Below, one piece after another: positions 1-64,000 of a DNA stretch of 64,000 nt. How positions within the stretch are numbered: the first letter of the stretch is position 1; each line of letters opens with the position of its first letter. The notes under the pieces are model-generated. The model was not told the origin of the DNA. It saw only the letters and a program-made list of their open reading frames with translations, and did not search any database. The DNA is from Pseudomonas sp. R37(2017). Lineage in GTDB: Bacteria > Pseudomonadota > Gammaproteobacteria > Pseudomonadales > Pseudomonadaceae. The position numbers were made by a program, and so were the translations under genes. The stretch spans positions 186,001-250,000 of the forward strand of contig NZ_NEHO01000005.1 of NCBI RefSeq assembly GCF_002113375.1. The letters are read 5' to 3'.

Positions 1-432
1 CTCTTGTTGCCTGATTTCAGGCAACAAAAAATCAGAATCCGATGCCTGTACAGGCATCGGATTTTTTGTGCCTGCCGGGTGGCGATTTACCGCAGCCGAG
101 GGTCATATCTGTCAACTTTGACAGTAGACACCCTTGGGTTTGAGGGATTTCATACAGGTGCTCGTGTATCTGATCCAGCGATTGCAACAGCAACGTTGAG
201 AGCGGGCAGTGTTGCAAGGATGAGTGTCTGTCTGTTCCTGTCTCTATGGCATTCGTGCCATGTCTTGGTCATGCAGTGGAACCGCATTGGAAGACATTCC
301 AATAAAAACGCCGGGGTTGGCATTGGCTCTTTCTGGCCTGCCACTTCGGTTCAGGTGGTTCGCCGCAGGACATTGAATCTGCAGTTTTGTCCGATGTGTT
401 GAAACACTTGGCTGACGAGTGAGGCTCGCTTC
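1..432. other. Leader region before the DUF1592/DUF1552 operon
   Basis: No convincing gene is visible. Seen: an inverted repeat TTGTTGCCTG-ATTT-CAGGCAACAA at 4-27, a terminator-like palindrome at 36-67, a hairpin ATGGCA-TTCG-TGCCAT at 246-261, and an inverted repeat ATTGGAA-GACA-TTCCAAT at 286-303. An open frame from 4 to about 400 crosses the palindromes and has no codon character, so it is not called. The promoter of the following operon is probably between 70 and 420, but I see no strong -35/-10 pair. Confidence 0.5.
36..67 (+). terminator. Rho-independent terminator of the gene upstream of the window
   Basis: A 13-bp perfect stem (36-48 with 51-63, two-base apex) is followed by TTTT. It would end transcription of a plus-strand gene lying left of the window. 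Confidence 0.75.
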
Positions 433-3400
433 ATGAACAAGTCTGTCGGTGTGCTTCGTTTGTTGTGGCTTGCGTGTCTGGTGGTGGTGGCCGCTGTCAT
501 CGCTTTAGCGGTGAACACCGGAACATCTGAGTCAGCTCCGTCGCCTCAGTCCTGTACCGCACCCGCTTATGCGAAGGATACGCCCTATGAACAAGGGCAA
601 CAGGTACAGCACGCCGGCCAGCAGTTTGAATGCTGGAAAGATGACGAGGCACCGCTTGGTGTCGGCAGTTGGCAATGGTGCCGGCAACCGGCCTATGAGC
701 CACTCCTTCCAACCAACCACTGGAAAGACGCGTGGAAGGCGCTCGGTGAATGTGGTGGCTTCGAGGGCAATCGCCTGACGCTGAGCTTTTCCACCCTCAG
801 CGGCAAAGCTCCGCTGAAACCGGCGGTGCCCGGTGTCGCTCGCGCTGATCAGATGGTCACCGGGACTTTGCGCTGCAAGGCTGAAGAGATTTCGATCAGC
901 GCGAAGGCCAGCGAAACGATCCACCTCGATAATCTGAAAGCCTGCGACTACCAACTGGTGATGAACAGCGCAGATGGATACATCCCGCTGAACACCCCGC
1001 GCATTGTTTCGTTCAAGGAGGCGCAAGGGGCGGAGCAAGCCGTGACGGTGAAGTATCGTCCACCGGTGGATGTGAGCAAGCTCAGTGGTTTGCCGGGGAT
1101 AAAAATCGAGCTGTTTGCCCAGGGTCTTGTTCAACCCAGGCAGATGGCCATGGGCAAGAACGTCTTGTATGTCGGCTCCAGCGCGATCCCTTCGTACGTC
1201 TATGACGGAAAAATCGGCGACATGATTTACGCGTTGCCGCTGGATGGGGCGGGTAAACCGACGGGCATTCACGTCATTGCCAGCGGTCTGGAAGAGCCTC
1301 ACGGCGTCGCGTATCGCGACGGTGATCTGTATTACTCGACCACGGGTGGTCTGTATCGCTTGCGTAACGCGGACGATCATTACAAAGACCCGAAACCCGA
1401 ACTGGTTTTCAGATTTCCGGCAGACGATAACTTGTTTCCCTTGCCCCCGCTGTCGTCCGGTTCGAACACTCGCATCTGGCACATGAAACACCCCTTGCGC
1501 TTCAATCCAGTCGATCCATCGGACAAATGGCTTTATACGGCCGTCGGCATTCCGTGCAACTTGTGCATGATCCCTGCCGACAAGCGCTATGGGACGGTCC
1601 TGCGCTACTCCCTGGAAACGGGGGCGTCCGAGATTCTGGCCTCGGGGGTACGTAACTCGGTCGGCTTCGACTGGAACCCCAAGGACGGCAAAATATGGTT
1701 CAGCGACAATAATCGCCAAGGCTTCCCCAACCCTGACGAGGTCAACGTAATTCGGGGCCCCGGGTTGCATTTTGGTGTGCCTTATCGGTTTGGCAGGGAC
1801 ACGCCCGGATTCACCCAGGAAGAGTACCTGAACCCGGGTGTGATCCAGCCACCGCTGGTGCCCGGTGCCATTGTGTCCGACAAGTCGCTCGAGCAGATCG
1901 ACCCTGCCGATTATGTGCCGGCAGCTTTTGAGTCGGGTACCAACACGGCGCCGCTCGGGGTCAAGTTCTGGTCAGGTTACCCGGCCACTGCCGATACCCA
2001 GCAATTGCTGGTCGCCGTGCACGGCGCGGGCTCCACCGCCCGTCCAGGCATGGACATACAAATGTTGACCATCCAGGGGGGGACGCGCGTGGTCAACCAG
2101 ATCCCGCTGATCAATGGATTTGTGCAGGACCCGGATCGATTTGATGTCTATTGCCTGGACAACTCGTGCATTGGGCGCCCCGTCGAGTTTCTTGAATTGG
2201 CCGATGGCAGCCTGTTGATCAGCGACGACGTCGCCGGGGTCATCTATCGCGTGCGCTATGACGCCACCGGACTGCCGCAGACCGAATTGACGTTGCGTCC
2301 CATGCTGTCACCCCCCGGCCTGGAAAACGAGATGGTCAGCGGTTATTTGATTGCCCCCGACGGCAATAGCCGGCTGGTGCAAATGTCATGGAATGCGTTG
2401 AACAGTAAGTCTCCGCTGGTTCTGAAAGGGCTGGCGTATGGTGAGTATCAGTTGCGGCTCAATGATGTAAAAAACTGGATTCCCGAGGTGCGCAACACAT
2501 CCTTCACGCTATCGGAAACCAACAAGACTCATACCATCACCACGGGTTACCGCGAGCGGCCGATCAAGCTTGAAGTCAAGATCACGATCCAGGCACCGGC
2601 CAGGCCTGCTTCAGTCACCGATGCCCAATGGCACATCAGCCTGGTCAATGAGTCCCGGAGCAATGCCGAACCACAGGTCATAAACATTCCATGGGGCGGG
2701 ACTGCGACGCAGCTCCTCGACTATGGCAAGTACAAGGTTATCTACCCGTTTTACTCGAAGGAAAAACCGGCGCCGGAACTGGAGTCGGTGGTGATCGATG
2801 AGTCCAGTCAGGACCGGCAGCTCCCCCTCATCACTTACCAACATGTCGAGAGCCTGGGCGAAACGGTTCTGGCGGGGGCCTGCACCAAGTGTCATGCGGT
2901 CGAGTACTTCAATAGTGCCAGCAAGGCCTTGCTCTGGAGCGTCGCGGGGCGGGAGGCGTTGGTTAATCAAATCAAGACGATGCCGGTTTCAGGGCATTGC
3001 GACACCACCTGCGCGACTGAAATCAGTAATCACTTGTTCGACGTCGTCTGGAAACCTTACCTGGATCAGGGCGAATCCTATGGCGTGCGGCAGTTGCGAT
3101 TGCTGACACCCACTGAGTATGCCGCCACCGTCCGGGACATCCTGGGTGTCGAAGTCAATCCCGAGAAGCTGCCGGCCGACAAGTCCGAAAAAGACTTCAA
3201 GTATCCAGGGGAGGCGAACATGGGCGTTCTGCAGGCAGAGGACGTCAAACTGTTCTACGACATGGCATTGTCGGTGGCAGAAAAGGTTTCGCCATCGCGG
3301 TTGAGCGCGCTGGCAACCTCCAGGATGGGCACCGACCTGGTCACCTCCCTGGGTTATCAGTTGTTCCGACGGCCCGTGACTGACGCCGAGCGGTTGCGTT

Positions 3401-4548
3401 ACCAGAAAATCCTCGACGAGCAAGGGGCGCCGGCTGTAATCACCGCTCTGATGATGTCGCCGAACTTCCTCTATCGCTCTGAACTGGGAGCGGCGACGGC
3501 AAACAACGTGTACGAGTTAACGCCGTTCGAGGTCGCGACAGCACTCTCTTACGCATTCTCGGGCACGACTCCGGATGTTCAACTGCTGGCCAAGGCACAG
3601 CGTAACGAACTGCGGACCTCACAGCAGATCTCTGCGGAAATCGAGCGAATGATGCAAACGGATCGCGGTATCGAGCAGTTCAACCGATTCGTCAGCTACT
3701 ACGTCAAAACCGCCCGCGGTGTGCAGGAAAAACCGGGGCTGAGCAAACACATGATCGAACTCATGGCCCAGGAGCAGTATTTGCTGAGCAAAAACCTGTT
3801 GCTGAGTTCGGGAACCCTGAACGAGATGTTCAACCCGGGTTACACCTATTTGAATCAGGACCTGGCCGCGCATTATGGAATCAGCGGTGTCACGGGCAGC
3901 ACGATGCAAAAGGTCGCGGTGAACGAAAAACGGGGAGGGTTGTTGCATCTGGGGCTGACTCAGGCTGCCACGTCGGATCTGGTGAGCACCTCATTGGTCA
4001 AGCGCGGAATCATGGTGCGTGAACAGATGTTCTGCCGTGAATTCGGTGCCCCGGTGGAGCCCGAGCCTGACGGCCCTACGTTTCCGGCCCGGGCAATCAC
4101 CACCCGTGAATACTGGGATCTGGTAAACGGTGAACATGCTTCGAATGGGGCTTGCTGGCAGTGCCATCAATTCATGAATGACACCGGGGCGGCGTTGCAG
4201 AACTACGATGCGGCCGGCCGTTATCGGACCATGGAAAACGCCTACAACTACAACCTGTATCCACAAATTTTGCCGATCGACGCCTCCGGTCCGTTTATCA
4301 CTTCGACCGGAACCGAGCACATCAACGACGTTCGGGATATTGCCCGAATCATTCCACGCCATCCGGCGTCTCAGTTCTGCATGGCCGACAGCTACTTCCG
4401 GTTTGTATTCGGCAGCAAATCCGATGCCTCGACCTCGGGGACCGTGAAAGCGATTGCCGATGGTTTGAAAAACTCAGGGTCCCTGGCAGAGATGTTGCGA
4501 ACTCTGGGCACCTCCAAGGCGTTCACCTACAAGACCGAGAGGAACTGA
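433..4548 (+). CDS. Large exported multi-domain DUF1592-family cytochrome-like protein with sugar-dehydrogenase-like propeller
   Basis: A 1371-residue protein. Visible parts, in order: an N-terminal hydrophobic segment (about 8-27) acting as signal or anchor; a Cys/Trp-rich module (about 40-110, with WCRQPAYEP and HWKDAWKALGEC) resembling ChtBD3/CBM5-12 carbohydrate binders; a beta-propeller of the soluble aldose/sorbosone dehydrogenase type (about 223-640); beta-rich linkers; a heme motif CTKCH at 817-821; then DUF1587 (about 886-950), DUF1595 (RRPVTDAER, about 979), DUF1592, DUF1588 with a second heme motif CWQCH at 1241-1245, and DUF1585. The DUF series is known mostly from planctomycete and myxobacterial genomes; its biochemistry is unassigned. 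The start is supported by GAGG 8 bases upstream. DUF1552 follows after 2 bases, so they are one operon. I infer an envelope redox function on a carbohydrate-like substrate; the substrate is unknown. Confidence 0.75.
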   Translation: MNKSVGVLRLLWLACLVVVAAVIALAVNTGTSESAPSPQSCTAPAYAKDTPYEQGQQVQHAGQQFECWKDDEAPLGVGSWQWCRQPAYEPLLPTNHWKDAWKALGECGGFEGNRLTLSFSTLSGKAPLKPAVPGVARADQMVTGTLRCKAEEISISAKASETIHLDNLKACDYQLVMNSADGYIPLNTPRIVSFKEAQGAEQAVTVKYRPPVDVSKLSGLPGIKIELFAQGLVQPRQMAMGKNVLYVGSSAIPSYVYDGKIGDMIYALPLDGAGKPTGIHVIASGLEEPHGVAYRDGDLYYSTTGGLYRLRNADDHYKDPKPELVFRFPADDNLFPLPPLSSGSNTRIWHMKHPLRFNPVDPSDKWLYTAVGIPCNLCMIPADKRYGTVLRYSLETGASEILASGVRNSVGFDWNPKDGKIWFSDNNRQGFPNPDEVNVIRGPGLHFGVPYRFGRDTPGFTQEEYLNPGVIQPPLVPGAIVSDKSLEQIDPADYVPAAFESGTNTAPLGVKFWSGYPATADTQQLLVAVHGAGSTARPGMDIQMLTIQGGTRVVNQIPLINGFVQDPDRFDVYCLDNSCIGRPVEFLELADGSLLISDDVAGVIYRVRYDATGLPQTELTLRPMLSPPGLENEMVSGYLIAPDGNSRLVQMSWNALNSKSPLVLKGLAYGEYQLRLNDVKNWIPEVRNTSFTLSETNKTHTITTGYRERPIKLEVKITIQAPARPASVTDAQWHISLVNESRSNAEPQVINIPWGGTATQLLDYGKYKVIYPFYSKEKPAPELESVVIDESSQDRQLPLITYQHVESLGETVLAGACTKCHAVEYFNSASKALLWSVAGREALVNQIKTMPVSGHCDTTCATEISNHLFDVVWKPYLDQGESYGVRQLRLLTPTEYAATVRDILGVEVNPEKLPADKSEKDFKYPGEANMGVLQAEDVKLFYDMALSVAEKVSPSRLSALATSRMGTDLVTSLGYQLFRRPVTDAERLRYQKILDEQGAPAVITALMMSPNFLYRSELGAATANNVYELTPFEVATALSYAFSGTTPDVQLLAKAQRNELRTSQQISAEIERMMQTDRGIEQFNRFVSYYVKTARGVQEKPGLSKHMIELMAQEQYLLSKNLLLSSGTLNEMFNPGYTYLNQDLAAHYGISGVTGSTMQKVAVNEKRGGLLHLGLTQAATSDLVSTSLVKRGIMVREQMFCREFGAPVEPEPDGPTFPARAITTREYWDLVNGEHASNGACWQCHQFMNDTGAALQNYDAAGRYRTMENAYNYNLYPQILPIDASGPFITSTGTEHINDVRDIARIIPRHPASQFCMADSYFRFVFGSKSDASTSGTVKAIADGLKNSGSLAEMLRTLGTSKAFTYKTERN

Positions 4549-4550
4549 TC

Positions 4551-5915
4551 ATGGGCATTTTGAAAAGTCGTCGACGCTTTCTTGCGGGTCTGGCTGCGAC
4601 GAGTGTCTTTGGTCCGTTGACCCAGTTCGGATTAGTGCGCATGGCATTGGCGGGGCAATCCGAGCAAGCGAGGCTGAAGGTCGTGTTCGCGGTGGTCCCC
4701 GATGGATTGGCAGTGGATTCCTACAATGGCGGTGGTTTTGGTGATGGGCGCGGATTGTGGCACCCCACTGCACAGGGGACGGATACCACGGCCTTTACGC
4801 TCAATGAAGTCAGTTCGGAACTGGCCGCCTATCGCAACCAGTCGTTGTACCTGCGCGGGATTATTCTGGGGCCTGGGAACGTAGGGCATAGTGGCTGGAA
4901 CTGGGTATTGCGTGATAGCGCACAGAGTCAATCGTCTATCGATGTGTTGCTGGGGCAAGCGTTGCCGGGCACTGAACCGTCCCACCGAAGCCTGTTTGCC
5001 GGCCCCCACGCCGGAATCGATGGAACGCCCTGGTTCGTGTCGTTTCAGGGCAGTGCGATTCGTACCCCCTACCGTGACCCGGTGCTGATGGCTGAATCGT
5101 TGTTCAAGTCACCCGCTCAGGCTCGGGGCGCACGACAACCTGGGGCCGGTGCGCTGCTGGAGGCATCCCTGGCGGATATCCAGGAAATCAGAGTCAAGCT
5201 TTCTGCCGGAGAGCGGCAAAAGCTTGATACCCACCTCGACTCGGTGGAGCAGGTCATCAAAGACCTGGAGGAAACACGGCCGCCGGTGGGGGCTTGTGAG
5301 CCTGTGACGCTCGAGCCCCTGGATTACCGATCGGCAGCGCATCGCACCCGCATCCAGGCGGATCATCACAAAGTGGTGGCCACCGCCCTGGGCTGCGGGA
5401 TAACCCGGGTCGCCACTCTACAGATCGGGCGCTCGGCGGAGTCGCTCAATATCGTTGATGTCAGTTCCACCAGTAATCCCCATGATTGTGCACATCGTTA
5501 TGCCGGGGAAGAGCCCTGGAGAGGAACACGGAAATGGTACGTCAAGCAGATCAAACAGTTTATGGATGAACTGGCCAGGCACCAGGACCCGCACGTGCCC
5601 AGTGACAATCTGCTCCAACATACACTCGTCGTACTCACCAGCGAAATGGCCGATGGAGCCCCTGAACACATGATCGATATGCCGATGCTGTTAATGGGGG
5701 GCGCGAGCGGATTATTGAAAAGCGGGGACGGTTCAGGACGGTACTTCAACATTACGTCGCAAGGCGATCGTCAGCACCACACGGGGAACCCGGTGATCGG
5801 CAGGAAATTCGTCGACATGCAGCGTATCTGGGCAACTGTTGCCAAGGCCGCCGGAACCAGCGTGACGTATGGCGGCAATATCGAGCCCCTCAGCGGAATA
5901 TTCACCAACGTATGA
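4551..5915 (+). CDS. DUF1552 protein with twin-arginine signal
   Basis: A 454-residue protein beginning MGILKSRRRFLAGLAATSVF, a clear Tat signal (RRRFLAG plus hydrophobic stretch to about residue 34), so it should be exported folded. The rest fits DUF1552, a family related in fold to DUF1501 and alkaline-phosphatase/sulfatase-like proteins and habitually encoded beside DUF1592-type cytochromes. GAGGAA overlaps the end of the preceding gene and sets the ATG. A strong terminator follows at once, so the operon is only these two genes. Function is unknown; co-occurrence suggests a partner or maturation factor for the 1371-residue protein. Confidence 0.8.
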   Translation: MGILKSRRRFLAGLAATSVFGPLTQFGLVRMALAGQSEQARLKVVFAVVPDGLAVDSYNGGGFGDGRGLWHPTAQGTDTTAFTLNEVSSELAAYRNQSLYLRGIILGPGNVGHSGWNWVLRDSAQSQSSIDVLLGQALPGTEPSHRSLFAGPHAGIDGTPWFVSFQGSAIRTPYRDPVLMAESLFKSPAQARGARQPGAGALLEASLADIQEIRVKLSAGERQKLDTHLDSVEQVIKDLEETRPPVGACEPVTLEPLDYRSAAHRTRIQADHHKVVATALGCGITRVATLQIGRSAESLNIVDVSSTSNPHDCAHRYAGEEPWRGTRKWYVKQIKQFMDELARHQDPHVPSDNLLQHTLVVLTSEMADGAPEHMIDMPMLLMGGASGLLKSGDGSGRYFNITSQGDRQHHTGNPVIGRKFVDMQRIWATVAKAAGTSVTYGGNIEPLSGIFTNV

Positions 5916-5928
5916 ATCAAAACGACGA

Positions 5929-5959
5929 TGCCAGTCAGATTGATTGACTGGCATTTTTT
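5929..5959 (+). terminator. Terminator of the DUF1592/DUF1552 operon
   Basis: Perfect 9-bp stem TGCCAGTCA/TGACTGGCA with a 7-base loop, followed by six T. It lies 14 bases after the DUF1552 stop. Confidence 0.85.
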
Positions 5960-6120
5960 GAAGCATCGCGCACGGGTCCTTGTTTCTTTTGTGGTGGCCC
6001 TGGTTACTTCAGGCGCTCCCTCGGTTTGCTCGGGCCATTCAGCAATCTGATGGAGCGTGGGTCGGGCAAACTCCTTCGCTACACTCGGTGCATCTTCCGA
6101 GAACAACAAGGCTGTTTGCT

Positions 6121-6936
6121 ATGCAAAATCGCATGATGATCACTGGTGCAGGCTCTGGCCTGGGTCGCGAAATCGCGCTGCGCTGGGCGCGTGAAGGCTG
6201 GCAACTGGCCTTGTCGGATGTCAGCGAGCCCGGCTTGCAGGAAACCCTCAAACGGGTCCGTGAAGCCGGTGGTGATGGTTTTATCCAACGCTGCGACGTA
6301 CGCGATTACAGTCAGCTGACGGCGTTCGCCCAGGCCTGCGAAGTCAAACTCGGCGGTATCGATGTCATCGTCAATAACGCTGGCGTAGCGTCTGGCGGGT
6401 TCTTCAGTGAGTTGTCGCTGGAGGACTGGGACTGGCAGATCGCGATCAACCTGATGGGCGTGGTCAAGGGCTGCAAGGCTTTCCTGCCATTGCTGGAAAA
6501 AAGCAAAGGCAAGATCATCAACATCGCGTCCATGGCCGCGTTGATGCAAGGCCCGGCGATGAGCAACTACAACGTGGCCAAGGCGGGTGTGGTGGCGTTG
6601 TCGGAAAGTCTGCTGATCGAACTGGCGCATCTGGAAGTCGGCGTACATGTGGTGTGTCCGTCGTTCTTCCAGACCAACCTGCTGGACTCCTTCCGTGGCC
6701 CGACACCGGCCATGAAAGCCCAGGTCGGCAAGTTGCTGGAAAGCTCGCCCATCAGCGCCGCAGATATCGCCGACTATATCTACCGGCAGGTCGCCGCCGG
6801 TGAGTTCATGATCCTGCCCCACGAACAGGGCCGCATGGCCTGGGCGATCAAGCAGAAGAATCCGCAACTGCTCTACAACGAAATGACCGCCATGGCCGAC
6901 AAAATGCGCGCCAAGGCCAGGCAATCCGCAAGCTGA
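6121..6936 (+). CDS. Short-chain dehydrogenase/reductase
   Basis: A 271-residue classical SDR. It has the cofactor motif TGAGSGLG near the N-terminus, NNAG, and the active-site arrangement with Ser and YNVAK. The upstream open frame begins at 5980, but the ATG at 6121 starts exactly at the family N-terminus (MQNRMMITGAGSGLG), so I use that; AAGG lies about 11 bases upstream. The substrate cannot be told. The C-terminal lysine/arginine-rich tail is typical of the SDR270-like proteins of pseudomonads. It stands alone between a terminator and ynfA. Confidence 0.85.
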   Translation: MQNRMMITGAGSGLGREIALRWAREGWQLALSDVSEPGLQETLKRVREAGGDGFIQRCDVRDYSQLTAFAQACEVKLGGIDVIVNNAGVASGGFFSELSLEDWDWQIAINLMGVVKGCKAFLPLLEKSKGKIINIASMAALMQGPAMSNYNVAKAGVVALSESLLIELAHLEVGVHVVCPSFFQTNLLDSFRGPTPAMKAQVGKLLESSPISAADIADYIYRQVAAGEFMILPHEQGRMAWAIKQKNPQLLYNEMTAMADKMRAKARQSAS

Positions 6937-7000
6937 TCTTGCCTGCAGGCAACGCTGTGGTTAGGGTGGCCGCCATCGGCCATCCTCGCGAGACACTTGC

Positions 7001-7333
7001 ATGCTCAATTACCTGTGGTTTTTCCTCGCCGCGCTGTTCGAAATCGCCGGTTGCTTCGCGTTCTGGATGTGGCTGCGCCAGGGTAAAAGCATGTGGTGGG
7101 TGGTGCCGGCGCTCCTCAGCCTGACCCTGTTTGCCCTGTTGTTGACCCGTATCGAAGCCACCTATGCCGGCCGCGCCTACGCCGCTTACGGTGGCATCTA
7201 CATCATTGCCTCGATCGGCTGGTTGGCCGTGGTCGAGCGGATTCGTCCGCTGGGTTCGGATTGGCTCGGCGTGGCGTTGTGTGTGGCGGGCGCCAGTATC
7301 ATCCTGTTCGGGCCACGATTCTCCGCGTCCTGA
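7001..7333 (+). CDS. ynfA: YnfA/UPF0060 family inner-membrane protein
   Basis: A 110-residue, almost entirely hydrophobic protein with four predicted membrane helices (about 4-24, 31-50, 60-78, 87-105). The sequence [16 protein letters not shown] and the C-terminal [10 protein letters not shown] are typical of UPF0060/YnfA. The family resembles small multidrug resistance proteins and has been linked to efflux in some enterobacteria, but its role in pseudomonads is not established. Length matches the family. Confidence 0.9.
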
Positions 7334-7451
7334 CAGATCAGCCCTACAATCGGCTGGCCTGTCAGACCTTTCCGTAAGAGTGTGGCGTCATGGCTGTCAG
7401 TCCGGTCTGGTTTGCTGTCAGAGCGTTGTAGGCATACCGAGGGCCGGGCAT

Positions 7452-7479
7452 CTTCAGGGGCCAGTAATTCCCTGAAGGA
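7452..7479 (+). promoter_or_regulatory. Hairpin overlapping the rsmI Shine-Dalgarno
   Basis: CTTCAGGG (7452-7459) pairs perfectly with CCCTGAAG (7470-7477) around a 10-base loop. The 3' arm contains the first bases of the Shine-Dalgarno AAGGA (7475-7479), 8 bases before the ATG. AAGGA also matches the A(R)GGA core bound by CsrA/Rsm proteins, so folding or Rsm binding could limit rsmI translation (inference). Confidence 0.5.
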
Positions 7480-7487
7480 CACTCCTC

Positions 7488-7673
7488 ATGCTCGTACTCA
7501 CTCGCATCGTGGGCGAAACCATTTCAATCGGTGACAACATTTCCCTGCGCGTTCTGGCGATCAAGGGAAACAACATTCGCTTTGGCGTCGAAGCGCCGCA
7601 GGACGTCAATGTGCACCGCTCGGAAATCTACGAACGGATCCAGAACAAACTGGCGAAAACCAAGGGGCGCTGA
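7488..7673 (+). CDS. rsmI: CsrA/RsmA-family post-transcriptional regulator, RsmI type
   Basis: A 61-residue CsrA-family protein. It keeps the RNA-binding residues Leu4, Arg6 (MLVLTR) and Arg44 ([10 protein letters not shown]). It diverges from the usual Pseudomonas RsmA/RsmE core (MLILTRKVGESINIGD) in having [17 protein letters not shown], which fits the third paralogue, RsmI. In Pseudomonas putida rsmI likewise lies a few tens of genes upstream of gyrA, as here. CsrA-family dimers bind GGA motifs in mRNA leaders and are titrated by RsmX/Y/Z small RNAs. Its own leader carries such a motif in the ribosome-binding site. Confidence 0.85.
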
Positions 7674-7678
7674 GCGCT

Positions 7679-7906
7679 TCAGTCAAACAGATGCTTGGGC
7701 ACATCGTGCTTGAGCATCAGTTGGCATTGCTCGCTTTCCGGGTCGAAGACAATCAGTGCCTGTCCTTTGGTCAATGCCTGGCGCACGCGCAGAACGCGGG
7801 TTTCCAGCGGCGTGTCGTCACCATTGTCCGTGCCGTCACGGGTCACGAAGTCCTCGATCAGGCGGGTGAGGGTGTCGACTTGAAGTTGGTCGTGGGGGAT
7901 CAGCAT
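7679..7906 (-). CDS. YheU family (UPF0270) small protein
   Basis: A 75-residue acidic protein (MLIPHDQLQVDTLTRLIEDF and a C-terminus ending DVPKHLFD), matching UPF0270/YheU in sequence and length. GTG at 7912 would add two residues, but GAGG five bases before the ATG at 7906 favours the shorter form. It converges on rsmI with only 5 bases between the two stop codons. Function is unknown in the family. Confidence 0.85.
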   Translation of the reverse strand: MLIPHDQLQVDTLTRLIEDFVTRDGTDNGDDTPLETRVLRVRQALTKGQALIVFDPESEQCQLMLKHDVPKHLFD

Positions 7907-7990
7907 AGGCACCTCGGTTGGATCAATGGCGCGATGCTACGGCGAATGGGCGAGAACGGCCAGCCCGGGATCTGGTGTTGTCTGGTCTGA

Positions 7991-8080
7991 CGCCTTCGCG
8001 AGCAGGCTCGCTCCCACAGTAGACTGAGTTCTTTCATGGGAATGCGGTCGAATGTGGGAGCGAGCCTGCTCGCGAAGGCG
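7991..8080. repeat. REPIN (two REPs in inverted orientation)
   Basis: Two perfectly complementary 28-base arms, 7991-8018 and 8053-8080, each with the core GGGAGCGAGCCTGCTCGCGA, flank a 34-base spacer. It lies between yheU and the M42 peptidase gene. REPINs are non-autonomous palindromic elements abundant in fluorescens-group genomes and mobilised by RAYT transposases; no RAYT is present here. Confidence 0.9.
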
Positions 8081-8120
8081 TTCCGACGAAGGCGGTTTAC
8101 CTGATGAAGAAGAACCCGGA

Positions 8121-9311
8121 TCAGTTCTCCGACCGCTGTCCCACCAGACTATCCACCGACGGCACCCGCGTGTCGCTTTCCATCTGTGTGTCGTGTTCGA
8201 GCTGATGGCTGAAGCGGTCCAGTGAGCCTTTGGCCGGCTGTGCATCGCTGGCAAACACCGGCGGGCTGAGGATGTATGCGCCCAGCAGGCGGCTCAGGGC
8301 GGCGAGGCTGTCGATGTGGGTGCGCTCGTAGCCGTGGGTGGCATCGCAGCCAAAGGCGAGCAGGGCGGTGCGAATGTCATGGCCGGCGGTCACCGCCGAA
8401 TGGGCGTCGCTGAAGTAGTAGCGGAACAGGTCGCGGCGTGCCGGTAACTCGTTGTCGCTGGCCAGGCGCAGAAGGTGGCGCGACAGGTGATAGTCATACG
8501 GCCCGCCGGAATCCTGCATCGCGATGCTCACCGCATGCTCGCTGGAAAATTGGCCTGGCGCGACTGGTGCGATGTCGATGCCGACGAATTCACTGACGTC
8601 CCAGGGCAACGCCGCCGCCGCGCCGCTGCCGGTTTCCTCGGTGATGGTGAACAGCGGATGGCAGTCGATCATCAGCTCTTCAGCACTGTCGACGACGGCT
8701 TTGAGCGCCGCCAGCAGCGCGGCCACCCCGGCCTTGTCGTCGAGGTGGCGGGCGCTGATATGGCCGCTTTCGGTGAACTCCGGCAGCGGGTCGAAAGCGA
8801 CGAAATCGCCGACGCTGATGCCCAGCGATTCGCAGTCGGCACGGGTAGCGCAGTAGGCGTCCAGGCGCAATTCGATGTGATCCCAACTGATCGGCATTTC
8901 ATCCACGGCGGTGTTGAACGCGTGCCCGGACGCCATCAGCGGCAAGACGCTGCCGCGGATCACACCGTTGTCGGTAAACAGGCTGACCCGGCTTCCTTCG
9001 GCAAAACGGCTGGACCAGCAGCCGACCGGTGCGAGGGCCAGGCGACCATTGTCCTTCACCGCACGCACCGCCGCGCCGATGGTGTCCAGGTGGGCGCTGA
9101 CGGCGCGATCGGGGCTGTTTTTCCTGCCCTTGAGCGTGGCGCGGATGGTGCCGCGACGGGTCATTTCGAAGGGAACGCCGAGTTCTTCCAGACGCTCGGC
9201 GACGTAGCGCACGATGGTATCGGTGAACCCGGTGGGGCTGGGAATGGCGAGCATTTCCAGCAGCACTTTTTGCAGGTAAGCGAGGTCTGGTTCGGGGATT
9301 TTGCGGGTCAT
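8121..9311 (-). CDS. M42-family peptidase of the NAGGN osmoprotectant operon
   Basis: A 396-residue aminopeptidase-like protein. Metal-ligand motifs of M42/M20-like enzymes are visible: SAHLDT, HLDDKAG, TEETGSG, GIDIAP and YFSDAHS. The reading frame extends upstream to 9500, but AGGAG just before the ATG at 9311 and the family N-terminus (MTRKIPEPDLAYLQK) set the start. It is the third gene of the asnO-ngg set, and this three-gene association is conserved in pseudomonads. Its task is not established; turnover of N-acetylglutaminylglutamine amide or of its dipeptide precursor is a reasonable inference. Confidence 0.85.
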   Translation of the reverse strand: MTRKIPEPDLAYLQKVLLEMLAIPSPTGFTDTIVRYVAERLEELGVPFEMTRRGTIRATLKGRKNSPDRAVSAHLDTIGAAVRAVKDNGRLALAPVGCWSSRFAEGSRVSLFTDNGVIRGSVLPLMASGHAFNTAVDEMPISWDHIELRLDAYCATRADCESLGISVGDFVAFDPLPEFTESGHISARHLDDKAGVAALLAALKAVVDSAEELMIDCHPLFTITEETGSGAAAALPWDVSEFVGIDIAPVAPGQFSSEHAVSIAMQDSGGPYDYHLSRHLLRLASDNELPARRDLFRYYFSDAHSAVTAGHDIRTALLAFGCDATHGYERTHIDSLAALSRLLGAYILSPPVFASDAQPAKGSLDRFSHQLEHDTQMESDTRVPSVDSLVGQRSEN

Positions 9312-9373
9312 GGAAACTCCTGATGAGTTGAGCGCATCGATGGTTTCGATGAAGGGGGTTGTGTCTGTCAGTC

Positions 9374-9390
9374 CGCCTTCGCGAGCAGGC
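9374..9390. repeat. Truncated REP remnant
   Basis: CGCCTTCGCGAGCAGGC matches the first 17 bases of the complete REP arms seen at 7991-8018, after which the match stops. It lies in the 94-base gap between ngg and the peptidase gene. Confidence 0.6.
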
Positions 9391-9405
9391 CTAGACAACA
9401 CATGA

Positions 9406-11154
9406 CTAAGAGACCACCGGCTGACTGTGCGGAAACAACAAATCCACAAACCGCTCCGCCGTGGGCTGCGGTTCATGATTGGCCAGCCCGGCCCGTTCAT
9501 TGGCTTCGATAAACACGTAGTTCGGCTGGTCGGCTGCGGTCACCATCAGGTCGAGGCCGACCACGGGAATGTCCAGCGCCCGCGCGGCTCGCACCGCCGC
9601 TTCCTGCAGCGTCGGGTGCAGGATCGCCGTGACATCCTCGAGAATGCCGCCGGTGTGCAAGTTCGCCGTGCGTCGTACGAACAGGTGTTCGCCGGCCGGC
9701 AGGATGCTGCTGTAGTCGTACCCGGCGGCCTGCACGGTGCGCCAGGTTTCCCGGTCCAGCGGGATCTTGCTTTCGCCGTCCGTGGCCGCTTGTCGCCGCC
9801 GGCTCTGGGCTTCGATCAAGGCGCCGATGGAGTGCTGGCCGTCGCCGATCACCTCGGCCGGCCGGCGAATCGCGGCCGCGACCACTTCAAAACCGATCAC
9901 CAGGATTCGCAGGTCCAGGCCTTGGTGAAAGCTTTCCAGCAGCACGTGGCTGTCAAATTCGCGGGCGGCTTCGATGGCTTGCTGCACCTCTTCGATGGTC
10001 TGCAAGTCGACCGCCACGCCCTGGCCCTGTTCACCGTCCAATGGTTTGACCACCACGCGCAGGTGTTCATCGAGGAATGCCATGTTGTCGTCGGCGTTAC
10101 CCGCCAGTTGCTGTGCCGGCAGGTTCAATCCGACAGCCTTGAGCACTTTGTGGGTCAGGCTTTTATCCTGGCAAAGGCTCATGCTGATGGCGCTGGTCAG
10201 GTCGCTCAGTGACTCACGGCAGCGCACCCGGCGCCCGCCATGGCTGAGAGTGAACATCCCGGCGTCGGCGTCATCGACGTGTACATCGATGCCACGCCGA
10301 TGTGCTTCCTCGACAATGATCCGTGCATAGGGGTTGAACGCGGCTTCCGGGCCTGGGCCGAGAAACAACGGCTGATTGATGCCGTTCTTGCGCTTGATGG
10401 CGAAGGTCGTCAGGTTGCGAAAACCGAGCTTGGCGTAAAGGTTTTTCGCCTGGCGGTTGTTGTGCAGCACCGACAGGTCGAGGCAGGCGAGCCCGCGGCT
10501 CATGAAGTGTTCGATCAAATGCCGCACCAGCACTTCACCCACGCCCGGCCGCGCGCAATACGGGTCGACCGCCAGACACCACAGACTGCTGCCGTGTTCC
10601 GGGTCGTTGAAGGCCTTGCGGTGATTGAGACCCATGACGCTGCCGATGACCGCGCCGCTGTCTTCGTCTTCGGCCAGCCAGTACACCGGGCCACCCAGAT
10701 GATGCGCAGTGAGCAAGGTGGCATCGATCGGCAGCATGTCGCGGGCCTGATACAGATGATTGATCGCCTGCCAGTCGGCATCGCTTTGCGCGCGTCGAAT
10801 GCGAAAACCACGAAAAACCCGGGTCGCCTGACGGTAGTCGCTGAACCACAGCCGCAGAGTATCGGACGGATCGAGGAACAGCTGCGTCGGCTCCAGCCCC
10901 AGCACTTGCTGGGGCGCGGCGACGTACAGGGCGATGTCCCGCTCGCCGGGCTGTTCGTTGAGCAACTCTCCGGCCAGGCTCGCGGCATCGGCAAAGGTGT
11001 GACCGATCAGCAAGCGGCCCCAACCGCAATGCACGGTAATCGGCGCCGCGCCGAGCGCACAGCCGTCTTCGGCAAGGCGTGCCTGCAAGCGTTCGTAGGA
11101 GGGCGTCTGGCCACGCAACAGGCGTTGGCTGAAAGCCGTGGCTTGAGATTTCAT
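9406..11154 (-). CDS. ngg: N-acetylglutaminylglutamine synthetase
   Basis: A 582-residue two-part enzyme. The N-terminal half (to about 270) is a GNAT acetyltransferase-like region (DPYCARPGVGEVLVRHL). The C-terminal half (about 285-575) is an ATP-grasp ligase resembling cyanophycin synthetase (VVKPLDGEQGQGVAVDL, VFIEANERAG). The family makes the dipeptide N-acetylglutaminylglutamine, which AsnO then amidates to NAGGN, a compatible solute accumulated in high osmolarity. It starts 3 bases after the asnO stop and its Shine-Dalgarno must lie within asnO, so the two are translationally close. Confidence 0.92.
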   Translation of the reverse strand: MKSQATAFSQRLLRGQTPSYERLQARLAEDGCALGAAPITVHCGWGRLLIGHTFADAASLAGELLNEQPGERDIALYVAAPQQVLGLEPTQLFLDPSDTLRLWFSDYRQATRVFRGFRIRRAQSDADWQAINHLYQARDMLPIDATLLTAHHLGGPVYWLAEDEDSGAVIGSVMGLNHRKAFNDPEHGSSLWCLAVDPYCARPGVGEVLVRHLIEHFMSRGLACLDLSVLHNNRQAKNLYAKLGFRNLTTFAIKRKNGINQPLFLGPGPEAAFNPYARIIVEEAHRRGIDVHVDDADAGMFTLSHGGRRVRCRESLSDLTSAISMSLCQDKSLTHKVLKAVGLNLPAQQLAGNADDNMAFLDEHLRVVVKPLDGEQGQGVAVDLQTIEEVQQAIEAAREFDSHVLLESFHQGLDLRILVIGFEVVAAAIRRPAEVIGDGQHSIGALIEAQSRRRQAATDGESKIPLDRETWRTVQAAGYDYSSILPAGEHLFVRRTANLHTGGILEDVTAILHPTLQEAAVRAARALDIPVVGLDLMVTAADQPNYVFIEANERAGLANHEPQPTAERFVDLLFPHSQPVVS

Positions 11155-11157
11155 CGG

Positions 11158-12930
11158 TCAGATTCCTTGTTCGCTGAGCCACAGGTTGAGGGCCGCCAGT
11201 TGCCACAGCTTCGAGCCATGCAAGGGTGTCAATTGTCCCTGCGGATCGGTCAGCAGGCGGTCGAGCATCGCCGGGTTGAACAGGCCGCGATCCTGGCTCG
11301 GATCGAGCAGCAACTCGCGTACCCAGTCCAGTGTGTCGCCTTGCAAATGCTTGAGGCCCGGCACCGGGAAGTAACCTTTCTCGCGGTCGATCACTTCACT
11401 GGGAATCACTTGCCGCGCGGCTTCCTTCAACACGTGTTTGCCGCCGTCCGGAAGTTTGAAGCGCCCCGGAATCCGTGCCGACAGCTCCACCAGGCGGTAG
11501 TCGAGAAACGGCGTGCGCGCTTCCAGCCCCCAGGCCATGGTCATGTTGTCGACGCGTTTGACCGGGTCGTCCACCAGCATCACTGTGCTGTCCAGGCGCA
11601 AGGCCTTGTCCACCGCCGCCTCAGCACCGGGCTGGGCAAAATGGGCTTTGACGAAGTCGCCAGCGGCGTCCGTCGCGGTCAGCCATTTCGGTTGGACCGT
11701 GGCGGCATAGTCGTCGTAACTGCGGTCGAAAAACGCTTCGCGGTACGCGGCATACGGATCGCTCGCATCGTCCACTTGCGGGTACCAGTGGTAGCCGGCG
11801 AACAGTTCGTCGGCGCCCTGGCCGCTTTGCACCACCTTGCAATGTCTGGCCACTTCCCGGGAGAGCAGGTAGAAGGCAATGCAGTCGTGGCTGACCATCG
11901 GTTCGCTCATGGCGCGGAACGCGGCGGGCAATTGTTCGATGATCTCCTTTTCGTCGATGCGCAGTTGATGATGCCGGGTGCCGTAGTGTCGGGCGATCAG
12001 GTCGGAGTACTGGAATTCGTCACCGCGTTCGCCGCCGGCATCCTGGAAACCGATGGAAAAGGTCGACAGATTGTCCACGCCGACTTCGCGCAACAAGCCT
12101 GTCAACAGGCTCGAATCGACCCCGCCCGACAGCAGCACACCGACATCCACGGCCGCCCGTTGGCGAATGGCGACGGCTTTGCGAGTAGTGTCGAGCACGC
12201 AGTCGCGCCAGTCTTCGAGGGTCAGGTTTTTCTCATCGTCCTGTAGTCCATAGGGCAGGGTCCACCAGGTTTTCCGCTCGGTGCGGCCGTCGGCTTCGAT
12301 GCGCATCCAGGTGGCCGGCGGCAGCTTTTCAATGCCCGCCAGCAAGGTGCGCGGTGCCGGGACCACGGCGTGGAAATTCAGATAATGATTGAGCGCCACC
12401 GGATCGAGGATCGGGTCGATGTCGCCACCCTTGAGCAACGCCGGTAGCGCGGAAGCAAAGCGCAGGCGCTGGCCGGTGCGCGACAGGTACAACGGCTTCA
12501 CACCGAGACGGTCGCGGGCGATGAACAGGCGTTGGGCATCGCGCTCCCAAATGGCAAAGGCAAACATGCCGTTGAGTTTCGGTAGCAAGGCCTCGCCCCA
12601 GGCGTGATAGCCCTTGAGCAACACTTCGGTGTCGCCGCCGGAGTAAAAGGCGTAGCCCAGGCTTTCAAGCTCCGCGCGCAGTTCCGGGAAGTTGTAGATC
12701 GCCCCGTTGAAAGCCAGGGACAAGCCCAACTGCGGGTCGATCATCGGCTGTGCCGAGCCGTCCGAGAGGTCCATGATTTTCAGGCGCCGATGGCCCAGGG
12801 CAACCGGCCCCTGGCTGTGAAAGCCCCAGGCGTCAGGGCCGCGGGGGGCCAGGTGATGGGTGATTCGTTCGATGGCTGCAAGGTCTGCAGGTTGATGGTC
12901 AAAACGTAACTCGCCAGCTAATCCGCACAT
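11158..12930 (-). CDS. asnO: N-acetylglutaminylglutamine amidotransferase (asparagine-synthase family)
   Basis: A 590-residue class II glutamine amidotransferase. It starts MCGLAGELRF with the nucleophile Cys2. The glutaminase domain runs to about 210, followed by an asparagine-synthase domain with the pyrophosphate loop VLLSGGVDSSLLTG. The ATG at 12930 (AAGGAA just upstream) exposes Cys2, whereas the open frame would add 17 residues and block it. It is the first gene of the NAGGN operon, so its promoter should lie in the 170 bases before it. A second asparagine-synthase-like gene occurs in the O-antigen locus at 54559. Confidence 0.93.
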   Translation of the reverse strand: MCGLAGELRFDHQPADLAAIERITHHLAPRGPDAWGFHSQGPVALGHRRLKIMDLSDGSAQPMIDPQLGLSLAFNGAIYNFPELRAELESLGYAFYSGGDTEVLLKGYHAWGEALLPKLNGMFAFAIWERDAQRLFIARDRLGVKPLYLSRTGQRLRFASALPALLKGGDIDPILDPVALNHYLNFHAVVPAPRTLLAGIEKLPPATWMRIEADGRTERKTWWTLPYGLQDDEKNLTLEDWRDCVLDTTRKAVAIRQRAAVDVGVLLSGGVDSSLLTGLLREVGVDNLSTFSIGFQDAGGERGDEFQYSDLIARHYGTRHHQLRIDEKEIIEQLPAAFRAMSEPMVSHDCIAFYLLSREVARHCKVVQSGQGADELFAGYHWYPQVDDASDPYAAYREAFFDRSYDDYAATVQPKWLTATDAAGDFVKAHFAQPGAEAAVDKALRLDSTVMLVDDPVKRVDNMTMAWGLEARTPFLDYRLVELSARIPGRFKLPDGGKHVLKEAARQVIPSEVIDREKGYFPVPGLKHLQGDTLDWVRELLLDPSQDRGLFNPAMLDRLLTDPQGQLTPLHGSKLWQLAALNLWLSEQGI

Positions 12931-13102
12931 AAATTCCTTACCGGTTTTTCCGTTGGGGAGGGTCGATCGATACCGCGCCAAAACGGCGGGTACTCAGAAA
13001 GTGACCCTCCTCGGCAAGGGGAGTTTTAGATCGATGAGTTATATGTGCGACAGACCACCGCCGAATCGCCCTCGGGAAGAGCGACTTCGGCTGTTGTATC
13101 GA

Positions 13103-15082
13103 TTACTTGCCCCGGATCAGGCGCCGCAAGGCAAATCGATTGGGATGACAGGCCTCGGCCACGCTTCTGGGCAGCGGCAGGGGCTCATTGTCCAGCCAGG
13201 CCGCCAGCAGTTCTCCGGACAATGGCGCGGTGATCAGGCCACGAGAGCCGTGGCCGCTGTTGATGTACAAACCGTCAAGCCATGGGCATTCGACGTCTGG
13301 TACCTGCCGGGCATCCTTGCCCAGCGCGGCATAATCCCGAGTGAACGCCTGGCTGTCGGCCAAAGGGCCAACGATTGGCAAATAGTCAGGGCTGGTGCAA
13401 CGAAACGCAGCACGACCCTGGAGGCTTTCGGGGTCCAGATGTTCGATCTCCAGACGCTCCACCAGATCGTGGGAAATCTCTTCGAGCATGGCCAGGTTGC
13501 CCAGGTGTTCGGCGGTGGTCGGCGTCAGGTCTTCGCTCTTGAAGTCGAAACTGGCCCCCAGCGTGTGTTCGCCCATACGGGCAGGGGCGACATAGCCTTC
13601 GGCACACACCACGGTGCTCAGGGCCTGGCTATGCGGGGTTTGCGCCAGTCGGGTGATTTGCCCGCGAATGCGTTTGAGCGGCAACTCGGCGCTCTCGGGG
13701 AAACGCTGGACTTCAGCTGCGCCGGCGAGCACCGCCACAGGTGCCTCGGCAAGCAAGCGTTCGCCGTCCCAGGCTTGCCACTGGCCCTCGACCCTGCGCA
13801 GTTCCAGCGCATCGTGGTGGGTGAGCAGTCGAATCCGTGGCTGCGCAGCCTGCCACTGACACAGCGCCGGTGGGTGAACCCAGCCGCCTTCGGGATAGAA
13901 CAGGCCTCCGTGTGCCAACCCGATACCGGCCACGGCCTGTGCCCCGGGTTGATCCAGCAGGTGCAGCAAGTCCGCCGGAAACGCCGCGGCCAACTGCGCC
14001 TGACGCTCGGCTTCCCTGGCATTGAAAGCCAACTGCAACACACCGCAATCGTCCCAGTCGCGTCCCCGTTGCAAGTGTTCGAGCAGGCGTCGGGTGTAGC
14101 CGAATCCGCTGACGATCATTTGCGACAGCGCCGTGCCATGGGCGGACAACTTCAGGTAGAGCACGCCCTGTGGGTTGCCCGAGGCTTCCTGGGCGATGTC
14201 GTCGTGGCGCTCCAGCAACGTCACCTGCCAGCCCCGCGCAGCGAGGCTGGCGGCGCTGGCACAACCGGCCAGCCCGGCACCGATGACCAATGCCCGGCGT
14301 TCGCCGGTCAGTGCAGTCGGGCGGGCAAACCAGGGTTTGTCCGGCGCCGGGGCGGGCGTTTCCTGAGGCCAGCCGAGGAACTCGCCGCGCAGGATTTCCC
14401 ATTTGTGGCCGATGCCGGGGGTACGTTTCATCTTGAAACCGGCGGCGTTGAGCAGGCGCCGCACCCAACCTGTGCTGGTGAAGGTACTGATGGATGCACC
14501 GGGAGCAGCCAGGCGAGCCAGTTCGGCGAACAGTTCGGCGGTCCACATGTCGGGGTTTTTCGCCGGAGCGAAACCGTCGAGGAACCAGGCGTCGATCCGG
14601 GCATCGAGTTGCGGCAGTTGCTCCAGTGCGTCGCCGATCAGCAGCGTCAGGGTCACGCGGCCGTTATCCAGCGTCAGGCGCTGAAAGCCCTGATGGATGG
14701 CCACGTATTGATCGAGCAGTTGATCGGCAAACGCCTTGAGTTCCGGCCACAGTGCCAGGGCGCGCTGCAAGTCGGTCGGGCTCAGGGGGTACTTCTCGAC
14801 GCTGACGAAATGCAGACGCGCTCCAGCCGCCGCGTGTTGCTCGAACACCTGCCAGGCACACAGAAAATTCAGCCCGGTGCCAAACCCCGTTTCACCGATG
14901 ACCAGCCGTCCGCCCTCGGGCAAGGCGGCAAAGCGTTCCGCCAGGCGGTTCTGTTCAATAAAGACATGGCGGGTTTCGTCCAGCCCCGACTTGTCGGAGA
15001 AATACACATCGTCGAACACTCGCGAATACGGGCGACCTTGGTCGTCCCAGTCGAGTTGGGCGTGGGGCAATACAGGTTTCAT
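13103..15082 (-). CDS. mnmC: Bifunctional tRNA mnm5s2U34 methyltransferase/FAD oxidoreductase
   Basis: A 659-residue fusion. The N-terminal part (about 1-240) is the SAM-dependent methyltransferase (GETGFGTGLNFL, WFLDGFAPAKNP). The C-terminal part begins with the FAD-binding VIGAGLAGCASAASL and is the oxidoreductase that removes the carboxymethyl group. Together they complete 5-methylaminomethyl-2-thiouridine at the wobble base of certain tRNAs. Domain order and length match the gammaproteobacterial enzyme. It is monocistronic, upstream of asnO on the same strand with 172 bases between. Confidence 0.95.
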   Translation of the reverse strand: MKPVLPHAQLDWDDQGRPYSRVFDDVYFSDKSGLDETRHVFIEQNRLAERFAALPEGGRLVIGETGFGTGLNFLCAWQVFEQHAAAGARLHFVSVEKYPLSPTDLQRALALWPELKAFADQLLDQYVAIHQGFQRLTLDNGRVTLTLLIGDALEQLPQLDARIDAWFLDGFAPAKNPDMWTAELFAELARLAAPGASISTFTSTGWVRRLLNAAGFKMKRTPGIGHKWEILRGEFLGWPQETPAPAPDKPWFARPTALTGERRALVIGAGLAGCASAASLAARGWQVTLLERHDDIAQEASGNPQGVLYLKLSAHGTALSQMIVSGFGYTRRLLEHLQRGRDWDDCGVLQLAFNAREAERQAQLAAAFPADLLHLLDQPGAQAVAGIGLAHGGLFYPEGGWVHPPALCQWQAAQPRIRLLTHHDALELRRVEGQWQAWDGERLLAEAPVAVLAGAAEVQRFPESAELPLKRIRGQITRLAQTPHSQALSTVVCAEGYVAPARMGEHTLGASFDFKSEDLTPTTAEHLGNLAMLEEISHDLVERLEIEHLDPESLQGRAAFRCTSPDYLPIVGPLADSQAFTRDYAALGKDARQVPDVECPWLDGLYINSGHGSRGLITAPLSGELLAAWLDNEPLPLPRSVAEACHPNRFALRRLIRGK

Positions 15083-15126
15083 GGCAGGCTCGGCAACGGC
15101 AAGGCGGCCATTCTAGCCGATCGTTT

Positions 15127-15287
15127 GTGGCGAGGGGGCTTGTCGGATCGCCGCACCGTCCCGTTCGGCTGCGAAGCAGTCGTAAAACCAGCCAGCCGGA
15201 TTTACCTGACAGACCCGGTTAGCTGATTTCAGGGCCGCTTCGCGACCCAACGGGACGGTGCGGCGATCCGACAAGCCCCCTCGCCAC
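15127..15287. repeat. Long perfect inverted repeat (REP doublet of a second family)
   Basis: A 39-base arm at 15127-15165 is exactly complementary to 15249-15287, and the pairing continues imperfectly inward (GCGAAGC/GCTTCGC). The arms contain GTGGCGAGGGGGCTTGTCGG and GATCGCCGCACCGTCCCGTT, unlike the GGGAGCGAGCCTGCTCGCGA arms elsewhere in the window. It separates the divergent mnmC and pap genes. Confidence 0.9.
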
Positions 15288-15370
15288 AGGAGTCCGCAAC
15301 CCTCGGGAAAATCTCTGCGGGCCTTCAGTTCAATCCGCTAATCTTGCTCACATCTGCAAGGGAGCCGCTC

Positions 15371-16885
15371 ATGTTTGAATCTGCCGAAATCGATCACGCC
15401 ATCGACAAAGACACCTACGACGCCGAAGTCCCGGCCCTGCGCGAAGCGTTGCTCGAAGCGCAATTCGAATTGCAGCAGCAACGCCGCTTTCCGGTGATCA
15501 TCTTGATCAACGGCATCGAAGGTGCCGGCAAGGGTGAGACGATCAAGGTGCTCAACGAATGGATGGACCCGCGCCTGATCGAGGTTCGCACGTTCGACCG
15601 GCAAACCGACGAAGAGCTGGCGCGGCCGCCGGCCTGGCGTTACTGGCGGATGCTGCCGGCCAAGGGTCGCATGGGGATTTTCTTCGGCAACTGGTACAGC
15701 CAGATGCTGCAGGGGCGGGTTCATGGTCAATTCAAGGATCCGCGGCTCGACCAGGCTATCAACGGTGCCGAGCGCCTGGAAAAGATGCTCTGTGACGAAG
15801 GTGCGCTGATCTTCAAGTTCTGGTTTCACCTGTCCAAGAAACAAATGAAGGCACGCCTCAAGGCGCTGGCCGACGACCCGCTGCACAGTTGGCGCATCAG
15901 TCCGCTGGACTGGCAGCAATCGCAAACCTACGACCGGTTCGTGAAGTATGGTGAGCGGGTGCTGCGCCGCACCAGCCGCGACTATGCGCCGTGGCATGTG
16001 ATCGCCGGGGCGGATGCGCATTATCGCAATCTGGCCGTGGGGCGGATTCTGCTGGCGGGCCTGCAGGGTGCATTGAAGCGGCCGAAGATCCATCCGGAGA
16101 AGGTCAGCGCCGCGCCAGTGTTCCCCAGTGTCGATCAAGCGAACCTGATCGACAGTCTGGACCTGACCCTGCAGTTGGACAAAGAAGATTACGAAGAACA
16201 GCTGATCACCGAGCAGGCGCGGTTTTCCGGGTTGATGCGTGACAAGCGCATGCGCCGCCACGCGCTGGTGGCGGTGTTCGAGGGTAATGACGCGGCTGGC
16301 AAGGGCGGGGCGATCCGTCGGGTAGCGGCAGCGCTCGATCCACGCCAGTACAGCATCGTGCCGATTGCCGCGCCCACCGAGGAAGAACGGGCGCAACCGT
16401 ATCTGTGGCGTTTCTGGCGGCATCTGCCGGCCCGCGGCAAGTTCACTGTGTTCGACCGCTCGTGGTATGGCCGGGTGTTGGTGGAGCGCATCGAAGGTTT
16501 TTGCAGCCCGGCAGATTGGCTGCGCGCGTACGGCGAGATCAACGATTTCGAGGAACAGTTGACCGATGCCCGGGTGATCGTGGTCAAGTTCTGGCTGTCT
16601 ATCGACAAACAGACGCAACTGGAGCGCTTTGAGGCGCGCGAAAAGATCCCCTTCAAGCGCTTCAAGATCACCGATGACGACTGGCGCAACCGTGAAAAAT
16701 GGGATGACTATCGCACGGCGGTCGGCGACATGGTCGACCGTACCAGCACCGAGATCGCGCCATGGACCCTGGTGGAGGCCAACGACAAGCGTTGGGCACG
16801 GGTCAAAGTGTTGCGCACCATCAACCGGGCACTGGAAGAAGCCTTTGAAAAGTCCGACCGGCAGGAGAGCAAGAAGAACAAGTAA
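15371..16885 (+). CDS. pap: Polyphosphate:AMP phosphotransferase (two-domain PPK2)
   Basis: A 504-residue tandem PPK2 protein. Each half has its own Walker A: GIEGAGKGE at about 48-56 and GNDAAGKGG at 305-313. The tandem form is the class II PPK2 that phosphorylates AMP to ADP with polyphosphate. GGGAG before the ATG at 15371 favours this start over the one 27 bases upstream. A homologous pap lies near the NAGGN genes in P. aeruginosa too. In class II enzymes the C-terminal half is the catalytic one; here both P-loops look intact. Confidence 0.92.
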   Translation: MFESAEIDHAIDKDTYDAEVPALREALLEAQFELQQQRRFPVIILINGIEGAGKGETIKVLNEWMDPRLIEVRTFDRQTDEELARPPAWRYWRMLPAKGRMGIFFGNWYSQMLQGRVHGQFKDPRLDQAINGAERLEKMLCDEGALIFKFWFHLSKKQMKARLKALADDPLHSWRISPLDWQQSQTYDRFVKYGERVLRRTSRDYAPWHVIAGADAHYRNLAVGRILLAGLQGALKRPKIHPEKVSAAPVFPSVDQANLIDSLDLTLQLDKEDYEEQLITEQARFSGLMRDKRMRRHALVAVFEGNDAAGKGGAIRRVAAALDPRQYSIVPIAAPTEEERAQPYLWRFWRHLPARGKFTVFDRSWYGRVLVERIEGFCSPADWLRAYGEINDFEEQLTDARVIVVKFWLSIDKQTQLERFEAREKIPFKRFKITDDDWRNREKWDDYRTAVGDMVDRTSTEIAPWTLVEANDKRWARVKVLRTINRALEEAFEKSDRQESKKNK

Positions 16886-16996
16886 AAGGACTGAAACGAT
16901 GGTTACGCATACGCGAGGTGAATGATTGTCGCAGTCGGTGAAGCGCTGGACTTATGCTCGGTCCACTCTCAACCGATAACGACAATGAGGTATGCC

Positions 16997-18181
16997 ATGC
17001 GTGAAGTGGTGATCGTCGACAGCGTGCGGACCGGCCTGGCCAAGTCCTTTCGCGGCAAATTCAACATGACCCGCCCGGACGACATGGCGGCACACTGTGT
17101 CGATGCTCTGCTGGCGCGCACCGGTATCGATCCGGCGAGCGTCGAGGATTGCATCGTTGGCGCCGGTTCCAACGAAGGCGCCCAGGGTTTCAATATCGGT
17201 CGTAACGTCGCGGTGTTGTCGCGCCTGGGCATCGGTACGGCCGGCATGACCCTCAACCGGTTCTGTTCCTCGGGCTTGCAGGCGATCGCTATCGCCGCCA
17301 ACCAGATCGCTTCGGGTTGCAGCGATATCATCGTCGCCGGCGGTGTCGAGTCCATCAGCCTGACCATGAAAAGCGTCAACACCGACAACCTGATCAACCC
17401 ACTGCTCAAGGAGCAGGTGCCGGGCATCTACTTCCCGATGGGCCAGACCGCCGAGGTCGTCGCCCGTCGTTACCAGGTCAGCCGCGAAGAACAGGACCTG
17501 TATGCGCTGCAAAGCCAGCAGCGTACCGCAGAGGCTCAGGCCGCCGGACTGTTCGCTGATGAAATCGTGCCGATGACGGTGAAGTACCGCGTTGAAGACA
17601 AGGCGACCGGTCAGGTACGGATTCTCGACGGCATCGTCGACCGCGATGACTGCAACCGTCCGGACACCACCCTGGAAAGCCTGGCCGGGTTGAAGCCGGT
17701 GTTCGCCGAAGATGGCTCGGTCACGGCCGGCAACTCGTCGCAGCTGTCTGACGGCGCGTCCATGACCCTGGTGATGAGCCTGGAAAAAGCGCTGGAACTG
17801 GGGCTCAAGCCGAAAGCGTTCTTCCGCGGTTTTACCGTAGCCGGTTGCGCGCCGGACGAGATGGGGATCGGGCCGGTGTTTTCGGTACCGAAACTGCTCA
17901 AGGCCAAAGGCTTGCGCATTGATGACATAGACCTTTGGGAACTGAACGAGGCGTTCGCCTCGCAGTGCCTGTACAGCCGCAACCGCCTGGAAATCGACAA
18001 TGCCCGGTACAACGTCAATGGTGGCTCGATTTCCATCGGTCATCCGTTCGGCATGACCGGCTCGCGCCAGGTCGGGCATCTCGTTCGTGAATTGCAGCGA
18101 CGCAATCTGCGTTACGGCATTGTCACCATGTGCGTGGGGGGCGGGATGGGGGCAACCGGACTGTTTGAAGCGGTGCGTTGA
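16997..18181 (+). CDS. Acetyl-CoA C-acyltransferase (thiolase)
   Basis: A 394-residue thiolase. The nucleophilic Cys sits in NRFCSSGLQ (about residue 90), with the catalytic His in GHPFGMTG and the second Cys in MCVGGGMGATG at the C-terminus. GAGG seven bases upstream of the ATG at 16997 supports this start; the open frame begins at 16922. It could act in fatty-acid degradation or in the acetoacetyl-CoA direction; no partner beta-oxidation genes lie beside it, so the pathway is open. Confidence 0.88.
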   Translation: MREVVIVDSVRTGLAKSFRGKFNMTRPDDMAAHCVDALLARTGIDPASVEDCIVGAGSNEGAQGFNIGRNVAVLSRLGIGTAGMTLNRFCSSGLQAIAIAANQIASGCSDIIVAGGVESISLTMKSVNTDNLINPLLKEQVPGIYFPMGQTAEVVARRYQVSREEQDLYALQSQQRTAEAQAAGLFADEIVPMTVKYRVEDKATGQVRILDGIVDRDDCNRPDTTLESLAGLKPVFAEDGSVTAGNSSQLSDGASMTLVMSLEKALELGLKPKAFFRGFTVAGCAPDEMGIGPVFSVPKLLKAKGLRIDDIDLWELNEAFASQCLYSRNRLEIDNARYNVNGGSISIGHPFGMTGSRQVGHLVRELQRRNLRYGIVTMCVGGGMGATGLFEAVR

Positions 18182-18214
18182 GTCTCGATTAGTCTCGTTG
18201 TCAGTCAGATAGCT

Positions 18215-18289
18215 TTCGCGAGCAGGCTCGCTCCCACAAGGATCTGTTGTGCGACACAGATCCCATGTGGGAGCGAGCCTGCTCGCGAT
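18215..18289. repeat. REPIN downstream of the thiolase gene
   Basis: REP arms 18216-18238 and 18266-18288 are inverted copies of the GGGAGCGAGCCTGCTCGCGA type. The spacer itself folds: GATCTGT is repeated inverted as ACAGATC. Confidence 0.88.
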
Positions 18290-18429
18290 GGGCGCGCCAC
18301 GGTCAAAAAACATCACCTGAAAATTACGACCTGCACAGTTTCATTCGCGGCCAGCCCATGACTGTGCCTGTGTGCACCACCGCTCCCGGCTTAGAATGAC
18401 GGCTCCTGTCTGTTGGCGTTGGGGTTCAC

Positions 18430-19389
18430 ATGCATATTTCATCGGGTCGCTGGGTTTACGGTCTGTTCCTGGCCTTGCTGACCGCATTGTTGTGGGGAAT
18501 CCTGCCGATCAAGCTCAAGCAGGTATTGCTGGTGATGGACCCGGTGACGGTCACCTGGTTTCGCCTGATGGTGTCCGGTGGCTGTCTGTTCATTTACCTG
18601 GCAGCCACCAGGCGCCTGCCCAGCCGCAAAGTGCTCGGTCCGCGCGGTGGCTGGCTGGTGCTGATGGCGGTGCTCGGCCTTGTCGGTAACTACGTGTTGT
18701 ACTTGATGGGCCTGAACCTGCTCAGCGCCGGCACGGCGCAACTGGTGGTGCAGATGGGGCCGATCATGCTGCTGATCGCCAGCCTGTTTGTGTTCAAGGA
18801 ACGTTTCAGCCTGGGGCAGGGGATTGGTTTGCTGGTGCTGCTCATCGGCTTCGCACTGTTTTTCAACCAGCGCTTGAGTGAGTTGCTCACATCACTGACC
18901 GACTACACCGCCGGCGTGCTGCTTGTTCTGCTGGCGTCCACGGTCTGGACCTTCTATGCCCTGGGGCAGAAGCAATTGCTGTCGGTGTGGAATTCGCTGC
19001 AGGTGATGATGGTGATCTACCTGTTTTGCGGGTTGCTGTTGACGCCGTGGGTGCATCCGCTTGAAGCGTTGCAGTTGAACCCGTTGCAGGGCTGGTTGCT
19101 GCTGGCGTGCTGCCTCAATACCCTGGTTGCCTATGGCGCGTTTGCCGAGGCCCTGGCCCATTGGGAAGCCTCCCGGGTCAGCGCGACGCTGGCCATCACG
19201 CCGCTGGTGACCTTTGCGGCTGTAGCCGTGGCGGCATGGCTGTGGCCCGACTATGTGCATGCCGAGACGATCAATGGTCTGGGTTATGGTGGTGCGGTAC
19301 TGGTGGTGCTGGGGTCGGCGCTGGTGGCTTTGGGGCCTTCGTTGATTGCCGGATTGAAGGCCAGAAAAGCCAAAATGGTCGTTGGCTGA
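18430..19389 (+). CDS. DMT-superfamily transporter (EamA domains)
   Basis: A 319-residue protein with about ten membrane helices in two EamA repeats (about 10-145 and 155-295), the usual drug/metabolite transporter plan. The loop RLPSRKVLGPRGGW is the main cytoplasmic basic segment. Substrates of such exporters cannot be predicted from sequence. It converges on fumC with a REPIN between. Confidence 0.85.
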   Translation: MHISSGRWVYGLFLALLTALLWGILPIKLKQVLLVMDPVTVTWFRLMVSGGCLFIYLAATRRLPSRKVLGPRGGWLVLMAVLGLVGNYVLYLMGLNLLSAGTAQLVVQMGPIMLLIASLFVFKERFSLGQGIGLLVLLIGFALFFNQRLSELLTSLTDYTAGVLLVLLASTVWTFYALGQKQLLSVWNSLQVMMVIYLFCGLLLTPWVHPLEALQLNPLQGWLLLACCLNTLVAYGAFAEALAHWEASRVSATLAITPLVTFAAVAVAAWLWPDYVHAETINGLGYGGAVLVVLGSALVALGPSLIAGLKARKAKMVVG

Positions 19390-19404
19390 ACCTATTCATC
19401 GCGC

Positions 19405-19464
19405 CCTTCGCGAGCAGGCTCGCTCCCACAGAGATCCCGTGTGGGAGCGAGCCTGCTCGCGAAG
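19405..19464. repeat. REPIN between convergent DMT transporter and fumC
   Basis: Arms 19405-19430 and 19439-19464 are complementary over 26 bases with only 8 bases between, so the whole element is a near-continuous palindrome. It lies between two convergent stop codons and may act as a bidirectional transcript end. Confidence 0.9.
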
Positions 19465-19488
19465 ACGGACTTTCAATCACCGCAAAAT

Positions 19489-20883
19489 TCAGCCCTTGGC
19501 CCCAGCCTCCAGCATATTCTCCGGCCTCACCCACGCATCGAACTCTTCGTCGGTCAGATACCCGAGCTGCAAGGCCGCCTCGCGCAGGGTCAGTCTTTCG
19601 CTGTAGGCCTTCTTGGCGATCTCCGCCGATTTGTCGTAGCCAATGTGCGGATTGAGCGCCGTCACCAGCATCAGGCCTCGTTCCAGGTGTTCAGCCATTT
19701 TTTCCGCATCCGGCTCCAGGCCGGCCACGCAGTGCTGCTGGAAGTTGCTGCAGCCATCACTGAGCAAACGAATCGACTGCAGCAGGTTATGGATGATCAC
19801 CGGTTTGAACACGTTCAACTGCAAGTGGCCCTGACTGGCCGCAAAGCCGATGGCGACGTCATTGCCCAACACCTGGCAGGCCAGCATCGACAGCGCTTCG
19901 CACTGGGTCGGGTTGACCTTGCCCGGCATGATCGAGCTGCCCGGTTCATTGGCCGGCAGCTTGACCTCGGCGAAACCGGCGCGCGGACCGGAACCAAGCA
20001 GACGCAGGTCGTTGGCGATTTTCATCAGCGTCACGGCGAGGGTTTTCAGTGCGCCGGACAGTGTGGTCAACGGCTCATGGCCGGCCAGAGCGGCGAATTT
20101 GTTCGGCGCGGTGATAAAGGGCAAACCGGAGAGGGCGGCCAATTCGGCGGCGATGGCCTCACCGAAACCATGGGGTGAATTCAGTCCGGTGCCTACCGCT
20201 GTACCGCCCTGGGCCAGCTCGCAGACCGCGGGCAGTGCGCTGCGGATCGCCCGTTCGGCGTAATCGAGTTGCGCGATGAAGGCCGAGATTTCCTGACCGA
20301 AGCTGATCGGTGTCGCATCCATCATGTGGGTGCGACCGGTCTTGACCAGTTTCATATGACGCGCGGCCAGCTCGGCCAGTCCGCCGGACAGTTCGCTGAT
20401 CGCCGGCAGCAAATGCTGTTGCACGGCCTGGACGGCCGCGATGTGCATGGCAGTGGGAAAGCAGTCGTTGGAACTCTGGGAGCGATTGACGTGATCGTTG
20501 GGGTGCACCGGGGACTTGCCGCCCCGGGGGTTGCCCGCCAGTTCGTTGGCGCGACCGGCGATCACTTCGTTGACGTTCATGTTGCTCTGGGTGCCGCTGC
20601 CGGTTTGCCAGACCACCAGCGGAAACTGGTCGTCGTGGTCACCGGCGAGCACTTCGTCGGCCGCCTGCTCGATCAGGCGGGCGATATCGGCGGGCACGTC
20701 GCCGTTGCGATCATTGACCCGCGCCGCGGCTTTCTTGATCAGCGCCAGGGCATGCAACACCGCCAGCGGCATGCGTTCGTCGCCGATGGCGAAGTTGATC
20801 AGCGAGCGTTGAGTCTGAGCGCCCCAATAGGCTTCATCCGGGACTTCAACCTGGCCGAGGCTGTCGGTTTCGATACGGCTCAT
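19489..20883 (-). CDS. fumC: Class II fumarate hydratase
   Basis: A 464-residue protein of the fumarase/aspartase superfamily, with the signature [15 protein letters not shown] and [17 protein letters not shown], plus [12 protein letters not shown]. The fumarate hydratase motif set and length fit iron-independent FumC (TCA cycle, fumarate to malate). AGGAG nine bases upstream selects the ATG at 20883 over the longer frame. No sodA is adjacent, so this is the copy that P. aeruginosa carries near bolA, not the iron-starvation fumC-sodA copy. Confidence 0.95.
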
Positions 20884-21075
20884 CTTGCTCACTCCTGTAG
20901 GTCCGATTGCGCAGTTTAGGCCGTGGTCGACGGCCGGGGTTCCATTTGTCTCGATTTCAACCATTGAAGCCCTCTAAATCAGGTGCGACAAGGCTTGGGG
21001 TTGAGCGACACACTTTTTTAGGCGCAGAATGGACGCCCTTGGGGTCTTACCTCGCCAGCTAGAATAGGAAACTCG

Positions 21076-21600
21076 ATGATTCGTCTTCGTGCCATCTGTA
21101 CCGCCGTTGCTTTGGTCTGCGCCAGCGGCCAGGTTCTTGCCGACACCGCCAGCCATAACGCCAGTGCCGAGGCTTTCCTGACCATGGCGCACGCTGACAA
21201 GCTGGGCACCCCGGTGTACATGCAAGTACAGCAGATGTTTGCCCAGCGGTTTGAGCAGACCAAAGCCCCTGAGTCGAAAAAAGCCGTGCTGGAAACCTAC
21301 CAGGCCAAGGCCAACGCCGCTCTGGACCAGGCCATTGGCTGGAACAAGCTGAAACCGGACATGGTCAAGCTCTACACCAGCAACTTCACCGAGTCCGAGC
21401 TCAAGGACCTGGTAGCGTTCTACCAGTCGCCACTGGGCAAGAAAGTCATGGAAAAAATGCCCCAGCTGACCCAGCAATCGGCCCAGATGACCCAGGCCAA
21501 GCTGGAAAGCGCAGTGCCGGTAGTCAACAAACTGCTGGCTGACATGACCGCCGAGCTGACGCCGAAAGACGCAGCTGCGCCGGCCAAGAAAAAGCCTTGA
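21076..21600 (+). CDS. Periplasmic DUF2059 protein
   Basis: A 174-residue protein with a Sec signal (about 1-22, ending VLA before DTASHN). The mature part matches DUF2059, including FTESELKDLVAFYQSPLGKK. It ends in an alanine/lysine-rich tail. The family is periplasmic and uncharacterised. bolA follows after 12 bases, so they are probably co-transcribed. Confidence 0.85.
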   Translation: MIRLRAICTAVALVCASGQVLADTASHNASAEAFLTMAHADKLGTPVYMQVQQMFAQRFEQTKAPESKKAVLETYQAKANAALDQAIGWNKLKPDMVKLYTSNFTESELKDLVAFYQSPLGKKVMEKMPQLTQQSAQMTQAKLESAVPVVNKLLADMTAELTPKDAAAPAKKKP

Positions 21601-21612
21601 GCGGAGTTCGGT

Positions 21613-21924
21613 ATGACCATGCAACAACGCATCGAATCGACGCTGGCCCTGCTTCAGCCCGAGCATCTGCAAGTGCTGGATGAGAGCCACATGCACAGCC
21701 GCGGTTTGCAGACGCACTTCAAGGCCGTGGTGGTCAGCGCGCAGTTCGATGGCCTGAGTCGGGTCAAGCGTCACCAGAAGGTCTACGGCACGCTCGGCGA
21801 GCTGATGGGCGAGTTCCATGCGTTGGCGTTGCATACCTACACGCCAGAGGAATGGGCACAGATCGACGCAGCTCCGGCCTCGCCGACCTGCGCCGGTGGA
21901 GAGAAGCAGCAAAGACAGCTATAA
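21613..21924 (+). CDS. bolA: BolA family protein
   Basis: A 103-residue protein with the BolA fold signature ([10 protein letters not shown], then [20 protein letters not shown]). The conserved His residues in the SHMHSRG and RVKRHQKVY stretches fit the [2Fe-2S] glutaredoxin partner site and DNA-binding region. BolA proteins affect cell shape, biofilm and iron-sulfur handling. Length is normal; the last ten or so residues are variable. Confidence 0.92.
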
Positions 21925-21995
21925 GCTGCAAGCTGCAAGTTCAACGCGCCTCCGCTCCAAACTTGCGGCTTGAAGCTTGCCGCTTGAAGCTGCAT
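21921..21995. repeat. AAGCT-rich imperfect inverted repeats
   Basis: Alternating AAGCTGCAAGCTGCAAGTT and AACTTGCGGCTTGAAGC-type units form an imperfect palindrome that overlaps the bolA stop codon. This differs from both REP families in the window. Similar AGCTTGAAGC tracts are common between Pseudomonas genes. Confidence 0.7.
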
Positions 21996-22013
21996 TTTTT
22001 GTTAGAATGCCCG

Positions 22014-22043
22014 ACGCGCCGCTGACCCGGCGCGTTTTTTTTC
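22014..22043 (+). terminator. Rho-independent terminator between bolA and trhO
   Basis: The stem CGCGCCG/CGGCGCG with a 6-base loop is followed by a run of eight T. It should end the DUF2059-bolA transcript. It lies about 45 bases before the trhO ATG and just after a possible -10 (TAGAAT, 22003-22008), so an attenuator for trhO is an alternative. Confidence 0.75.
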
Positions 22044-22089
22044 GCATCCGGTTCACCCCTTACGAGGGTAGCCACCTGGAGATTCACCC

Positions 22090-23031
22090 ATGACACAACA
22101 GATTGTCGTGGCGGCACTGTATAAGTTCGTCACCCTGGAAGATTACGTCGCCCTGCGCGAGCCATTGCTGCAAGCGATGGTCGACAACGGCATCAAGGGC
22201 ACCCTGCTGATTGCCGAAGAAGGCATCAACGGCACCGTGTCCGGTAGCCGCGAAGGCATCGACGGCCTGCTGGGCTGGCTCAGGAACGACCCGCGCATGG
22301 TCGACATCGACCACAAAGAGTCGTACTGCGACGAGCAGCCGTTCTACCGCACCAAGGTCAAGCTCAAGAAAGAAATCGTCACGTTGGGCGTTGAAGGTGT
22401 GGACCCGAACAAAAAGGTCGGCACCTATGTCGATCCGCAAGACTGGAACGCGCTGATCAGCGATCCGGAAGTACTGTTGATCGACACCCGTAACGATTAC
22501 GAAGTCTCGATCGGTACCTTCGAAGGCGCCATCGACCCGAAAACCACCAGTTTTCGCGAATTTCCCGACTACATCAAAGCCAACTTCGATCCGGCCGTGC
22601 ACAAGAAGGTCGCGATGTTCTGTACCGGCGGCATTCGTTGCGAGAAGGCGTCGAGCTACATGCTCAGCGAGGGTTTTGATGAGGTTTACCACCTCAAGGG
22701 CGGCATCCTGAAGTACCTCGAAGAGGTGCCGCAGGAAGAAACCAAATGGCAGGGCGATTGCTTCGTGTTCGATAACCGCGTGACGGTTCGCCATGACCTG
22801 AGCGAGGGCGACTACGACCAATGTCATGCCTGCCGCACGCCGGTCAGTGTGGAAGACCGTGCGTCCGAGCATTATGTGGCCGGCATCAGTTGCCCGCATT
22901 GCTGGGATAAGCTGAGCGAGAAGACCCGTCGCAGTGCCATCGACCGGCAGAAGCAGATCGAACTGGCCAAGGCTCGCAACCAGCCTCATCCGATCGGCTA
23001 CAACTATAAGCAAGCATCCACTGAGGCCTGA
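22090..23031 (+). CDS. trhO: tRNA U34 oxygenase, rhodanese family
   Basis: A 313-residue protein of the YceA/UPF0176 family. It has an N-terminal acylphosphatase-like region ([14 protein letters not shown]), a central rhodanese domain with the active-site loop [10 protein letters not shown], and a C-terminal Cys cluster (CHACRTP, CPHC) that looks zinc-binding. TrhO hydroxylates uridine 34 of tRNA on the way to 5-methoxy/carboxymethoxyuridine. GGAG lies upstream. The DsbA-like gene follows after 3 bases. Confidence 0.93.
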
Positions 23032-23034
23032 ACC

Positions 23035-23670
23035 ATGTCTGCGCGCCTGCTCTATGTGATGGACCCGATGTGTTCCTGGTGCTGGGGGTTTGCCCCGGTG
23101 GCCAATGCACTGGTCGAGCAGGCACACGCCGCAGGTGTGGACGTGCACTTGATCGTGGGTGGCCTGCGCACCGGCAGCGGTGCCGCGCTGGAACCGAGTA
23201 CCCGGCGCTACATCCTTGAGCACTGGCAGGCGGTTACCGAAGCCACGGGCCAACCCTTCAAGCTTGAAGGCGCGCTACCCGACGGCTTTGTCTACGACAC
23301 CGAGCCTGCCTGCCGGGCGCTGGTGACGGCGCGCGGACTGGCGCCGGATTGTGCCTGGAAACTGCTCGGGCTGATTCAGCGTGCCTTTTACACTGAAGGT
23401 CGCGATGTCACGCGCGCCAGTGTCCTGGTGGAGCTGGCAGAGCAGGCCGGTCTTCCGCGAATCGAGTTCGCCGCCGCGTTCGACCGTGCCGATACGCACG
23501 CCGCGACATCTGCCGACTTCACCTGGGTCCAGGACCTGGGCATCGCCGGTTTCCCCACCCTGCTGGCCGAGCGTAACGGCCAAGTGGCGCTGTTGACCAA
23601 TGGCTATCAGCCTTTGAGCCAGTTGTCCCCGCTGCTCGGCCGCTGGCTGGAGCGTGCCGCCTGTGCATGA
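23035..23670 (+). CDS. Cytoplasmic DsbA/FrnE-like thiol oxidoreductase
   Basis: A 211-residue thioredoxin-fold protein. The redox motif is CSWC (Cys13, Cys16) after a short first strand (LLYVMDPM), and the cis-Pro loop is GIAGFPTLL. There is no signal peptide, so it should act in the cytoplasm, like FrnE-type DsbA relatives. It is co-transcribed with trhO and overlaps the ABC exporter gene. Substrate unknown. Confidence 0.88.
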   Translation: MSARLLYVMDPMCSWCWGFAPVANALVEQAHAAGVDVHLIVGGLRTGSGAALEPSTRRYILEHWQAVTEATGQPFKLEGALPDGFVYDTEPACRALVTARGLAPDCAWKLLGLIQRAFYTEGRDVTRASVLVELAEQAGLPRIEFAAAFDRADTHAATSADFTWVQDLGIAGFPTLLAERNGQVALLTNGYQPLSQLSPLLGRWLERAACA

Positions 23671-25480
23671 CCTGCCCGATGACGTCGCTGCCGCCAAACA
23701 GGTCGACCATCTGAGCTGGGCGGAAATACGTCGCCTGGCACTGCATCACAAGCACTCCCTGTGGATCGCCAACGGCGTGGCCGTACTGGCGACCTTGTGC
23801 AGCGTGCCGATTCCCTTGCTCCTGCCATTGCTGGTTGACGAGGTGCTGCTGGGACACGGTGATGCCGCGTTGAAGTTCATGAATCACGTGCTGCCCGAAG
23901 GTTGGCAGAAAGCCGCGGGCTATATCGGCCTGATGTTGTTGGTGACCTTGACCCTGCGGTGTACAGCGTTGATGTTCAACGTAGTGCAGGCGAAATTGTT
24001 CGCCGGGCTGGCCAAGGACATCGTCTACCGCATTCGCATGCGCCTGATCCAACGGCTCAAGCGTATCTCGCTGGGTGAATACGAAAGCCTTGGCAGCGGC
24101 ACCGTGACCACACATCTGGTCACCGACCTGGACACACTGGACAAATTCGTCGGTGAAACCCTCAGCCGTTTCCTCGTGGCCATGCTGACCCTGGTCGGCA
24201 CGGCGGGCATCCTGATGTGGATGCACTGGAAACTGGCCTTGCTGATTCTGCTGTTCAACCCGCTGGTGATCTACGCCACGGTGCAGTTGGGCAAGCGGGT
24301 CAAGCATCTGAAGAAACTCGAAAACGACAGCACTTCGCGCTTCACCCAGGCGCTGACCGAAACCCTGGATGCCATCCAGGAAGTTCGCGCCGGCAACCGC
24401 CAGGGTTTTTTCCTCGGTCGCTTGGGGCAACGCGCCCGAGACGTGCGTGACTATGCAGTGAGTTCGCAATGGAAAACCGATGCGTCGAACCGGGCCAGCG
24501 GCTTGCTGTTCCAGTTCGGCATCGATATTTTCCGGGCCGCGGCCATGCTTACGGTGTTGTTTTCCGACCTGTCCATCGGCCAGATGCTCGCGGTGTTCAG
24601 CTACCTGTGGTTCATGATCGGTCCGGTCGAACAGCTGCTGAACCTGCAATATGCCTACTACGCTGCCGGCGGTGCGCTGTCGCGGATCAACGAGCTGCTG
24701 TCCCGGGCCGATGAACCCGAATACCCGGGTGGAGCCGACCCGTTCATCGGTCGCGAGACGGTCGGGCTGGAAGTGCAAGGGTTGAGCTTCGGTTACGGCG
24801 ATGAACTGGTCCTGAACCAGATGAACCTGTCCATCGCCCCCGGCGAAAAGGTCGCGATCGTCGGCGCCAGTGGCGGTGGCAAAAGCACGCTGGTGCAACT
24901 GCTGCTGGGCTTGTACACACCGTTGGCCGGGACCATTCGCTTTGGCGGTTCGACCCAGCAAGAGATTGGCCTGGAAACCCTGCGGGAAAATGTTGCCGTG
25001 GTCCTGCAACACCCGGCGCTGTTCAACGACACCATTCGGGCCAACCTGACCATGGGCCGTGAGCGCAGTGACGAGGCTTGCTGGAAGGCACTGGAAATCG
25101 CCCAATTGCATGGCACCGTCCGGGATTTGCCCAGTGGCCTGGACAGCATTGTCGGGCGCTCCGGCGTGCGTTTGTCCGGCGGTCAGCGTCAACGCCTGGC
25201 CATCGCGCGGATGGTGCTGGCCGAACCGAAAGTGGTGATTCTCGACGAAGCCACCTCGGCACTGGATGCCGCCACCGAATACAACCTGCACCAGGCCCTG
25301 GCGCGGTTCCTGAGCAACCGCACCACGCTGATCATCGCCCACCGACTGTCGGCCGTGAAACAGGCTGACCGGGTGCTGGTGTTCGACGGCGGGCAAATCG
25401 CCGAGGATGGCGACCACCAGCAGCTGATTGCCGATGGTGGTTTGTACGCCAAGCTTTATGGGCATTTGCAGCAGTTGTAG
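23663..25480 (+). CDS. ABC exporter (fused permease and ATPase)
   Basis: A 605-residue half-transporter. The transmembrane domain spans about 25-315. The nucleotide-binding domain has Walker A GASGGGKST, signature LSGGQRQRLA, Walker B VVILDEATSALD and the H-loop IIAHRLS. TGGAG at 23648-23652 is correctly spaced for GTG 23663 and too close for GTG 23654, so the former is chosen; it overlaps the previous gene by 8 bases. It is of the MsbA/multidrug type and should work as a homodimer. The substrate is not deducible. Confidence 0.9.
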   Translation: MHDLPDDVAAAKQVDHLSWAEIRRLALHHKHSLWIANGVAVLATLCSVPIPLLLPLLVDEVLLGHGDAALKFMNHVLPEGWQKAAGYIGLMLLVTLTLRCTALMFNVVQAKLFAGLAKDIVYRIRMRLIQRLKRISLGEYESLGSGTVTTHLVTDLDTLDKFVGETLSRFLVAMLTLVGTAGILMWMHWKLALLILLFNPLVIYATVQLGKRVKHLKKLENDSTSRFTQALTETLDAIQEVRAGNRQGFFLGRLGQRARDVRDYAVSSQWKTDASNRASGLLFQFGIDIFRAAAMLTVLFSDLSIGQMLAVFSYLWFMIGPVEQLLNLQYAYYAAGGALSRINELLSRADEPEYPGGADPFIGRETVGLEVQGLSFGYGDELVLNQMNLSIAPGEKVAIVGASGGGKSTLVQLLLGLYTPLAGTIRFGGSTQQEIGLETLRENVAVVLQHPALFNDTIRANLTMGRERSDEACWKALEIAQLHGTVRDLPSGLDSIVGRSGVRLSGGQRQRLAIARMVLAEPKVVILDEATSALDAATEYNLHQALARFLSNRTTLIIAHRLSAVKQADRVLVFDGGQIAEDGDHQQLIADGGLYAKLYGHLQQL

Positions 25481-25705
25481 GTAGCTTCCACAACACTTGA
25501 AACGCGTTTTGCCCCGCCGTCGTAGCCGAACTCTTCGATCACGATGAACAATTGTCGCGTTCAATTGCGCGGTGTATTTTTCGAAAGCGGCAGACGGGCG
25601 GGACAATGCCGGTGTCGCGGCTTGCCGGGATTGAGATCGCCCCCTAGTCTACCTGTAGCGAACTCGTCCGGAACACGAGCAGGCAGTGCTAATACAAGGG
25701 ATCTC

Positions 25706-28165
25706 ATGAATCAAACGCGGACTCTCGGAACGCCACGGTTGCTGGGCATCGTCTGGCCTTTTATCGCCGTTGTGGTGTTTCAAGCCTTGTTGGGCGGCGT
25801 TAGCCTTTATGTGCTGTCGGCGGTTCGCGGCTATGTTGCCGGCGAAAGCCTCTGGTCCAAGGGCCAGAAAGATGCCATCTATTACCTAAACCTGTACGCC
25901 GACAGTGGCGACGAAGCGATTTTCCATAAGTACCAGCAGGCCATTTCCGTGCCTCAGGGCGGGCATGAGTTGCGTGTGGCGCTGGATCAGCAGCCGCCGA
26001 ACATCGAGGCGGCGCGGTTGGCGATTCTCAAGGGTGGCAACCACCCGGACGACGTATCCAGCCTGATTTGGCTGTACCTCAACTTTCGTCACTTCAGTTA
26101 CCTCGAAAAGGCCATCGACCTCTGGACCGTAGGTGATGCCTATCTGGTCCAGCTCGACGACGTTGCCAGGGACATGCATCAGCACATCACCGCCAGCCCG
26201 GCTTCCGGTGCGGATATACAACGTTGGAAGGAGCAGATTTTTGCCATCAACGACGGCGTGACACCGGCGGCAAAAGCGTTCAGCGATGCCTTGGGTGAAG
26301 GTTCGCGGGTGATTCTGCGTCTGCTGTTGGTGACCAACCTGGCTACCGCCCTGGGCCTGATTGCATTGGCCTTGATGCGCACCCATAAATTGCTCAAGCA
26401 GCGCCATGCCTTCGCCGATGCGCTGCAACTGGAGAAAGAACGGGCGCAGATCACCCTGCAATCGATTGGCGATGGAGTGATCACCACGGATGTTTCCGGG
26501 GCGATTGCCTACATGAATCCGGCGGCCGAGGCGTTGACCCACTGGAAGGCCGAGCAGGCGACAGGATTGCCGCTGGCGGCGCTGTTCAACCTGCTGGACG
26601 AAAATGCGCAGACCGATGGTTTCACCCTGATCGAGCATATTCTCAGCGGCCAGCTCAGTGGTGGCAGTGAGCACTCCAAACTGATTCAACGTCTGGACGG
26701 CAGTACGGTGTCGGTCACGCTGGTGGGCGCACCAATCCGCAATGCCGGCAAAGTCAGCGGGACGGTGCTGGTGCTGCATGACATGACCCAGGAGCGGCAA
26801 TACATTGCCAATCTGTCGTGGCAGGCGACCCACGACGCCTTGACCGGCCTTGCCAACCGCCGCGAATTCGAATATCGCCTGGAGCAGGCGCTGCACAACC
26901 TGACCCGCCATTCGGGTCGCCATGCCCTGATGTTCCTCGATCTGGATCAGTTCAAGCTGGTCAACGATACCTGTGGCCACGCGGCGGGCGACGAACTGTT
27001 GCGGCATATCTGTGCCTTGTTGCAATCCGGGTTGCGCGAGGGCGATACCCTGGCGCGTTTGGGCGGCGACGAGTTCGGCATACTGCTGGAAAACTGCGCA
27101 CCGGAAGCGGCGGAGAAAATTGCCGAGAGCCTGCGCCAGACTGTGCAGAATTTGCATTTTGTCTGGAAAGGCCGGCCATTCGTAACCACTGTCAGTATCG
27201 GACTGGTGCATGTTGCGCTGAATCCGACAACGCTCGAGGCCTCGCTGCGTGCAGCCGACATGGCGTGCTACATGGCCAAGGAAAAGGGCCGGAACCGGGT
27301 CCAGGTCTATCATCCGGATGACTCGGAGTTGTCCCTGCGCTTTGGCGAGATGGCCTGGGTGCAGCGTTTGCACATGGCGCTGGAGGAAGACCGCTTTTGC
27401 CTGTACGCCCAGGAAATTGCGCCCTTGGGCCATGTCCAGCAGGGCGGCGGGCACATTGAAATTCTGCTGCGATTGCATGATGAAGCGGGGCGGATGATCT
27501 TTCCCGACAGCTTCATTCCGGCTGCCGAGCGTTATGGCCTGATGAGCTCGCTCGATCGTTGGGTTGTGCAGAACGTGTTCAAGGTCATTGCCCAATGCCG
27601 GGCCGAACAGGACCAGGGGCCTCTGGCCATGTGTGCGATCAATCTGTCAGGCGCGACGATCGGGGATGAGGCGTTCCTGGACTTCCTGCGCGAACAGTTT
27701 GTGACGTATTCGATTCCGCCTGAAATGATTTGTTTTGAAATTACTGAAACCAGTGCTATTTCAAATCTTGGCAGCGCCATTCGATTCATTAATGAACTCA
27801 AAGGCTTAGGATGTCATTTTTCACTGGATGACTTTTGTGCCGGAATGTCCTCATTCGCGTATTTGAAACATTTGCCTGTAGACTTCCTGAAGATCGACGG
27901 GAGTTTCGTAAAGGATATGCTGGACGACCCGATTAACCGCGCGATGGTCGAAGTGATCAATCACATCGGTCATGTCATGGGTAAGCGCACGATTGCCGAG
28001 TTTGTCGAGACGCCACAGATCGAGCAGGCATTGCTGGAGATCGGGGTGGATTACGCTCAAGGGTATGTGATTGAACGCCCGCATCTGTTTACCTCTGACA
28101 GCCTGTTAAGTCGTCCCGCCAGGCCCCAGCCGCTGTTGTTCAAGGCCCCTGGTACGTTCCGTTGA
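25706..28165 (+). CDS. rbdA: Membrane PAS-GGDEF-EAL cyclic-di-GMP protein, RbdA-like
   Basis: An 819-residue protein. It has membrane helices at about 12-34 and 201-222 with a periplasmic domain between, then PAS (about 245-365), GGDEF (Gly453-Phe457) with an RxxD inhibitory site five residues ahead (REGD), and EAL. The EAL motif reads EILLR (585-589), keeping Glu; the other metal and catalytic positions are present (NLSG, FEITET, LDDF, KIDG, QGY). Both activities look possible. Architecture, length and the fumC-bolA-trhO-ABC neighbours match P. aeruginosa RbdA, which promotes biofilm dispersal. AAGGG precedes the ATG at 25706. Confidence 0.85.
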   Translation: MNQTRTLGTPRLLGIVWPFIAVVVFQALLGGVSLYVLSAVRGYVAGESLWSKGQKDAIYYLNLYADSGDEAIFHKYQQAISVPQGGHELRVALDQQPPNIEAARLAILKGGNHPDDVSSLIWLYLNFRHFSYLEKAIDLWTVGDAYLVQLDDVARDMHQHITASPASGADIQRWKEQIFAINDGVTPAAKAFSDALGEGSRVILRLLLVTNLATALGLIALALMRTHKLLKQRHAFADALQLEKERAQITLQSIGDGVITTDVSGAIAYMNPAAEALTHWKAEQATGLPLAALFNLLDENAQTDGFTLIEHILSGQLSGGSEHSKLIQRLDGSTVSVTLVGAPIRNAGKVSGTVLVLHDMTQERQYIANLSWQATHDALTGLANRREFEYRLEQALHNLTRHSGRHALMFLDLDQFKLVNDTCGHAAGDELLRHICALLQSGLREGDTLARLGGDEFGILLENCAPEAAEKIAESLRQTVQNLHFVWKGRPFVTTVSIGLVHVALNPTTLEASLRAADMACYMAKEKGRNRVQVYHPDDSELSLRFGEMAWVQRLHMALEEDRFCLYAQEIAPLGHVQQGGGHIEILLRLHDEAGRMIFPDSFIPAAERYGLMSSLDRWVVQNVFKVIAQCRAEQDQGPLAMCAINLSGATIGDEAFLDFLREQFVTYSIPPEMICFEITETSAISNLGSAIRFINELKGLGCHFSLDDFCAGMSSFAYLKHLPVDFLKIDGSFVKDMLDDPINRAMVEVINHIGHVMGKRTIAEFVETPQIEQALLEIGVDYAQGYVIERPHLFTSDSLLSRPARPQPLLFKAPGTFR

Positions 28166-28208
28166 AACTCCTGCCGGTCTTACAATCACAATCAAAAGGA
28201 GCTCGACA

Positions 28209-29003
28209 GTGATCGACACATTCAACCGAACCGGACCGCTCATGGAAGCTGCAAGTTACCCGGCATGGGCCCAGCGCCTGATCCAGGATTGCAGCGAGAG
28301 CAAGCGCCGGGTTGTCGAACACGAACTGTACCAACGCATGCGAGACAACAAGCTCAGTGCGAAGACCATGCGCCAGTACCTGATCGGTGGCTGGCCGGTG
28401 GTCGAACAGTTCGCGTTGTATATGGCACAAAACCTGACCAAGACCCGCTTTGCCCGCCATCCCGGCGAAGACATGGCCCGTCGCTGGCTGATGCGCAACA
28501 TCCGCGTCGAACTGAACCACGCCGACTACTGGGTACACTGGAGCCGTGCTCACGGTGTCAGCCTGGAAGACTTGCAGGCGCAGCAGGTTGCACCAGAGCT
28601 TCACGCCTTGAGCCATTGGTGCTGGCACACCAGTTCAGCCGACTCGCTGATCGTTGCGATTGCCGCTACCAACTACGCCATCGAAGGCGCGACCGGGGAG
28701 TGGTCGGCGGTCGTTTGTTCCAATGGTATCTACGCCGCCTCGTTCCCCGAGGAAGATCGCAAGCGAGCGATGAAATGGCTGAAGATGCATGCCCAGTACG
28801 ACGATGCTCACCCGTGGGAAGCCCTGGAAATCATCTGCACGTTGGCGGGCACCAACCCGAGCAAATCCTTGCAGATGGAGTTGCGACAGGCTGTGTGCAA
28901 GAGCTACGACTACATGTACCTGTTTCTCGAGCGTTGCATGCAATTGGAGCACGCCGAGCGGGCGCCGGTCGTTCGTGAGCGGATGGCGCTGGCCGAAGGC
29001 TGA
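28209..29003 (+). CDS. TenA/PqqC-like (heme-oxygenase fold) putative metal enzyme
   Basis: A 264-residue helical protein usually annotated as TenA-family regulator. Residues that could form a two-metal site are visible: Glu and His in RVELNHADYW, Glu in YAIEGATGEW, and Asp/His in HAQYDDAHPWEA. That pattern is closer to the heme-oxygenase-like diiron oxidases than to thiaminase TenA. The start is GTG with AAAGGAG seven bases upstream; an ATG at 28242 is possible. It lies 43 bases after rbdA and may share its transcript. Substrate unknown. Confidence 0.75.
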   Translation: MIDTFNRTGPLMEAASYPAWAQRLIQDCSESKRRVVEHELYQRMRDNKLSAKTMRQYLIGGWPVVEQFALYMAQNLTKTRFARHPGEDMARRWLMRNIRVELNHADYWVHWSRAHGVSLEDLQAQQVAPELHALSHWCWHTSSADSLIVAIAATNYAIEGATGEWSAVVCSNGIYAASFPEEDRKRAMKWLKMHAQYDDAHPWEALEIICTLAGTNPSKSLQMELRQAVCKSYDYMYLFLERCMQLEHAERAPVVRERMALAEG

Positions 29004-29026
29004 TTCCATTGCCGCTTGAAAAACGA

Positions 29027-29132
29027 TAGTGGGAGCGAGCCTGCTCGCGAATACGGACTGCCAGTCAACATCATCGTTGAAGGTCAGATCCTATTCGCGA
29101 GCAGGTCGAATCGTCGCACCGTCGCTCCCACA
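29027..29132. repeat. REPIN with a disrupted second arm
   Basis: The first REP (29027-29052) is intact. In the second (29094-29132) the halves TTCGCGAGCAGG and CGCTCCCACA are split by TCGAATCGTCGCACCGT, which resembles the ATCGCCGCACCGTC core of the other repeat family at 15127-15287. Confidence 0.75.
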
Positions 29133-29156
29133 TTGGTCTGTATTGTGGCTGAAAGA

Positions 29157-30083
29157 TCAGCCCGCCATTTCCAGCCGGTTGCGACCTTCGCGCTTGGCCA
29201 CATACAACGCGCTGTCCGCACGTCGCAACAGGCTGTCGGCAGACTCGCCGGGCAACAGGGTCGAACAGCCGAGGCTTACCGTCAGCAGGATCGTATGACC
29301 ATCGACTAGGTACTCTTCAGACTGTACTGCACACCGTAGCCGCTCACCGACCATGGCCGCGGCCTCGCGACAGGTATTGGACAGCAGTATCAGGAACTCT
29401 TCACCGCCATAGCGGAACACCATGTCGACGTTGCGCAGTTGGTTTTTGATCGAGACGGCGACTGCCTTGAGCGTGTCATCGCCAGTGCTGTGGCCATGGG
29501 TGTCGTTGACTTGCTTGAAATGATCGATGTCCAGCATCAGCACCGATAACGGTTGCAGGTGGCGCCGGGACAGCTCGATTTCCCTTTGCAGCGTCTGTTC
29601 CATGGCGATGCGGTTACCGGTACCCGTCAGCGGGTCGCGCAGCGCGCTTTGGGTGGCGGTACGGTAAAGCAGCGCGTTGCGCATCGGGAACAGCAGCGCG
29701 GCCAGCAGTGATTCGAGATTGCCCTGTTCCTGTTCGCTGAAGCGCTGATTGCGGCGGAAAGTCAGCTCGCCCAGGTGTTCGCCTTCGTGGCTGAGGCTGT
29801 AACTGATGGAATGGTGGCCGCGCTGGCCGAACTCCAGGCGCAGATCACTGCTCTTGTGCAGGTAGCACAAGGCGTCCAATGGCACCATTCGCTGAATCTC
29901 GCGATAGAACGTCCCAAGAATGCGTTGCGGCTCCAGACTGGTTTGCAGTTGCAGGCTCAATTGCTGGCGCAATTGCGCAAGACTGACAGGTCTTTCCAGA
30001 AGGAGGGGCTGCTGACCGAAGCCCAGGCGCTGCAATTTGGCGCTATCGAAGTCAATTGCGTTGGTCTGGGAAGGTGGTTTCAT
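29157..30083 (-). CDS. Diguanylate cyclase (GGDEF) with GAF-like N-terminus
   Basis: A 308-residue soluble protein. The C-terminal GGDEF domain reads RYGGEEFLIL and has an RxxD inhibitory site five residues before it (RNVD). The N-terminal 150 residues look GAF-like and could be sensory. The start MKPPSQ at 30083 has a weak GGGG upstream; the alternative at 30104 has none. It should make cyclic-di-GMP, opposing the EAL activity of the RbdA-like protein encoded about 1 kb away. Confidence 0.85.
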   Translation of the reverse strand: MKPPSQTNAIDFDSAKLQRLGFGQQPLLLERPVSLAQLRQQLSLQLQTSLEPQRILGTFYREIQRMVPLDALCYLHKSSDLRLEFGQRGHHSISYSLSHEGEHLGELTFRRNQRFSEQEQGNLESLLAALLFPMRNALLYRTATQSALRDPLTGTGNRIAMEQTLQREIELSRRHLQPLSVLMLDIDHFKQVNDTHGHSTGDDTLKAVAVSIKNQLRNVDMVFRYGGEEFLILLSNTCREAAAMVGERLRCAVQSEEYLVDGHTILLTVSLGCSTLLPGESADSLLRRADSALYVAKREGRNRLEMAG

Positions 30084-30453
30084 CAGGCGTGCGCCCCTAA
30101 GCATTAAGGCTGTCTTACAAGCAGGGTGAGAGCGGCTTAGGGCTGCGCGTCATACTGGTCCATCAGTCCCGTAGGACATTTCGTACAAGTTTAATCTGCT
30201 TTGTAGAAGATGAGTAACCACTGCACTCGAGCTTCACCCGGTCCGCTTTCACGCTTGCGTGTCTGAGCAAACTTGGAGCGAAAGTCATGCCATTTGGTTC
30301 ATTTGAACAAAAACAGAATTAAATCAAGTGGTTGTTGTTTGTCTGCTACCGGCAGGGCAGGGTGTGTGACGTTTGTTTGACAGGTATCTGTCGCAGATTT
30401 GAGTGCCGCGGCGGGAAGCCGGCGCGGCACCGAAAAAGCGACGTACGGTCGCG
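30084..30453. other. Non-coding gap between the GGDEF gene and yciK
   Basis: About 370 bases with no supportable gene. It must contain the promoter of the minus-strand GGDEF gene. A TTGACA occurs at 30377-30382 on the plus strand without a matching -10. A GC-rich imperfect hairpin at about 30401-30428 lies just beyond the yciK stop but lacks a T-run on either strand. Confidence 0.4.
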
Positions 30454-31194
30454 TTACTGGGCGTTGAACGCCTGGCCATTGATGCCGGTGCTGTCGGGGC
30501 CCATCAGGTAAAGGTAGACCGGCATGATCTCCTCGGGCGTCGGGTTGTTCAGCGGATTTTCACCCGGGTAAGCCTGTGCGCGCATGCTGGTGCGGGTGGC
30601 GCCCGGGTTGATGCTGTTGGAGCGTACCGGGGCTACGGTATCGACTTCGTCAGCCAGGGTTTGCATCAGGCCTTCAGTGGCGAATTTGGAGACGCCGTAG
30701 GCGCCCCAGTAAGCGCGCCCCTTGCGGCCGACACTGCTGGAAGTGAAGACCACCGAGGCGTCCTGCGACAGCTTGAGCAGCGGCAACAGGGTGCTGGTGA
30801 GCATGAACATGGCATTGACGTTGACTTGCATGACCCGCATGAAGTTTTCGCCGGAAAGCTGTTCGATCGGCGTGCGCGGACCGATGATCGAAGCGTTGTG
30901 CAGCAGGCCGTCGAGATGCCCGAATTCGCTTTCGATCATCGCCGCCAGCTCATCGTATTGATGGGGCAGGGCGGTTTCGAGGTTGAACGGGATCACCGCT
31001 GGTTGTGGATGGCCGGCGGCCTCGATTTCGTCGTAGACCTGGGACAGGTTGGCTTCCGTCTTGCCCAGCAGCAGCACGGTTGCGCCGTGGGCCGCGTAGG
31101 TTTTCGCCGCTGCGGCGCCGATGCCGCGTCCTGCGCCGGTGACCAGAATGACCCGATCCTTGAGCAGTTCGGGGCGGGCGGAATAATCAAACAT
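30454..31194 (-). CDS. yciK: SDR-family oxidoreductase YciK
   Basis: A 246-residue SDR with TGAGRGIG, a HNAS motif (variant of NNAG), and Ser plus YGVSK as the active site. YciK is conserved next to the mupP/ubiG genes in pseudomonads, but its substrate is unknown. The open frame runs on into a REPIN; GAGG seven bases before the ATG at 31194 gives the true start (MFDYSARPELLKDRV). The REPIN at 31234 separates it from mupP. Confidence 0.9.
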   Translation of the reverse strand: MFDYSARPELLKDRVILVTGAGRGIGAAAAKTYAAHGATVLLLGKTEANLSQVYDEIEAAGHPQPAVIPFNLETALPHQYDELAAMIESEFGHLDGLLHNASIIGPRTPIEQLSGENFMRVMQVNVNAMFMLTSTLLPLLKLSQDASVVFTSSSVGRKGRAYWGAYGVSKFATEGLMQTLADEVDTVAPVRSNSINPGATRTSMRAQAYPGENPLNNPTPEEIMPVYLYLMGPDSTGINGQAFNAQ

Positions 31195-31233
31195 AAAAAC
31201 CTCACAAACAGAAGACAGACCGCGGCGCGGCCA

Positions 31234-31323
31234 TTCGCGGGCAAGCCCGCTCCCACAAGGGTCGAGGGTGTACATGAATGTTGTAGCACCAGCCGGAACC
31301 TGTGGGAGCGGGCTTGCCCGCAA
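31234..31323. repeat. REPIN between yciK and mupP
   Basis: Arms 31234-31257 and 31301-31323 carry the GGGAGCGGGCTTGCCCGC variant of the REP core, slightly different from the other elements of the window. Confidence 0.88.
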
Positions 31324-31367
31324 AGGCGTCAGCACCGACACCCAGATTCACAATTCAAAGCCGTGCC

Positions 31368-32039
31368 TCAGCAACTGCAAAGTGCGCTATCGAGCACCTT
31401 GCGCAACTCCAGCGGATGATCGACCACCACGTCCGCGCCCCAATGCCGCGGGTTATCGTTCGGGTGGATATAGCCAAAGGTCACCGCAGCCGTCTTGGTG
31501 CCGGCGTCGCGGCCCGATTCGATGTCGCGCAAGTCATCGCCTACGAACAGCACGCTGGCCGGGTCCAGGTCGAGCATCTTGCAGGCCAGGATCAGCGGCT
31601 CCGGATCCGGTTTGCTGTTTTTCACGTGATCCGGGCAGATCAGCAGTGCCGAGCGCTCGGCCAGCCCCAGCTGCTGCATGATCGGCTCGGCGAAGCGCAG
31701 CGGCTTGTTGGTGACCACGCCCCAGACCAGGTTGGCCTTTTCGATATCGGCAAGCAACTCAGGCATGCCGTCGAACAGCTTGCTGTGAACCGCGCAGCCG
31801 GCGAGGTAACGCTCCAGGAACTCCAGGCGCAACGCCTCGAAACCTGGCGATTCCGGGTCCATGGCGAAGGTCACGGCGACCATGGCCCTGGCGCCACCGG
31901 AAATTTCGTCGCGGATGTGCTTGTCGTTCATCGGTGGCATGCCGCGGTCGGCACGCATCGCCTGACAGATCGCAATGAAATCCGGCGCGGTGTCGAGCAG
32001 GGTGCCGTCCATGTCGAAAAGAACTGCTCTGATTGGCAT
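31368..32039 (-). CDS. mupP: N-acetylmuramic acid 6-phosphate phosphatase
   Basis: A 223-residue HAD hydrolase with the nucleophile motif DMDGTLLDT near the N-terminus, and PDPEPL and FVGDDLRD as later HAD motifs. It resembles Gph (phosphoglycolate phosphatase), and is often so annotated. In Pseudomonas the gene directly before ubiG and near gyrA is mupP, which dephosphorylates MurNAc-6-P in the cell-wall recycling bypass (with AmgK and MurU) that confers intrinsic fosfomycin tolerance. The gap to ubiG is 4 bases. Confidence 0.88.
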
Positions 32040-32043
32040 CGGC

Positions 32044-32742
32044 TTACTCCTCGCGCAGGGTCTGGATCATGTAGTTGACGTCCACGTCGCTGGCCAGCTT
32101 GTAGTGCTTGGTCAGCGGGTTGTAGGTCAGGCCGATGATGTCCTTGACGGTCAGGCCAGCCATGCGGCTCCAGGCGCCGAGCTCGGAAGGGCGGATGAAT
32201 TTCTTGAAGTCATGGGTGCCGCGCGGCAGCAGCTTCATGATGTATTCGGCACCGACGATGGCGAACAGGTACGCCTTCGGGTTGCGGTTGATGGTCGAGA
32301 AAAACACCTGGCCGCCGGGCTTGACCATGCGGAAGCAGGCGCGGATGACCGACGATGGGTCCGGCACGTGTTCAAGCATTTCCAGGCAGGTGACTACGTC
32401 GAATTGCTCGGGCATTTCCTCGGCCAGGGCTTCGGCGGTGATCTGCCGGTATTCGACGTTGACGCCCGACTCCAGCTGATGCAACTGGGCAACCGCCAGC
32501 GGCGCTTCGCCCATGTCGATACCCATGACGGTCGCGCCGCGTTGGGCCATGGCTTCGCTCAGGATGCCGCCGCCGCAACCGACGTCGAGAACCTTTTTGC
32601 CTGCCAGGTTGACCCGTTCGTCAATCCAGTTGACCCGCAGCGGGTTGATGTCGTGCAGCGGTTTGAATTCGCTTTCGCGGTCCCACCAGCGATGGGCCAG
32701 GGCCTCGAATTTGGCGATTTCGGCGTAGTCGACGTTGCTCAT
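32044..32742 (-). CDS. ubiG: Ubiquinone biosynthesis O-methyltransferase
   Basis: A 232-residue SAM-dependent methyltransferase with motif [14 protein letters not shown] and the family stretch [20 protein letters not shown]. UbiG carries out both O-methylations of ubiquinone synthesis. Length and neighbours (mupP downstream, mtaD upstream on the same strand) match other pseudomonads. Confidence 0.95.
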
Positions 32743-32801
32743 GGTTTTAAGTCCTCTGAAACTTGAAAAATCCTGTTGCCCCGGAATGCGTTCCAGGGTG
32801 C

Positions 32802-34136
32802 TTACGATTCGGTACGGCCGCTGATGCGCTGGCCCCAGGCCCGCGCGACAGTGCCAAGCTGTTGTTCATCCAGACGTGTCAGGCGGCGGTCGTCGAGCAG
32901 TTGCTTGCCCGCAACCCAAAGGTGTTTCACGCACTCCCGGCCGGTGGCGTATACAAGCTGCGAAACCGGGTCGTAGACCGGTTGCTGGGCCAGGCCGGAA
33001 AGGTCGAAAGCCACCATGTCCGCCGCCTTGCCGATTTCCAGTGAGCCGACGTCGGCCTCGATACCCAGCGCCCGGGCCCCGTTGAGAGTGGCCATGCGCA
33101 AGGCGCGATGGGCATCCAGCGCGGTGGCCGAGCCGGCGACAGCCTTGGCCAGCAAGGCAGCGGTGCGGGTTTCGCCGAGCAGGTCCAGGTCATTGTTGCT
33201 GGCCGCGCCATCGGTGCCGACCGCGACATTGACCCCGGCCTCCCACAAGCGCTCGACCGGGCAGAACCCGCTGGCCAGCTTCAGGTTCGATTCCGGGCAA
33301 TGAATCACATTACTGTTGCTTTCTACCAGCAGTGCCAGGTCCTCCTCGCTGACCTGGGTCATGTGAACCGCCTGGAAGCGTGGGCCCAGCAAGCCGAGGC
33401 GCGCCAGGCGGGCCAGTGGGCGTTCGCCGCGCTGTTCGAGCGATTGCTGCACTTCGAAGGCGGTTTCATGCACGTGCATGTGGATCGAGGCGTCCAGTTC
33501 TTCGGCGATCACCCGGATTTTTTCCAGGTTTTCGTCGCCCACGGTATAGGGTGCATGGGGACCGAAGGTGATTTTGATGCGCTCGTGGTGCTTGAGATCG
33601 CCAAACAGTTCAACACCCTGACGAATGGCTTCGTCCGCGGTACCGGCCCCCGGGATAGGGAAGTCGAGGATCGGAATCGCGATCTGCGCGCGAATGCCGC
33701 TGTTGTGCACGCGCTCGCTGGCAACCTTCGGGAAGAAATACATGTCAGAGAAACAGGTGATGCCGCCTTTGATTTGCTCGGCAATCGCAAGGTCGGTGCC
33801 GTCGCGCACGAAGTCCTCGTCGACCCACTTGGCTTCGGCGGGCCAGATGTGGTTCTCCAGCCAGGTCATCAATGGCAGGTCGTCGGCCAGGCCGCGGAAC
33901 AGAGTCATTGCCGCATGTCCGTGGGCATTGATCAGGCCGGGACTGAGCAGCATGTCGGGCAGTTCACGGATTTCGGTTGCTTTAAGCTTCAAGGCGGCGG
34001 AACGTGGCCCGATAAACACGATGCGTCCGTCATGGATGCCCACGCCATGTTCTTTGAGGACAACTCCGGCAGGTTCGACGGGTACCAGCCAGGTCGGCAG
34101 CAACAACAGGTCGAGCACAGCGGCAGTGTTCGGCAT
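32802..34136 (-). CDS. mtaD: Methylthioadenosine deaminase-type amidohydrolase (TRZ/ATZ family)
   Basis: A 444-residue amidohydrolase. Metal ligands are visible in [14 protein letters not shown], and GTDGAASNN. The family includes 5-methylthioadenosine/S-adenosylhomocysteine deaminase; the P. aeruginosa orthologue at this locus deaminates methylthioadenosine to methylthioinosine. The frame extends far upstream through mtnA in antisense, but [16 protein letters not shown] at 34136 is the family start. It is divergent from mtnA, placing two methylthioadenosine-salvage genes back to back. Confidence 0.9.
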
Positions 34137-34205
34137 CGAGGGTGGGTTCCAGTGCTTTTGTAAAGGATGGCGAAGTATACCCGAGCGTCTTCGCGGGGGG
34201 ATCGC

Positions 34206-34211
34206 TATAAT
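34206..34211 (+). promoter_or_regulatory. Candidate -10 box for mtnA
   Basis: A perfect TATAAT lies 33 bases before the mtnA ATG, giving a leader of about 27 bases. No good -35 is seen at 16-18 bases upstream, so the promoter may depend on an activator or be weak. Confidence 0.45.
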
Positions 34212-34244
34212 CGTCGGCTTTTGTTCATGAGTGCGGGGTGTGGG

Positions 34245-35321
34245 ATGCGCGATCGACTGTTGGCTGCGGAGAAGGTGAAGGCCATCGATTGGCGTGATGG
34301 CGCTCTCCATCTGCTGGATCAGCGTATTTTGCCATTCGAGGAAACCTGGATTGCCTACACCAGCGCCGCTGGCGTGGCCGAGGCCATTCGCTCGATGGTG
34401 GTGCGTGGGGCGCCGGCCATCGGCATCAGCGCCGCTTATGGCATCGTGCTCGCGGCTCGTGCCCGAATTGCCGAAGGCGGTGACTGGTATGCTGCGCTGG
34501 AAGAGGATTTCATGCTGTTGGCCGACTCCCGCCCGACCGCGGTCAACCTGTTCTGGGCGCTGGGCCGCATGCACGACCGGCTTGATCGCCTGAAAGACAA
34601 TGCCAATCCGCTGGAAGTGCTGGAGGCCGAGGCCATCGCCATTCACGAAAGTGATCGCGAGGCCAACCTGACCATGGCGCAATTGGGTGTCGAGCTGATC
34701 CGCAAGCATCAGGGCAACGCCCAGGCGATCCTGACCCACTGCAACACCGGTGCGCTGGCCACGGGCGGCTTTGGCACGGCGCTGGGGGTGATTCGTGGTG
34801 CATTCATCGAGGGCATGGTCGAGCAGGTCTACGTCGACGAAACCCGCCCATGGCTGCAGGGCTCGCGACTGACCGCGTGGGAGCTGGCCAATGAGGGCAT
34901 CCCCGCGACCCTCAATGTCGACTCCGCCGCGGCGCATATCATGAAGACCAAAGGCCCTACCTGGGTCATCGTCGGCGCGGACCGGATCACCGCCAATGGC
35001 GACGTGGCCAACAAGATCGGCACCTATCAACTGGCCGTCAACGCCATGCACCACGGCGTGCGTTTCATGGTGGTGGCGCCGAGTTCGACCATCGACATGA
35101 ATCTGGCCAGTGGCGATGACATTCCGATTGAAGAGCGTGATGGTCGCGAGTTGCTGGAGGTCGGTGGCAAGCGCGTCGGGGCCGACGTCGATGCCTTTAA
35201 CCCGGTGTTCGACGTGACGCCGGCGGACCTTATCGATGCGATCGTTACCGAAAAAGGCATCGTCGAGCGCCCGGATACAGCGAAAATGGCGCAGTTGATG
35301 TGCCGCAAGCGCCTGCATTAA
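34245..35321 (+). CDS. mtnA: Methylthioribose-1-phosphate isomerase
   Basis: A 358-residue protein of the MtnA/eIF2B-alpha family. Typical segments are [31 protein letters not shown] (catalytic Cys) and [17 protein letters not shown] (catalytic Asp). It isomerises methylthioribose-1-phosphate to methylthioribulose-1-phosphate in methionine salvage. GGGG before the ATG at 34245 favours this start over ATG 34227. Confidence 0.95.
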
Positions 35322-35746
35322 AGGTATTCGGCGCCTGATAAATCGCCTTCGCGAGCAAGCCCGCTCCCACAGGTTTTGTGAATGCCGCAAACACTGTGGG
35401 AGCGAGCCTGCTCGCGAAGAGGCCCTTCAACCCAACAAATTAGCCCGAATCAGCCGCAAATTCTCCATTCAACATAGCTCTAAGCCCCTCTCGTGCCCTT
35501 CAAGCCTGTCATCGGTCAACTAACTACTCTCCATGCGCATCTGGGGGATAGGTGCGTGGCGGCTCTTGTGATAACATCCGGCGGTTTCCAGGGTTGCCCG
35601 AAGCGGTGGCCCATACTGCGCAGATCCATGGCATAACTCGTTGATTTGTCGTAAGTCGGTGCATGGCACTCAGCCTGTATCGGCGAGCTTCGTTGGTCCC
35701 ATATGGATATGACGAAGTTTCACCAGAAAAAGGAATCAGGCTTCTC
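35322..35746. other. Intergenic region upstream of gyrA
   Basis: The first 100 bases hold a REPIN (35344-35419). The remaining 327 bases have no credible gene and should contain the gyrA promoter. A possible -10 is GATAAC at 35570-35575, preceded by TG at -1/-2 positions. Close to gyrA, CTTCGT/ACGAAG (about 35689-35721) can pair in the leader. Aggregate evidence is weak. Confidence 0.4.
35344..35419. repeat. REPIN downstream of mtnA
   Basis: Arms 35344-35371 and 35395-35419 are inverted copies of the GGGAGCGAGCCTGCTCGCGA family, the left with an AAGCCC variant. Confidence 0.88.
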
Positions 35747-38401
35747 ATGGGCGAACTGGCCAAAGAAATCCTCCCGGTCAATATCGAAGACGAGCTGAAG
35801 CAGTCCTACCTCGACTACGCGATGAGCGTAATTGTCGGGCGGGCACTGCCGGATGCGCGCGATGGCTTGAAGCCCGTGCACCGGCGCGTGCTGTTCGCGA
35901 TGAGCGAGCTGGGCAACGACTTCAACAAGCCGTACAAGAAATCTGCCCGTGTTGTCGGTGACGTGATCGGTAAGTATCACCCGCACGGTGATACCGCGGT
36001 GTACGACACCATCGTTCGGATGGCACAGCCATTCTCCCTGCGCTACCTGCTGGTAGACGGCCAGGGCAACTTCGGTTCGGTGGACGGCGACAACGCGGCG
36101 GCCATGCGATACACCGAAGTGCGCATGACCAAGCTGGCGCACGAGTTGCTGGCCGACCTGCATAAAGAAACCGTGGACTGGGTGCCGAACTACGACGGCA
36201 CCGAATTGATCCCGGCCGTCATGCCGACCAGGATCCCCAACCTGCTGGTCAACGGCTCCAGCGGTATCGCCGTGGGCATGGCCACCAACATTCCGCCGCA
36301 CAACCTCGGTGAAGTCATCGACGGTTGCCTGGCACTCATCGACAACCCCGAGCTGACCGTCGATGAACTGATGCAATACATCCCCGGTCCGGACTTCCCG
36401 ACGGCAGCGATCATCAACGGTCGCGCCGGCATCATCGAAGCCTACCGCACCGGTCGTGGCCGTATTTACATGCGCGCCCGCTCGATCATCGAAGACATCG
36501 ACAAGGTCGGTGGCCGTCAGCAGATCGTCATTACCGAACTTCCTTATCAGTTGAACAAGGCGCGTCTGATCGAGAAGATCGCCGAACTGGTCAAGGAGAA
36601 GAAACTCGAAGGCATCACCGAACTGCGCGACGAGTCCGACAAGGACGGTATGCGCGTGGTGATCGAGTTGCGTCGCGGCGAAGTGCCGGAGGTGATCCTC
36701 AACAACCTCTATGCCCAGACCCAGCTGCAAAGCGTGTTCGGCATCAACATCGTCGCGCTGATCGATGGTCGTCCGCGGATCCTGAACCTCAAGGACCTGC
36801 TGGAAGCCTTCGTTCGTCACCGTCGCGAAGTGGTAACCCGTCGTACCGTGTTCGAACTGCGCAAGGCGCGCGAACGTGGTCATATCCTGGAAGGTCAAGC
36901 GGTTGCCCTGTCGAACATCGACCCGGTCATCGCCCTGATCAAGGCCTCGCCAACGCCGTCGGAAGCCAAGGAAGCGCTGGTCAGCACTCCCTGGGAGTCT
37001 ACTGCTGTGGTTGCGATGGTGGAGCGTGCCGGTGCCGACTCGTGCCGTCCGGAAAACCTCGATCCGCAATATGGTCTGCGCGACGGCAAGTACTTCCTGT
37101 CGCCAGAGCAGGCGCAAGCCATTCTGGAATTGCGTCTGCACCGCCTGACCGGTCTGGAACACGAAAAACTGCTGGCCGAGTATCAAGAGATCCTCAACCA
37201 GATCGGCGAGCTGATCCGCATCCTCAACAGCGCCACGCGTCTGATGGAAGTGATCCGCGAAGAGCTGGAAGTGATCCGCGCCGAGTACGGCGATGTGCGT
37301 CGCACCGAGATCCTCGATGCCCGTCTCGACCTGACCCTGGGCGACATGATCCCGGAAGAAGAACGCGTCGTGACCATTTCCCACGGTGGCTACGCCAAGA
37401 CCCAGCCGTTGGCTGCGTACCAGGCCCAGCGTCGTGGCGGTAAAGGCAAATCGGCGACCGGCGTCAAGGATGAGGACTACATCGCTCACCTGCTGGTTGC
37501 CAACAGCCACACCACGCTGCTGCTGTTCTCCAGCAAGGGCAAGGTGTACTGGCTGAAGACCTACGAAATTCCTGAAGCGTCCCGCGCTGCCCGTGGTCGT
37601 CCACTGGTCAACCTGCTGCCGCTGGATGACGGTGAGTACATCACCACCATGCTGCCGGTCGAGGAGTACACCGAAGGTCACTACATCTTCATGGCCACCG
37701 CCAACGGCACCGTGAAGAAGACCCCGCTGGAATCCTTCAGCCGTCAACGCAGCGTCGGCCTGATCGCGCTTGAGCTGGACGAGGGCGACGTGCTGATTTC
37801 CGCGGCCATTACCGATGGCGAGCGTGAAGTCATGCTGTTCTCCGACGGCGGCAAGGTCACCCGCTTCAAGGAATCCGACGTCCGCGCCATGGGCCGTACC
37901 GCCCGCGGCGTGCGCGGCATGCGTCTGCCGGAAGGCCAGAAGCTGATTTCCATGCTGATCCCGGAAGAAGGCAGCCAGATCCTCACCGCTTCCGAGCGCG
38001 GTTTCGGCAAGCGCACGGCGATCACCGAGTTCCCTGAGTACAAGCGTGGCGGTCAGGGCGTTATCGCCATGGTCAGCAACGAGCGCAACGGCCGGTTGGT
38101 CGGTGCGGTTCAAGTGCTCGACGGCGAGGAAATCATGTTGATTTCCGACCAGGGCACCCTGGTGCGCACCCGTGTCGACGAAGTCTCCAGCCTGGGTCGT
38201 AACACCCAGGGCGTGACCCTGATCAAGCTGGCCAACGATGAAACGCTGGTCGGACTGGAGCGGGTTCAGGAACCTTCGGAAGTCGAGGGTGAAGAGCTGG
38301 AAGGCGAAGAGGCTGACGGGTTTGTCGGTGAAGTCGTCAACGACGACGTTGCCAAAGAACAGCAACTCGACGCCGCCGCCGACGAAGAACCACAGGAGTA
38401 A
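35747..38401 (+). CDS. gyrA: DNA gyrase subunit A
   Basis: An 884-residue type IIA topoisomerase subunit. The breakage-reunion domain includes the active Tyr in AMRYTEVRM (Tyr122). The quinolone-resistance region reads GDTAVYD with Thr83 and Asp87, the usual wild-type residues of pseudomonads, so no classical fluoroquinolone target mutation is present. The C-terminal part is the beta-pinwheel with the GyrA-box-like QRRGGKG, and ends in an acidic tail. The ATG at 35747 follows AAGGA/AGG; upstream codons in frame are not conserved. Confidence 0.98.
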
Positions 38402-38412
38402 GCGGGCAAGCA

Positions 38413-38446
38413 GGGGGCGGATGAAAATTTCGCCCCCTTGTTGTTT
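38413..38446 (+). terminator. Terminator after gyrA
   Basis: The stem GGGGGCG/CGCCCCC with an 11-base loop is followed by the T-rich TTGTTGTTT, 11 bases after the gyrA stop. Confidence 0.7.
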
Positions 38447-38482
38447 GTCCGTAATGAAATATCGACACCACTGGAGATCCCT

Positions 38483-38569
38483 TGTGGGAGCGAGCCTGCT
38501 CGCGATGCAGGCGCTGCGGTACGTCTGAAGTATCGCGGTGATGCAATCGCGAGCGGGCTCGCTCCCACA
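38483..38569. repeat. REPIN between gyrA and serC
   Basis: Arms 38483-38506 and 38547-38569 are inverted REPs with the GGGAGCGAGCC core; the right copy carries GAGCGGGC in place of GAGCAGGC. Confidence 0.88.
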
Positions 38570-38651
38570 AATCCCTGATTCAGCAGGGGGGGCGGTGTCG
38601 GCTGACAATGCGATTTATTGCGTGATACCCCAAATCAGAGCGAGATTGGAT

Positions 38652-39737
38652 GTGAGCAAGAGAGCCTATAACTTCTGTGCCGGTCCTGCGGCGCTTCCCG
38701 AAGCTGTCCTGCAGCGCGCCCAGGGTGAACTCCTCGACTGGCACGGCAAAGGTCTGTCGGTCATGGAAATGAGCCATCGCAGTGATGAGTTCGTGTCCAT
38801 CGCCACCAAGGCCGAGCAGGATCTGCGTGATCTGCTGAATATCCCTTCGAACTATAAAGTGCTGTTTCTGCAAGGCGGCGCCAGCCAGCAATTCGCTCAG
38901 ATTCCTCTGAACCTGTTGCCGGAAAACGGCTCGGCCGACTATATCGACACCGGTATCTGGTCGCAGAAAGCCATCGAGGAAGCTTCGCGCTACGGCCACG
39001 TCAACGTTGCCGGTACCGCCAAGCCTTATGACTATTTCGCCATTCCCGGTCAGAACGAATGGAAGCTGTCGAAAGACGCGGCCTACGTCCACTACGCGCC
39101 GAACGAAACCATCGGCGGCCTGGAGTTCCAGTGGATTCCGGAAACCGGTGATGTTCCGCTGGTTGCGGACATGTCCTCGGACATCCTGTCGCGCCCGGTG
39201 GATGTTTCCCGCTTCGGCATGATCTACGCCGGTGCCCAGAAAAACATCGGCCCGAGCGGTATCGTCGTCAACATCGTTCGCGAAGACCTGCTGGGCAAGG
39301 CCCGTTCCCTGTGCCCGACCATGCTGAACTACAAGGTCGCGGCCGATAACGGTTCGATGTACAACACCCCGCCGACCCTGGCCTGGTACTTGTCCGGCCT
39401 GGTGTTCGAGTGGCTGAAAGAGCAGGGCGGCGTCGAGGCCATCGGCAAGCTCAACGAAGTCAAGCAGCGCACACTGTACAATTTCATTGATGCCAGCGGC
39501 CTGTACAGCAACCCGATCAACAAGTCGGACCGCTCGTGGATGAACGTGCCGTTCCGCCTGGCGGATGACCGTCTGGACAAACCGTTCCTGGCCGGTGCCG
39601 ACGAGCGTGGCCTGTTGAACCTCAAGGGGCACCGTTCCGTGGGCGGCATGCGCGCCTCCATCTATAACGCCGTCGATATCAACGCCATCAATGCGCTGGT
39701 TTCGTACATGGCAGAGTTCGAGAAGGAACACGGCTAA
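38652..39737 (+). CDS. serC: Phosphoserine aminotransferase
   Basis: A 361-residue PLP enzyme beginning SKRAYNFCAGPAALPEAVL, with the PLP lysine in YAGAQKNIGPSG. It makes phosphoserine (and 4-phosphohydroxythreonine for pyridoxal phosphate). The start is GTG at 38652: an ATG two bases earlier is out of frame, and the frame upstream crosses a REPIN. The Shine-Dalgarno is poor. The stop TAA overlaps the pheA ATG by one base. Confidence 0.96.
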   Translation: MSKRAYNFCAGPAALPEAVLQRAQGELLDWHGKGLSVMEMSHRSDEFVSIATKAEQDLRDLLNIPSNYKVLFLQGGASQQFAQIPLNLLPENGSADYIDTGIWSQKAIEEASRYGHVNVAGTAKPYDYFAIPGQNEWKLSKDAAYVHYAPNETIGGLEFQWIPETGDVPLVADMSSDILSRPVDVSRFGMIYAGAQKNIGPSGIVVNIVREDLLGKARSLCPTMLNYKVAADNGSMYNTPPTLAWYLSGLVFEWLKEQGGVEAIGKLNEVKQRTLYNFIDASGLYSNPINKSDRSWMNVPFRLADDRLDKPFLAGADERGLLNLKGHRSVGGMRASIYNAVDINAINALVSYMAEFEKEHG

Positions 39738-40831
39738 TGTCTGAGCAAGAACTCAAGGCACTGCGCCTGCGCATTGATGCCCTGGACGAGAAGGTCCTGG
39801 AGCTGATCAGTGAGCGCGCGCGCTGCGCCCAGGAAGTCGCGCGAGTAAAGATGGCCTCGCTGGCCGAAGGCGAAGTGCCGGTGTTCTATCGTCCTGAGCG
39901 CGAAGCTCAGGTGCTCAAGCGTGTGATGGAGCGTAACCAGGGGCCGCTGGGCAACGAAGAGATGGCGCGGTTGTTCCGCGAAATCATGTCCTCGTGCCTG
40001 GCGCTCGAGCAGCCGCTGAAAGTGGCTTATCTCGGCCCTGAAGGTACCTTCACTCAAGCGGCGGCCATGAAACACTTCGGCCATGCAGTGATCAGCAAGC
40101 CGATGGCTGCGATCGACGAAGTGTTCCGTGAAGTGGCGGCGGGTGCGGTGAATTTTGGCGTGGTGCCGGTGGAGAACTCTACCGAAGGCGCGGTCAACCA
40201 CACCCTCGACAGCTTCCTCGAACACGACATGGTGATCTGTGGCGAGGTCGAGCTGCGTATCCACCATCACCTGTTGGTCGGTGAAAACACCAAGACCGAC
40301 AGCATCAGCCGCATCTACTCCCATGCCCAGTCCCTGGCGCAGTGCCGCAAGTGGCTGGACGCCCATTACCCGAATGTCGAGCGCGTGGCGGTGTCCAGCA
40401 ACGCCGAGGCGGCCAAACGGGTCAAGGGTGAGTGGAACTCGGCGGCGATTGCCGGCGATATGGCGGCCGGCCTGTACGGTCTGACCCGATTGGCCGAGAA
40501 AATCGAGGATCGCCCGGATAACTCCACGCGATTCCTGATGATCGGTAATCAGGAAGTGCCGCCAACCGGCGACGACAAGACTTCGATCATCGTTTCGATG
40601 AGCAACAAGCCGGGGGCGCTTCATGAGCTGCTGGTGCCGTTTCACGACAATGGCATAGACCTGACGCGAATCGAGACGCGTCCGTCGCGCAGCGGCAAAT
40701 GGACCTACGTGTTCTTCATCGATTTCGTCGGCCACCACCGCGACCCGCTGGTCAAAGGTGTGCTGGAAAAGATCAGTCAGGAAGCAGTGGCACTCAAAGT
40801 GCTGGGTTCCTACCCGAAAGCGGTTCTCTAA
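39737..40831 (+). CDS. pheA: Chorismate mutase/prephenate dehydratase (P-protein)
   Basis: A 364-residue bifunctional protein. The chorismate mutase domain occupies about 1-90 (LRLRIDALDEKVLELISERA), prephenate dehydratase about 95-275 (YLGPEGTFTQAA, VPVENSTEGAVNHTLD), and the ACT regulatory domain follows with ETRPSRSGKW, the site of phenylalanine feedback. It directs chorismate to phenylpyruvate. It sits in an overlapping chain serC-pheA-hisC-tyrA/aroA-cmk. Confidence 0.97.
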   Translation: MSEQELKALRLRIDALDEKVLELISERARCAQEVARVKMASLAEGEVPVFYRPEREAQVLKRVMERNQGPLGNEEMARLFREIMSSCLALEQPLKVAYLGPEGTFTQAAAMKHFGHAVISKPMAAIDEVFREVAAGAVNFGVVPVENSTEGAVNHTLDSFLEHDMVICGEVELRIHHHLLVGENTKTDSISRIYSHAQSLAQCRKWLDAHYPNVERVAVSSNAEAAKRVKGEWNSAAIAGDMAAGLYGLTRLAEKIEDRPDNSTRFLMIGNQEVPPTGDDKTSIIVSMSNKPGALHELLVPFHDNGIDLTRIETRPSRSGKWTYVFFIDFVGHHRDPLVKGVLEKISQEAVALKVLGSYPKAVL

Positions 40832-40845
40832 AGGGGCGGTCGCAA

Positions 40846-41958
40846 ATGAGTGGCAATTTCCTCGCTCTGGCACAGCCGGGCGTGCAACAACTTTCGCCTT
40901 ACGTTCCGGGCAAACCCGTGGACGAACTGGCGCGTGAGCTGGATCTCGATCCGGCCAGCATCATCAAGCTGGCGAGCAACGAAAACCCGCTGGGTCCCGG
41001 CCCCAAGGCGCTGGCGGCTATCCGCGATGCGCTGGCCGAACTGACCCGCTACCCGGATGGCAATGGCTTTGCGCTCAAGTCCCTGCTGGCCGAACAATGC
41101 CGTGTCGAGCTGAATCAAGTGACGCTGGGCAATGGTTCCAACGACATCCTGGAGCTGGTTGCGCGTGCCTATCTGGCGCCAGGCCTGAATGCTGTATTCA
41201 GTGAGCATGCATTCGCTGTCTACCCGATTGCCACTCAGGCAGTCGGTGCGACGGCCAAGGTGGTTCCGGCCAGGGATTGGGGGCACGACCTGCCCGCCAT
41301 GCTGGCAGCCATCGACGCCAATACCCGTGTGGTCTTCATCGCGAACCCGAACAACCCGACCGGCACCTGGTTCGATGCCGAGGCATTGGACGAATTCCTG
41401 CAGGATGTTCCGGAGCATGTACTGGTCGTGCTGGATGAGGCCTACATCGAATACGCCGAAGGCAGCGATCTGCCGGATGGCCTGGACTTTCTGGCGGCTT
41501 ATCCGAACCTGCTGGTTTCCCGCACTTTTTCCAAGGCCTATGGCTTGGCGGCACTGCGCGTGGGTTATGGCTTGTCTACGCCGGTGGTCGCGGACGTACT
41601 GAATCGCGTACGCCAGCCGTTCAACGTCAACAGCCTGGCGCTGGCGGCTGCGTGCGCCGCTTTGAAGGACGAAGATTATCTGGCGCAAAGCCGGCAGTTG
41701 AACGAGTCCGGCATGCAGCAGCTGGAAGCCGGTTTCCGTGAGCTGGGGCTGAGCTGGATTGCGTCCAAAGGCAATTTCATCTGCGTCGATCTCGGTCAGG
41801 TTGCGGCCCCGGTGTTCCAGGGTCTGCTGCGCGAAGGCGTGATCGTGCGTCCGGTGGCCAACTACGGCATGCCGAATCACCTGCGCGTCACCATTGGTCT
41901 GCCGGCGGAGAACAGCCGCTTCCTTGAGGCGCTGACCAAGGTCCTGGCTCGTGGTTGA
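40846..41958 (+). CDS. hisC: Histidinol-phosphate/aromatic aminotransferase
   Basis: A 370-residue fold-type I PLP enzyme with the lysine in SRTFSKAYGLAALRVGYG and FIANPNNPTGTW. In this cluster the HisC homologue (HisC2 in P. aeruginosa) is thought to transaminate aromatic intermediates as well as, or rather than, histidinol phosphate. GGGG lies upstream of the ATG at 40846. The last codons overlap the next gene by 8 bases. Confidence 0.92.
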   Translation: MSGNFLALAQPGVQQLSPYVPGKPVDELARELDLDPASIIKLASNENPLGPGPKALAAIRDALAELTRYPDGNGFALKSLLAEQCRVELNQVTLGNGSNDILELVARAYLAPGLNAVFSEHAFAVYPIATQAVGATAKVVPARDWGHDLPAMLAAIDANTRVVFIANPNNPTGTWFDAEALDEFLQDVPEHVLVVLDEAYIEYAEGSDLPDGLDFLAAYPNLLVSRTFSKAYGLAALRVGYGLSTPVVADVLNRVRQPFNVNSLALAAACAALKDEDYLAQSRQLNESGMQQLEAGFRELGLSWIASKGNFICVDLGQVAAPVFQGLLREGVIVRPVANYGMPNHLRVTIGLPAENSRFLEALTKVLARG

Positions 41959-44194
41959 TGTCACTGCACTGCAATCTGCTGAACCTGTGATCGGTCGCCT
42001 GGTGGTGGTCGGTCTTGGGCTGATCGGCGGTTCGTTTGCCAAGGGCTTGCGTGAAAGCGGTATATGTCGCGAGGTGGTCGGAGTCGATCTCGATCCGCAA
42101 TCACGCAAGTTGGCGGTCGAGTTGGGTGTGGTGGATCGCTGTGAAGGCGACCTTCTGGCTGCGTGCCAGGGCGCTGATGTGATTCAACTGGCCGTGCCGA
42201 TTCTGGCCATGGAGAAAGTACTCGCGCGTTTGGCGAGCATGGATCTGGGCCAAGCGATCCTGACCGATGTTGGTAGCGCCAAAGGCAATGTGGTGCGAGC
42301 GGCAACCGAGGCGTTCGGCGGCATGCCGGCGCGGTTCGTGCCGGGCCATCCAATTGCCGGCTCCGAGCAGAGCGGCGTGGAAGCCTCCAACGCCGAGCTG
42401 TTCCGTCGCCACAAAGTGATCCTCACGCCGCTGGATCAGACCGATCCGGCAGCGCTTGCAGTAGTTGATCGCCTTTGGCGCGAACTGGGCGCCGATGTCG
42501 AGCACATGCAGGTCGCTCGTCACGACGAAGTGTTGGCGGCGACCAGTCATCTACCGCACTTGCTGGCGTTTGGTCTGGTCGATTCTCTGGCCAAGCGCAA
42601 TGAAAATCTTGAGATCTTCCGTTACGCTGCGGGCGGTTTCCGCGATTTCACAAGAATCGCCGGTAGCGACCCGGTCATGTGGCACGACATCTTCCTCGCC
42701 AACCGCGAAGCTGTCCTGCGCACACTCGATACATTTCGCAGCGATCTCGACGCCTTGCGCGACGCGGTCGATGCAGGGGATGGGCACCAATTGTTGGGCG
42801 TTTTCACTCGCGCCCGGGTTGCCCGCGAGCATTTCAGTAAAATCCTGGCCCGCAGGGCCTATGTGGACGCTATGAATTCCAACGATCTGATTTTCCTGGC
42901 TCAACCTGGTGGCCGCCTGTCCGGTCGGATTCGCGTACCAGGTGACAAATCGATTTCCCACCGTTCGATCATGCTTGGCTCCCTGGCTGAAGGCGTTACC
43001 GAAGTCGAAGGCTTCCTCGAGGGTGAAGATGCCCTGGCGACCTTGCAGGCCTTCCGTGACATGGGCGTCGTGATCGAAGGTCCGCACCACGGTCGCGTGA
43101 CCATTCACGGCGTTGGCCTGCATGGCCTGAAGCCGGCACCGGGTCCGATCTATCTGGGCAACTCCGGTACTTCGATGCGTCTGTTGTCCGGCCTTCTGGC
43201 GGCGCAGGACTTCGACAGTACCTTGACCGGCGATGCCTCGCTGTCCAAGCGCCCGATGAATCGCGTGGCCAATCCATTGCGTGAAATGGGTGCCGTGATC
43301 GAAACCGCCGCTGATGGTCGTCCACCGATGACCATTCGTGGTGGCCACAAGCTCAAGGGCCTGACCTACACCATGCCGATGGCCAGCGCCCAGGTTAAAT
43401 CCTGCCTGCTGTTGGCCGGTCTGTATGCCGAAGGCAAGACCACCGTTACCGAGCCTGCTCCGACCCGCGACCATACCGAGCGCATGCTGCGCGGCTTCGG
43501 CTACCCGGTAGCGGTCAGCGGCGCAACCGCATCGGTCGAGTCTGGCAGCAAGCTGAGCGCAACACACATTGAAGTCCCGGGGGATATCTCGTCTTCGGCG
43601 TTCTTCCTGGTGGCGGCTTCGATCGCCGAAGGTTCGGAGCTGGTGCTGGAGCACGTCGGCATCAACCCGACCCGTACCGGTGTGATCGATATCCTGCGCC
43701 TGATGGGCGCCGACATCACTCTGGAAAACCAGCGTGAAGTGGGCGGCGAGCCAGTGGCTGACCTGCGCGTGCGGGCAGCTAAACTCAAAGGTATCGAGAT
43801 TCCCGAGGCGCTGGTTCCGCTGGCCATTGATGAATTCCCGGTACTGTTCGTGGCAGCTGCCTGCGCCGAAGGGCGCACCGTGCTGACCGGCGCCGAAGAG
43901 CTGCGAGTCAAGGAATCGGATCGCATCCAGGTGATGGCGGACGGTCTGCTGGCGCTGGGCGTCAAGTGCGAGCCAACCCCGGATGGCATCATCATCGACG
44001 GCGGCCAGATCGGTGGCGGTGAAGTGCACGGTCATGGTGATCACCGTATCGCGATGGCGTTCAGCGTTGCCTCGCTGCGCGCCAGTGCGCCGATCCGTAT
44101 TCATGATTGCGCCAACGTCGCGACGTCGTTCCCGAACTTCCTGGCGCTGTGCGCGCAGGTCGGCATTCGTGTGGCACAAGAGGCAGAGTCGTGA
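41951..44194 (+). CDS. tyrA-aroA: Bifunctional prephenate dehydrogenase/EPSP synthase
   Basis: A 747-residue fusion. Residues 1 to about 295 are an NAD-linked prephenate dehydrogenase ([15 protein letters not shown]). About 305-747 are 5-enolpyruvylshikimate-3-phosphate synthase, with [30 protein letters not shown] and RDHTE. The fusion is typical of Pseudomonas. The EPSP synthase carries the motif set of class II enzymes. The start is GTG, overlapping hisC. The end overlaps cmk through GTGA. Translational coupling is likely along the chain. Confidence 0.95.
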
Positions 44195-44880
44195 ACAACA
44201 TTGCACCGGTCATCACCATCGACGGGCCAAGCGGTTCGGGCAAGGGTACGGTAGCCGGGATACTGGCCAGGCGTCTGGGCTGGAACCTGCTGGACTCCGG
44301 TGCGTTGTACCGATTGCTGGCCTTCGCCGCGCATAACCACGGCGTCGACCTGACCAACGAAGAGTTGTTGAAGAAACTCGCGGCTCATCTGGATGTGCAG
44401 TTCATTGCGGCGACGGATGGTCAGTTGCAGCGCATCATCCTGGAAGGTGATGAGGTCAGCGATGTCATTCGCACCGAAAGCGTCGGTTCTGGCGCTTCCC
44501 AGGTAGCGGCTTTGCCCGCCGTGCGGGAGGCGCTGCTGCAGCGCCAGCGAGCTTTTCAGGAAGCGCCTGGCCTGGTGGCGGATGGTCGCGACATGGGCAC
44601 GGTCGTTTTTCCTGACGCGCCGCTGAAGATTTTTCTGACCGCCAGCGCCGAGGAAAGGGCGCGTCGTCGATATTTGCAGTTGAAGGGCAAAGGCGAGGAT
44701 GTTAGTCTGTCGAGTCTGCTAGATGAGATACGTGCGCGCGATGAGCGTGACACCCAGCGAGCGGTAGCCCCGCTCAAACCGGCGGCTGACGCCATACAGC
44801 TGGATTCCACGGAATTATCCATCGACCAGGTGCTGGAACGCATCATGAGCGAGATCGCCATTCGCGATATCGCCGGGTGA
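44191..44880 (+). CDS. cmk: Cytidylate kinase
   Basis: A 229-residue nucleoside monophosphate kinase. The P-loop is [12 protein letters not shown], and [20 protein letters not shown] is the CMP-kinase signature. It phosphorylates CMP and dCMP. The GTG start overlaps the previous stop by 4 bases; GAGG lies eight bases upstream. rpsA follows after a possible attenuator, the same order as in many bacteria. Confidence 0.95.
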
Positions 44881-44889
44881 CCAAGAGGG

Positions 44890-44928
44890 CCGCAGGGGAC
44901 CAGTCATAGTCCTGCGGTGGCTTCTTTT
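44890..44928 (+). terminator. Possible terminator/attenuator between cmk and rpsA
   Basis: CCGCAGG (44890-44896) pairs with CCTGCGG (44911-44917) and is followed by TTCTTTT at 44922-44928. The loop is long, so termination may be partial. Confidence 0.5.
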
Positions 44929-44941
44929 AAATGAAACCAAC

Positions 44942-44961
44942 CCACATCGTCTGGGATGTGG
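44942..44961 (+). promoter_or_regulatory. Hairpin in the rpsA leader
   Basis: CCACATC-6 bases-GATGTGG forms a perfect 7-bp stem 40 bases before the rpsA ATG. In enterobacteria the rpsA leader forms hairpins that mediate autoregulation by protein S1; whether this one does is inference. Confidence 0.4.
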
Positions 44962-45000
44962 AGATGGGCGTATTCTTCGCCCTCATCAACAGGAATTAAA

Positions 45001-46692
45001 ATGAGCGAAAGCTTTGCGGAACTCTTTGAAGAAAGCCTAAAGACCCTGAACCTTCAGGCAGGCTCCATCATCACCGGTGTTATCGTTGATATCGATTACC
45101 AGGCTCGCTGGGTAACCGTTCACGCTGGCCTGAAGTCTGAAGCACTGATCCCGCTGGAGCAGTTCTACAGCGACGCCGGCGAACTGAACATCAACGTCGG
45201 TGACGAAGTTCACGTTGCTCTGGACTCGGTTGAAGACGGCTTTGGTGAAACCAAGCTGTCCCGTGAAAAAGCCAAGCGCGCTGAATGCTGGATTGTTCTG
45301 GAAGCAGCCTTCGCAGCCGAAGAAGTGGTCAAGGGCGTTATCAACGGTAAGGTTAAAGGCGGCTTCACTGTCGACGTTAACGGCATCCGTGCGTTCCTGC
45401 CAGGTTCTCTGGTTGACGTCCGTCCAGTGCGCGACACCACGCACCTGGAAGGCAAAGAGCTGGAATTCAAGGTCATCAAGCTGGACCAGAAGCGCAACAA
45501 CGTTGTCGTTTCCCGTCGCAGCGTCCTGGAAGCCGAGAACTCCGCCGAGCGCGAAGCTCTGCTGGAATCCCTGCAGGAAGGCCAACAAGTCAAAGGTATC
45601 GTCAAGAACCTCACCGATTACGGCGCATTCGTCGATCTGGGTGGCGTCGATGGCCTGCTGCACATTACCGACATGGCTTGGAAGCGTATCAAGCATCCTT
45701 CCGAAATCGTCAACGTTGGCGACGAGATCGATGTCAAGGTTCTGAAGTACGATCGCGAGCGCAATCGTGTTTCCCTGGGCCTGAAGCAACTGGGCGAAGA
45801 TCCATGGGTTGCTATCAAAGCCCGTTACCCGGAAAGCACTCGCGTTACCGCTCGTGTAACCAACCTGACCGACTACGGCTGCTTCGCTGAGCTGGAAGAA
45901 GGCGTTGAAGGTCTGGTACACGTTTCCGAAATGGACTGGACCAACAAGAACATCCACCCTTCGAAAGTCGTACAAGTTGGCGACGAAGTGGAAGTTATGG
46001 TTCTGGACATCGACGAAGAGCGTCGTCGTATCTCCCTGGGCATCAAGCAGTGCAAGTCGAACCCATGGGAAGACTTCTCTGGCCAGTTCAACAAGGGCGA
46101 CAAGATCTCCGGCACCATCAAGTCGATCACCGATTTCGGTATCTTCATTGGTCTGGACGGCGGCATCGACGGTCTGGTTCACCTGTCCGACATCTCCTGG
46201 AACGAAGTGGGCGAAGAAGCTGTTCGTCGCTTCAAGAAGGGCGACGAGCTGGACACCGTTATCCTGTCGGTTGACCCAGAGCGCGAGCGCATCTCCCTGG
46301 GTATCAAGCAGCTGGAAAGCGATCCGTTCTCCGAGTACGTTCAAGAGAACGACAAAGGCGCCATCGTTAAAGGCATCGTGAAGGAAGTTGACGCTAAAGG
46401 CGCCATCATCACTCTGGCCGACGATATCGAAGCGACTCTGAAAGCCTCCGAAATCAGCCGTGACCGCGTTGAAGACGCGCGCAACGTTCTGAAAGAAGGC
46501 GAAGAAGTAGAAGCCAAGATCATCAGCGTTGACCGCAAGAGCCGTGTAATTCAGCTCTCGATCAAGTCGAAAGACGTTGAAGACGAGAAAGAAGCAATCC
46601 AGAGCCTGCGCGACAAGCCAGTAGCTACTGATGCTCCTGTGGCCACCACTCTGGGTGACCTGCTGCGTGCACAAATGGAAAAGCAGAACTAA
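45001..46692 (+). CDS. rpsA: 30S ribosomal protein S1
   Basis: A 563-residue protein with six S1 (OB-fold) repeats, recognisable from recurring segments such as [21 protein letters not shown] and [19 protein letters not shown]. It binds mRNA on the 30S subunit. The ATG at 45001 (AGGAATTAAA upstream) is the true start; the longer frame is spurious. Codon use is the most biased in the window, as expected for a highly expressed gene. Confidence 0.98.
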
Positions 46693-46713
46693 GTTCTGGC
46701 TTTCTGTAAAAAA

Positions 46714-46737
46714 GGGCGACTTCGGTCGCCCTTTTTT
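46714..46737 (+). terminator. Terminator of rpsA
   Basis: GGGCGAC-TTCG-GTCGCCC with a TTCG tetraloop, followed by six T. Confidence 0.92.
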
Positions 46738-46905
46738 GTGCCTGGAGTTTGGTGTGTGAGGCGCGCTCGGGTTTGCTTGTCAGGGCTGTGAACCAAAAGC
46801 GCTGAAAAAATGTCAGATTGTTTAATCGGATCAAACGCTTATTTGCAGCTAGTCTTTAGCCTGAGGTAAATGATCACCCGGTAGGTTTCTGGCAAAAGGA
46901 AGTGA

Positions 46906-47187
46906 ATGAACAAGCTCATTGTCGCAGTAGCAGTATTGGCACTGGCGGGTTGTACCACCAACGCAAAAACTCACGCCGTACGTGGGGTCAATGGCATTGA
47001 AGTCGATTGTTCGGGCCTTGGTTCGAAATGGGATAAGTGTTACAAGCGCGCGGCCAAGGAGTGCAAGGGGCTGAGCTACAAAGTTGTAGCGAGATCTGAT
47101 GATGTCAAGGAAGAGGAGGAAAGCTACTTTTTTGGATTCAATCCGGCGGGTTTACTGACGCGCACTATGTTGGTGGTTTGCCGATGA
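46906..47187 (+). CDS. Small cysteine-rich lipoprotein
   Basis: A 93-residue protein with a lipoprotein signal (MNKLIVAVAVLALAGC; lipobox Cys16). The mature part has four further Cys (35, 45, 53, 92), which could form two disulfides in the periplasm, and an acidic patch (DDVKEEEES). AAAAGGAAGTGA gives a strong ribosome-binding site. I do not recognise a family. It stands alone between rpsA and ihfB. Confidence 0.75.
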   Translation: MNKLIVAVAVLALAGCTTNAKTHAVRGVNGIEVDCSGLGSKWDKCYKRAAKECKGLSYKVVARSDDVKEEEESYFFGFNPAGLLTRTMLVVCR

Positions 47188-47337
47188 GGTCGTGATCACT
47201 CGGTAGTCCGCTACTTTCCAGGAATCAAGCATTTTGGCGTGGTGGAACAGATGGCAAACTCGGGCTGTTCAAAATCATCCTGGCGTGCTAAAACCTTTGA
47301 AGCGCTGACCTAGCTGCTTGAAAAAGAAGGGAAAAAT

Positions 47338-47652
47338 ATGACGAAGTCGGAGTTGATCGAACGAATTGTCACCCATCAAGGGCTGCTCTCATCCAAGGAT
47401 GTTGAGCTGGCCATCAAGACCATGCTTGAGCAAATGTCCCAATGTCTGGCTACCGGAGATCGTATCGAGATCCGAGGGTTTGGCAGCTTCTCTTTACATT
47501 ACCGCGCTCCAAGGGTCGGTCGTAACCCGAAAACCGGCCAGTCTGTCAGTCTCGATGGAAAGTTCGTCCCGCATTTCAAGCCGGGGAAAGAGCTGCGTGA
47601 TCGTGTGAATGAGGATGAGGAGGGTGCAGGTGGCGATGAGTTGGCTAGATAA
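47338..47652 (+). CDS. ihfB: Integration host factor subunit beta
   Basis: A 104-residue HU/IHF-family protein with the DNA-bending arm [13 protein letters not shown] and RGFGSF. It is the beta subunit ([11 protein letters not shown]), pairing with IhfA. The position after rpsA is conserved. The C-terminal ten residues are variable and overlap the LapA-domain gene by 17 bases. Confidence 0.96.
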
Positions 47653-47878
47653 GAGTCGAATCAAGCGATTCGTGTTCACGGGGTTTGTCTTGTTAATTTC
47701 AATGACATGCCTGCTCTTCGTGCTGGAAAACCAGCAGCTCGTCGTCGTTTCCTTCTTCGGTTTTTCGTCGCCCCAGCTACAGATTTCGATGTTCGGAGTA
47801 GCTTCGTTCCTGGCGGGAATGATCTTGGGAGGGGGTGTTGTGATGGCACATTTCCTGGGAAGAAAGCGCGGACGATAG
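47636..47878 (+). CDS. LapA-domain (DUF1049) inner-membrane protein
   Basis: An 80-residue protein with two membrane helices (about 9-29 and 43-66) followed by a basic tail (GRKRGR). It fits the lipopolysaccharide-assembly LapA-domain family. AGGTGG precedes the ATG at 47636. In enterobacteria LapA works with LapB/YciM in controlling LPS synthesis; no lapB follows here, since the O-antigen locus begins instead. Confidence 0.85.
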
Positions 47879-48062
47879 GCTGGCCATTGGTTCTACCTGG
47901 AGTTTTTAGGTGCGCGTCCGAGGATGTAGCAAGGTATTTTGCGTGAGTTGAAAAAAGAGTGTTGCTGTTTCCCCTGTTATCTTCCTGAGTCAATGTTGAT
48001 TATTCTCTAGTGGTCAAGCTTACGGATTAGCGCTACCGCTTAAGTCAAAAGGCTAACAATAT

Positions 48063-49103
48063 ATGCGTGTTGATTCAAAAAAAGATTATGGGCGAGAAGA
48101 TTTTGAGTTTCAAAGATTTGTTCGTGCGATTTTTCGTCAAAAACTTTTTGTTATCGGTTTTACTGTCCTCGGTGCTGCCCTCGCGGCGAGCTATGTTTTC
48201 CTTGCTTCTCCCGTCTACGAGGCGAAGGTATTTGTGATACCACCCTCTCAGAGTGATATATCCAACTTCAACTACGGTCGAATGAAAGAGTCAGAGTTGG
48301 TTCCTTATACAGTTAAGGATGTCTATGATATTTACACGCGATATTTGCAGGCAGAGTCGCTCCGTCTAGAGTTTTTTAGCACGATCTATATGCCGAGTTT
48401 GTCCTCGGAGGAGAAAAAGAAACCCAGGGATGTCCTGTATTCGCATTTCTCTGAGGTGCTGCGTGTGGTTCCGCCACTTAGGGATGGCTCTGACAGGTAT
48501 TCGGTTGTCGTGCAGACTACCAGTCCTGAGAGGGCCAGGGAGTGGGTTGTCGAATATGTGGCACAGGCTGGTGAGTTGGCCAAGAACGAAATGATCAAGA
48601 ACGTTTCAATTGAGTCTGAGGTCCGGGCGCGTAATTTGGAACAACAAATAAGTTCCCTCAGGGAGAAAAGCACTAAGGCCAGAGAGGATTCGATTGTCAG
48701 ATTGAGTGAGGCGCTGCGGATCGCTGAGTCAATTGGTTTGGAGAAGCCGCCTTCGATCACGGTGAGTCAGTCGGTCATTGCGGGTGGAGAGGCTGGTCAG
48801 CTTACGTACATGCGTGGCTCGAAAGCGCTAAAGGCCGAAATTGAAAGTTTGCAGGCTCGTGAGTCCGATGATCCCTTTACGGATCGCTTGCGTGATCTTC
48901 AGGATCGATTAAATTTCTTCAACGGGCTGAAAACAGAGCCGGCGTTGGTGTCCGTTTATCGGCAAGATGGGGTGGTGGAGTTGCCAGATAGTCCGGTGAA
49001 ACCTAACAAGGCCCTGGTCCTTGTGCTGGGGGTAATTGCTGGTCTTATGTCTGGTATTGCTGTCGTATTGTTTCGTGGGCTGTTTGCCTTGAGGCCGGAA
49101 TAG
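48063..49103 (+). CDS. wzz: O-antigen chain-length determinant
   Basis: A 346-residue Wzz/PCP protein. A membrane helix at about 30-50 precedes a large periplasmic coiled-coil domain, and a second helix at about 318-338 follows the conserved proline-rich segment (LPDSPVKPNK). It sets the modal length of Wzy-made O-antigen. It is the first gene of the locus. Base composition drops noticeably in A/T-rich direction here compared with the genes before. Confidence 0.93.
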   Translation: MRVDSKKDYGREDFEFQRFVRAIFRQKLFVIGFTVLGAALAASYVFLASPVYEAKVFVIPPSQSDISNFNYGRMKESELVPYTVKDVYDIYTRYLQAESLRLEFFSTIYMPSLSSEEKKKPRDVLYSHFSEVLRVVPPLRDGSDRYSVVVQTTSPERAREWVVEYVAQAGELAKNEMIKNVSIESEVRARNLEQQISSLREKSTKAREDSIVRLSEALRIAESIGLEKPPSITVSQSVIAGGEAGQLTYMRGSKALKAEIESLQARESDDPFTDRLRDLQDRLNFFNGLKTEPALVSVYRQDGVVELPDSPVKPNKALVLVLGVIAGLMSGIAVVLFRGLFALRPE

Positions 49104-49580
49104 CTGGATTGCATGGGTTGTGGGTCACCCAAGGATTGGGTGCTTCTATCATTTGACGAGGTTGGGTTGTATAGCTGGTAGTCGAAATTGATCGTTTTTT
49201 GGTTGAAAAATTGATTCCAGAGGTCTTGCAGGTATCGGTTTCGACAAGAACTTTCAGGGTGAGCCCCGTTTTACTGGACCTTTACGTTTTCTTTTTCGCG
49301 GGCTTGAGTGTGTTGTCGATATTGTGATAGGCGGGTTGCAGTCGAAAATAGACAACCGCGTTGCGGCGGCTTTTCCTTGAGTCTGTGGCTCTGAGTGTGA
49401 GCTAGATGGGGAGGGTGGAGCGTTGGGATCCTCCCTTGGCGTTCTAAAAATTGTTATGGCTCCCTTAGGCGCTTTCGGTATAATTTCTCGTTTACGCAGC
49501 CGTGATGTTTGTTTCTAAAGCGCAAAAATAGGCGCGCATTTTACGATCGACTTAATATTGATGAATGGCAAGGGAAAACA
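49104..49580. other. Gap between wzz and wbpO
   Basis: About 480 bases without a called gene. A CACCCAA/TTGGGTG stem at 49126-49142 may be a weak wzz terminator. A 55-codon stop-free stretch at about 49217-49378, without a start codon, may be chance or a gene remnant. A candidate -10 box for the rest of the locus is at 49479-49484. Confidence 0.4.
49479..49484 (+). promoter_or_regulatory. Candidate -10 box upstream of wbpO
   Basis: A perfect TATAAT lies 97 bases before the wbpO ATG. The nearest TTGTTA is 22 bases away, too far for a standard -35, so the assignment is tentative. Confidence 0.4.
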
Positions 49581-50858
49581 ATGCTTAAACTCGAAGATGT
49601 GAAGTTGGCCATAGTGGGTCTCGGTTATGTGGGCTTGCCGCTGGCGGTTGAGTTTGGCAAAAAAATGCAAGTCGTCGGATTTGATATCAGTAAGCGTCGA
49701 ATCGAAGCGCTGAAAGCAGGTCATGATGCTACTCTGGAGGTTTCTGATTCCGAGTTGAGTTCTGCGTCGGGGTTAAGTTTTAGCTCCGAGTTGGAAGAGT
49801 TGTCTGCTTGCAATATATACATTGTTACCGTTCCAACCCCGATTGATGAGCATAAGAGACCGGATTTGTCTCCATTGGTCAAAGCCAGTGAGTCGATTGG
49901 GCGCGTTTTGAAAAAGGGCGATATCGTTATTTATGAGTCGACGGTCTACCCTGGTGCTACCGAGGAAGATTGCGTTCCAGTGCTGGAAAAAGTATCCGGC
50001 CTGAAATTCAACGTTGATTTTTATGCCGGCTATAGCCCGGAGCGGATCAATCCTGGCGATAAAGAGCATCGTGTTACTACCATCAAGAAGGTAACTGCCG
50101 GGTCTACGCCTGAGGTCGCTGATCTTGTCGATGCTTTGTATAATACAATCATTGTTGCCGGCACTCATAAGGCCAAAAGTATTAAAGTCGCGGAAGCGGC
50201 AAAGGTTATTGAAAATACGCAACGTGACTTGAATATTGCCCTGATCAATGAGTTGGCACTTATTTTCAATAAAATGGGTATCGATACTCAGGCGGTTCTC
50301 GAGGCGGCGGGGACGAAGTGGAACTTCTTGCCTTTCCGTCCGGGATTGGTCGGCGGTCACTGCATCGGTGTGGATCCCTATTACCTGACTCACAAAGCAC
50401 AGTCCATCGGTTATCATCCCGAGATTATTTTAGCGGGTCGTCGCTTGAATGACAGTATGGGAGCCTATGTAGTATCTCAACTTGTCAAAGCAATGCTCAA
50501 ACGCAAGATTCATGTTGATGGTGCGCGCGTCTTGATCATGGGGTTGACGTTCAAAGAGAACTGCCCGGACCTGCGCAATACCAAGGTCATCGATATTGTG
50601 AATGAGCTCGCTGAGTTCAATATTGTTGTTGATGTTTATGACCCGTGGGTAGATTCAGCGGAAGCCATGCATGAGTATTCAATTACTCCTATCGAGCAGC
50701 CACAGGTAAATTCTTACGACGGTATCATTCTGGCTGTTGCACACAATGAATTCTCCGCGATGGGGGCTGAGCAAATTCGGAGCCTGGGTAAGGCAGAGCA
50801 TGTTCTCTATGATCTCAAGTACCTATTGGATGCCTCTCAGTCAGATCTGCGTCTCTGA
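49581..50858 (+). CDS. wbpO: UDP-N-acetylhexosamine 6-dehydrogenase, WbpO/TviB type
   Basis: A 425-residue nucleotide-sugar dehydrogenase. The NAD site is GLGYVGLPL, the thiohemiacetal Cys is in [11 protein letters not shown], and [13 protein letters not shown] is in the C-terminal domain. It resembles TviB/WbpO, which oxidise UDP-GalNAc or UDP-GlcNAc to the uronic acid. AAGGGAAAACA supports the ATG at 49581. With wbpP next door it should supply UDP-GalNAcA for the O-unit. Confidence 0.9.
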
Positions 50859-50918
50859 GTATCAGGGTCTGTAAGGACCCTGATTCGTTACCGCCGGAAA
50901 AACCAAGTCGAGAATTAC

Positions 50919-51968
50919 ATGATTCGTTTCGAAGAAGTTAAAGCTGAAATTCAACAGTCCCCAAAGGTTTGGTTGGTTACAGGAGTTGCCGGATTTATTG
51001 GCTCCAATTTGTTGGAGACGCTGCTGCAATTAGATCAGCAGGTTGTAGGTCTTGATAACTTTGCAACAGGACATCAGCGTAATCTCGATGAAGTGCAATC
51101 GGTAGTGAGTCCTGAGCAATGGGCGCGCTTTGCACTGGTAAACGGCGATATCAGGAATATCGACGATTGCAGGAGCGCAATGACTTTTCCTGGGACTACC
51201 GATATCCCGGTAGACTATGTATTGCACCAGGCAGCATTAGGCTCTGTTCCTCGCTCCATCAATGATCCTGTTACAACGAACAGCACCAACATCGACGGTT
51301 TTCTGAATATGTTGGTTGCGGCAAAAGATGCGAAAGTAAAAAGTTTTACTTATGCTGCCTCCAGTTCTACCTACGGGGACCACCCAGGGCTACCCAAGGT
51401 TGAAGGCGTGATTGGTAAGCCGCTTTCCCCTTATGCGGTCACCAAATATGTAAATGAACTGTACGCCGAGGTTTTTTCCAGTACATATGGTTTCAATACC
51501 ATCGGGCTTCGCTATTTTAACGTCTTTGGTAAACGTCAGGATCCTAATGGTGCCTATGCAGCCGTGATTCCCAAGTGGACGGCGGCCATGATCAATAACG
51601 AAGAGGTTTTCGTGAATGGTGATGGTGAAACCAGTCGGGACTTCTGTTTCGTAGAGAACGCAGTTCAAGCCAACATACTGGCTGCCTGCGCCGGAGCGGA
51701 AGCAAAGAATAATGTTTACAACGTCGCCGTTGGTGACAGAACAACATTGAACCAGGTTTTTGCCTGTATCAAGGACGCTTTGGCTCGCGTTGATGTCAAC
51801 TCTACTTCGGATATGGTCTATCGGGATTTTCGCGCTGGTGACGTAAGGCATTCGCAAGCGAATATTGATAAGGCAAAGAATCTGTTGGGCTACAAGCCGC
51901 TTTTCAATGTTGGCGAAGGTATGCTGAAAGCGGCTAGTTGGTATGTTTCGTTCTTTGCAAGAAGTTAA
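50919..51968 (+). CDS. wbpP: UDP-GlcNAc 4-epimerase, WbpP/TviC type
   Basis: A 349-residue extended SDR. It has [24 protein letters not shown] and SPYAVTKY (catalytic Tyr/Lys). The long N-terminus and the [10 protein letters not shown] stretch match WbpP/TviC, which interconvert UDP-GlcNAc and UDP-GalNAc. The wbpO-wbpP pair occurs in P. aeruginosa serotype O6 and the Vi locus. Confidence 0.92.
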
Positions 51969-51973
51969 GTCTT

Positions 51974-53197
51974 GTGATTAAAGAAATCTGCGCAATCACA
52001 GTCCTTGCAAACAAGCTTTGCATGTTTGTATTGTTGTTCAGTTTGGCGCGAATTTTAGGCGTCGAACTGTACGGGGTATTCTCTTACCATTACGCGATCG
52101 TAACGGGTGTCGCGACGGTGGTAGGAGAGTGCCTGAGTGTGGCATTGAGTCGTTATGCGGTCCTGAATGCCGAAAACGTAAATTACAAGACCTCCCTGGG
52201 TCTCATGTCGTGGGGTGGCATTTTAGTAGGTGCCCTCTGTGTCATCGTATTTTTGATTTTTCCGGCACCTGCTTCTTCTTATGAAGTGAACTCTGGCTAC
52301 TTGCTGTTTGGAGCATTCTTTCTAGGTTTTGCTTGTGTTTGCAATTTGACTATAACCGGATTGATGTTTTCCCTTAATACCTCAGGTAGGTGGGCCGCAG
52401 CGTTGGCTGCTCATGGTCTGCTTGGATTGTTGCTTGTGGTTTCCATCGCGAAAATCGGAGGAGAGATAGAGGGCGTAATTCTAACGTTGGCAATTTGTAC
52501 GTTAATTGCACCGGTATTTGGTTTTTTTACAATAAAGAGAAACAAGTTTGGTCATGAGAGCAAGGCGGGGCGAGAGACTTCATCTTGTCAGCGAATGATG
52601 GCTTTGCTTTCGCGCTCAGGGGCTCCGGCTGTTGCCGGTAGTATGATTCTCGGGGCACCTGTTCATATTATTTGCCTGATGATATTTGCCAACTCGAGCT
52701 TGAACGTGTCTGAGGTTGGCTATTTTAACCTGTTTTTTCTTTTTTATATTCTGGTAACTGTATTGCCAAGTTCGCTTACGTCCTATGCCATCGTAAAGCT
52801 GGCAGGGCGCGGGAATAGTGCAAGCAAGTTGTATTTGATGCTTGGGCTATCAATTTCGATTTGTTTGCCAGTGTTCCTTGTCCTGTCGCAGGGCTACTGG
52901 TTGTGCTTGCTTGGTAGTAGTTTTTGCAGCAAAAATGATCTGCTGGCTTACGCAGTAGTGGCGGGCGGTATCGGACTGACGACTACAATTGTCACTCAAA
53001 TATTGCATAGTAAAAACATGACCCGGGTTGTTTTTTTGGGTAGTTGTGTTTATGCGTTTGTTTATTTGTCGATGACGGTAATCGCGGGATTGAAAGGCGA
53101 CATGTTGGCGGTCGACCTTTTCAGGTCCTTTGTTTTGGCGCTGGCGATTCAAATAGTTGTGCTGACGGTCTTGGGCGGCCGGAAGTTGCTACAGTGA
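51974..53197 (+). CDS. wzx: O-antigen flippase (Wzx)
   Basis: A 407-residue polytopic protein of the polysaccharide-exporter (MATE-like) group, with about 12 helices and an AT-rich composition. GTG at 51974, 6 bases after wbpP, is preferred. It should move the lipid-linked O-unit across the inner membrane. Sequence similarity within Wzx is low, so the call rests on topology, length and position. Confidence 0.8.
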   Translation: MIKEICAITVLANKLCMFVLLFSLARILGVELYGVFSYHYAIVTGVATVVGECLSVALSRYAVLNAENVNYKTSLGLMSWGGILVGALCVIVFLIFPAPASSYEVNSGYLLFGAFFLGFACVCNLTITGLMFSLNTSGRWAAALAAHGLLGLLLVVSIAKIGGEIEGVILTLAICTLIAPVFGFFTIKRNKFGHESKAGRETSSCQRMMALLSRSGAPAVAGSMILGAPVHIICLMIFANSSLNVSEVGYFNLFFLFYILVTVLPSSLTSYAIVKLAGRGNSASKLYLMLGLSISICLPVFLVLSQGYWLCLLGSSFCSKNDLLAYAVVAGGIGLTTTIVTQILHSKNMTRVVFLGSCVYAFVYLSMTVIAGLKGDMLAVDLFRSFVLALAIQIVVLTVLGGRKLLQ

Positions 53198-53312
53198 CAA
53201 GTGTGTTGGATATGAGCGTTGTTTATACAGGGTTCATGGCTGAAAGTGATGTTGGGGCCAGTTTTGAGTCTGGTTTACACTTTGGTTGCTTTGTTTTTGT
53301 TGGTCAAGGTTA

Positions 53313-54524
53313 ATGGTTATATTACTGGTTTCAATGTGCTTGCTGGTTTTGCTGATGCAATGCATTCTGTGCCTGATATCAAAAAAATATCTCGTTGCCT
53401 TGTACGCCGTTTGCTATTCGGTGCCTTTTTTGGGTCTTATCAGTTGTCTATGGGGGGAGACCGTCACGCTTTGGCCCATTGGAGACTATGCGTTTTATCT
53501 GGATGATGTTTTAGTATTCCGACTTTCGCTGGTCTGGTTCCTTGGTGTTGCTGGTGGACTCATTGGCTATCTATTGTCATTGCTGGTGCCAGCCCAAAAT
53601 CTGGATTCGCAGCGGGAAACTTTTTTTTCCGCGTTCGACTTCAAGCTGGCAGGTGCAGTCTTTCTTGCGCTGTCCACCTTCTTTATCAGCTTCAGGCTTA
53701 TAAACGCGAACGCAATGCTTGAAATGTTCGCAGGTATCGAGTCAGTGGTGGTTTTTTCCATCATTGCGATCCTTGCCTTGGCGTTTTCCTACCCATCCAG
53801 ATCGATGTTCTTTGTGTCTGGCGCACTCGTAATTTCCTATTGTGTTGCCAATGCCATGACAGGGGATCGCGATTTTGTTGTCCTGGTTGTCGCTTCAATT
53901 TTGGGGCTGTTGTTTCGCTATAATCAATATATCAAGTTCAAGGCTCTATTGTTCGTCGCTGTATTCATGGTTCTTCTGCTCGTCAGTGGTGTTGTTGTTT
54001 CAATGAGCCGAATGGATGTGGACTTAACCTCGGACAATATTACGCAGTATTTATTGTTCAACTCCTGGAATGCGATAATTTTGCCGCTTGTCCAGCAGCT
54101 AACCAATTTTTGGGATGGTGAGCACCTGCGCTACGGTCAGACCTACCTCGACATGTTTCTTTCATTGGCGCCATCGCCAATCTATTCGGCTTTGGGTATG
54201 GAGAAACCCATTGTGGTGGATAATCCAGCCCTCTGGTACTACATTACCGGGCTCGGCGGGATCCACGTTTCTGGTGTTGCTTTCGAGAATTTCGGATTGT
54301 TTGGGGTTTTCCTCAATGGATTCATCAGTGTCTGTTTTCTGCGATTGATCGACTCGCGCTGTCGCGAGGATGATTTTTTGCGAATTTTCTTGTACATGCT
54401 GTGTGCCGCATCGGTCATGCACTGGGTTTGGTATGGCGAAATATATTTGCTGAACTCATTGGTTTTTTATGTGATGGCATTAGGATTATTCTTCACGATG
54501 AAGCTCGTTCGGGTTTTGAAGTAA
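53313..54524 (+). CDS. wzy: Probable O-antigen polymerase (Wzy)
   Basis: A 403-residue, highly hydrophobic protein with about 10-11 helices and a short hydrophilic loop region (MEKPIVVDNPALWYYITGLGGIHVSG). Such proteins are Wzy candidates when no other unknown membrane protein exists in the locus. The ATG at 53313 has AAGGT close upstream. The N-terminus is uncertain: another frame just upstream (from about 53230) also encodes hydrophobic residues. Confidence 0.7.
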   Translation: MVILLVSMCLLVLLMQCILCLISKKYLVALYAVCYSVPFLGLISCLWGETVTLWPIGDYAFYLDDVLVFRLSLVWFLGVAGGLIGYLLSLLVPAQNLDSQRETFFSAFDFKLAGAVFLALSTFFISFRLINANAMLEMFAGIESVVVFSIIAILALAFSYPSRSMFFVSGALVISYCVANAMTGDRDFVVLVVASILGLLFRYNQYIKFKALLFVAVFMVLLLVSGVVVSMSRMDVDLTSDNITQYLLFNSWNAIILPLVQQLTNFWDGEHLRYGQTYLDMFLSLAPSPIYSALGMEKPIVVDNPALWYYITGLGGIHVSGVAFENFGLFGVFLNGFISVCFLRLIDSRCREDDFLRIFLYMLCAASVMHWVWYGEIYLLNSLVFYVMALGLFFTMKLVRVLK

Positions 54525-54558
54525 ACTTTAATATTTTCATTGGATTGAGAGAGCAGGT

Positions 54559-56484
54559 ATGTGCGGAATTGCAGGAGTTGTCGGGTGGAAGTTGGATCAG
54601 CAAGGTGCCGTTGCCGTTGGCAAGATGGTGGACGCGCTGATACATCGTGGGCCCGACGATGGAGCAGTTTGGTCAGATGCCGATAGTGGAGTTTCGCTGG
54701 GGCACCGCCGGCTTTCGATCCTGGAACTGTCGGTACATGGAAGTCAGCCGATGGTTTCCGACGACGAGCGGTACATTATTGTTTTCAATGGTGAAATTTA
54801 TAATTTCAACGAGTTGCGCGAAAAGCTGATTGCGTCTGGTTTGACGCGTGTTTGGCGTGGGCACTCTGATACAGAAGTGTTGCTGGCTGCACTCGGTGCG
54901 TGGGGGGTACAAAAAACCCTTGAAAACCTGGTTGGTATGTTTGCTTTTGCTGTCTGGGATAAAGTTTCCAAAACGATAACCCTGGCACGCGACAGAATGG
55001 GTGAAAAACCACTCTATTACGGTATTGTAGGCGACCGTTTTGTCTTCTCCTCCGAATTGAAGGCGATCAAGGCAGCGTTTGGCAGCGATTTGCGAATTGA
55101 TCGCCATGCGTTAGCAAAGTTCGTCAGGTTTGGCTACATTCCGGCTCCGGAGTCTATTTACGAAGGTATCAAGAAGCTGGAGCCAGCACATTATTTGAGT
55201 GCTGGCTCGCTTTTTAATGAGTTAAATCCCATTTCCTATTGGTCGTTACCGCGATCTGGAGAGTTGAAATACGATTTGTCGCAGGCCAGCGATAAGGAAG
55301 TTGTAGACATTGTCGGTGAGAAATTGTCTGCTGCGGTAAAGTCGCAAATGATTGCCGATGTTCCACTTGGAGCGTTTTTGTCGGGCGGTGTTGATTCAAG
55401 CTTGATCGTTTCGTTGATGCAATCGCAAAGCTCTACCAGTATCAACACTTACACGATTGGCTTTAACGAGCCTGAGTTTGATGAGGCGCCTTACGCCAAG
55501 GCTATTGCCAAGCACTTGGGGACTAACCATACCGAGTTTTATTTGGGAGCGGACGATGCTGTTTCAATAATTCCGCATTTGCCGGACATATACGACGAGC
55601 CTTTTGCAGACTCCTCTCAGATCCCTACAATCCTGGTATCCAGGATGACAAAACAGCATGTGTCCGTAGCCTTGTCCGGTGATGGTGGCGATGAGATTTT
55701 TGCCGGCTATCCCCGCTATCAGACTACAGCAGGACTATGGGCACGCATTAAAAAGCTACCGTTGCCTGCGCGTCAGATCATGGCCTATTCACTTCGCTCA
55801 CTTTCGGCCAAGGGGTGGGACAACGTCTGTTCGATTTTGCCCGGTAGCCTTCGAAGCAAAGTTAACGGCCGACGTATCTACAGAATGTCCGAACTGTTGG
55901 GCTCTGAAAATCTGGCGCAGATGTATACCGGTCTGATGTCTCAGTGGCAGTCGAACGAGAGTGTAGTACTAGGTATCGATGCTCAACTTCAAGGCGCAGG
56001 TTCCTGGGAATCGGCAGTGGATTACGTTGAGGAAATGCGTCGCTGGGACGTTTCTCAGTATTTACCTGATGATTTGCTGGTTAAAGTGGATCGAGGTGCG
56101 ATGAGCGCGAGCCTGGAAACCCGCGCGCCATTGCTGGATCATCGAGTTGCAGAACTCGCGTTTTCCTTGTCGTCAGACCAGCTGATAAAAAATGGTGTTG
56201 GGAAATGGCCACTTCGCGAGCTTCTGAAGAGATATGTTCCTACTTCATTCTTTGACAGACCGAAGGCGGGCTTCTCCATTCCATTGGCACAATGGCTGCG
56301 TGGGCCGCTGAAAGAATGGGCTGAGGAATTGTTGACGGAGGAGCGACTCAAGAGAGAGGGCTACTTCGATTGTCAGAAAATTCGCTCGGCATGGCTCCAG
56401 CATCAGAACGGAACATACGATCGCAGTCTTCATTTGTGGAATATTCTAATGTTCCAATCCTGGCTCGATAAAAATAGCCACTAA
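54559..56484 (+). CDS. wbpS: Asparagine-synthase-like amidotransferase of the O-antigen locus
   Basis: A 641-residue class II amidotransferase beginning MCGIAGVVGW (nucleophile Cys2). It has a glutaminase domain to about 210 and a synthetase domain with GAFLSGGVDSSLI. In P. aeruginosa O6, WbpS of this type amidates a GalNAc uronic acid. Here, next to wbpO/wbpP, the same role is likely, making GalNAcAN. True asparagine synthetase (AsnB) is the alternative and would look the same. It is unrelated in role to AsnO at 11158. Confidence 0.75.
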   Translation: MCGIAGVVGWKLDQQGAVAVGKMVDALIHRGPDDGAVWSDADSGVSLGHRRLSILELSVHGSQPMVSDDERYIIVFNGEIYNFNELREKLIASGLTRVWRGHSDTEVLLAALGAWGVQKTLENLVGMFAFAVWDKVSKTITLARDRMGEKPLYYGIVGDRFVFSSELKAIKAAFGSDLRIDRHALAKFVRFGYIPAPESIYEGIKKLEPAHYLSAGSLFNELNPISYWSLPRSGELKYDLSQASDKEVVDIVGEKLSAAVKSQMIADVPLGAFLSGGVDSSLIVSLMQSQSSTSINTYTIGFNEPEFDEAPYAKAIAKHLGTNHTEFYLGADDAVSIIPHLPDIYDEPFADSSQIPTILVSRMTKQHVSVALSGDGGDEIFAGYPRYQTTAGLWARIKKLPLPARQIMAYSLRSLSAKGWDNVCSILPGSLRSKVNGRRIYRMSELLGSENLAQMYTGLMSQWQSNESVVLGIDAQLQGAGSWESAVDYVEEMRRWDVSQYLPDDLLVKVDRGAMSASLETRAPLLDHRVAELAFSLSSDQLIKNGVGKWPLRELLKRYVPTSFFDRPKAGFSIPLAQWLRGPLKEWAEELLTEERLKREGYFDCQKIRSAWLQHQNGTYDRSLHLWNILMFQSWLDKNSH

Positions 56485-56508
56485 TTCAGATTGGCCAAAA
56501 GGTTTTCC

Positions 56509-57648
56509 ATGAAGATAGTTTTCAACGCGCTCTCTGCCCGTCTTGGTGGAGGTCAGACCTACCTGATTAATCTTTTTCAGTTCGTACCAGACAATGCTGA
56601 ACTTGAGATTCTGGTTTTCGCCCCTGCGTCGCTCAAATTGCCGGATCATCCGAGAATCAAGCGGGTCGAACCAGCCTGGTCCACTGAAAATCCGCTGGTG
56701 AGAGCCGTGTGGGAGCGGTGGGTTTTGCCCGGCATTTTGAAGGCTGAGAAGGCTGACGTCCTGTTTTGTCCCGGTGGCGTAGTGGGCACTTCTGTACCCG
56801 CAGGCTGCAAAGTCGCGACAATGTTCAGGAACATGATTCCATTTGATCTGCGAGTGCGAAAAAGCATACCGCCAGGGTTGCAGCGTCTGAGAAATTGGTT
56901 GTTGAACCGTATTATGCTCAAGAGCATGCGCGAAGCGGATTTGACGATATTCATTTCGAATTACGCACGCAGTGTCATTGAGTCGCTAACCAATATCAAG
57001 AATGCAGTTACGATTCCTCACGGAATTGGCTCGGTATTTCGTACCCACGCCGATTCTGATGTTCCTCGGCCGGCGTTTTTGCCAGCTGGTGAGTATGTTC
57101 TGTATGTGTCGAGATTTGATGTTTACAAGCATCATTATGAAGTAGTCAGTGCTTACGCAGAACTGCCAAAGGAACTTCGTGCCAGGTTTCCCCTGGTCCT
57201 TGTGGGTGAGACAAACCTGCCTGAGGCCGAGCGAGTCAAGGCGCTGGTTTCTACACTAGGCCTCGAAGACCAAGTGCTGCTGCTGGGCGCTATTCCTTAT
57301 CAGAGTCTTCCTCCACTGTATCATCACGCCTATCTGAATCTCTTTGCCTCATCGTGCGAGAACTGCCCTAATATTCTGTTGGAGGCGCTTGCCTCTGGCA
57401 GGCCGATGGTATGCTCAGACGTTATGCCGATGCCGGAATTTGGAGCGGAGGCAGCGCTGTATTTTTCTCCGTTCGATTCAAAAGATATAAGCAATGTGCT
57501 GTCTGAGGCGCTAACAGATCCAGCACTTTTGGAAAAGCTTTCCGTTGCGGCGGCGGCCCAGAGCGATAAATTTGACTGGGAAAAAACCTCAAGAAAAACA
57601 TGGTCGGAATTGCTGGCATTGGCCGTGAGCCGCAAAAAAGGTGTTTGA
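56509..57648 (+). CDS. Glycosyltransferase family 4, O-antigen
   Basis: A 379-residue GT-B enzyme. The GGG loop (RLGGGQTYL) lies near the N-terminus. The C-terminal half contains the GT4-like SSCENCPNILLEALASGRPMV, with Glu for sugar-nucleotide binding. AAAAGG six bases before the ATG at 56509 fixes the start. Donor and acceptor cannot be told; by elimination it may add GalNAcA(N) or the L-sugar. Confidence 0.85.
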   Translation: MKIVFNALSARLGGGQTYLINLFQFVPDNAELEILVFAPASLKLPDHPRIKRVEPAWSTENPLVRAVWERWVLPGILKAEKADVLFCPGGVVGTSVPAGCKVATMFRNMIPFDLRVRKSIPPGLQRLRNWLLNRIMLKSMREADLTIFISNYARSVIESLTNIKNAVTIPHGIGSVFRTHADSDVPRPAFLPAGEYVLYVSRFDVYKHHYEVVSAYAELPKELRARFPLVLVGETNLPEAERVKALVSTLGLEDQVLLLGAIPYQSLPPLYHHAYLNLFASSCENCPNILLEALASGRPMVCSDVMPMPEFGAEAALYFSPFDSKDISNVLSEALTDPALLEKLSVAAAAQSDKFDWEKTSRKTWSELLALAVSRKKGV

Positions 57649-57651
57649 TAA

Positions 57652-58896
57652 ATGAAGGTTCTTGTGGTGTCGCAATATTTTTGGCCAGAGTCCTTTATTA
57701 TCAATGACTTGGTCAAGACTCTATCTGACCAGGGTCACACCGTTAAGGTTCTTACCGGAAAGCCCAATTACCCGGATGGCGCGGTTTTCAACGGCTACAG
57801 TGCTTCCGGGGTTCAGGAAGAAAACTTCGAGTCTTCTGTGAGTGTTTTCCGGGCACCACTTAGACCTCGTGGTGCTTCAGGTGCAAAGAATCTGGTGTTG
57901 AACTATTTGTCATTCATCCTGAATGGCTTGAAGCACTACCCACGCGCAGTAAAAGGGGAGGCCTATGATGCGATTTTTGTATTTGCGCCCTCTCCGATTA
58001 CATCGGTTATCCCCGCGATTTACTTGAAGTGGAAACTCAAGAGTCATCTGGTGGTATGGGTGCAGGATCTCTGGCCAGAGAGTTTGAGTGCGACCGGGTT
58101 CATCAAGAACAAAGCAATATTGAGCGCAGTGGGCTGGCTGGTGAAAGGTATTTACGCCTTCGTCGATACGCTTCTTGTTCAGTCGAGGGCGTTTCGAGAG
58201 CCGGTCGCCCGTTATGCCGACCCTGGCAAGGTAGTGTATTACCCCAATTCCTATCAGGACGTGCCGGCGAGTATGGAAGAGACCCGGATACCGGCACCCT
58301 TGCTCGCGGAGCTCGACAATCATTTCTGTTTGGTTTTCGCCGGGAATCTGGGTACCGCCCAGTCGGTCGAAACCCTGGTTGAGGTTGCTGACAAACTTCG
58401 CCATTTGTCGCAACTCAGGATTGTGTTGGTCGGTAGTGGCAGCATGTTGAGCTGGATCGAAAGCGAGAAGAAATCCCGTGGTTTGGACAATCTCATTCTT
58501 GCCGGACGCTTCGCGGCCACTGAAATGCCACATTTTTTCAGTCGTGCCGACGGATTGTTGGTGACGTTGAAGCAGGATGAGGCGTTCTCCTATACCATCC
58601 CCAGTAAAGTTCAGGCTTACCTGGCAGCGGGAAGGCCGATCATCGCCGCGCTGGACGGGGAGGGCGCGCGCGTCATTCAAGAAGCGGGAGCCGGTCTGAC
58701 CGCTGCGGCGCAAGACGCCGAAGGTATGGCCAACTGTATTGAGCAACTTTTCCGCATGACTTCGGACGAACGGGAGTCGTTGGGACGGGCAGGTCGGGCG
58801 TACTACCTCGAGCATTTCGAGATGGAGCGGCAAAGCCAGCGTTTGGTCGAAATCCTCAGTAGCAGGATCAATGAATTAAAAGGTAGCTCAAAATGA
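57652..58896 (+). CDS. wbuB: Glycosyltransferase family 4, WbuB-like
   Basis: A 414-residue GT-B enzyme with VVSQYFWPESFIINDL at the N-terminus and WVQDLWPESLSATGF, both typical of WbuB-like transferases found beside FnlABC-type genes. Those are assigned L-FucNAc or a related donor. It starts 3 bases after the previous stop and overlaps the next gene by 4. Its donor is expected to be the product of the three genes downstream. Confidence 0.82.
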   Translation: MKVLVVSQYFWPESFIINDLVKTLSDQGHTVKVLTGKPNYPDGAVFNGYSASGVQEENFESSVSVFRAPLRPRGASGAKNLVLNYLSFILNGLKHYPRAVKGEAYDAIFVFAPSPITSVIPAIYLKWKLKSHLVVWVQDLWPESLSATGFIKNKAILSAVGWLVKGIYAFVDTLLVQSRAFREPVARYADPGKVVYYPNSYQDVPASMEETRIPAPLLAELDNHFCLVFAGNLGTAQSVETLVEVADKLRHLSQLRIVLVGSGSMLSWIESEKKSRGLDNLILAGRFAATEMPHFFSRADGLLVTLKQDEAFSYTIPSKVQAYLAAGRPIIAALDGEGARVIQEAGAGLTAAAQDAEGMANCIEQLFRMTSDERESLGRAGRAYYLEHFEMERQSQRLVEILSSRINELKGSSK

Positions 58897-59750
58897 AGGT
58901 TCTTGTGTTAGGGGTCACCGGAATGCTGGGTAGCACAGTGTTCAGGCAATTCCATGGAAACCCGCACTTCGAGGTGTGGGGCACTTTGCGCAATCCGGGT
59001 GGCGCAAAATACTTTTCTGAGGACATGCACGGTTCGTTGATCAGTAATGTCGACGTGCTCGACCAGGATTCACTGGTTTCGGTTCTGGCACGGGTCAAGC
59101 CGGATGTCGTCATCAACTGCGTCGGGCTGATCAAACAATTGGCTGACGCCAAGGATCCCCTTTCCGCCCTGCCTATCAATGCCATGTTGCCGCATCGCAT
59201 TGCCAAGTTGTGCGCGTTGTCCGGTTCTCGCCTGATTCATATCAGCACCGATTGCGTGTTTTCCGGCCGTAAAGGCATGTACGCCGAAGAGGATATCTCT
59301 GATGCAGAGGATCTCTACGGCAAGTCCAAGTACATCGGTGAGCTTCACACGGACCAGAATGCCGTTACGCTGCGCACTTCCATCATTGGTCACGAACTGG
59401 GCAGCCAGTATTCGCTGGTGGACTGGTTCCTGTCCCAGAGCGGGTCGGTCAAGGGTTATGAAAAGGCGATTTTCTCGGGCCTTCCTACCGTGGAGCTGGC
59501 ACGTGTCATTCGCGATTACGTGATTCCGAATCCACAACTCCACGGCCTGTATCATGTTTCGGTCGCTCCGATTGACAAGTTGTCTCTTCTGAAGCTGGTA
59601 GCGGAAGTTTACGAAAAGGAAATCGATATCATCGCGGACAGTCAGGTTTCTATCGATCGCTCGCTGGACTCCTCAAAGTTTCAGGCGGCAACCGGTTATG
59701 TTCCACCGTCGTGGTTGGAATTGGTTAAGTCGATGCGCGCGCTGCGTTGA
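58893..59750 (+). CDS. RmlD-like 4-keto-sugar reductase (no cupin domain)
   Basis: A 285-residue SDR of the RmlD kind (VLGVTGMLGSTV, HISTDCVFSG, YGKSKYIGE with Tyr and Lys). It sits in the position of wbjC/fnlB. WbjC, FnlB and CapF are about 370 residues with a C-terminal cupin; this protein stops after the reductase part. That resembles WbvR, which reduces the 4-keto group to give UDP-L-RhaNAc for L-QuiNAc. The ATGA overlap with wbuB implies coupling. Confidence 0.8.
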   Translation: MKVLVLGVTGMLGSTVFRQFHGNPHFEVWGTLRNPGGAKYFSEDMHGSLISNVDVLDQDSLVSVLARVKPDVVINCVGLIKQLADAKDPLSALPINAMLPHRIAKLCALSGSRLIHISTDCVFSGRKGMYAEEDISDAEDLYGKSKYIGELHTDQNAVTLRTSIIGHELGSQYSLVDWFLSQSGSVKGYEKAIFSGLPTVELARVIRDYVIPNPQLHGLYHVSVAPIDKLSLLKLVAEVYEKEIDIIADSQVSIDRSLDSSKFQAATGYVPPSWLELVKSMRALR

Positions 59751-59783
59751 TCATTAAATTCAATCAGGTTTGGGAAGGTAGGT

Positions 59784-60794
59784 ATGTTCGACAATAAAGT
59801 TTTGATGATCACGGGCGGTACGGGCTCGTTTGGCCATACGGTGTTGAAGCGTTTTCTGGATACCGATGTAAAAGAGATTCGCGTATTCAGCCGTGACGAG
59901 AAGAAACAGGAAGATATGCGCATCGCTTTGTCGAACGACAAAGTAAAGTTCTACATCGGTGACGTGCGTGATCGCGACAGCCTGGATCAGGCGATGGTGG
60001 GGGTGGATTACATTTTCCACGCTGCCGCCCTGAAGCAAGTGCCTTCCTGCGAGTTTTACCCGATGGAAGCCGTGCGTACCAACGTCATGGGTACCGAAAA
60101 CGTCTTGAATGCGGCCATTGCTTCGGGCGTGCAACGCGTTGTTGTACTCAGTACCGACAAGGCTGTTTATCCGATCAATGCCATGGGTATTTCCAAAGCC
60201 ATGGCTGAAAAACTGATGGTTGCCAAATCGCGGATGATTCCGGCCAAGGGTCCGGTGATCTGTGCGACTCGCTACGGGAACGTCATGGCGTCGCGCGGTT
60301 CGGTGATCCCATTGTTCATCAATCAGTTGCAGAGCGGCGAGCCGCTGACTGTCACCGACCCGAACATGACACGCTTCCTGATGTCGCTCGAGGATTCCGT
60401 TGATCTGGTTCTGCACGCGTTCGAGCATGCCGAGCAAGGCGATATTTTCGTCCAGAAAGCACCTGCCTCGACAGTGGCGGACCTGGCCCAGGCGCTCAAG
60501 GAACTGTTTGTTCGCGACAATGCCGTCAAGGTTATCGGTACCCGTCACGGCGAAAAACTCTACGAGTCGTTGATCTCCCGTGAAGAAATGGCCAAAGCCG
60601 AAGATATGGGGCGCTACTACCGTATTCCTTCGGACAATCGTGACCTGAACTACAAGAAGTTTTTTGTTGAGGGCGAGCAGGAGATCTCCGATCTCGACGA
60701 CTACACCTCTCACAACACTGAGCGTCTGGATGTAGAAGGCGTGAAAAAAGTTCTGTTGAATCTGGAATACATTCAGGAGCAACTCGATGCTTAA
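59784..60794 (+). CDS. wbjB: UDP-GlcNAc 4,6-dehydratase (5-inverting), WbjB/FnlA/CapE family
   Basis: A 336-residue SDR with TGGTGSFGH at the N-terminus. The usual Tyr-x-x-x-Lys is replaced by Met-x-x-x-Lys (NAMGISKAM), a known trait of the FlaA1/CapE/WbjB group. It converts UDP-GlcNAc to a 4-keto-6-deoxy-L-sugar. GGAAGG precedes the ATG. The wbjD-type gene overlaps the end by 8 bases. Confidence 0.9.
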   Translation: MFDNKVLMITGGTGSFGHTVLKRFLDTDVKEIRVFSRDEKKQEDMRIALSNDKVKFYIGDVRDRDSLDQAMVGVDYIFHAAALKQVPSCEFYPMEAVRTNVMGTENVLNAAIASGVQRVVVLSTDKAVYPINAMGISKAMAEKLMVAKSRMIPAKGPVICATRYGNVMASRGSVIPLFINQLQSGEPLTVTDPNMTRFLMSLEDSVDLVLHAFEHAEQGDIFVQKAPASTVADLAQALKELFVRDNAVKVIGTRHGEKLYESLISREEMAKAEDMGRYYRIPSDNRDLNYKKFFVEGEQEISDLDDYTSHNTERLDVEGVKKVLLNLEYIQEQLDA

Positions 60795-61914
60795 GGTCAT
60801 GACACTGGTCGGTACGCGACCAGAACTTATCAAGATGAGTCGCGTCATTGCCGAGCTCGATAAGCAGGTTAATCACGTGTTGGTTCACTCGGGCCAGAAC
60901 TACGACTTCGAATTGAATCAGGTTTTTTTTGATGATCTCGAAATTCGCAAGCCTGATTACTTCCTGGGGGCTGCTGGCGATACCGCAGCCAAGACCATCG
61001 CCGAAGTGATTTCCAAGGCGGACGAAGTGTTTGAGGCGGAAAAGCCCGATGCGCTGCTTCTCTACGGAGATACCAATACCTGTCTGGCCGTCATTGCCGC
61101 CAAGCGCCGCAAGATTCCGGTATTCCACATGGAAGCCGGCAACCGCTGCTTTGATCAGCGCGTCCCTGAAGAACTGAATCGCAAGGTGCTCGATCACCTC
61201 AGCGATATCAATATGGTCCTCACCGAGCATGCCCGGCGTTACCTGATCGCTGAAGGGATTCGTCCTGAAACCATCATCAAGACCGGATCGCACATGGAGG
61301 AGGTACTCGACTATTACATGCCGAAAATTCTCACCTCCGACGTGTTGGCGCGAGAAGGCCTGGAGCAGGACAAGTTCTTCATCATCAGTGCTCACCGTGA
61401 AGAAAACGTCGATACGCCGGACAACCTGCGCGATTTGCTCAATACATTGCGAGCCCTGGCCGACAAGTACCAGTACCCGATCATCGTTTCCACGCATCCT
61501 CGTACCCGCAAGCGTCTGGAAGCGATCGGTGAGTCGCTGGACCACCCTCTGATTCGCTTCTCGAAGCCATTCGGTCTTCTCGACTACATCAAGTTGCAGA
61601 TGTCGGCGTTCTGCGTGCTGTCCGATAGCGGCACCATCACCGAGGAAGCCTCTCTTCTGAATCTGCCTGCCATTACCATTCGTAATGCGCACGAACGTCC
61701 GGAAGGGATGGATGAAGGCACTCTCATCATGAGTGGCCTGAAAGTGGAGGGCGTTCTGGATGCCGTACGTGTGGTTACCAGCCAGCATGATCGCAGCCAG
61801 CGCGTAATTCCGGTCGTCAGGGATTACCAGGCGGGTCCTGTGTCGAAGCAGGTAGTTCGGGTCGTGTTGAGTTACACCGACTACATCAACCGTACTGTCT
61901 GGTCGAAATCCTGA
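60787..61914 (+). CDS. wbjD: UDP-HexNAc 2-epimerase, WbjD/FnlC family
   Basis: A 375-residue epimerase. The signature HMEAGNRCFDQRVPEE distinguishes WbjD/FnlC/WbvD from WecB-type UDP-GlcNAc 2-epimerases. GDTNTCLAV and SDSGTITEE are also present. It inverts C2 of the reduced intermediate. Whether the product is UDP-L-FucNAc or UDP-L-QuiNAc depends on the reductase. Confidence 0.9.
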   Translation: MLKVMTLVGTRPELIKMSRVIAELDKQVNHVLVHSGQNYDFELNQVFFDDLEIRKPDYFLGAAGDTAAKTIAEVISKADEVFEAEKPDALLLYGDTNTCLAVIAAKRRKIPVFHMEAGNRCFDQRVPEELNRKVLDHLSDINMVLTEHARRYLIAEGIRPETIIKTGSHMEEVLDYYMPKILTSDVLAREGLEQDKFFIISAHREENVDTPDNLRDLLNTLRALADKYQYPIIVSTHPRTRKRLEAIGESLDHPLIRFSKPFGLLDYIKLQMSAFCVLSDSGTITEEASLLNLPAITIRNAHERPEGMDEGTLIMSGLKVEGVLDAVRVVTSQHDRSQRVIPVVRDYQAGPVSKQVVRVVLSYTDYINRTVWSKS

Positions 61915-61934
61915 GCGTCGTCGAGGTTTGAAAA

Positions 61935-62897
61935 ATGCGTGTTTTATTGACAGGTGCTACGGGTTTCGTTGGTCGCGCAGTATTGGGTCGATTGGCGGCC
62001 TCTGACGATCTGGAACCGGTGGCAGCCATTCGTGGGCACGCCTTGCCTGACTGTCCGTCGCGCGTTACTACCATTCGAACCGCCGGGCTCAGTGCTGATA
62101 CCGATTGGTCGCAGGCGCTGGATCAGGTGGAGGTTGTCATTCATGGCGCGGCTCGCGTTCACGTCATGAATGACACCGAGTCCGATCCGCTGGAAGCGTT
62201 TCGCAAGGTGAATGTCGAGGGCACGCTAAGCCTCGCTCGGCAGGCAGCCTCGTTGGGTGTTCGGCGGTTTGTGTTCATTAGTTCGATCAAGGTGAATGGC
62301 GAAGGTACGCCGCTGAATCAGCCTTACTTCGCCGACGCGACACCCGCGCCCGGCGATCCGTACGGCGTTTCGAAAATGGAAGCCGAACAAGGGCTGCGCG
62401 AAATTGCGAGCGCTTCGGGGATGGAGGTGGTGATCATCCGTCCGGTGCTGGTTTATGGCCCGGGTGTAAGAGCCAACTTTCTGAACATGATGCGTTGGCT
62501 GGACAAGGGAATCCCCTTGCCGTTCGGTGCTATCCATAATCGACGCAGCCTGGTCGCGCTGCAGAATCTTGCGGATTTGATCGTGACCTGTATCCGTCAT
62601 CCGGCCGCGGCCAATCAGACCTTTCTCGTCAGCGATGGCGAGGATTTGTCCACGACACAATTGTTGACGCGGATGGCACAGGCATTGGGTAAGCCTGCAC
62701 GCCTGTTACCTGTGCCAAGCGTGTTGCTTGAGCGAGGGGCGCAGCTTCTGGGCAAGCAGGCTTTGTCGCAGCGTCTGTGCGGATCGTTGCAAGTCGATAT
62801 AAGTAAGACTCGAGAATTGCTGGGCTGGACTCCGCCGGTCAGCGTCGATGAGGCGCTTGTGTCGGCTGCCAACTACTACAAGGAAAGGCAGCGCTAA
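61935..62897 (+). CDS. wbpV: 4-keto-6-deoxy-HexNAc reductase, WbpV-like
   Basis: A 320-residue extended SDR with TGATGFVGRAV, FISSIKVNGE and YGVSKMEAE. It lies just before wbpL, as does wbpV in P. aeruginosa, where it reduces UDP-4-keto-6-deoxy-GlcNAc (made by WbpM) to UDP-D-QuiNAc or UDP-D-FucNAc. wbpM is not in the window and is expected to the right. Confidence 0.85.
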   Translation: MRVLLTGATGFVGRAVLGRLAASDDLEPVAAIRGHALPDCPSRVTTIRTAGLSADTDWSQALDQVEVVIHGAARVHVMNDTESDPLEAFRKVNVEGTLSLARQAASLGVRRFVFISSIKVNGEGTPLNQPYFADATPAPGDPYGVSKMEAEQGLREIASASGMEVVIIRPVLVYGPGVRANFLNMMRWLDKGIPLPFGAIHNRRSLVALQNLADLIVTCIRHPAAANQTFLVSDGEDLSTTQLLTRMAQALGKPARLLPVPSVLLERGAQLLGKQALSQRLCGSLQVDISKTRELLGWTPPVSVDEALVSAANYYKERQR

Positions 62898-62961
62898 GCT
62901 GGCTTATGACAATGCCAGTCCAATTGCTGAATTGGTTGTGGCTGTTTCAGGAAGTTGACCT

Positions 62962-63987
62962 TTGAACACAATATGGTTGTTGGCGTTGGTGGTGGGTGTT
63001 TCATTTTTGGGCACCGGTGCATTGCGCAAGTACGCGTTGGCACGCAGCCTGATAGATGTTCCAAATGCGCGTAGCTCACATTCCGTCCCGACCCCTCGGG
63101 GTGGTGGTGTTGCTATTGTTCTGAGCTTTCTGATTGCGCTGCCCATCCTGGCGTGGACAGATGCAGTCGCCTGGCCGATGGTGTTGGCTCTGTTGGGGGC
63201 TGGCGGCTGGATCGCGATCATTGGTTTTCTTGACGATCACGGGCATATTGCCGCGCGTTGGCGCCTGCTTGCGCATTTCGGCGGTGCGCTCTGGGCACTG
63301 TTCTGGATTGGGGGGATGGCACCGATAAATCTGTTCGGTTTCGAGTTCAGTCTCGGCTGGTTCGGATATGTCATTGCAGCGTTTTATCTGGTCTGGATGC
63401 TCAACCTCTACAACTTCATGGACGGCATCGATGGCTTGGCCAGCGTCGAGGCAATTTGCGCCTGTGTCGGTGCTTGTCTGGTCTACTGGATTGCAGGTCA
63501 CGCCAGCCTTGCCATCGCTCCGCTTGTATTGGCCGCGGCCGTTTTGGGTTTCCTTATCTGGAATTTCCCGCCAGCGAAGATTTTCATGGGCGATGCCGGC
63601 AGTGGTTTTCTGGGTATCGTGCTGGCGGTGATGTCGCTTCATGCAGCCTGGACCAATCCACTGTTTCTGTGGGCCTGGCTCATTTTGTTGGGCGTCTTCA
63701 TTGTTGATGCGACCTTCACCCTCATTCGTCGGCTTTTGCGAGGGGATAAGGTTTATGAAGCCCATCGCAGCCATGGATACCAGTATGCTTCACGACAATT
63801 TGGCAGCCATCGGCTGGTCACGCTGGCAATCGCAGCGATCAATTTGTTGTGGTTAGTACCAGTGGCTATATTGGTCGTCATGCAATATCTCGATGGTGCG
63901 GCAGGACTGGTCCTGGCCTACGTACCACTGGTTTTGCTGGCTTTCAAGTTTCACGCAGGCGAGTTGGAAATTACCGGCAAGGCGTAA
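62962..63987 (+). CDS. wbpL: Initiating glycosyl-phosphate transferase WbpL
   Basis: A 341-residue protein with about 11 helices, of the MraY/WecA family. Motifs: NFMDGIDGLAS, GDAGSGFLG and the basic HRSHGYQ loop. It transfers a D-FucNAc-1-P or GlcNAc-1-P type group to undecaprenyl phosphate. No ATG fits the family N-terminus; TTG at 62962 with AGGAAG about 8 bases upstream gives MNTIWLLALVVGV. It ends 13 bases before the window edge. Confidence 0.92.
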   Translation: MNTIWLLALVVGVSFLGTGALRKYALARSLIDVPNARSSHSVPTPRGGGVAIVLSFLIALPILAWTDAVAWPMVLALLGAGGWIAIIGFLDDHGHIAARWRLLAHFGGALWALFWIGGMAPINLFGFEFSLGWFGYVIAAFYLVWMLNLYNFMDGIDGLASVEAICACVGACLVYWIAGHASLAIAPLVLAAAVLGFLIWNFPPAKIFMGDAGSGFLGIVLAVMSLHAAWTNPLFLWAWLILLGVFIVDATFTLIRRLLRGDKVYEAHRSHGYQYASRQFGSHRLVTLAIAAINLLWLVPVAILVVMQYLDGAAGLVLAYVPLVLLAFKFHAGELEITGKA

Positions 63988-64000
63988 TGGCCGCATTGAT

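Follow-up and report, generated by a model that had tools for sequence, protein, structure and literature searches.

An exported multi-domain protein and its DUF1552 partner in Pseudomonas and Lysobacter: a version of the Cbp2D/TERTU_3803 class with a predicted AA12-type propeller

The closest described systems include a recently described class of bacterial redox proteins related to polysaccharides, in which a binding module, a redox head and an X183 cytochrome c are followed by a DUF1587-1595-1592-1588 block that carries another heme motif. Cbp2D of Cellvibrio japonicus, described with Cbp2E, is exported and carries a binding module, X183 and a C-terminal X132/DUF1587 block with CxxCH. TERTU_3803 of Teredinibacter turnerae, as set out in the available sections of PMC10916295, has CBMs, a propeller (pf08450-X173), X183 and X132 in a single secreted protein, and its propeller-type domain neither bound PQQ nor oxidized glucose. 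The fungal AA12 pyranose dehydrogenase CcPDH likewise unites a cytochrome, a propeller and a CBM, and its PQQ ligands are named in the accessible part of PMC6881789. The PSCyt3/PSD proteins of Planctomycetes and Verrucomicrobia have the same DUF block; according to the text available of PMC5615132, PSCyt3 genes usually adjoin a family of unknown genes and some PSCyt genes carry CBMs, and the descriptions at hand mention no propeller of the type studied here.

The window analysed here is a stretch of 64,000 nucleotides from Pseudomonas sp. R37(2017), and the gene pair that it contains is the Pseudomonas/Lysobacter version of this class. Its features are as follows.

433..4548, + strand: gene 1, exported multi-domain redox protein of 1371 aa (ORF, Pfam, 14 orthologous loci)
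433..540, + strand: hydrophobic N-terminus of gene 1, residues 1-36, either an export signal or a membrane anchor (sequence)
565..672, + strand: CBM5/12-like module, residues 45-80 (Pfam match under cut-off)
1060..2262, + strand: AA12/GSDH-type propeller, about residues 210-610 (predicted model, fold match to 6i1q, profile match to 6jt5)
2320..2832, + strand: beta-rich region linking propeller to cytochrome, about residues 630-800 (secondary structure of the predicted model)
2830..3087, + strand: X183-type c-type cytochrome domain, about residues 800-885, with C817-x-x-C820-H821, M850 and C856/C860 (profiles, signature)
2881..2895, + strand: first heme motif, CTKCH (817-821), kept in 19/21 sequences compared
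3097..4545, + strand: X132-like block, DUF1587-1595-1592-1588 plus C-terminal tail, about residues 889-1371 (Pfam, alignment)
4153..4167, + strand: second heme motif, CWQCH (1241-1245), kept in 21/21 sequences compared
4551..5915, + strand: gene 2, DUF1552 (Pfam HXXSHH family) protein of 454 aa with a Tat-type signal (ORF, Pfam)
5481..5495, + strand: gene 2 motif H311-D-C-A-H315, whose two histidines are kept in 21/21 rows compared
5928..5960, + strand: intrinsic-terminator-like repeat 3' of gene 2 (10-bp inverted repeat at 5928-5954)

Gene 1 differs from Cbp2D, which has a YceI/X158 head and a CBM2 module, and from TERTU_3803, which has CBM10/CBM2 and X122 and whose propeller lacks PQQ binding (PMC10916295, available sections), but its domain mix is not unique. 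The earlier note had called the parts normally separate, a statement that cannot be kept: fusions of CBM, propeller, cytochrome and DUF block were already known (PMC10916295, PMC12055684) and were also recovered in loci L097 and L096, and Cbp2D and TERTU_3803 are precedents for such a fusion (PMC8981238, PMC10916295). Both open reading frames proved real. They lie on the same strand, 2 bp apart, and the proposed terminator-like boundary is also present, a run of six T (5954-5959) beginning at the last base of the inverted repeat; for this stem the repeat listing gave the minus strand only and the plus strand was read from the sequence. Orthologous loci numbered 14 (12 in Pseudomonas and two in Lysobacter), one of which (L042) has both genes broken in frame and was excluded from the alignments. 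Gene 1 retains 50-87% identity across these loci and is not a product of chance. Thirteen Pseudomonas genomes were matched, and dropping G085 (27% over ~147 residues, internal stop) left 12 carriers among 398 genomes, so that the unit is rare in Pseudomonas. By eye, the 14 loci fall into about six contexts (L032-034; L035/040; L036-039/042/043; and L041, L044 and L045 each alone), with the pair itself as the only constant neighbours; the host neighbourhood is the same as that of L032-034 and L107.

The heme-motif part of gene 1 has exactly the two CxxCH motifs that had been reported, at 817 and 1241, and the protein has no others. The X183 signature (CxxCH, Met-Pro, CxxxC) is present and was kept in 19-20 of 21 sequences. 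The X183 profile of gene 1 matched the X183 domain of the Cbp2D-like protein of locus L094 (7.9e-10), which in turn matched 8q1v (4.1e-8), 8q1w (1.6e-4) and 7b21 (1.9e-4); 7b21 is the solved X183 of Cbp2D, and 8q1v and 8q1w appear to be the TtX183 structures of PMC10916295, whose main text names neither. Downstream, DUF1592 (4.6e-25), DUF1588 (9.1e-21) and DUF1587 (3.2e-7) were above the Pfam cut-off, as was DUF1595 (1.8e-8, 35 bits against a cut-off of 34.2). The X132 block, which probably corresponds to DUF1587-1595-1592-1588 with or without DUF1585, is thus represented by four families together with a CxxCH conserved in all 21 sequences. From the five-member series that had been proposed, DUF1585 found no Pfam match at E<=1, while the C-terminus of gene 1 is alignable to relatives possessing that domain. 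The beta-rich region matched no family, and NCBIfam yielded none. Searches of PDB sequences with the whole gene 1 protein or with DUF1552 returned nothing useful; weak ApcE matches of ~45 residues fell in the DUF1595 region.

By its predicted model and its sequence profile, the gene 1 propeller is nearest to the fungal AA12 PQQ dehydrogenases (CcPDH, TrAA12), which gave its top fold and profile matches, a relationship that is new here. The GSDH family scored 0.0019 in the gene 1 protein alone, under the cut-off, and was matched in all 14 rows of the ortholog alignment. In the fold search, the model matched the AA12 dehydrogenase 6i1q (325 residues at 3.9 A, Z 22.7), in a tie with 2ism (Z 22.6) and with about 19-20% identity to the fungal AA12 structures, and the propeller profile A6 (12 rows) matched 6jt5 with an E of 2.1e-17. 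These values agree with the sGDH/AA12 fold, a six-bladed type, and the aldose-dehydrogenase-like propeller of the earlier note is accordingly present in the predicted structure. The model is of middling confidence (mean pLDDT 68.8, pTM 0.48), and for this reason its domain arrangement is not to be trusted; moreover, the search was dominated by propellers and hardly probed the other regions, so that missing X183, X132 and beta-rich rows carry no meaning.

The profile alignment placed the PQQ ligands of CcPDH on gene 1 residues as follows: Arg273 on R236, His363 on H350, Arg430 on R407, Asn431 on N408, His560 on H530 and Arg621 on R582. All six are invariant in the 14 ortholog rows and in the 12 rows of A6, so that 6/7 of the PQQ-holding side chains of CcPDH are kept. 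At the seventh position, His539 of CcPDH, 13/14 rows have N504 and the remaining row has Ser. The acidic calcium ligand of AA12 (Asp or Glu) is replaced by Q429 in 14/14 rows, a position assigned via Asp242 of TrAA12, CcPDH's own calcium loop being unaligned. At the N504 and Q429 positions, by contrast, His and Asp are retained in nine of nine free-standing bacterial relatives. The equivalent of H530 is present in all the free-standing relatives compared, and H530 alone is therefore no AA12 marker; the SWN loop that follows it is altered in gene 1. The cytochrome of CcPDH is b-type and N-terminal, whereas that of gene 1 is c-type and lies C-terminal of the propeller. L096 and L097 have GSDH domains that the gene 1 propeller profile did not match, and the propeller of TERTU_3803 may belong to another subfamily than that of gene 1. 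pqqB was above the cut-off in 12/12 Pseudomonas carriers, but also in 290/318 Pseudomonas genomes, and thus indicates that PQQ is likely available and nothing more.

The resemblance of the N-terminal module to CBM5/12 held in part. The whole gene 1 protein gave an E of 0.0071 (16.8 bits against a Pfam cut-off of 26.2), and 11/14 rows of the ortholog alignment matched at E<=1, the best at 9.5e-5 and 20 bits, again under the cut-off. A six-frame scan at E<=0.001 located the module within gene 1 in two of the 12 carrier genomes (G272, G331); in the host it gave two matches, both in another ORF; the structure model was built without this region. The polysaccharide-linked substrate that had been proposed is doubtful, as the module match is sub-threshold, GH18 is lacking in all 12 carriers and the host has no AA10 match.

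Gene 2 was confirmed as the Tat-type DUF1552 partner (1.3e-25, 91.1 bits against a cut-off of 30; RRRF at residue 7). It has HDCAHR in place of a literal HxxSHH, the Ser and last His not being kept among the 21 rows, and its predicted model (pLDDT 39.5) was too poor for a fold search. The heme block and DUF1552 are carried by the identical 12/398 Pseudomonas genomes, side by side in 12/12 by coordinates. In a draw of 194 genomes from the order, DUF1552 was present in all 23 with a heme-block match, several of which match the block in part only, and it occurred without such a match in two: G039, below cut-off, and G449, a genome 75% complete. The two genes were adjacent in 14 of the 15 distant loci read, a subset of the heme-block matches of that draw, and the remaining locus (L090) has a DUF1552 gene ~6.7 kb downstream on the same contig. 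DUF1552 is thus a fixed partner of the heme block, which is new here. The available descriptions of Cbp2D mention no such partner. Loci L093 and L094 have the order Cbp2E-like (CBM2-YceI, 343/345 aa), Cbp2D-like (CBM2-YceI-cytochrome-DUF block, 1063/1083 aa) and DUF1552, and the DUF1552 protein looks like an overlooked part of the Cbp2D/TERTU_3803 class. If Cellvibrio has a DUF1552 gene beside cbp2D, it would be an obvious deletion candidate.

The analysis establishes the genes, their domains and conservation, the fixed pairing, the propeller fold in a predicted model and most of the PQQ-pocket residues. The earlier note is supported in so far as the protein is exported and dehydrogenase-like, carries two heme motifs and has DUF1552 as its partner. 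With about even confidence, we propose that the pair is an envelope quinohemoprotein system of the Cbp2D/TERTU_3803 class that oxidizes a saccharide and uses two c-hemes and a DUF1552 partner. The AA12-type propeller would be the electron-generating head, acting on a free saccharide or on a chain end held by the CBM5/12-like module and reducing bound PQQ. Electrons would then pass from PQQ to the X183 c-heme (H821, with M850 probably the second ligand) and from there to the C-terminal DUF1587-1588 block with its heme, in this presumed order. The DUF1552 protein would most likely provide the acceptor or second active site of that block, presumably in a complex with it.

A rather doubtful alternative is that the propeller is no longer redox-active (a binding or lactonase-like domain) and that X183, the DUF block and DUF1552 form an electron conduit or di-heme enzyme. 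The replaced calcium ligand and PQQ histidine would fit this, as would the TERTU_3803 propeller, which bound no PQQ in the available account (PMC10916295), and the other heads (YceI, extra cytochromes) of relatives sharing the back end. Against it, all 14 rows share six of the seven PQQ side chains while 13-50% of positions vary between the orthologs, conservation that would not be expected at an unused site. Also in its favour, a Pseudomonas design study uses co-localisation to tie eight domains, DUF1587, 1588, 1592 and 1595 among them, to anaerobic respiration and lists these four for facultatively anaerobic strains (PMC7789669), which does not support their being new to Pseudomonas. A link to respiration genes is not visible in the 14 loci, which share no neighbour beyond the pair.

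Two further readings, which move catalysis to the back end, also compete with the quinohemoprotein system. It is unlikely that X183-X132 and DUF1552 make up one unrecognised two-component, LPMO-independent oxidative polymer enzyme with exchangeable heads and binding modules, in which Cbp2D-type and planctomycete PSCyt3 proteins would have DUF1552 as their missing catalytic partner. The heads named in that proposal are the AA12-type propeller, other GSDH propellers, YceI and extra cytochromes. We consider it improbable that the heme block and DUF1552 attack polymers independently of LPMOs while the head, be it the propeller, YceI or another, does no more than supply electrons. The constancy of the back end and DUF1552 beside variable heads and binding modules is consistent with this, as are the two invariant DUF1552 histidines and the report, in the available text of PMC12542752, that cbp2D and cbp2E deletions grew worse than an LPMO deletion, from which its authors propose direct cleavage. 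Against it, the sources consulted report no activity for X132 or DUF1552 proteins, and no DUF1552 gene is named in the six-gene set that the same text describes as active on soluble cellulose in E. coli.

Least probable is that gene 1 donates electrons to AA10 LPMOs, a role that has been proposed for Cbp2D and, in fungi, reported for CcPDH: the domain logic is alike, the Cbp2D domain CjX183 can reduce bacterial LPMOs in vitro (PMC8981238) and CcPDH drives LPMO action (PMC5960967), but the host has no match to PF03067, carriers are no richer in AA10 (7/12) than the other Pseudomonas genomes (202/398 in all; Fisher p 0.77) and TtX183 domains failed to serve an LPMO (PMC10916295). GH18 matched none of the 12 carriers, while the same search matched 6/14 control genomes. 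Because AA10 is missing in five of 12 carriers, host included, and GH18 in all, LPMO donation and, as judged by GH18, chitin degradation do not fit as general roles, and both were rejected as such. Carriers without AA10 would allow the role of the class to be tested free of LPMO effects, in a unit whose likely electron-generating head sits on the same chain and whose partner gene accompanies it in all carrier genomes compared.

The N-termini of the gene 1 orthologs are mixed: several Pseudomonas proteins have long hydrophobic stretches, and there are what we take to be AxA-like sites in L037/L038 and a lipobox-like LAAC in Lysobacter L045.

The pair consists of gene 1, encoding a large redox protein, and its DUF1552 (HXXSHH) partner gene 2, which lie head to tail with 2 bp between them and a terminator-like repeat 3' of gene 2:

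433-4548, + strand, gene 1, ORF of 1371 aa
4551-5915, + strand, gene 2, ORF of 454 aa

The two CxxCH motifs that the earlier note read in gene 1 were confirmed at residues 817 and 1241, and gene 2 was identified by Pfam as DUF1552, with the twin-arginine start also claimed for it. Of the proposed DUF1587-1595-1592-1588-1585 series, DUF1592, DUF1588, DUF1595 and DUF1587 scored over the Pfam cut-off, while DUF1585 was not found. The sugar-dehydrogenase propeller (GSDH) scored below the cut-off but was upheld by an AA12-dehydrogenase match of the predicted structure; the Pfam score for CBM5/12 in gene 1 was also below the cut-off. The host genome contained one DUF1592 match. Ortholog N-termini suggest export and, in several orthologs, perhaps membrane tethering, so that 'envelope' is a safer label than 'secreted'. 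Separately, window 3331-3468 (residues ~967-1012, DUF1595 region) weakly resembled the phycobilisome ApcE linker repeats (7vea, E 3.8e-4, profile A1).

Secreted proteins of Cellvibrio and Teredinibacter have been described that join CBMs and a redox head to an X183 cytochrome c and to an X132 domain, which lies at the C-terminus and contains CxxCH (PMC8981238, PMC10916295). We call it firm, with high confidence, that gene 1 belongs to this class, typified by Cbp2D and TERTU_3803, and its fusion is a new version within an already described class. The CxxCH, Met-Pro and CxxxC of X183 type were kept in residues 800-885 (19-20 of 21 sequences), and an X183 profile from gene 1 matched the X183 of the distant locus L094 (7.9e-10), which in turn matched 8q1v (4.1e-8), 8q1w (1.6e-4) and 7b21 (1.9e-4). 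The last is the X183 of Cbp2D; the other two, named just 'putative lipoprotein' and with codes absent from the main text of PMC10916295, we infer to be the TtX183 structures. X132 would correspond to the DUF1587-1588 block, because the Cbp2D figure legend names DUF1587 (PMC8981238) and the TERTU_3803 legend has X132 begin with a 'DUF1687' (sic) (PMC10916295). A CBM2-DUF1592 protein assigned to Cellvibrio has also been tabulated for a lignocellulose-degrading community (PMC6004670).

The most useful outcome, in our view, is a fixed DUF1552 partnership, together with a unit kept by carriers without AA10 and GH18. DUF1552 lay directly downstream of the gene for the heme block (X183 plus the X132-like DUF1587-1595-1592-1588 part) in 14 of 15 distant loci, the exception being L090, where it lies ~6.7 kb away. 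It was present in 23/23 genomes with a heme-block match among 194 genomes of the order; two genomes had DUF1552 without such a match, one below the cut-off and the other in a genome 75% complete. The Fisher value for co-occurrence (7e-28) is descriptive only because the genomes are related. Among 398 Pseudomonas genomes drawn, 12 carried the heme block, the host included and one weak partial match left out, and DUF1552 was found in exactly the same 12. A DUF1552 alignment of 21 rows took 6 of the 14 ortholog rows plus 15 hits, among which one was a partial copy; in it both H311 and H315 of gene 2 were invariant, the HxxSHH of the family name reading HDCAHR in gene 2. A twin arginine fell well within the 45 residues inspected in 13 of 14 distant partners, the remaining one having KRRN at the end of that stretch (a count of distant partners only, the 13 orthologs besides gene 2 having been trimmed at the N-terminus before alignment). 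Verrucomicrobia PSCyt3 genes usually adjoin a family of unknown genes (PMC5615132). No mention of DUF1552 was found in main-text passages of the Cbp2D or TERTU_3803 papers, nor such a partner in the text of PMC10916295 on operon or gene neighbourhood. The two papers found that name DUF1552 did not concern this class, and PF07586, PF07627, PSCyt3 or HXXSHH led to none on it; combining X183, DUF1592 and Pseudomonas found PMC12542752, whose text on operon, sulfatase and Tat yielded no such partner.

The X183-X132 alignment search of the 194 genomes gave matches in 23, some partial, from which fifteen loci were read and nine proteins domain-scanned. Heads were YceI (L090, L093, L094), GSDH (L096, L097) and fn3 with ChitinaseA_N (L092), and binding modules were CBM2, CBM26 and a lectin. 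The order in L097, CBM2-GSDH-cytochrome-DUF block, is that of gene 1, while L093 and L094 have Cbp2E-like, Cbp2D-like and DUF1552 genes consecutively. The N-terminus of the YceI-headed protein of L090 (5340-8390) was matched by the gene 1 CBM-region profile (7.6e-5), so the CBM5/12-like region may be common to different heads. In L089 (5602-9534) the head before the heme block is made up of extra cytochromes, with CxxCH at 201, 485, 747 and 1179, together with a ricin-B lectin and fn3, and DUF1552 lies downstream. One genome, G514 (L094, L095, L101, L102), had seven heme-block and eleven DUF1552 matches; L095 has an additional partial DUF1552 copy (15721-16332).

A predicted model of residues 205-1371 (mean pLDDT 68.8) appeared closest in fold to AA12 dehydrogenases (6i1q, Z 22.7), tied with 2ism (22.6), and profile A6, built from the propeller and free-standing bacterial relatives (12 rows), had 6jt5 as top match (2.1e-17). 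In the fungal enzyme CcPDH, PQQ is bound by Arg273, His363, Arg430, Asn431, His539, His560 and Arg621, and calcium by Asp451 and Ser449 (PMC6881789). The PQQ counterparts in the A6 alignment, numbered by hand, were R236, H350, R407, N408, N504, H530 and R582; the calcium positions N427 and Q429 correspond to Ser240 and Asp242 of TrAA12, whose rows placed them, the CcPDH loop being unaligned. All except N504 were invariant among these PQQ counterparts in 14/14 ortholog rows. The N504 position was Asn in 13/14 and the Q429 position Gln in 14/14, where 9/9 free-standing relatives have His and Asp, respectively. With six PQQ side chains kept and these two replaced, the propeller is either an altered quinoprotein or one that uses a different cofactor. 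That the TERTU_3803 propeller did not bind PQQ (PMC10916295) counts against the PQQ reading; the gene 1 propeller profile matched neither the L096 nor the L097 GSDH domain, so the class contains at least two propeller subfamilies and that result may not transfer.

AA10 gave no match in the host genome and was found in 7/12 carriers versus 202/398 genomes (Fisher p 0.77); GH18 was found in 0/12 carriers. CBM5/12 at E<=0.001 occurred in 5/12 carrier genomes, inside gene 1 in G272 and G331 only, and pqqB was present in 12/12 carriers and over the cut-off in 290/318 genomes. Four of the DUFs have been listed among domains in facultatively anaerobic, not aerobic, Pseudomonas strains and linked to anaerobic respiration through co-localisation (PMC7789669); no common respiration neighbour was seen across the 14 orthologous loci. 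As the likeliest mechanism we propose, at about even chances, that AA12-type oxidation by the propeller would feed the two c-hemes, jointly with DUF1552.

The 14 loci, from a scan of genome contigs, comprised 12 from Pseudomonas and 2 from Lysobacter, with gene 1 identity of 50-87% and gene 2 adjoining at each. Since only the pair is common to all and the flanking genes fall into about six contexts, the host sharing that of L032-L034 and L107, we read the pair as an accessory module of two genes, passed down within groups and probably moved between them. In L042 (4470-9857, Pseudomonas cedrina subsp. fulgida contig 263) the frame is broken in both genes, a draft error or decay. The right flank of the host (window 9610-13046) recurs left of the pair in L039 (1-3437) and L043 (1-2880); two carrier groups therefore have the pair at different sites in the same chromosomal neighbourhood. 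Window 8121-12981 (-) holds peptidase-like, acetyltransferase/ligase-like and asparagine-synthase-like genes, presumably an N-acetylglutaminylglutamine amide osmolyte cluster.
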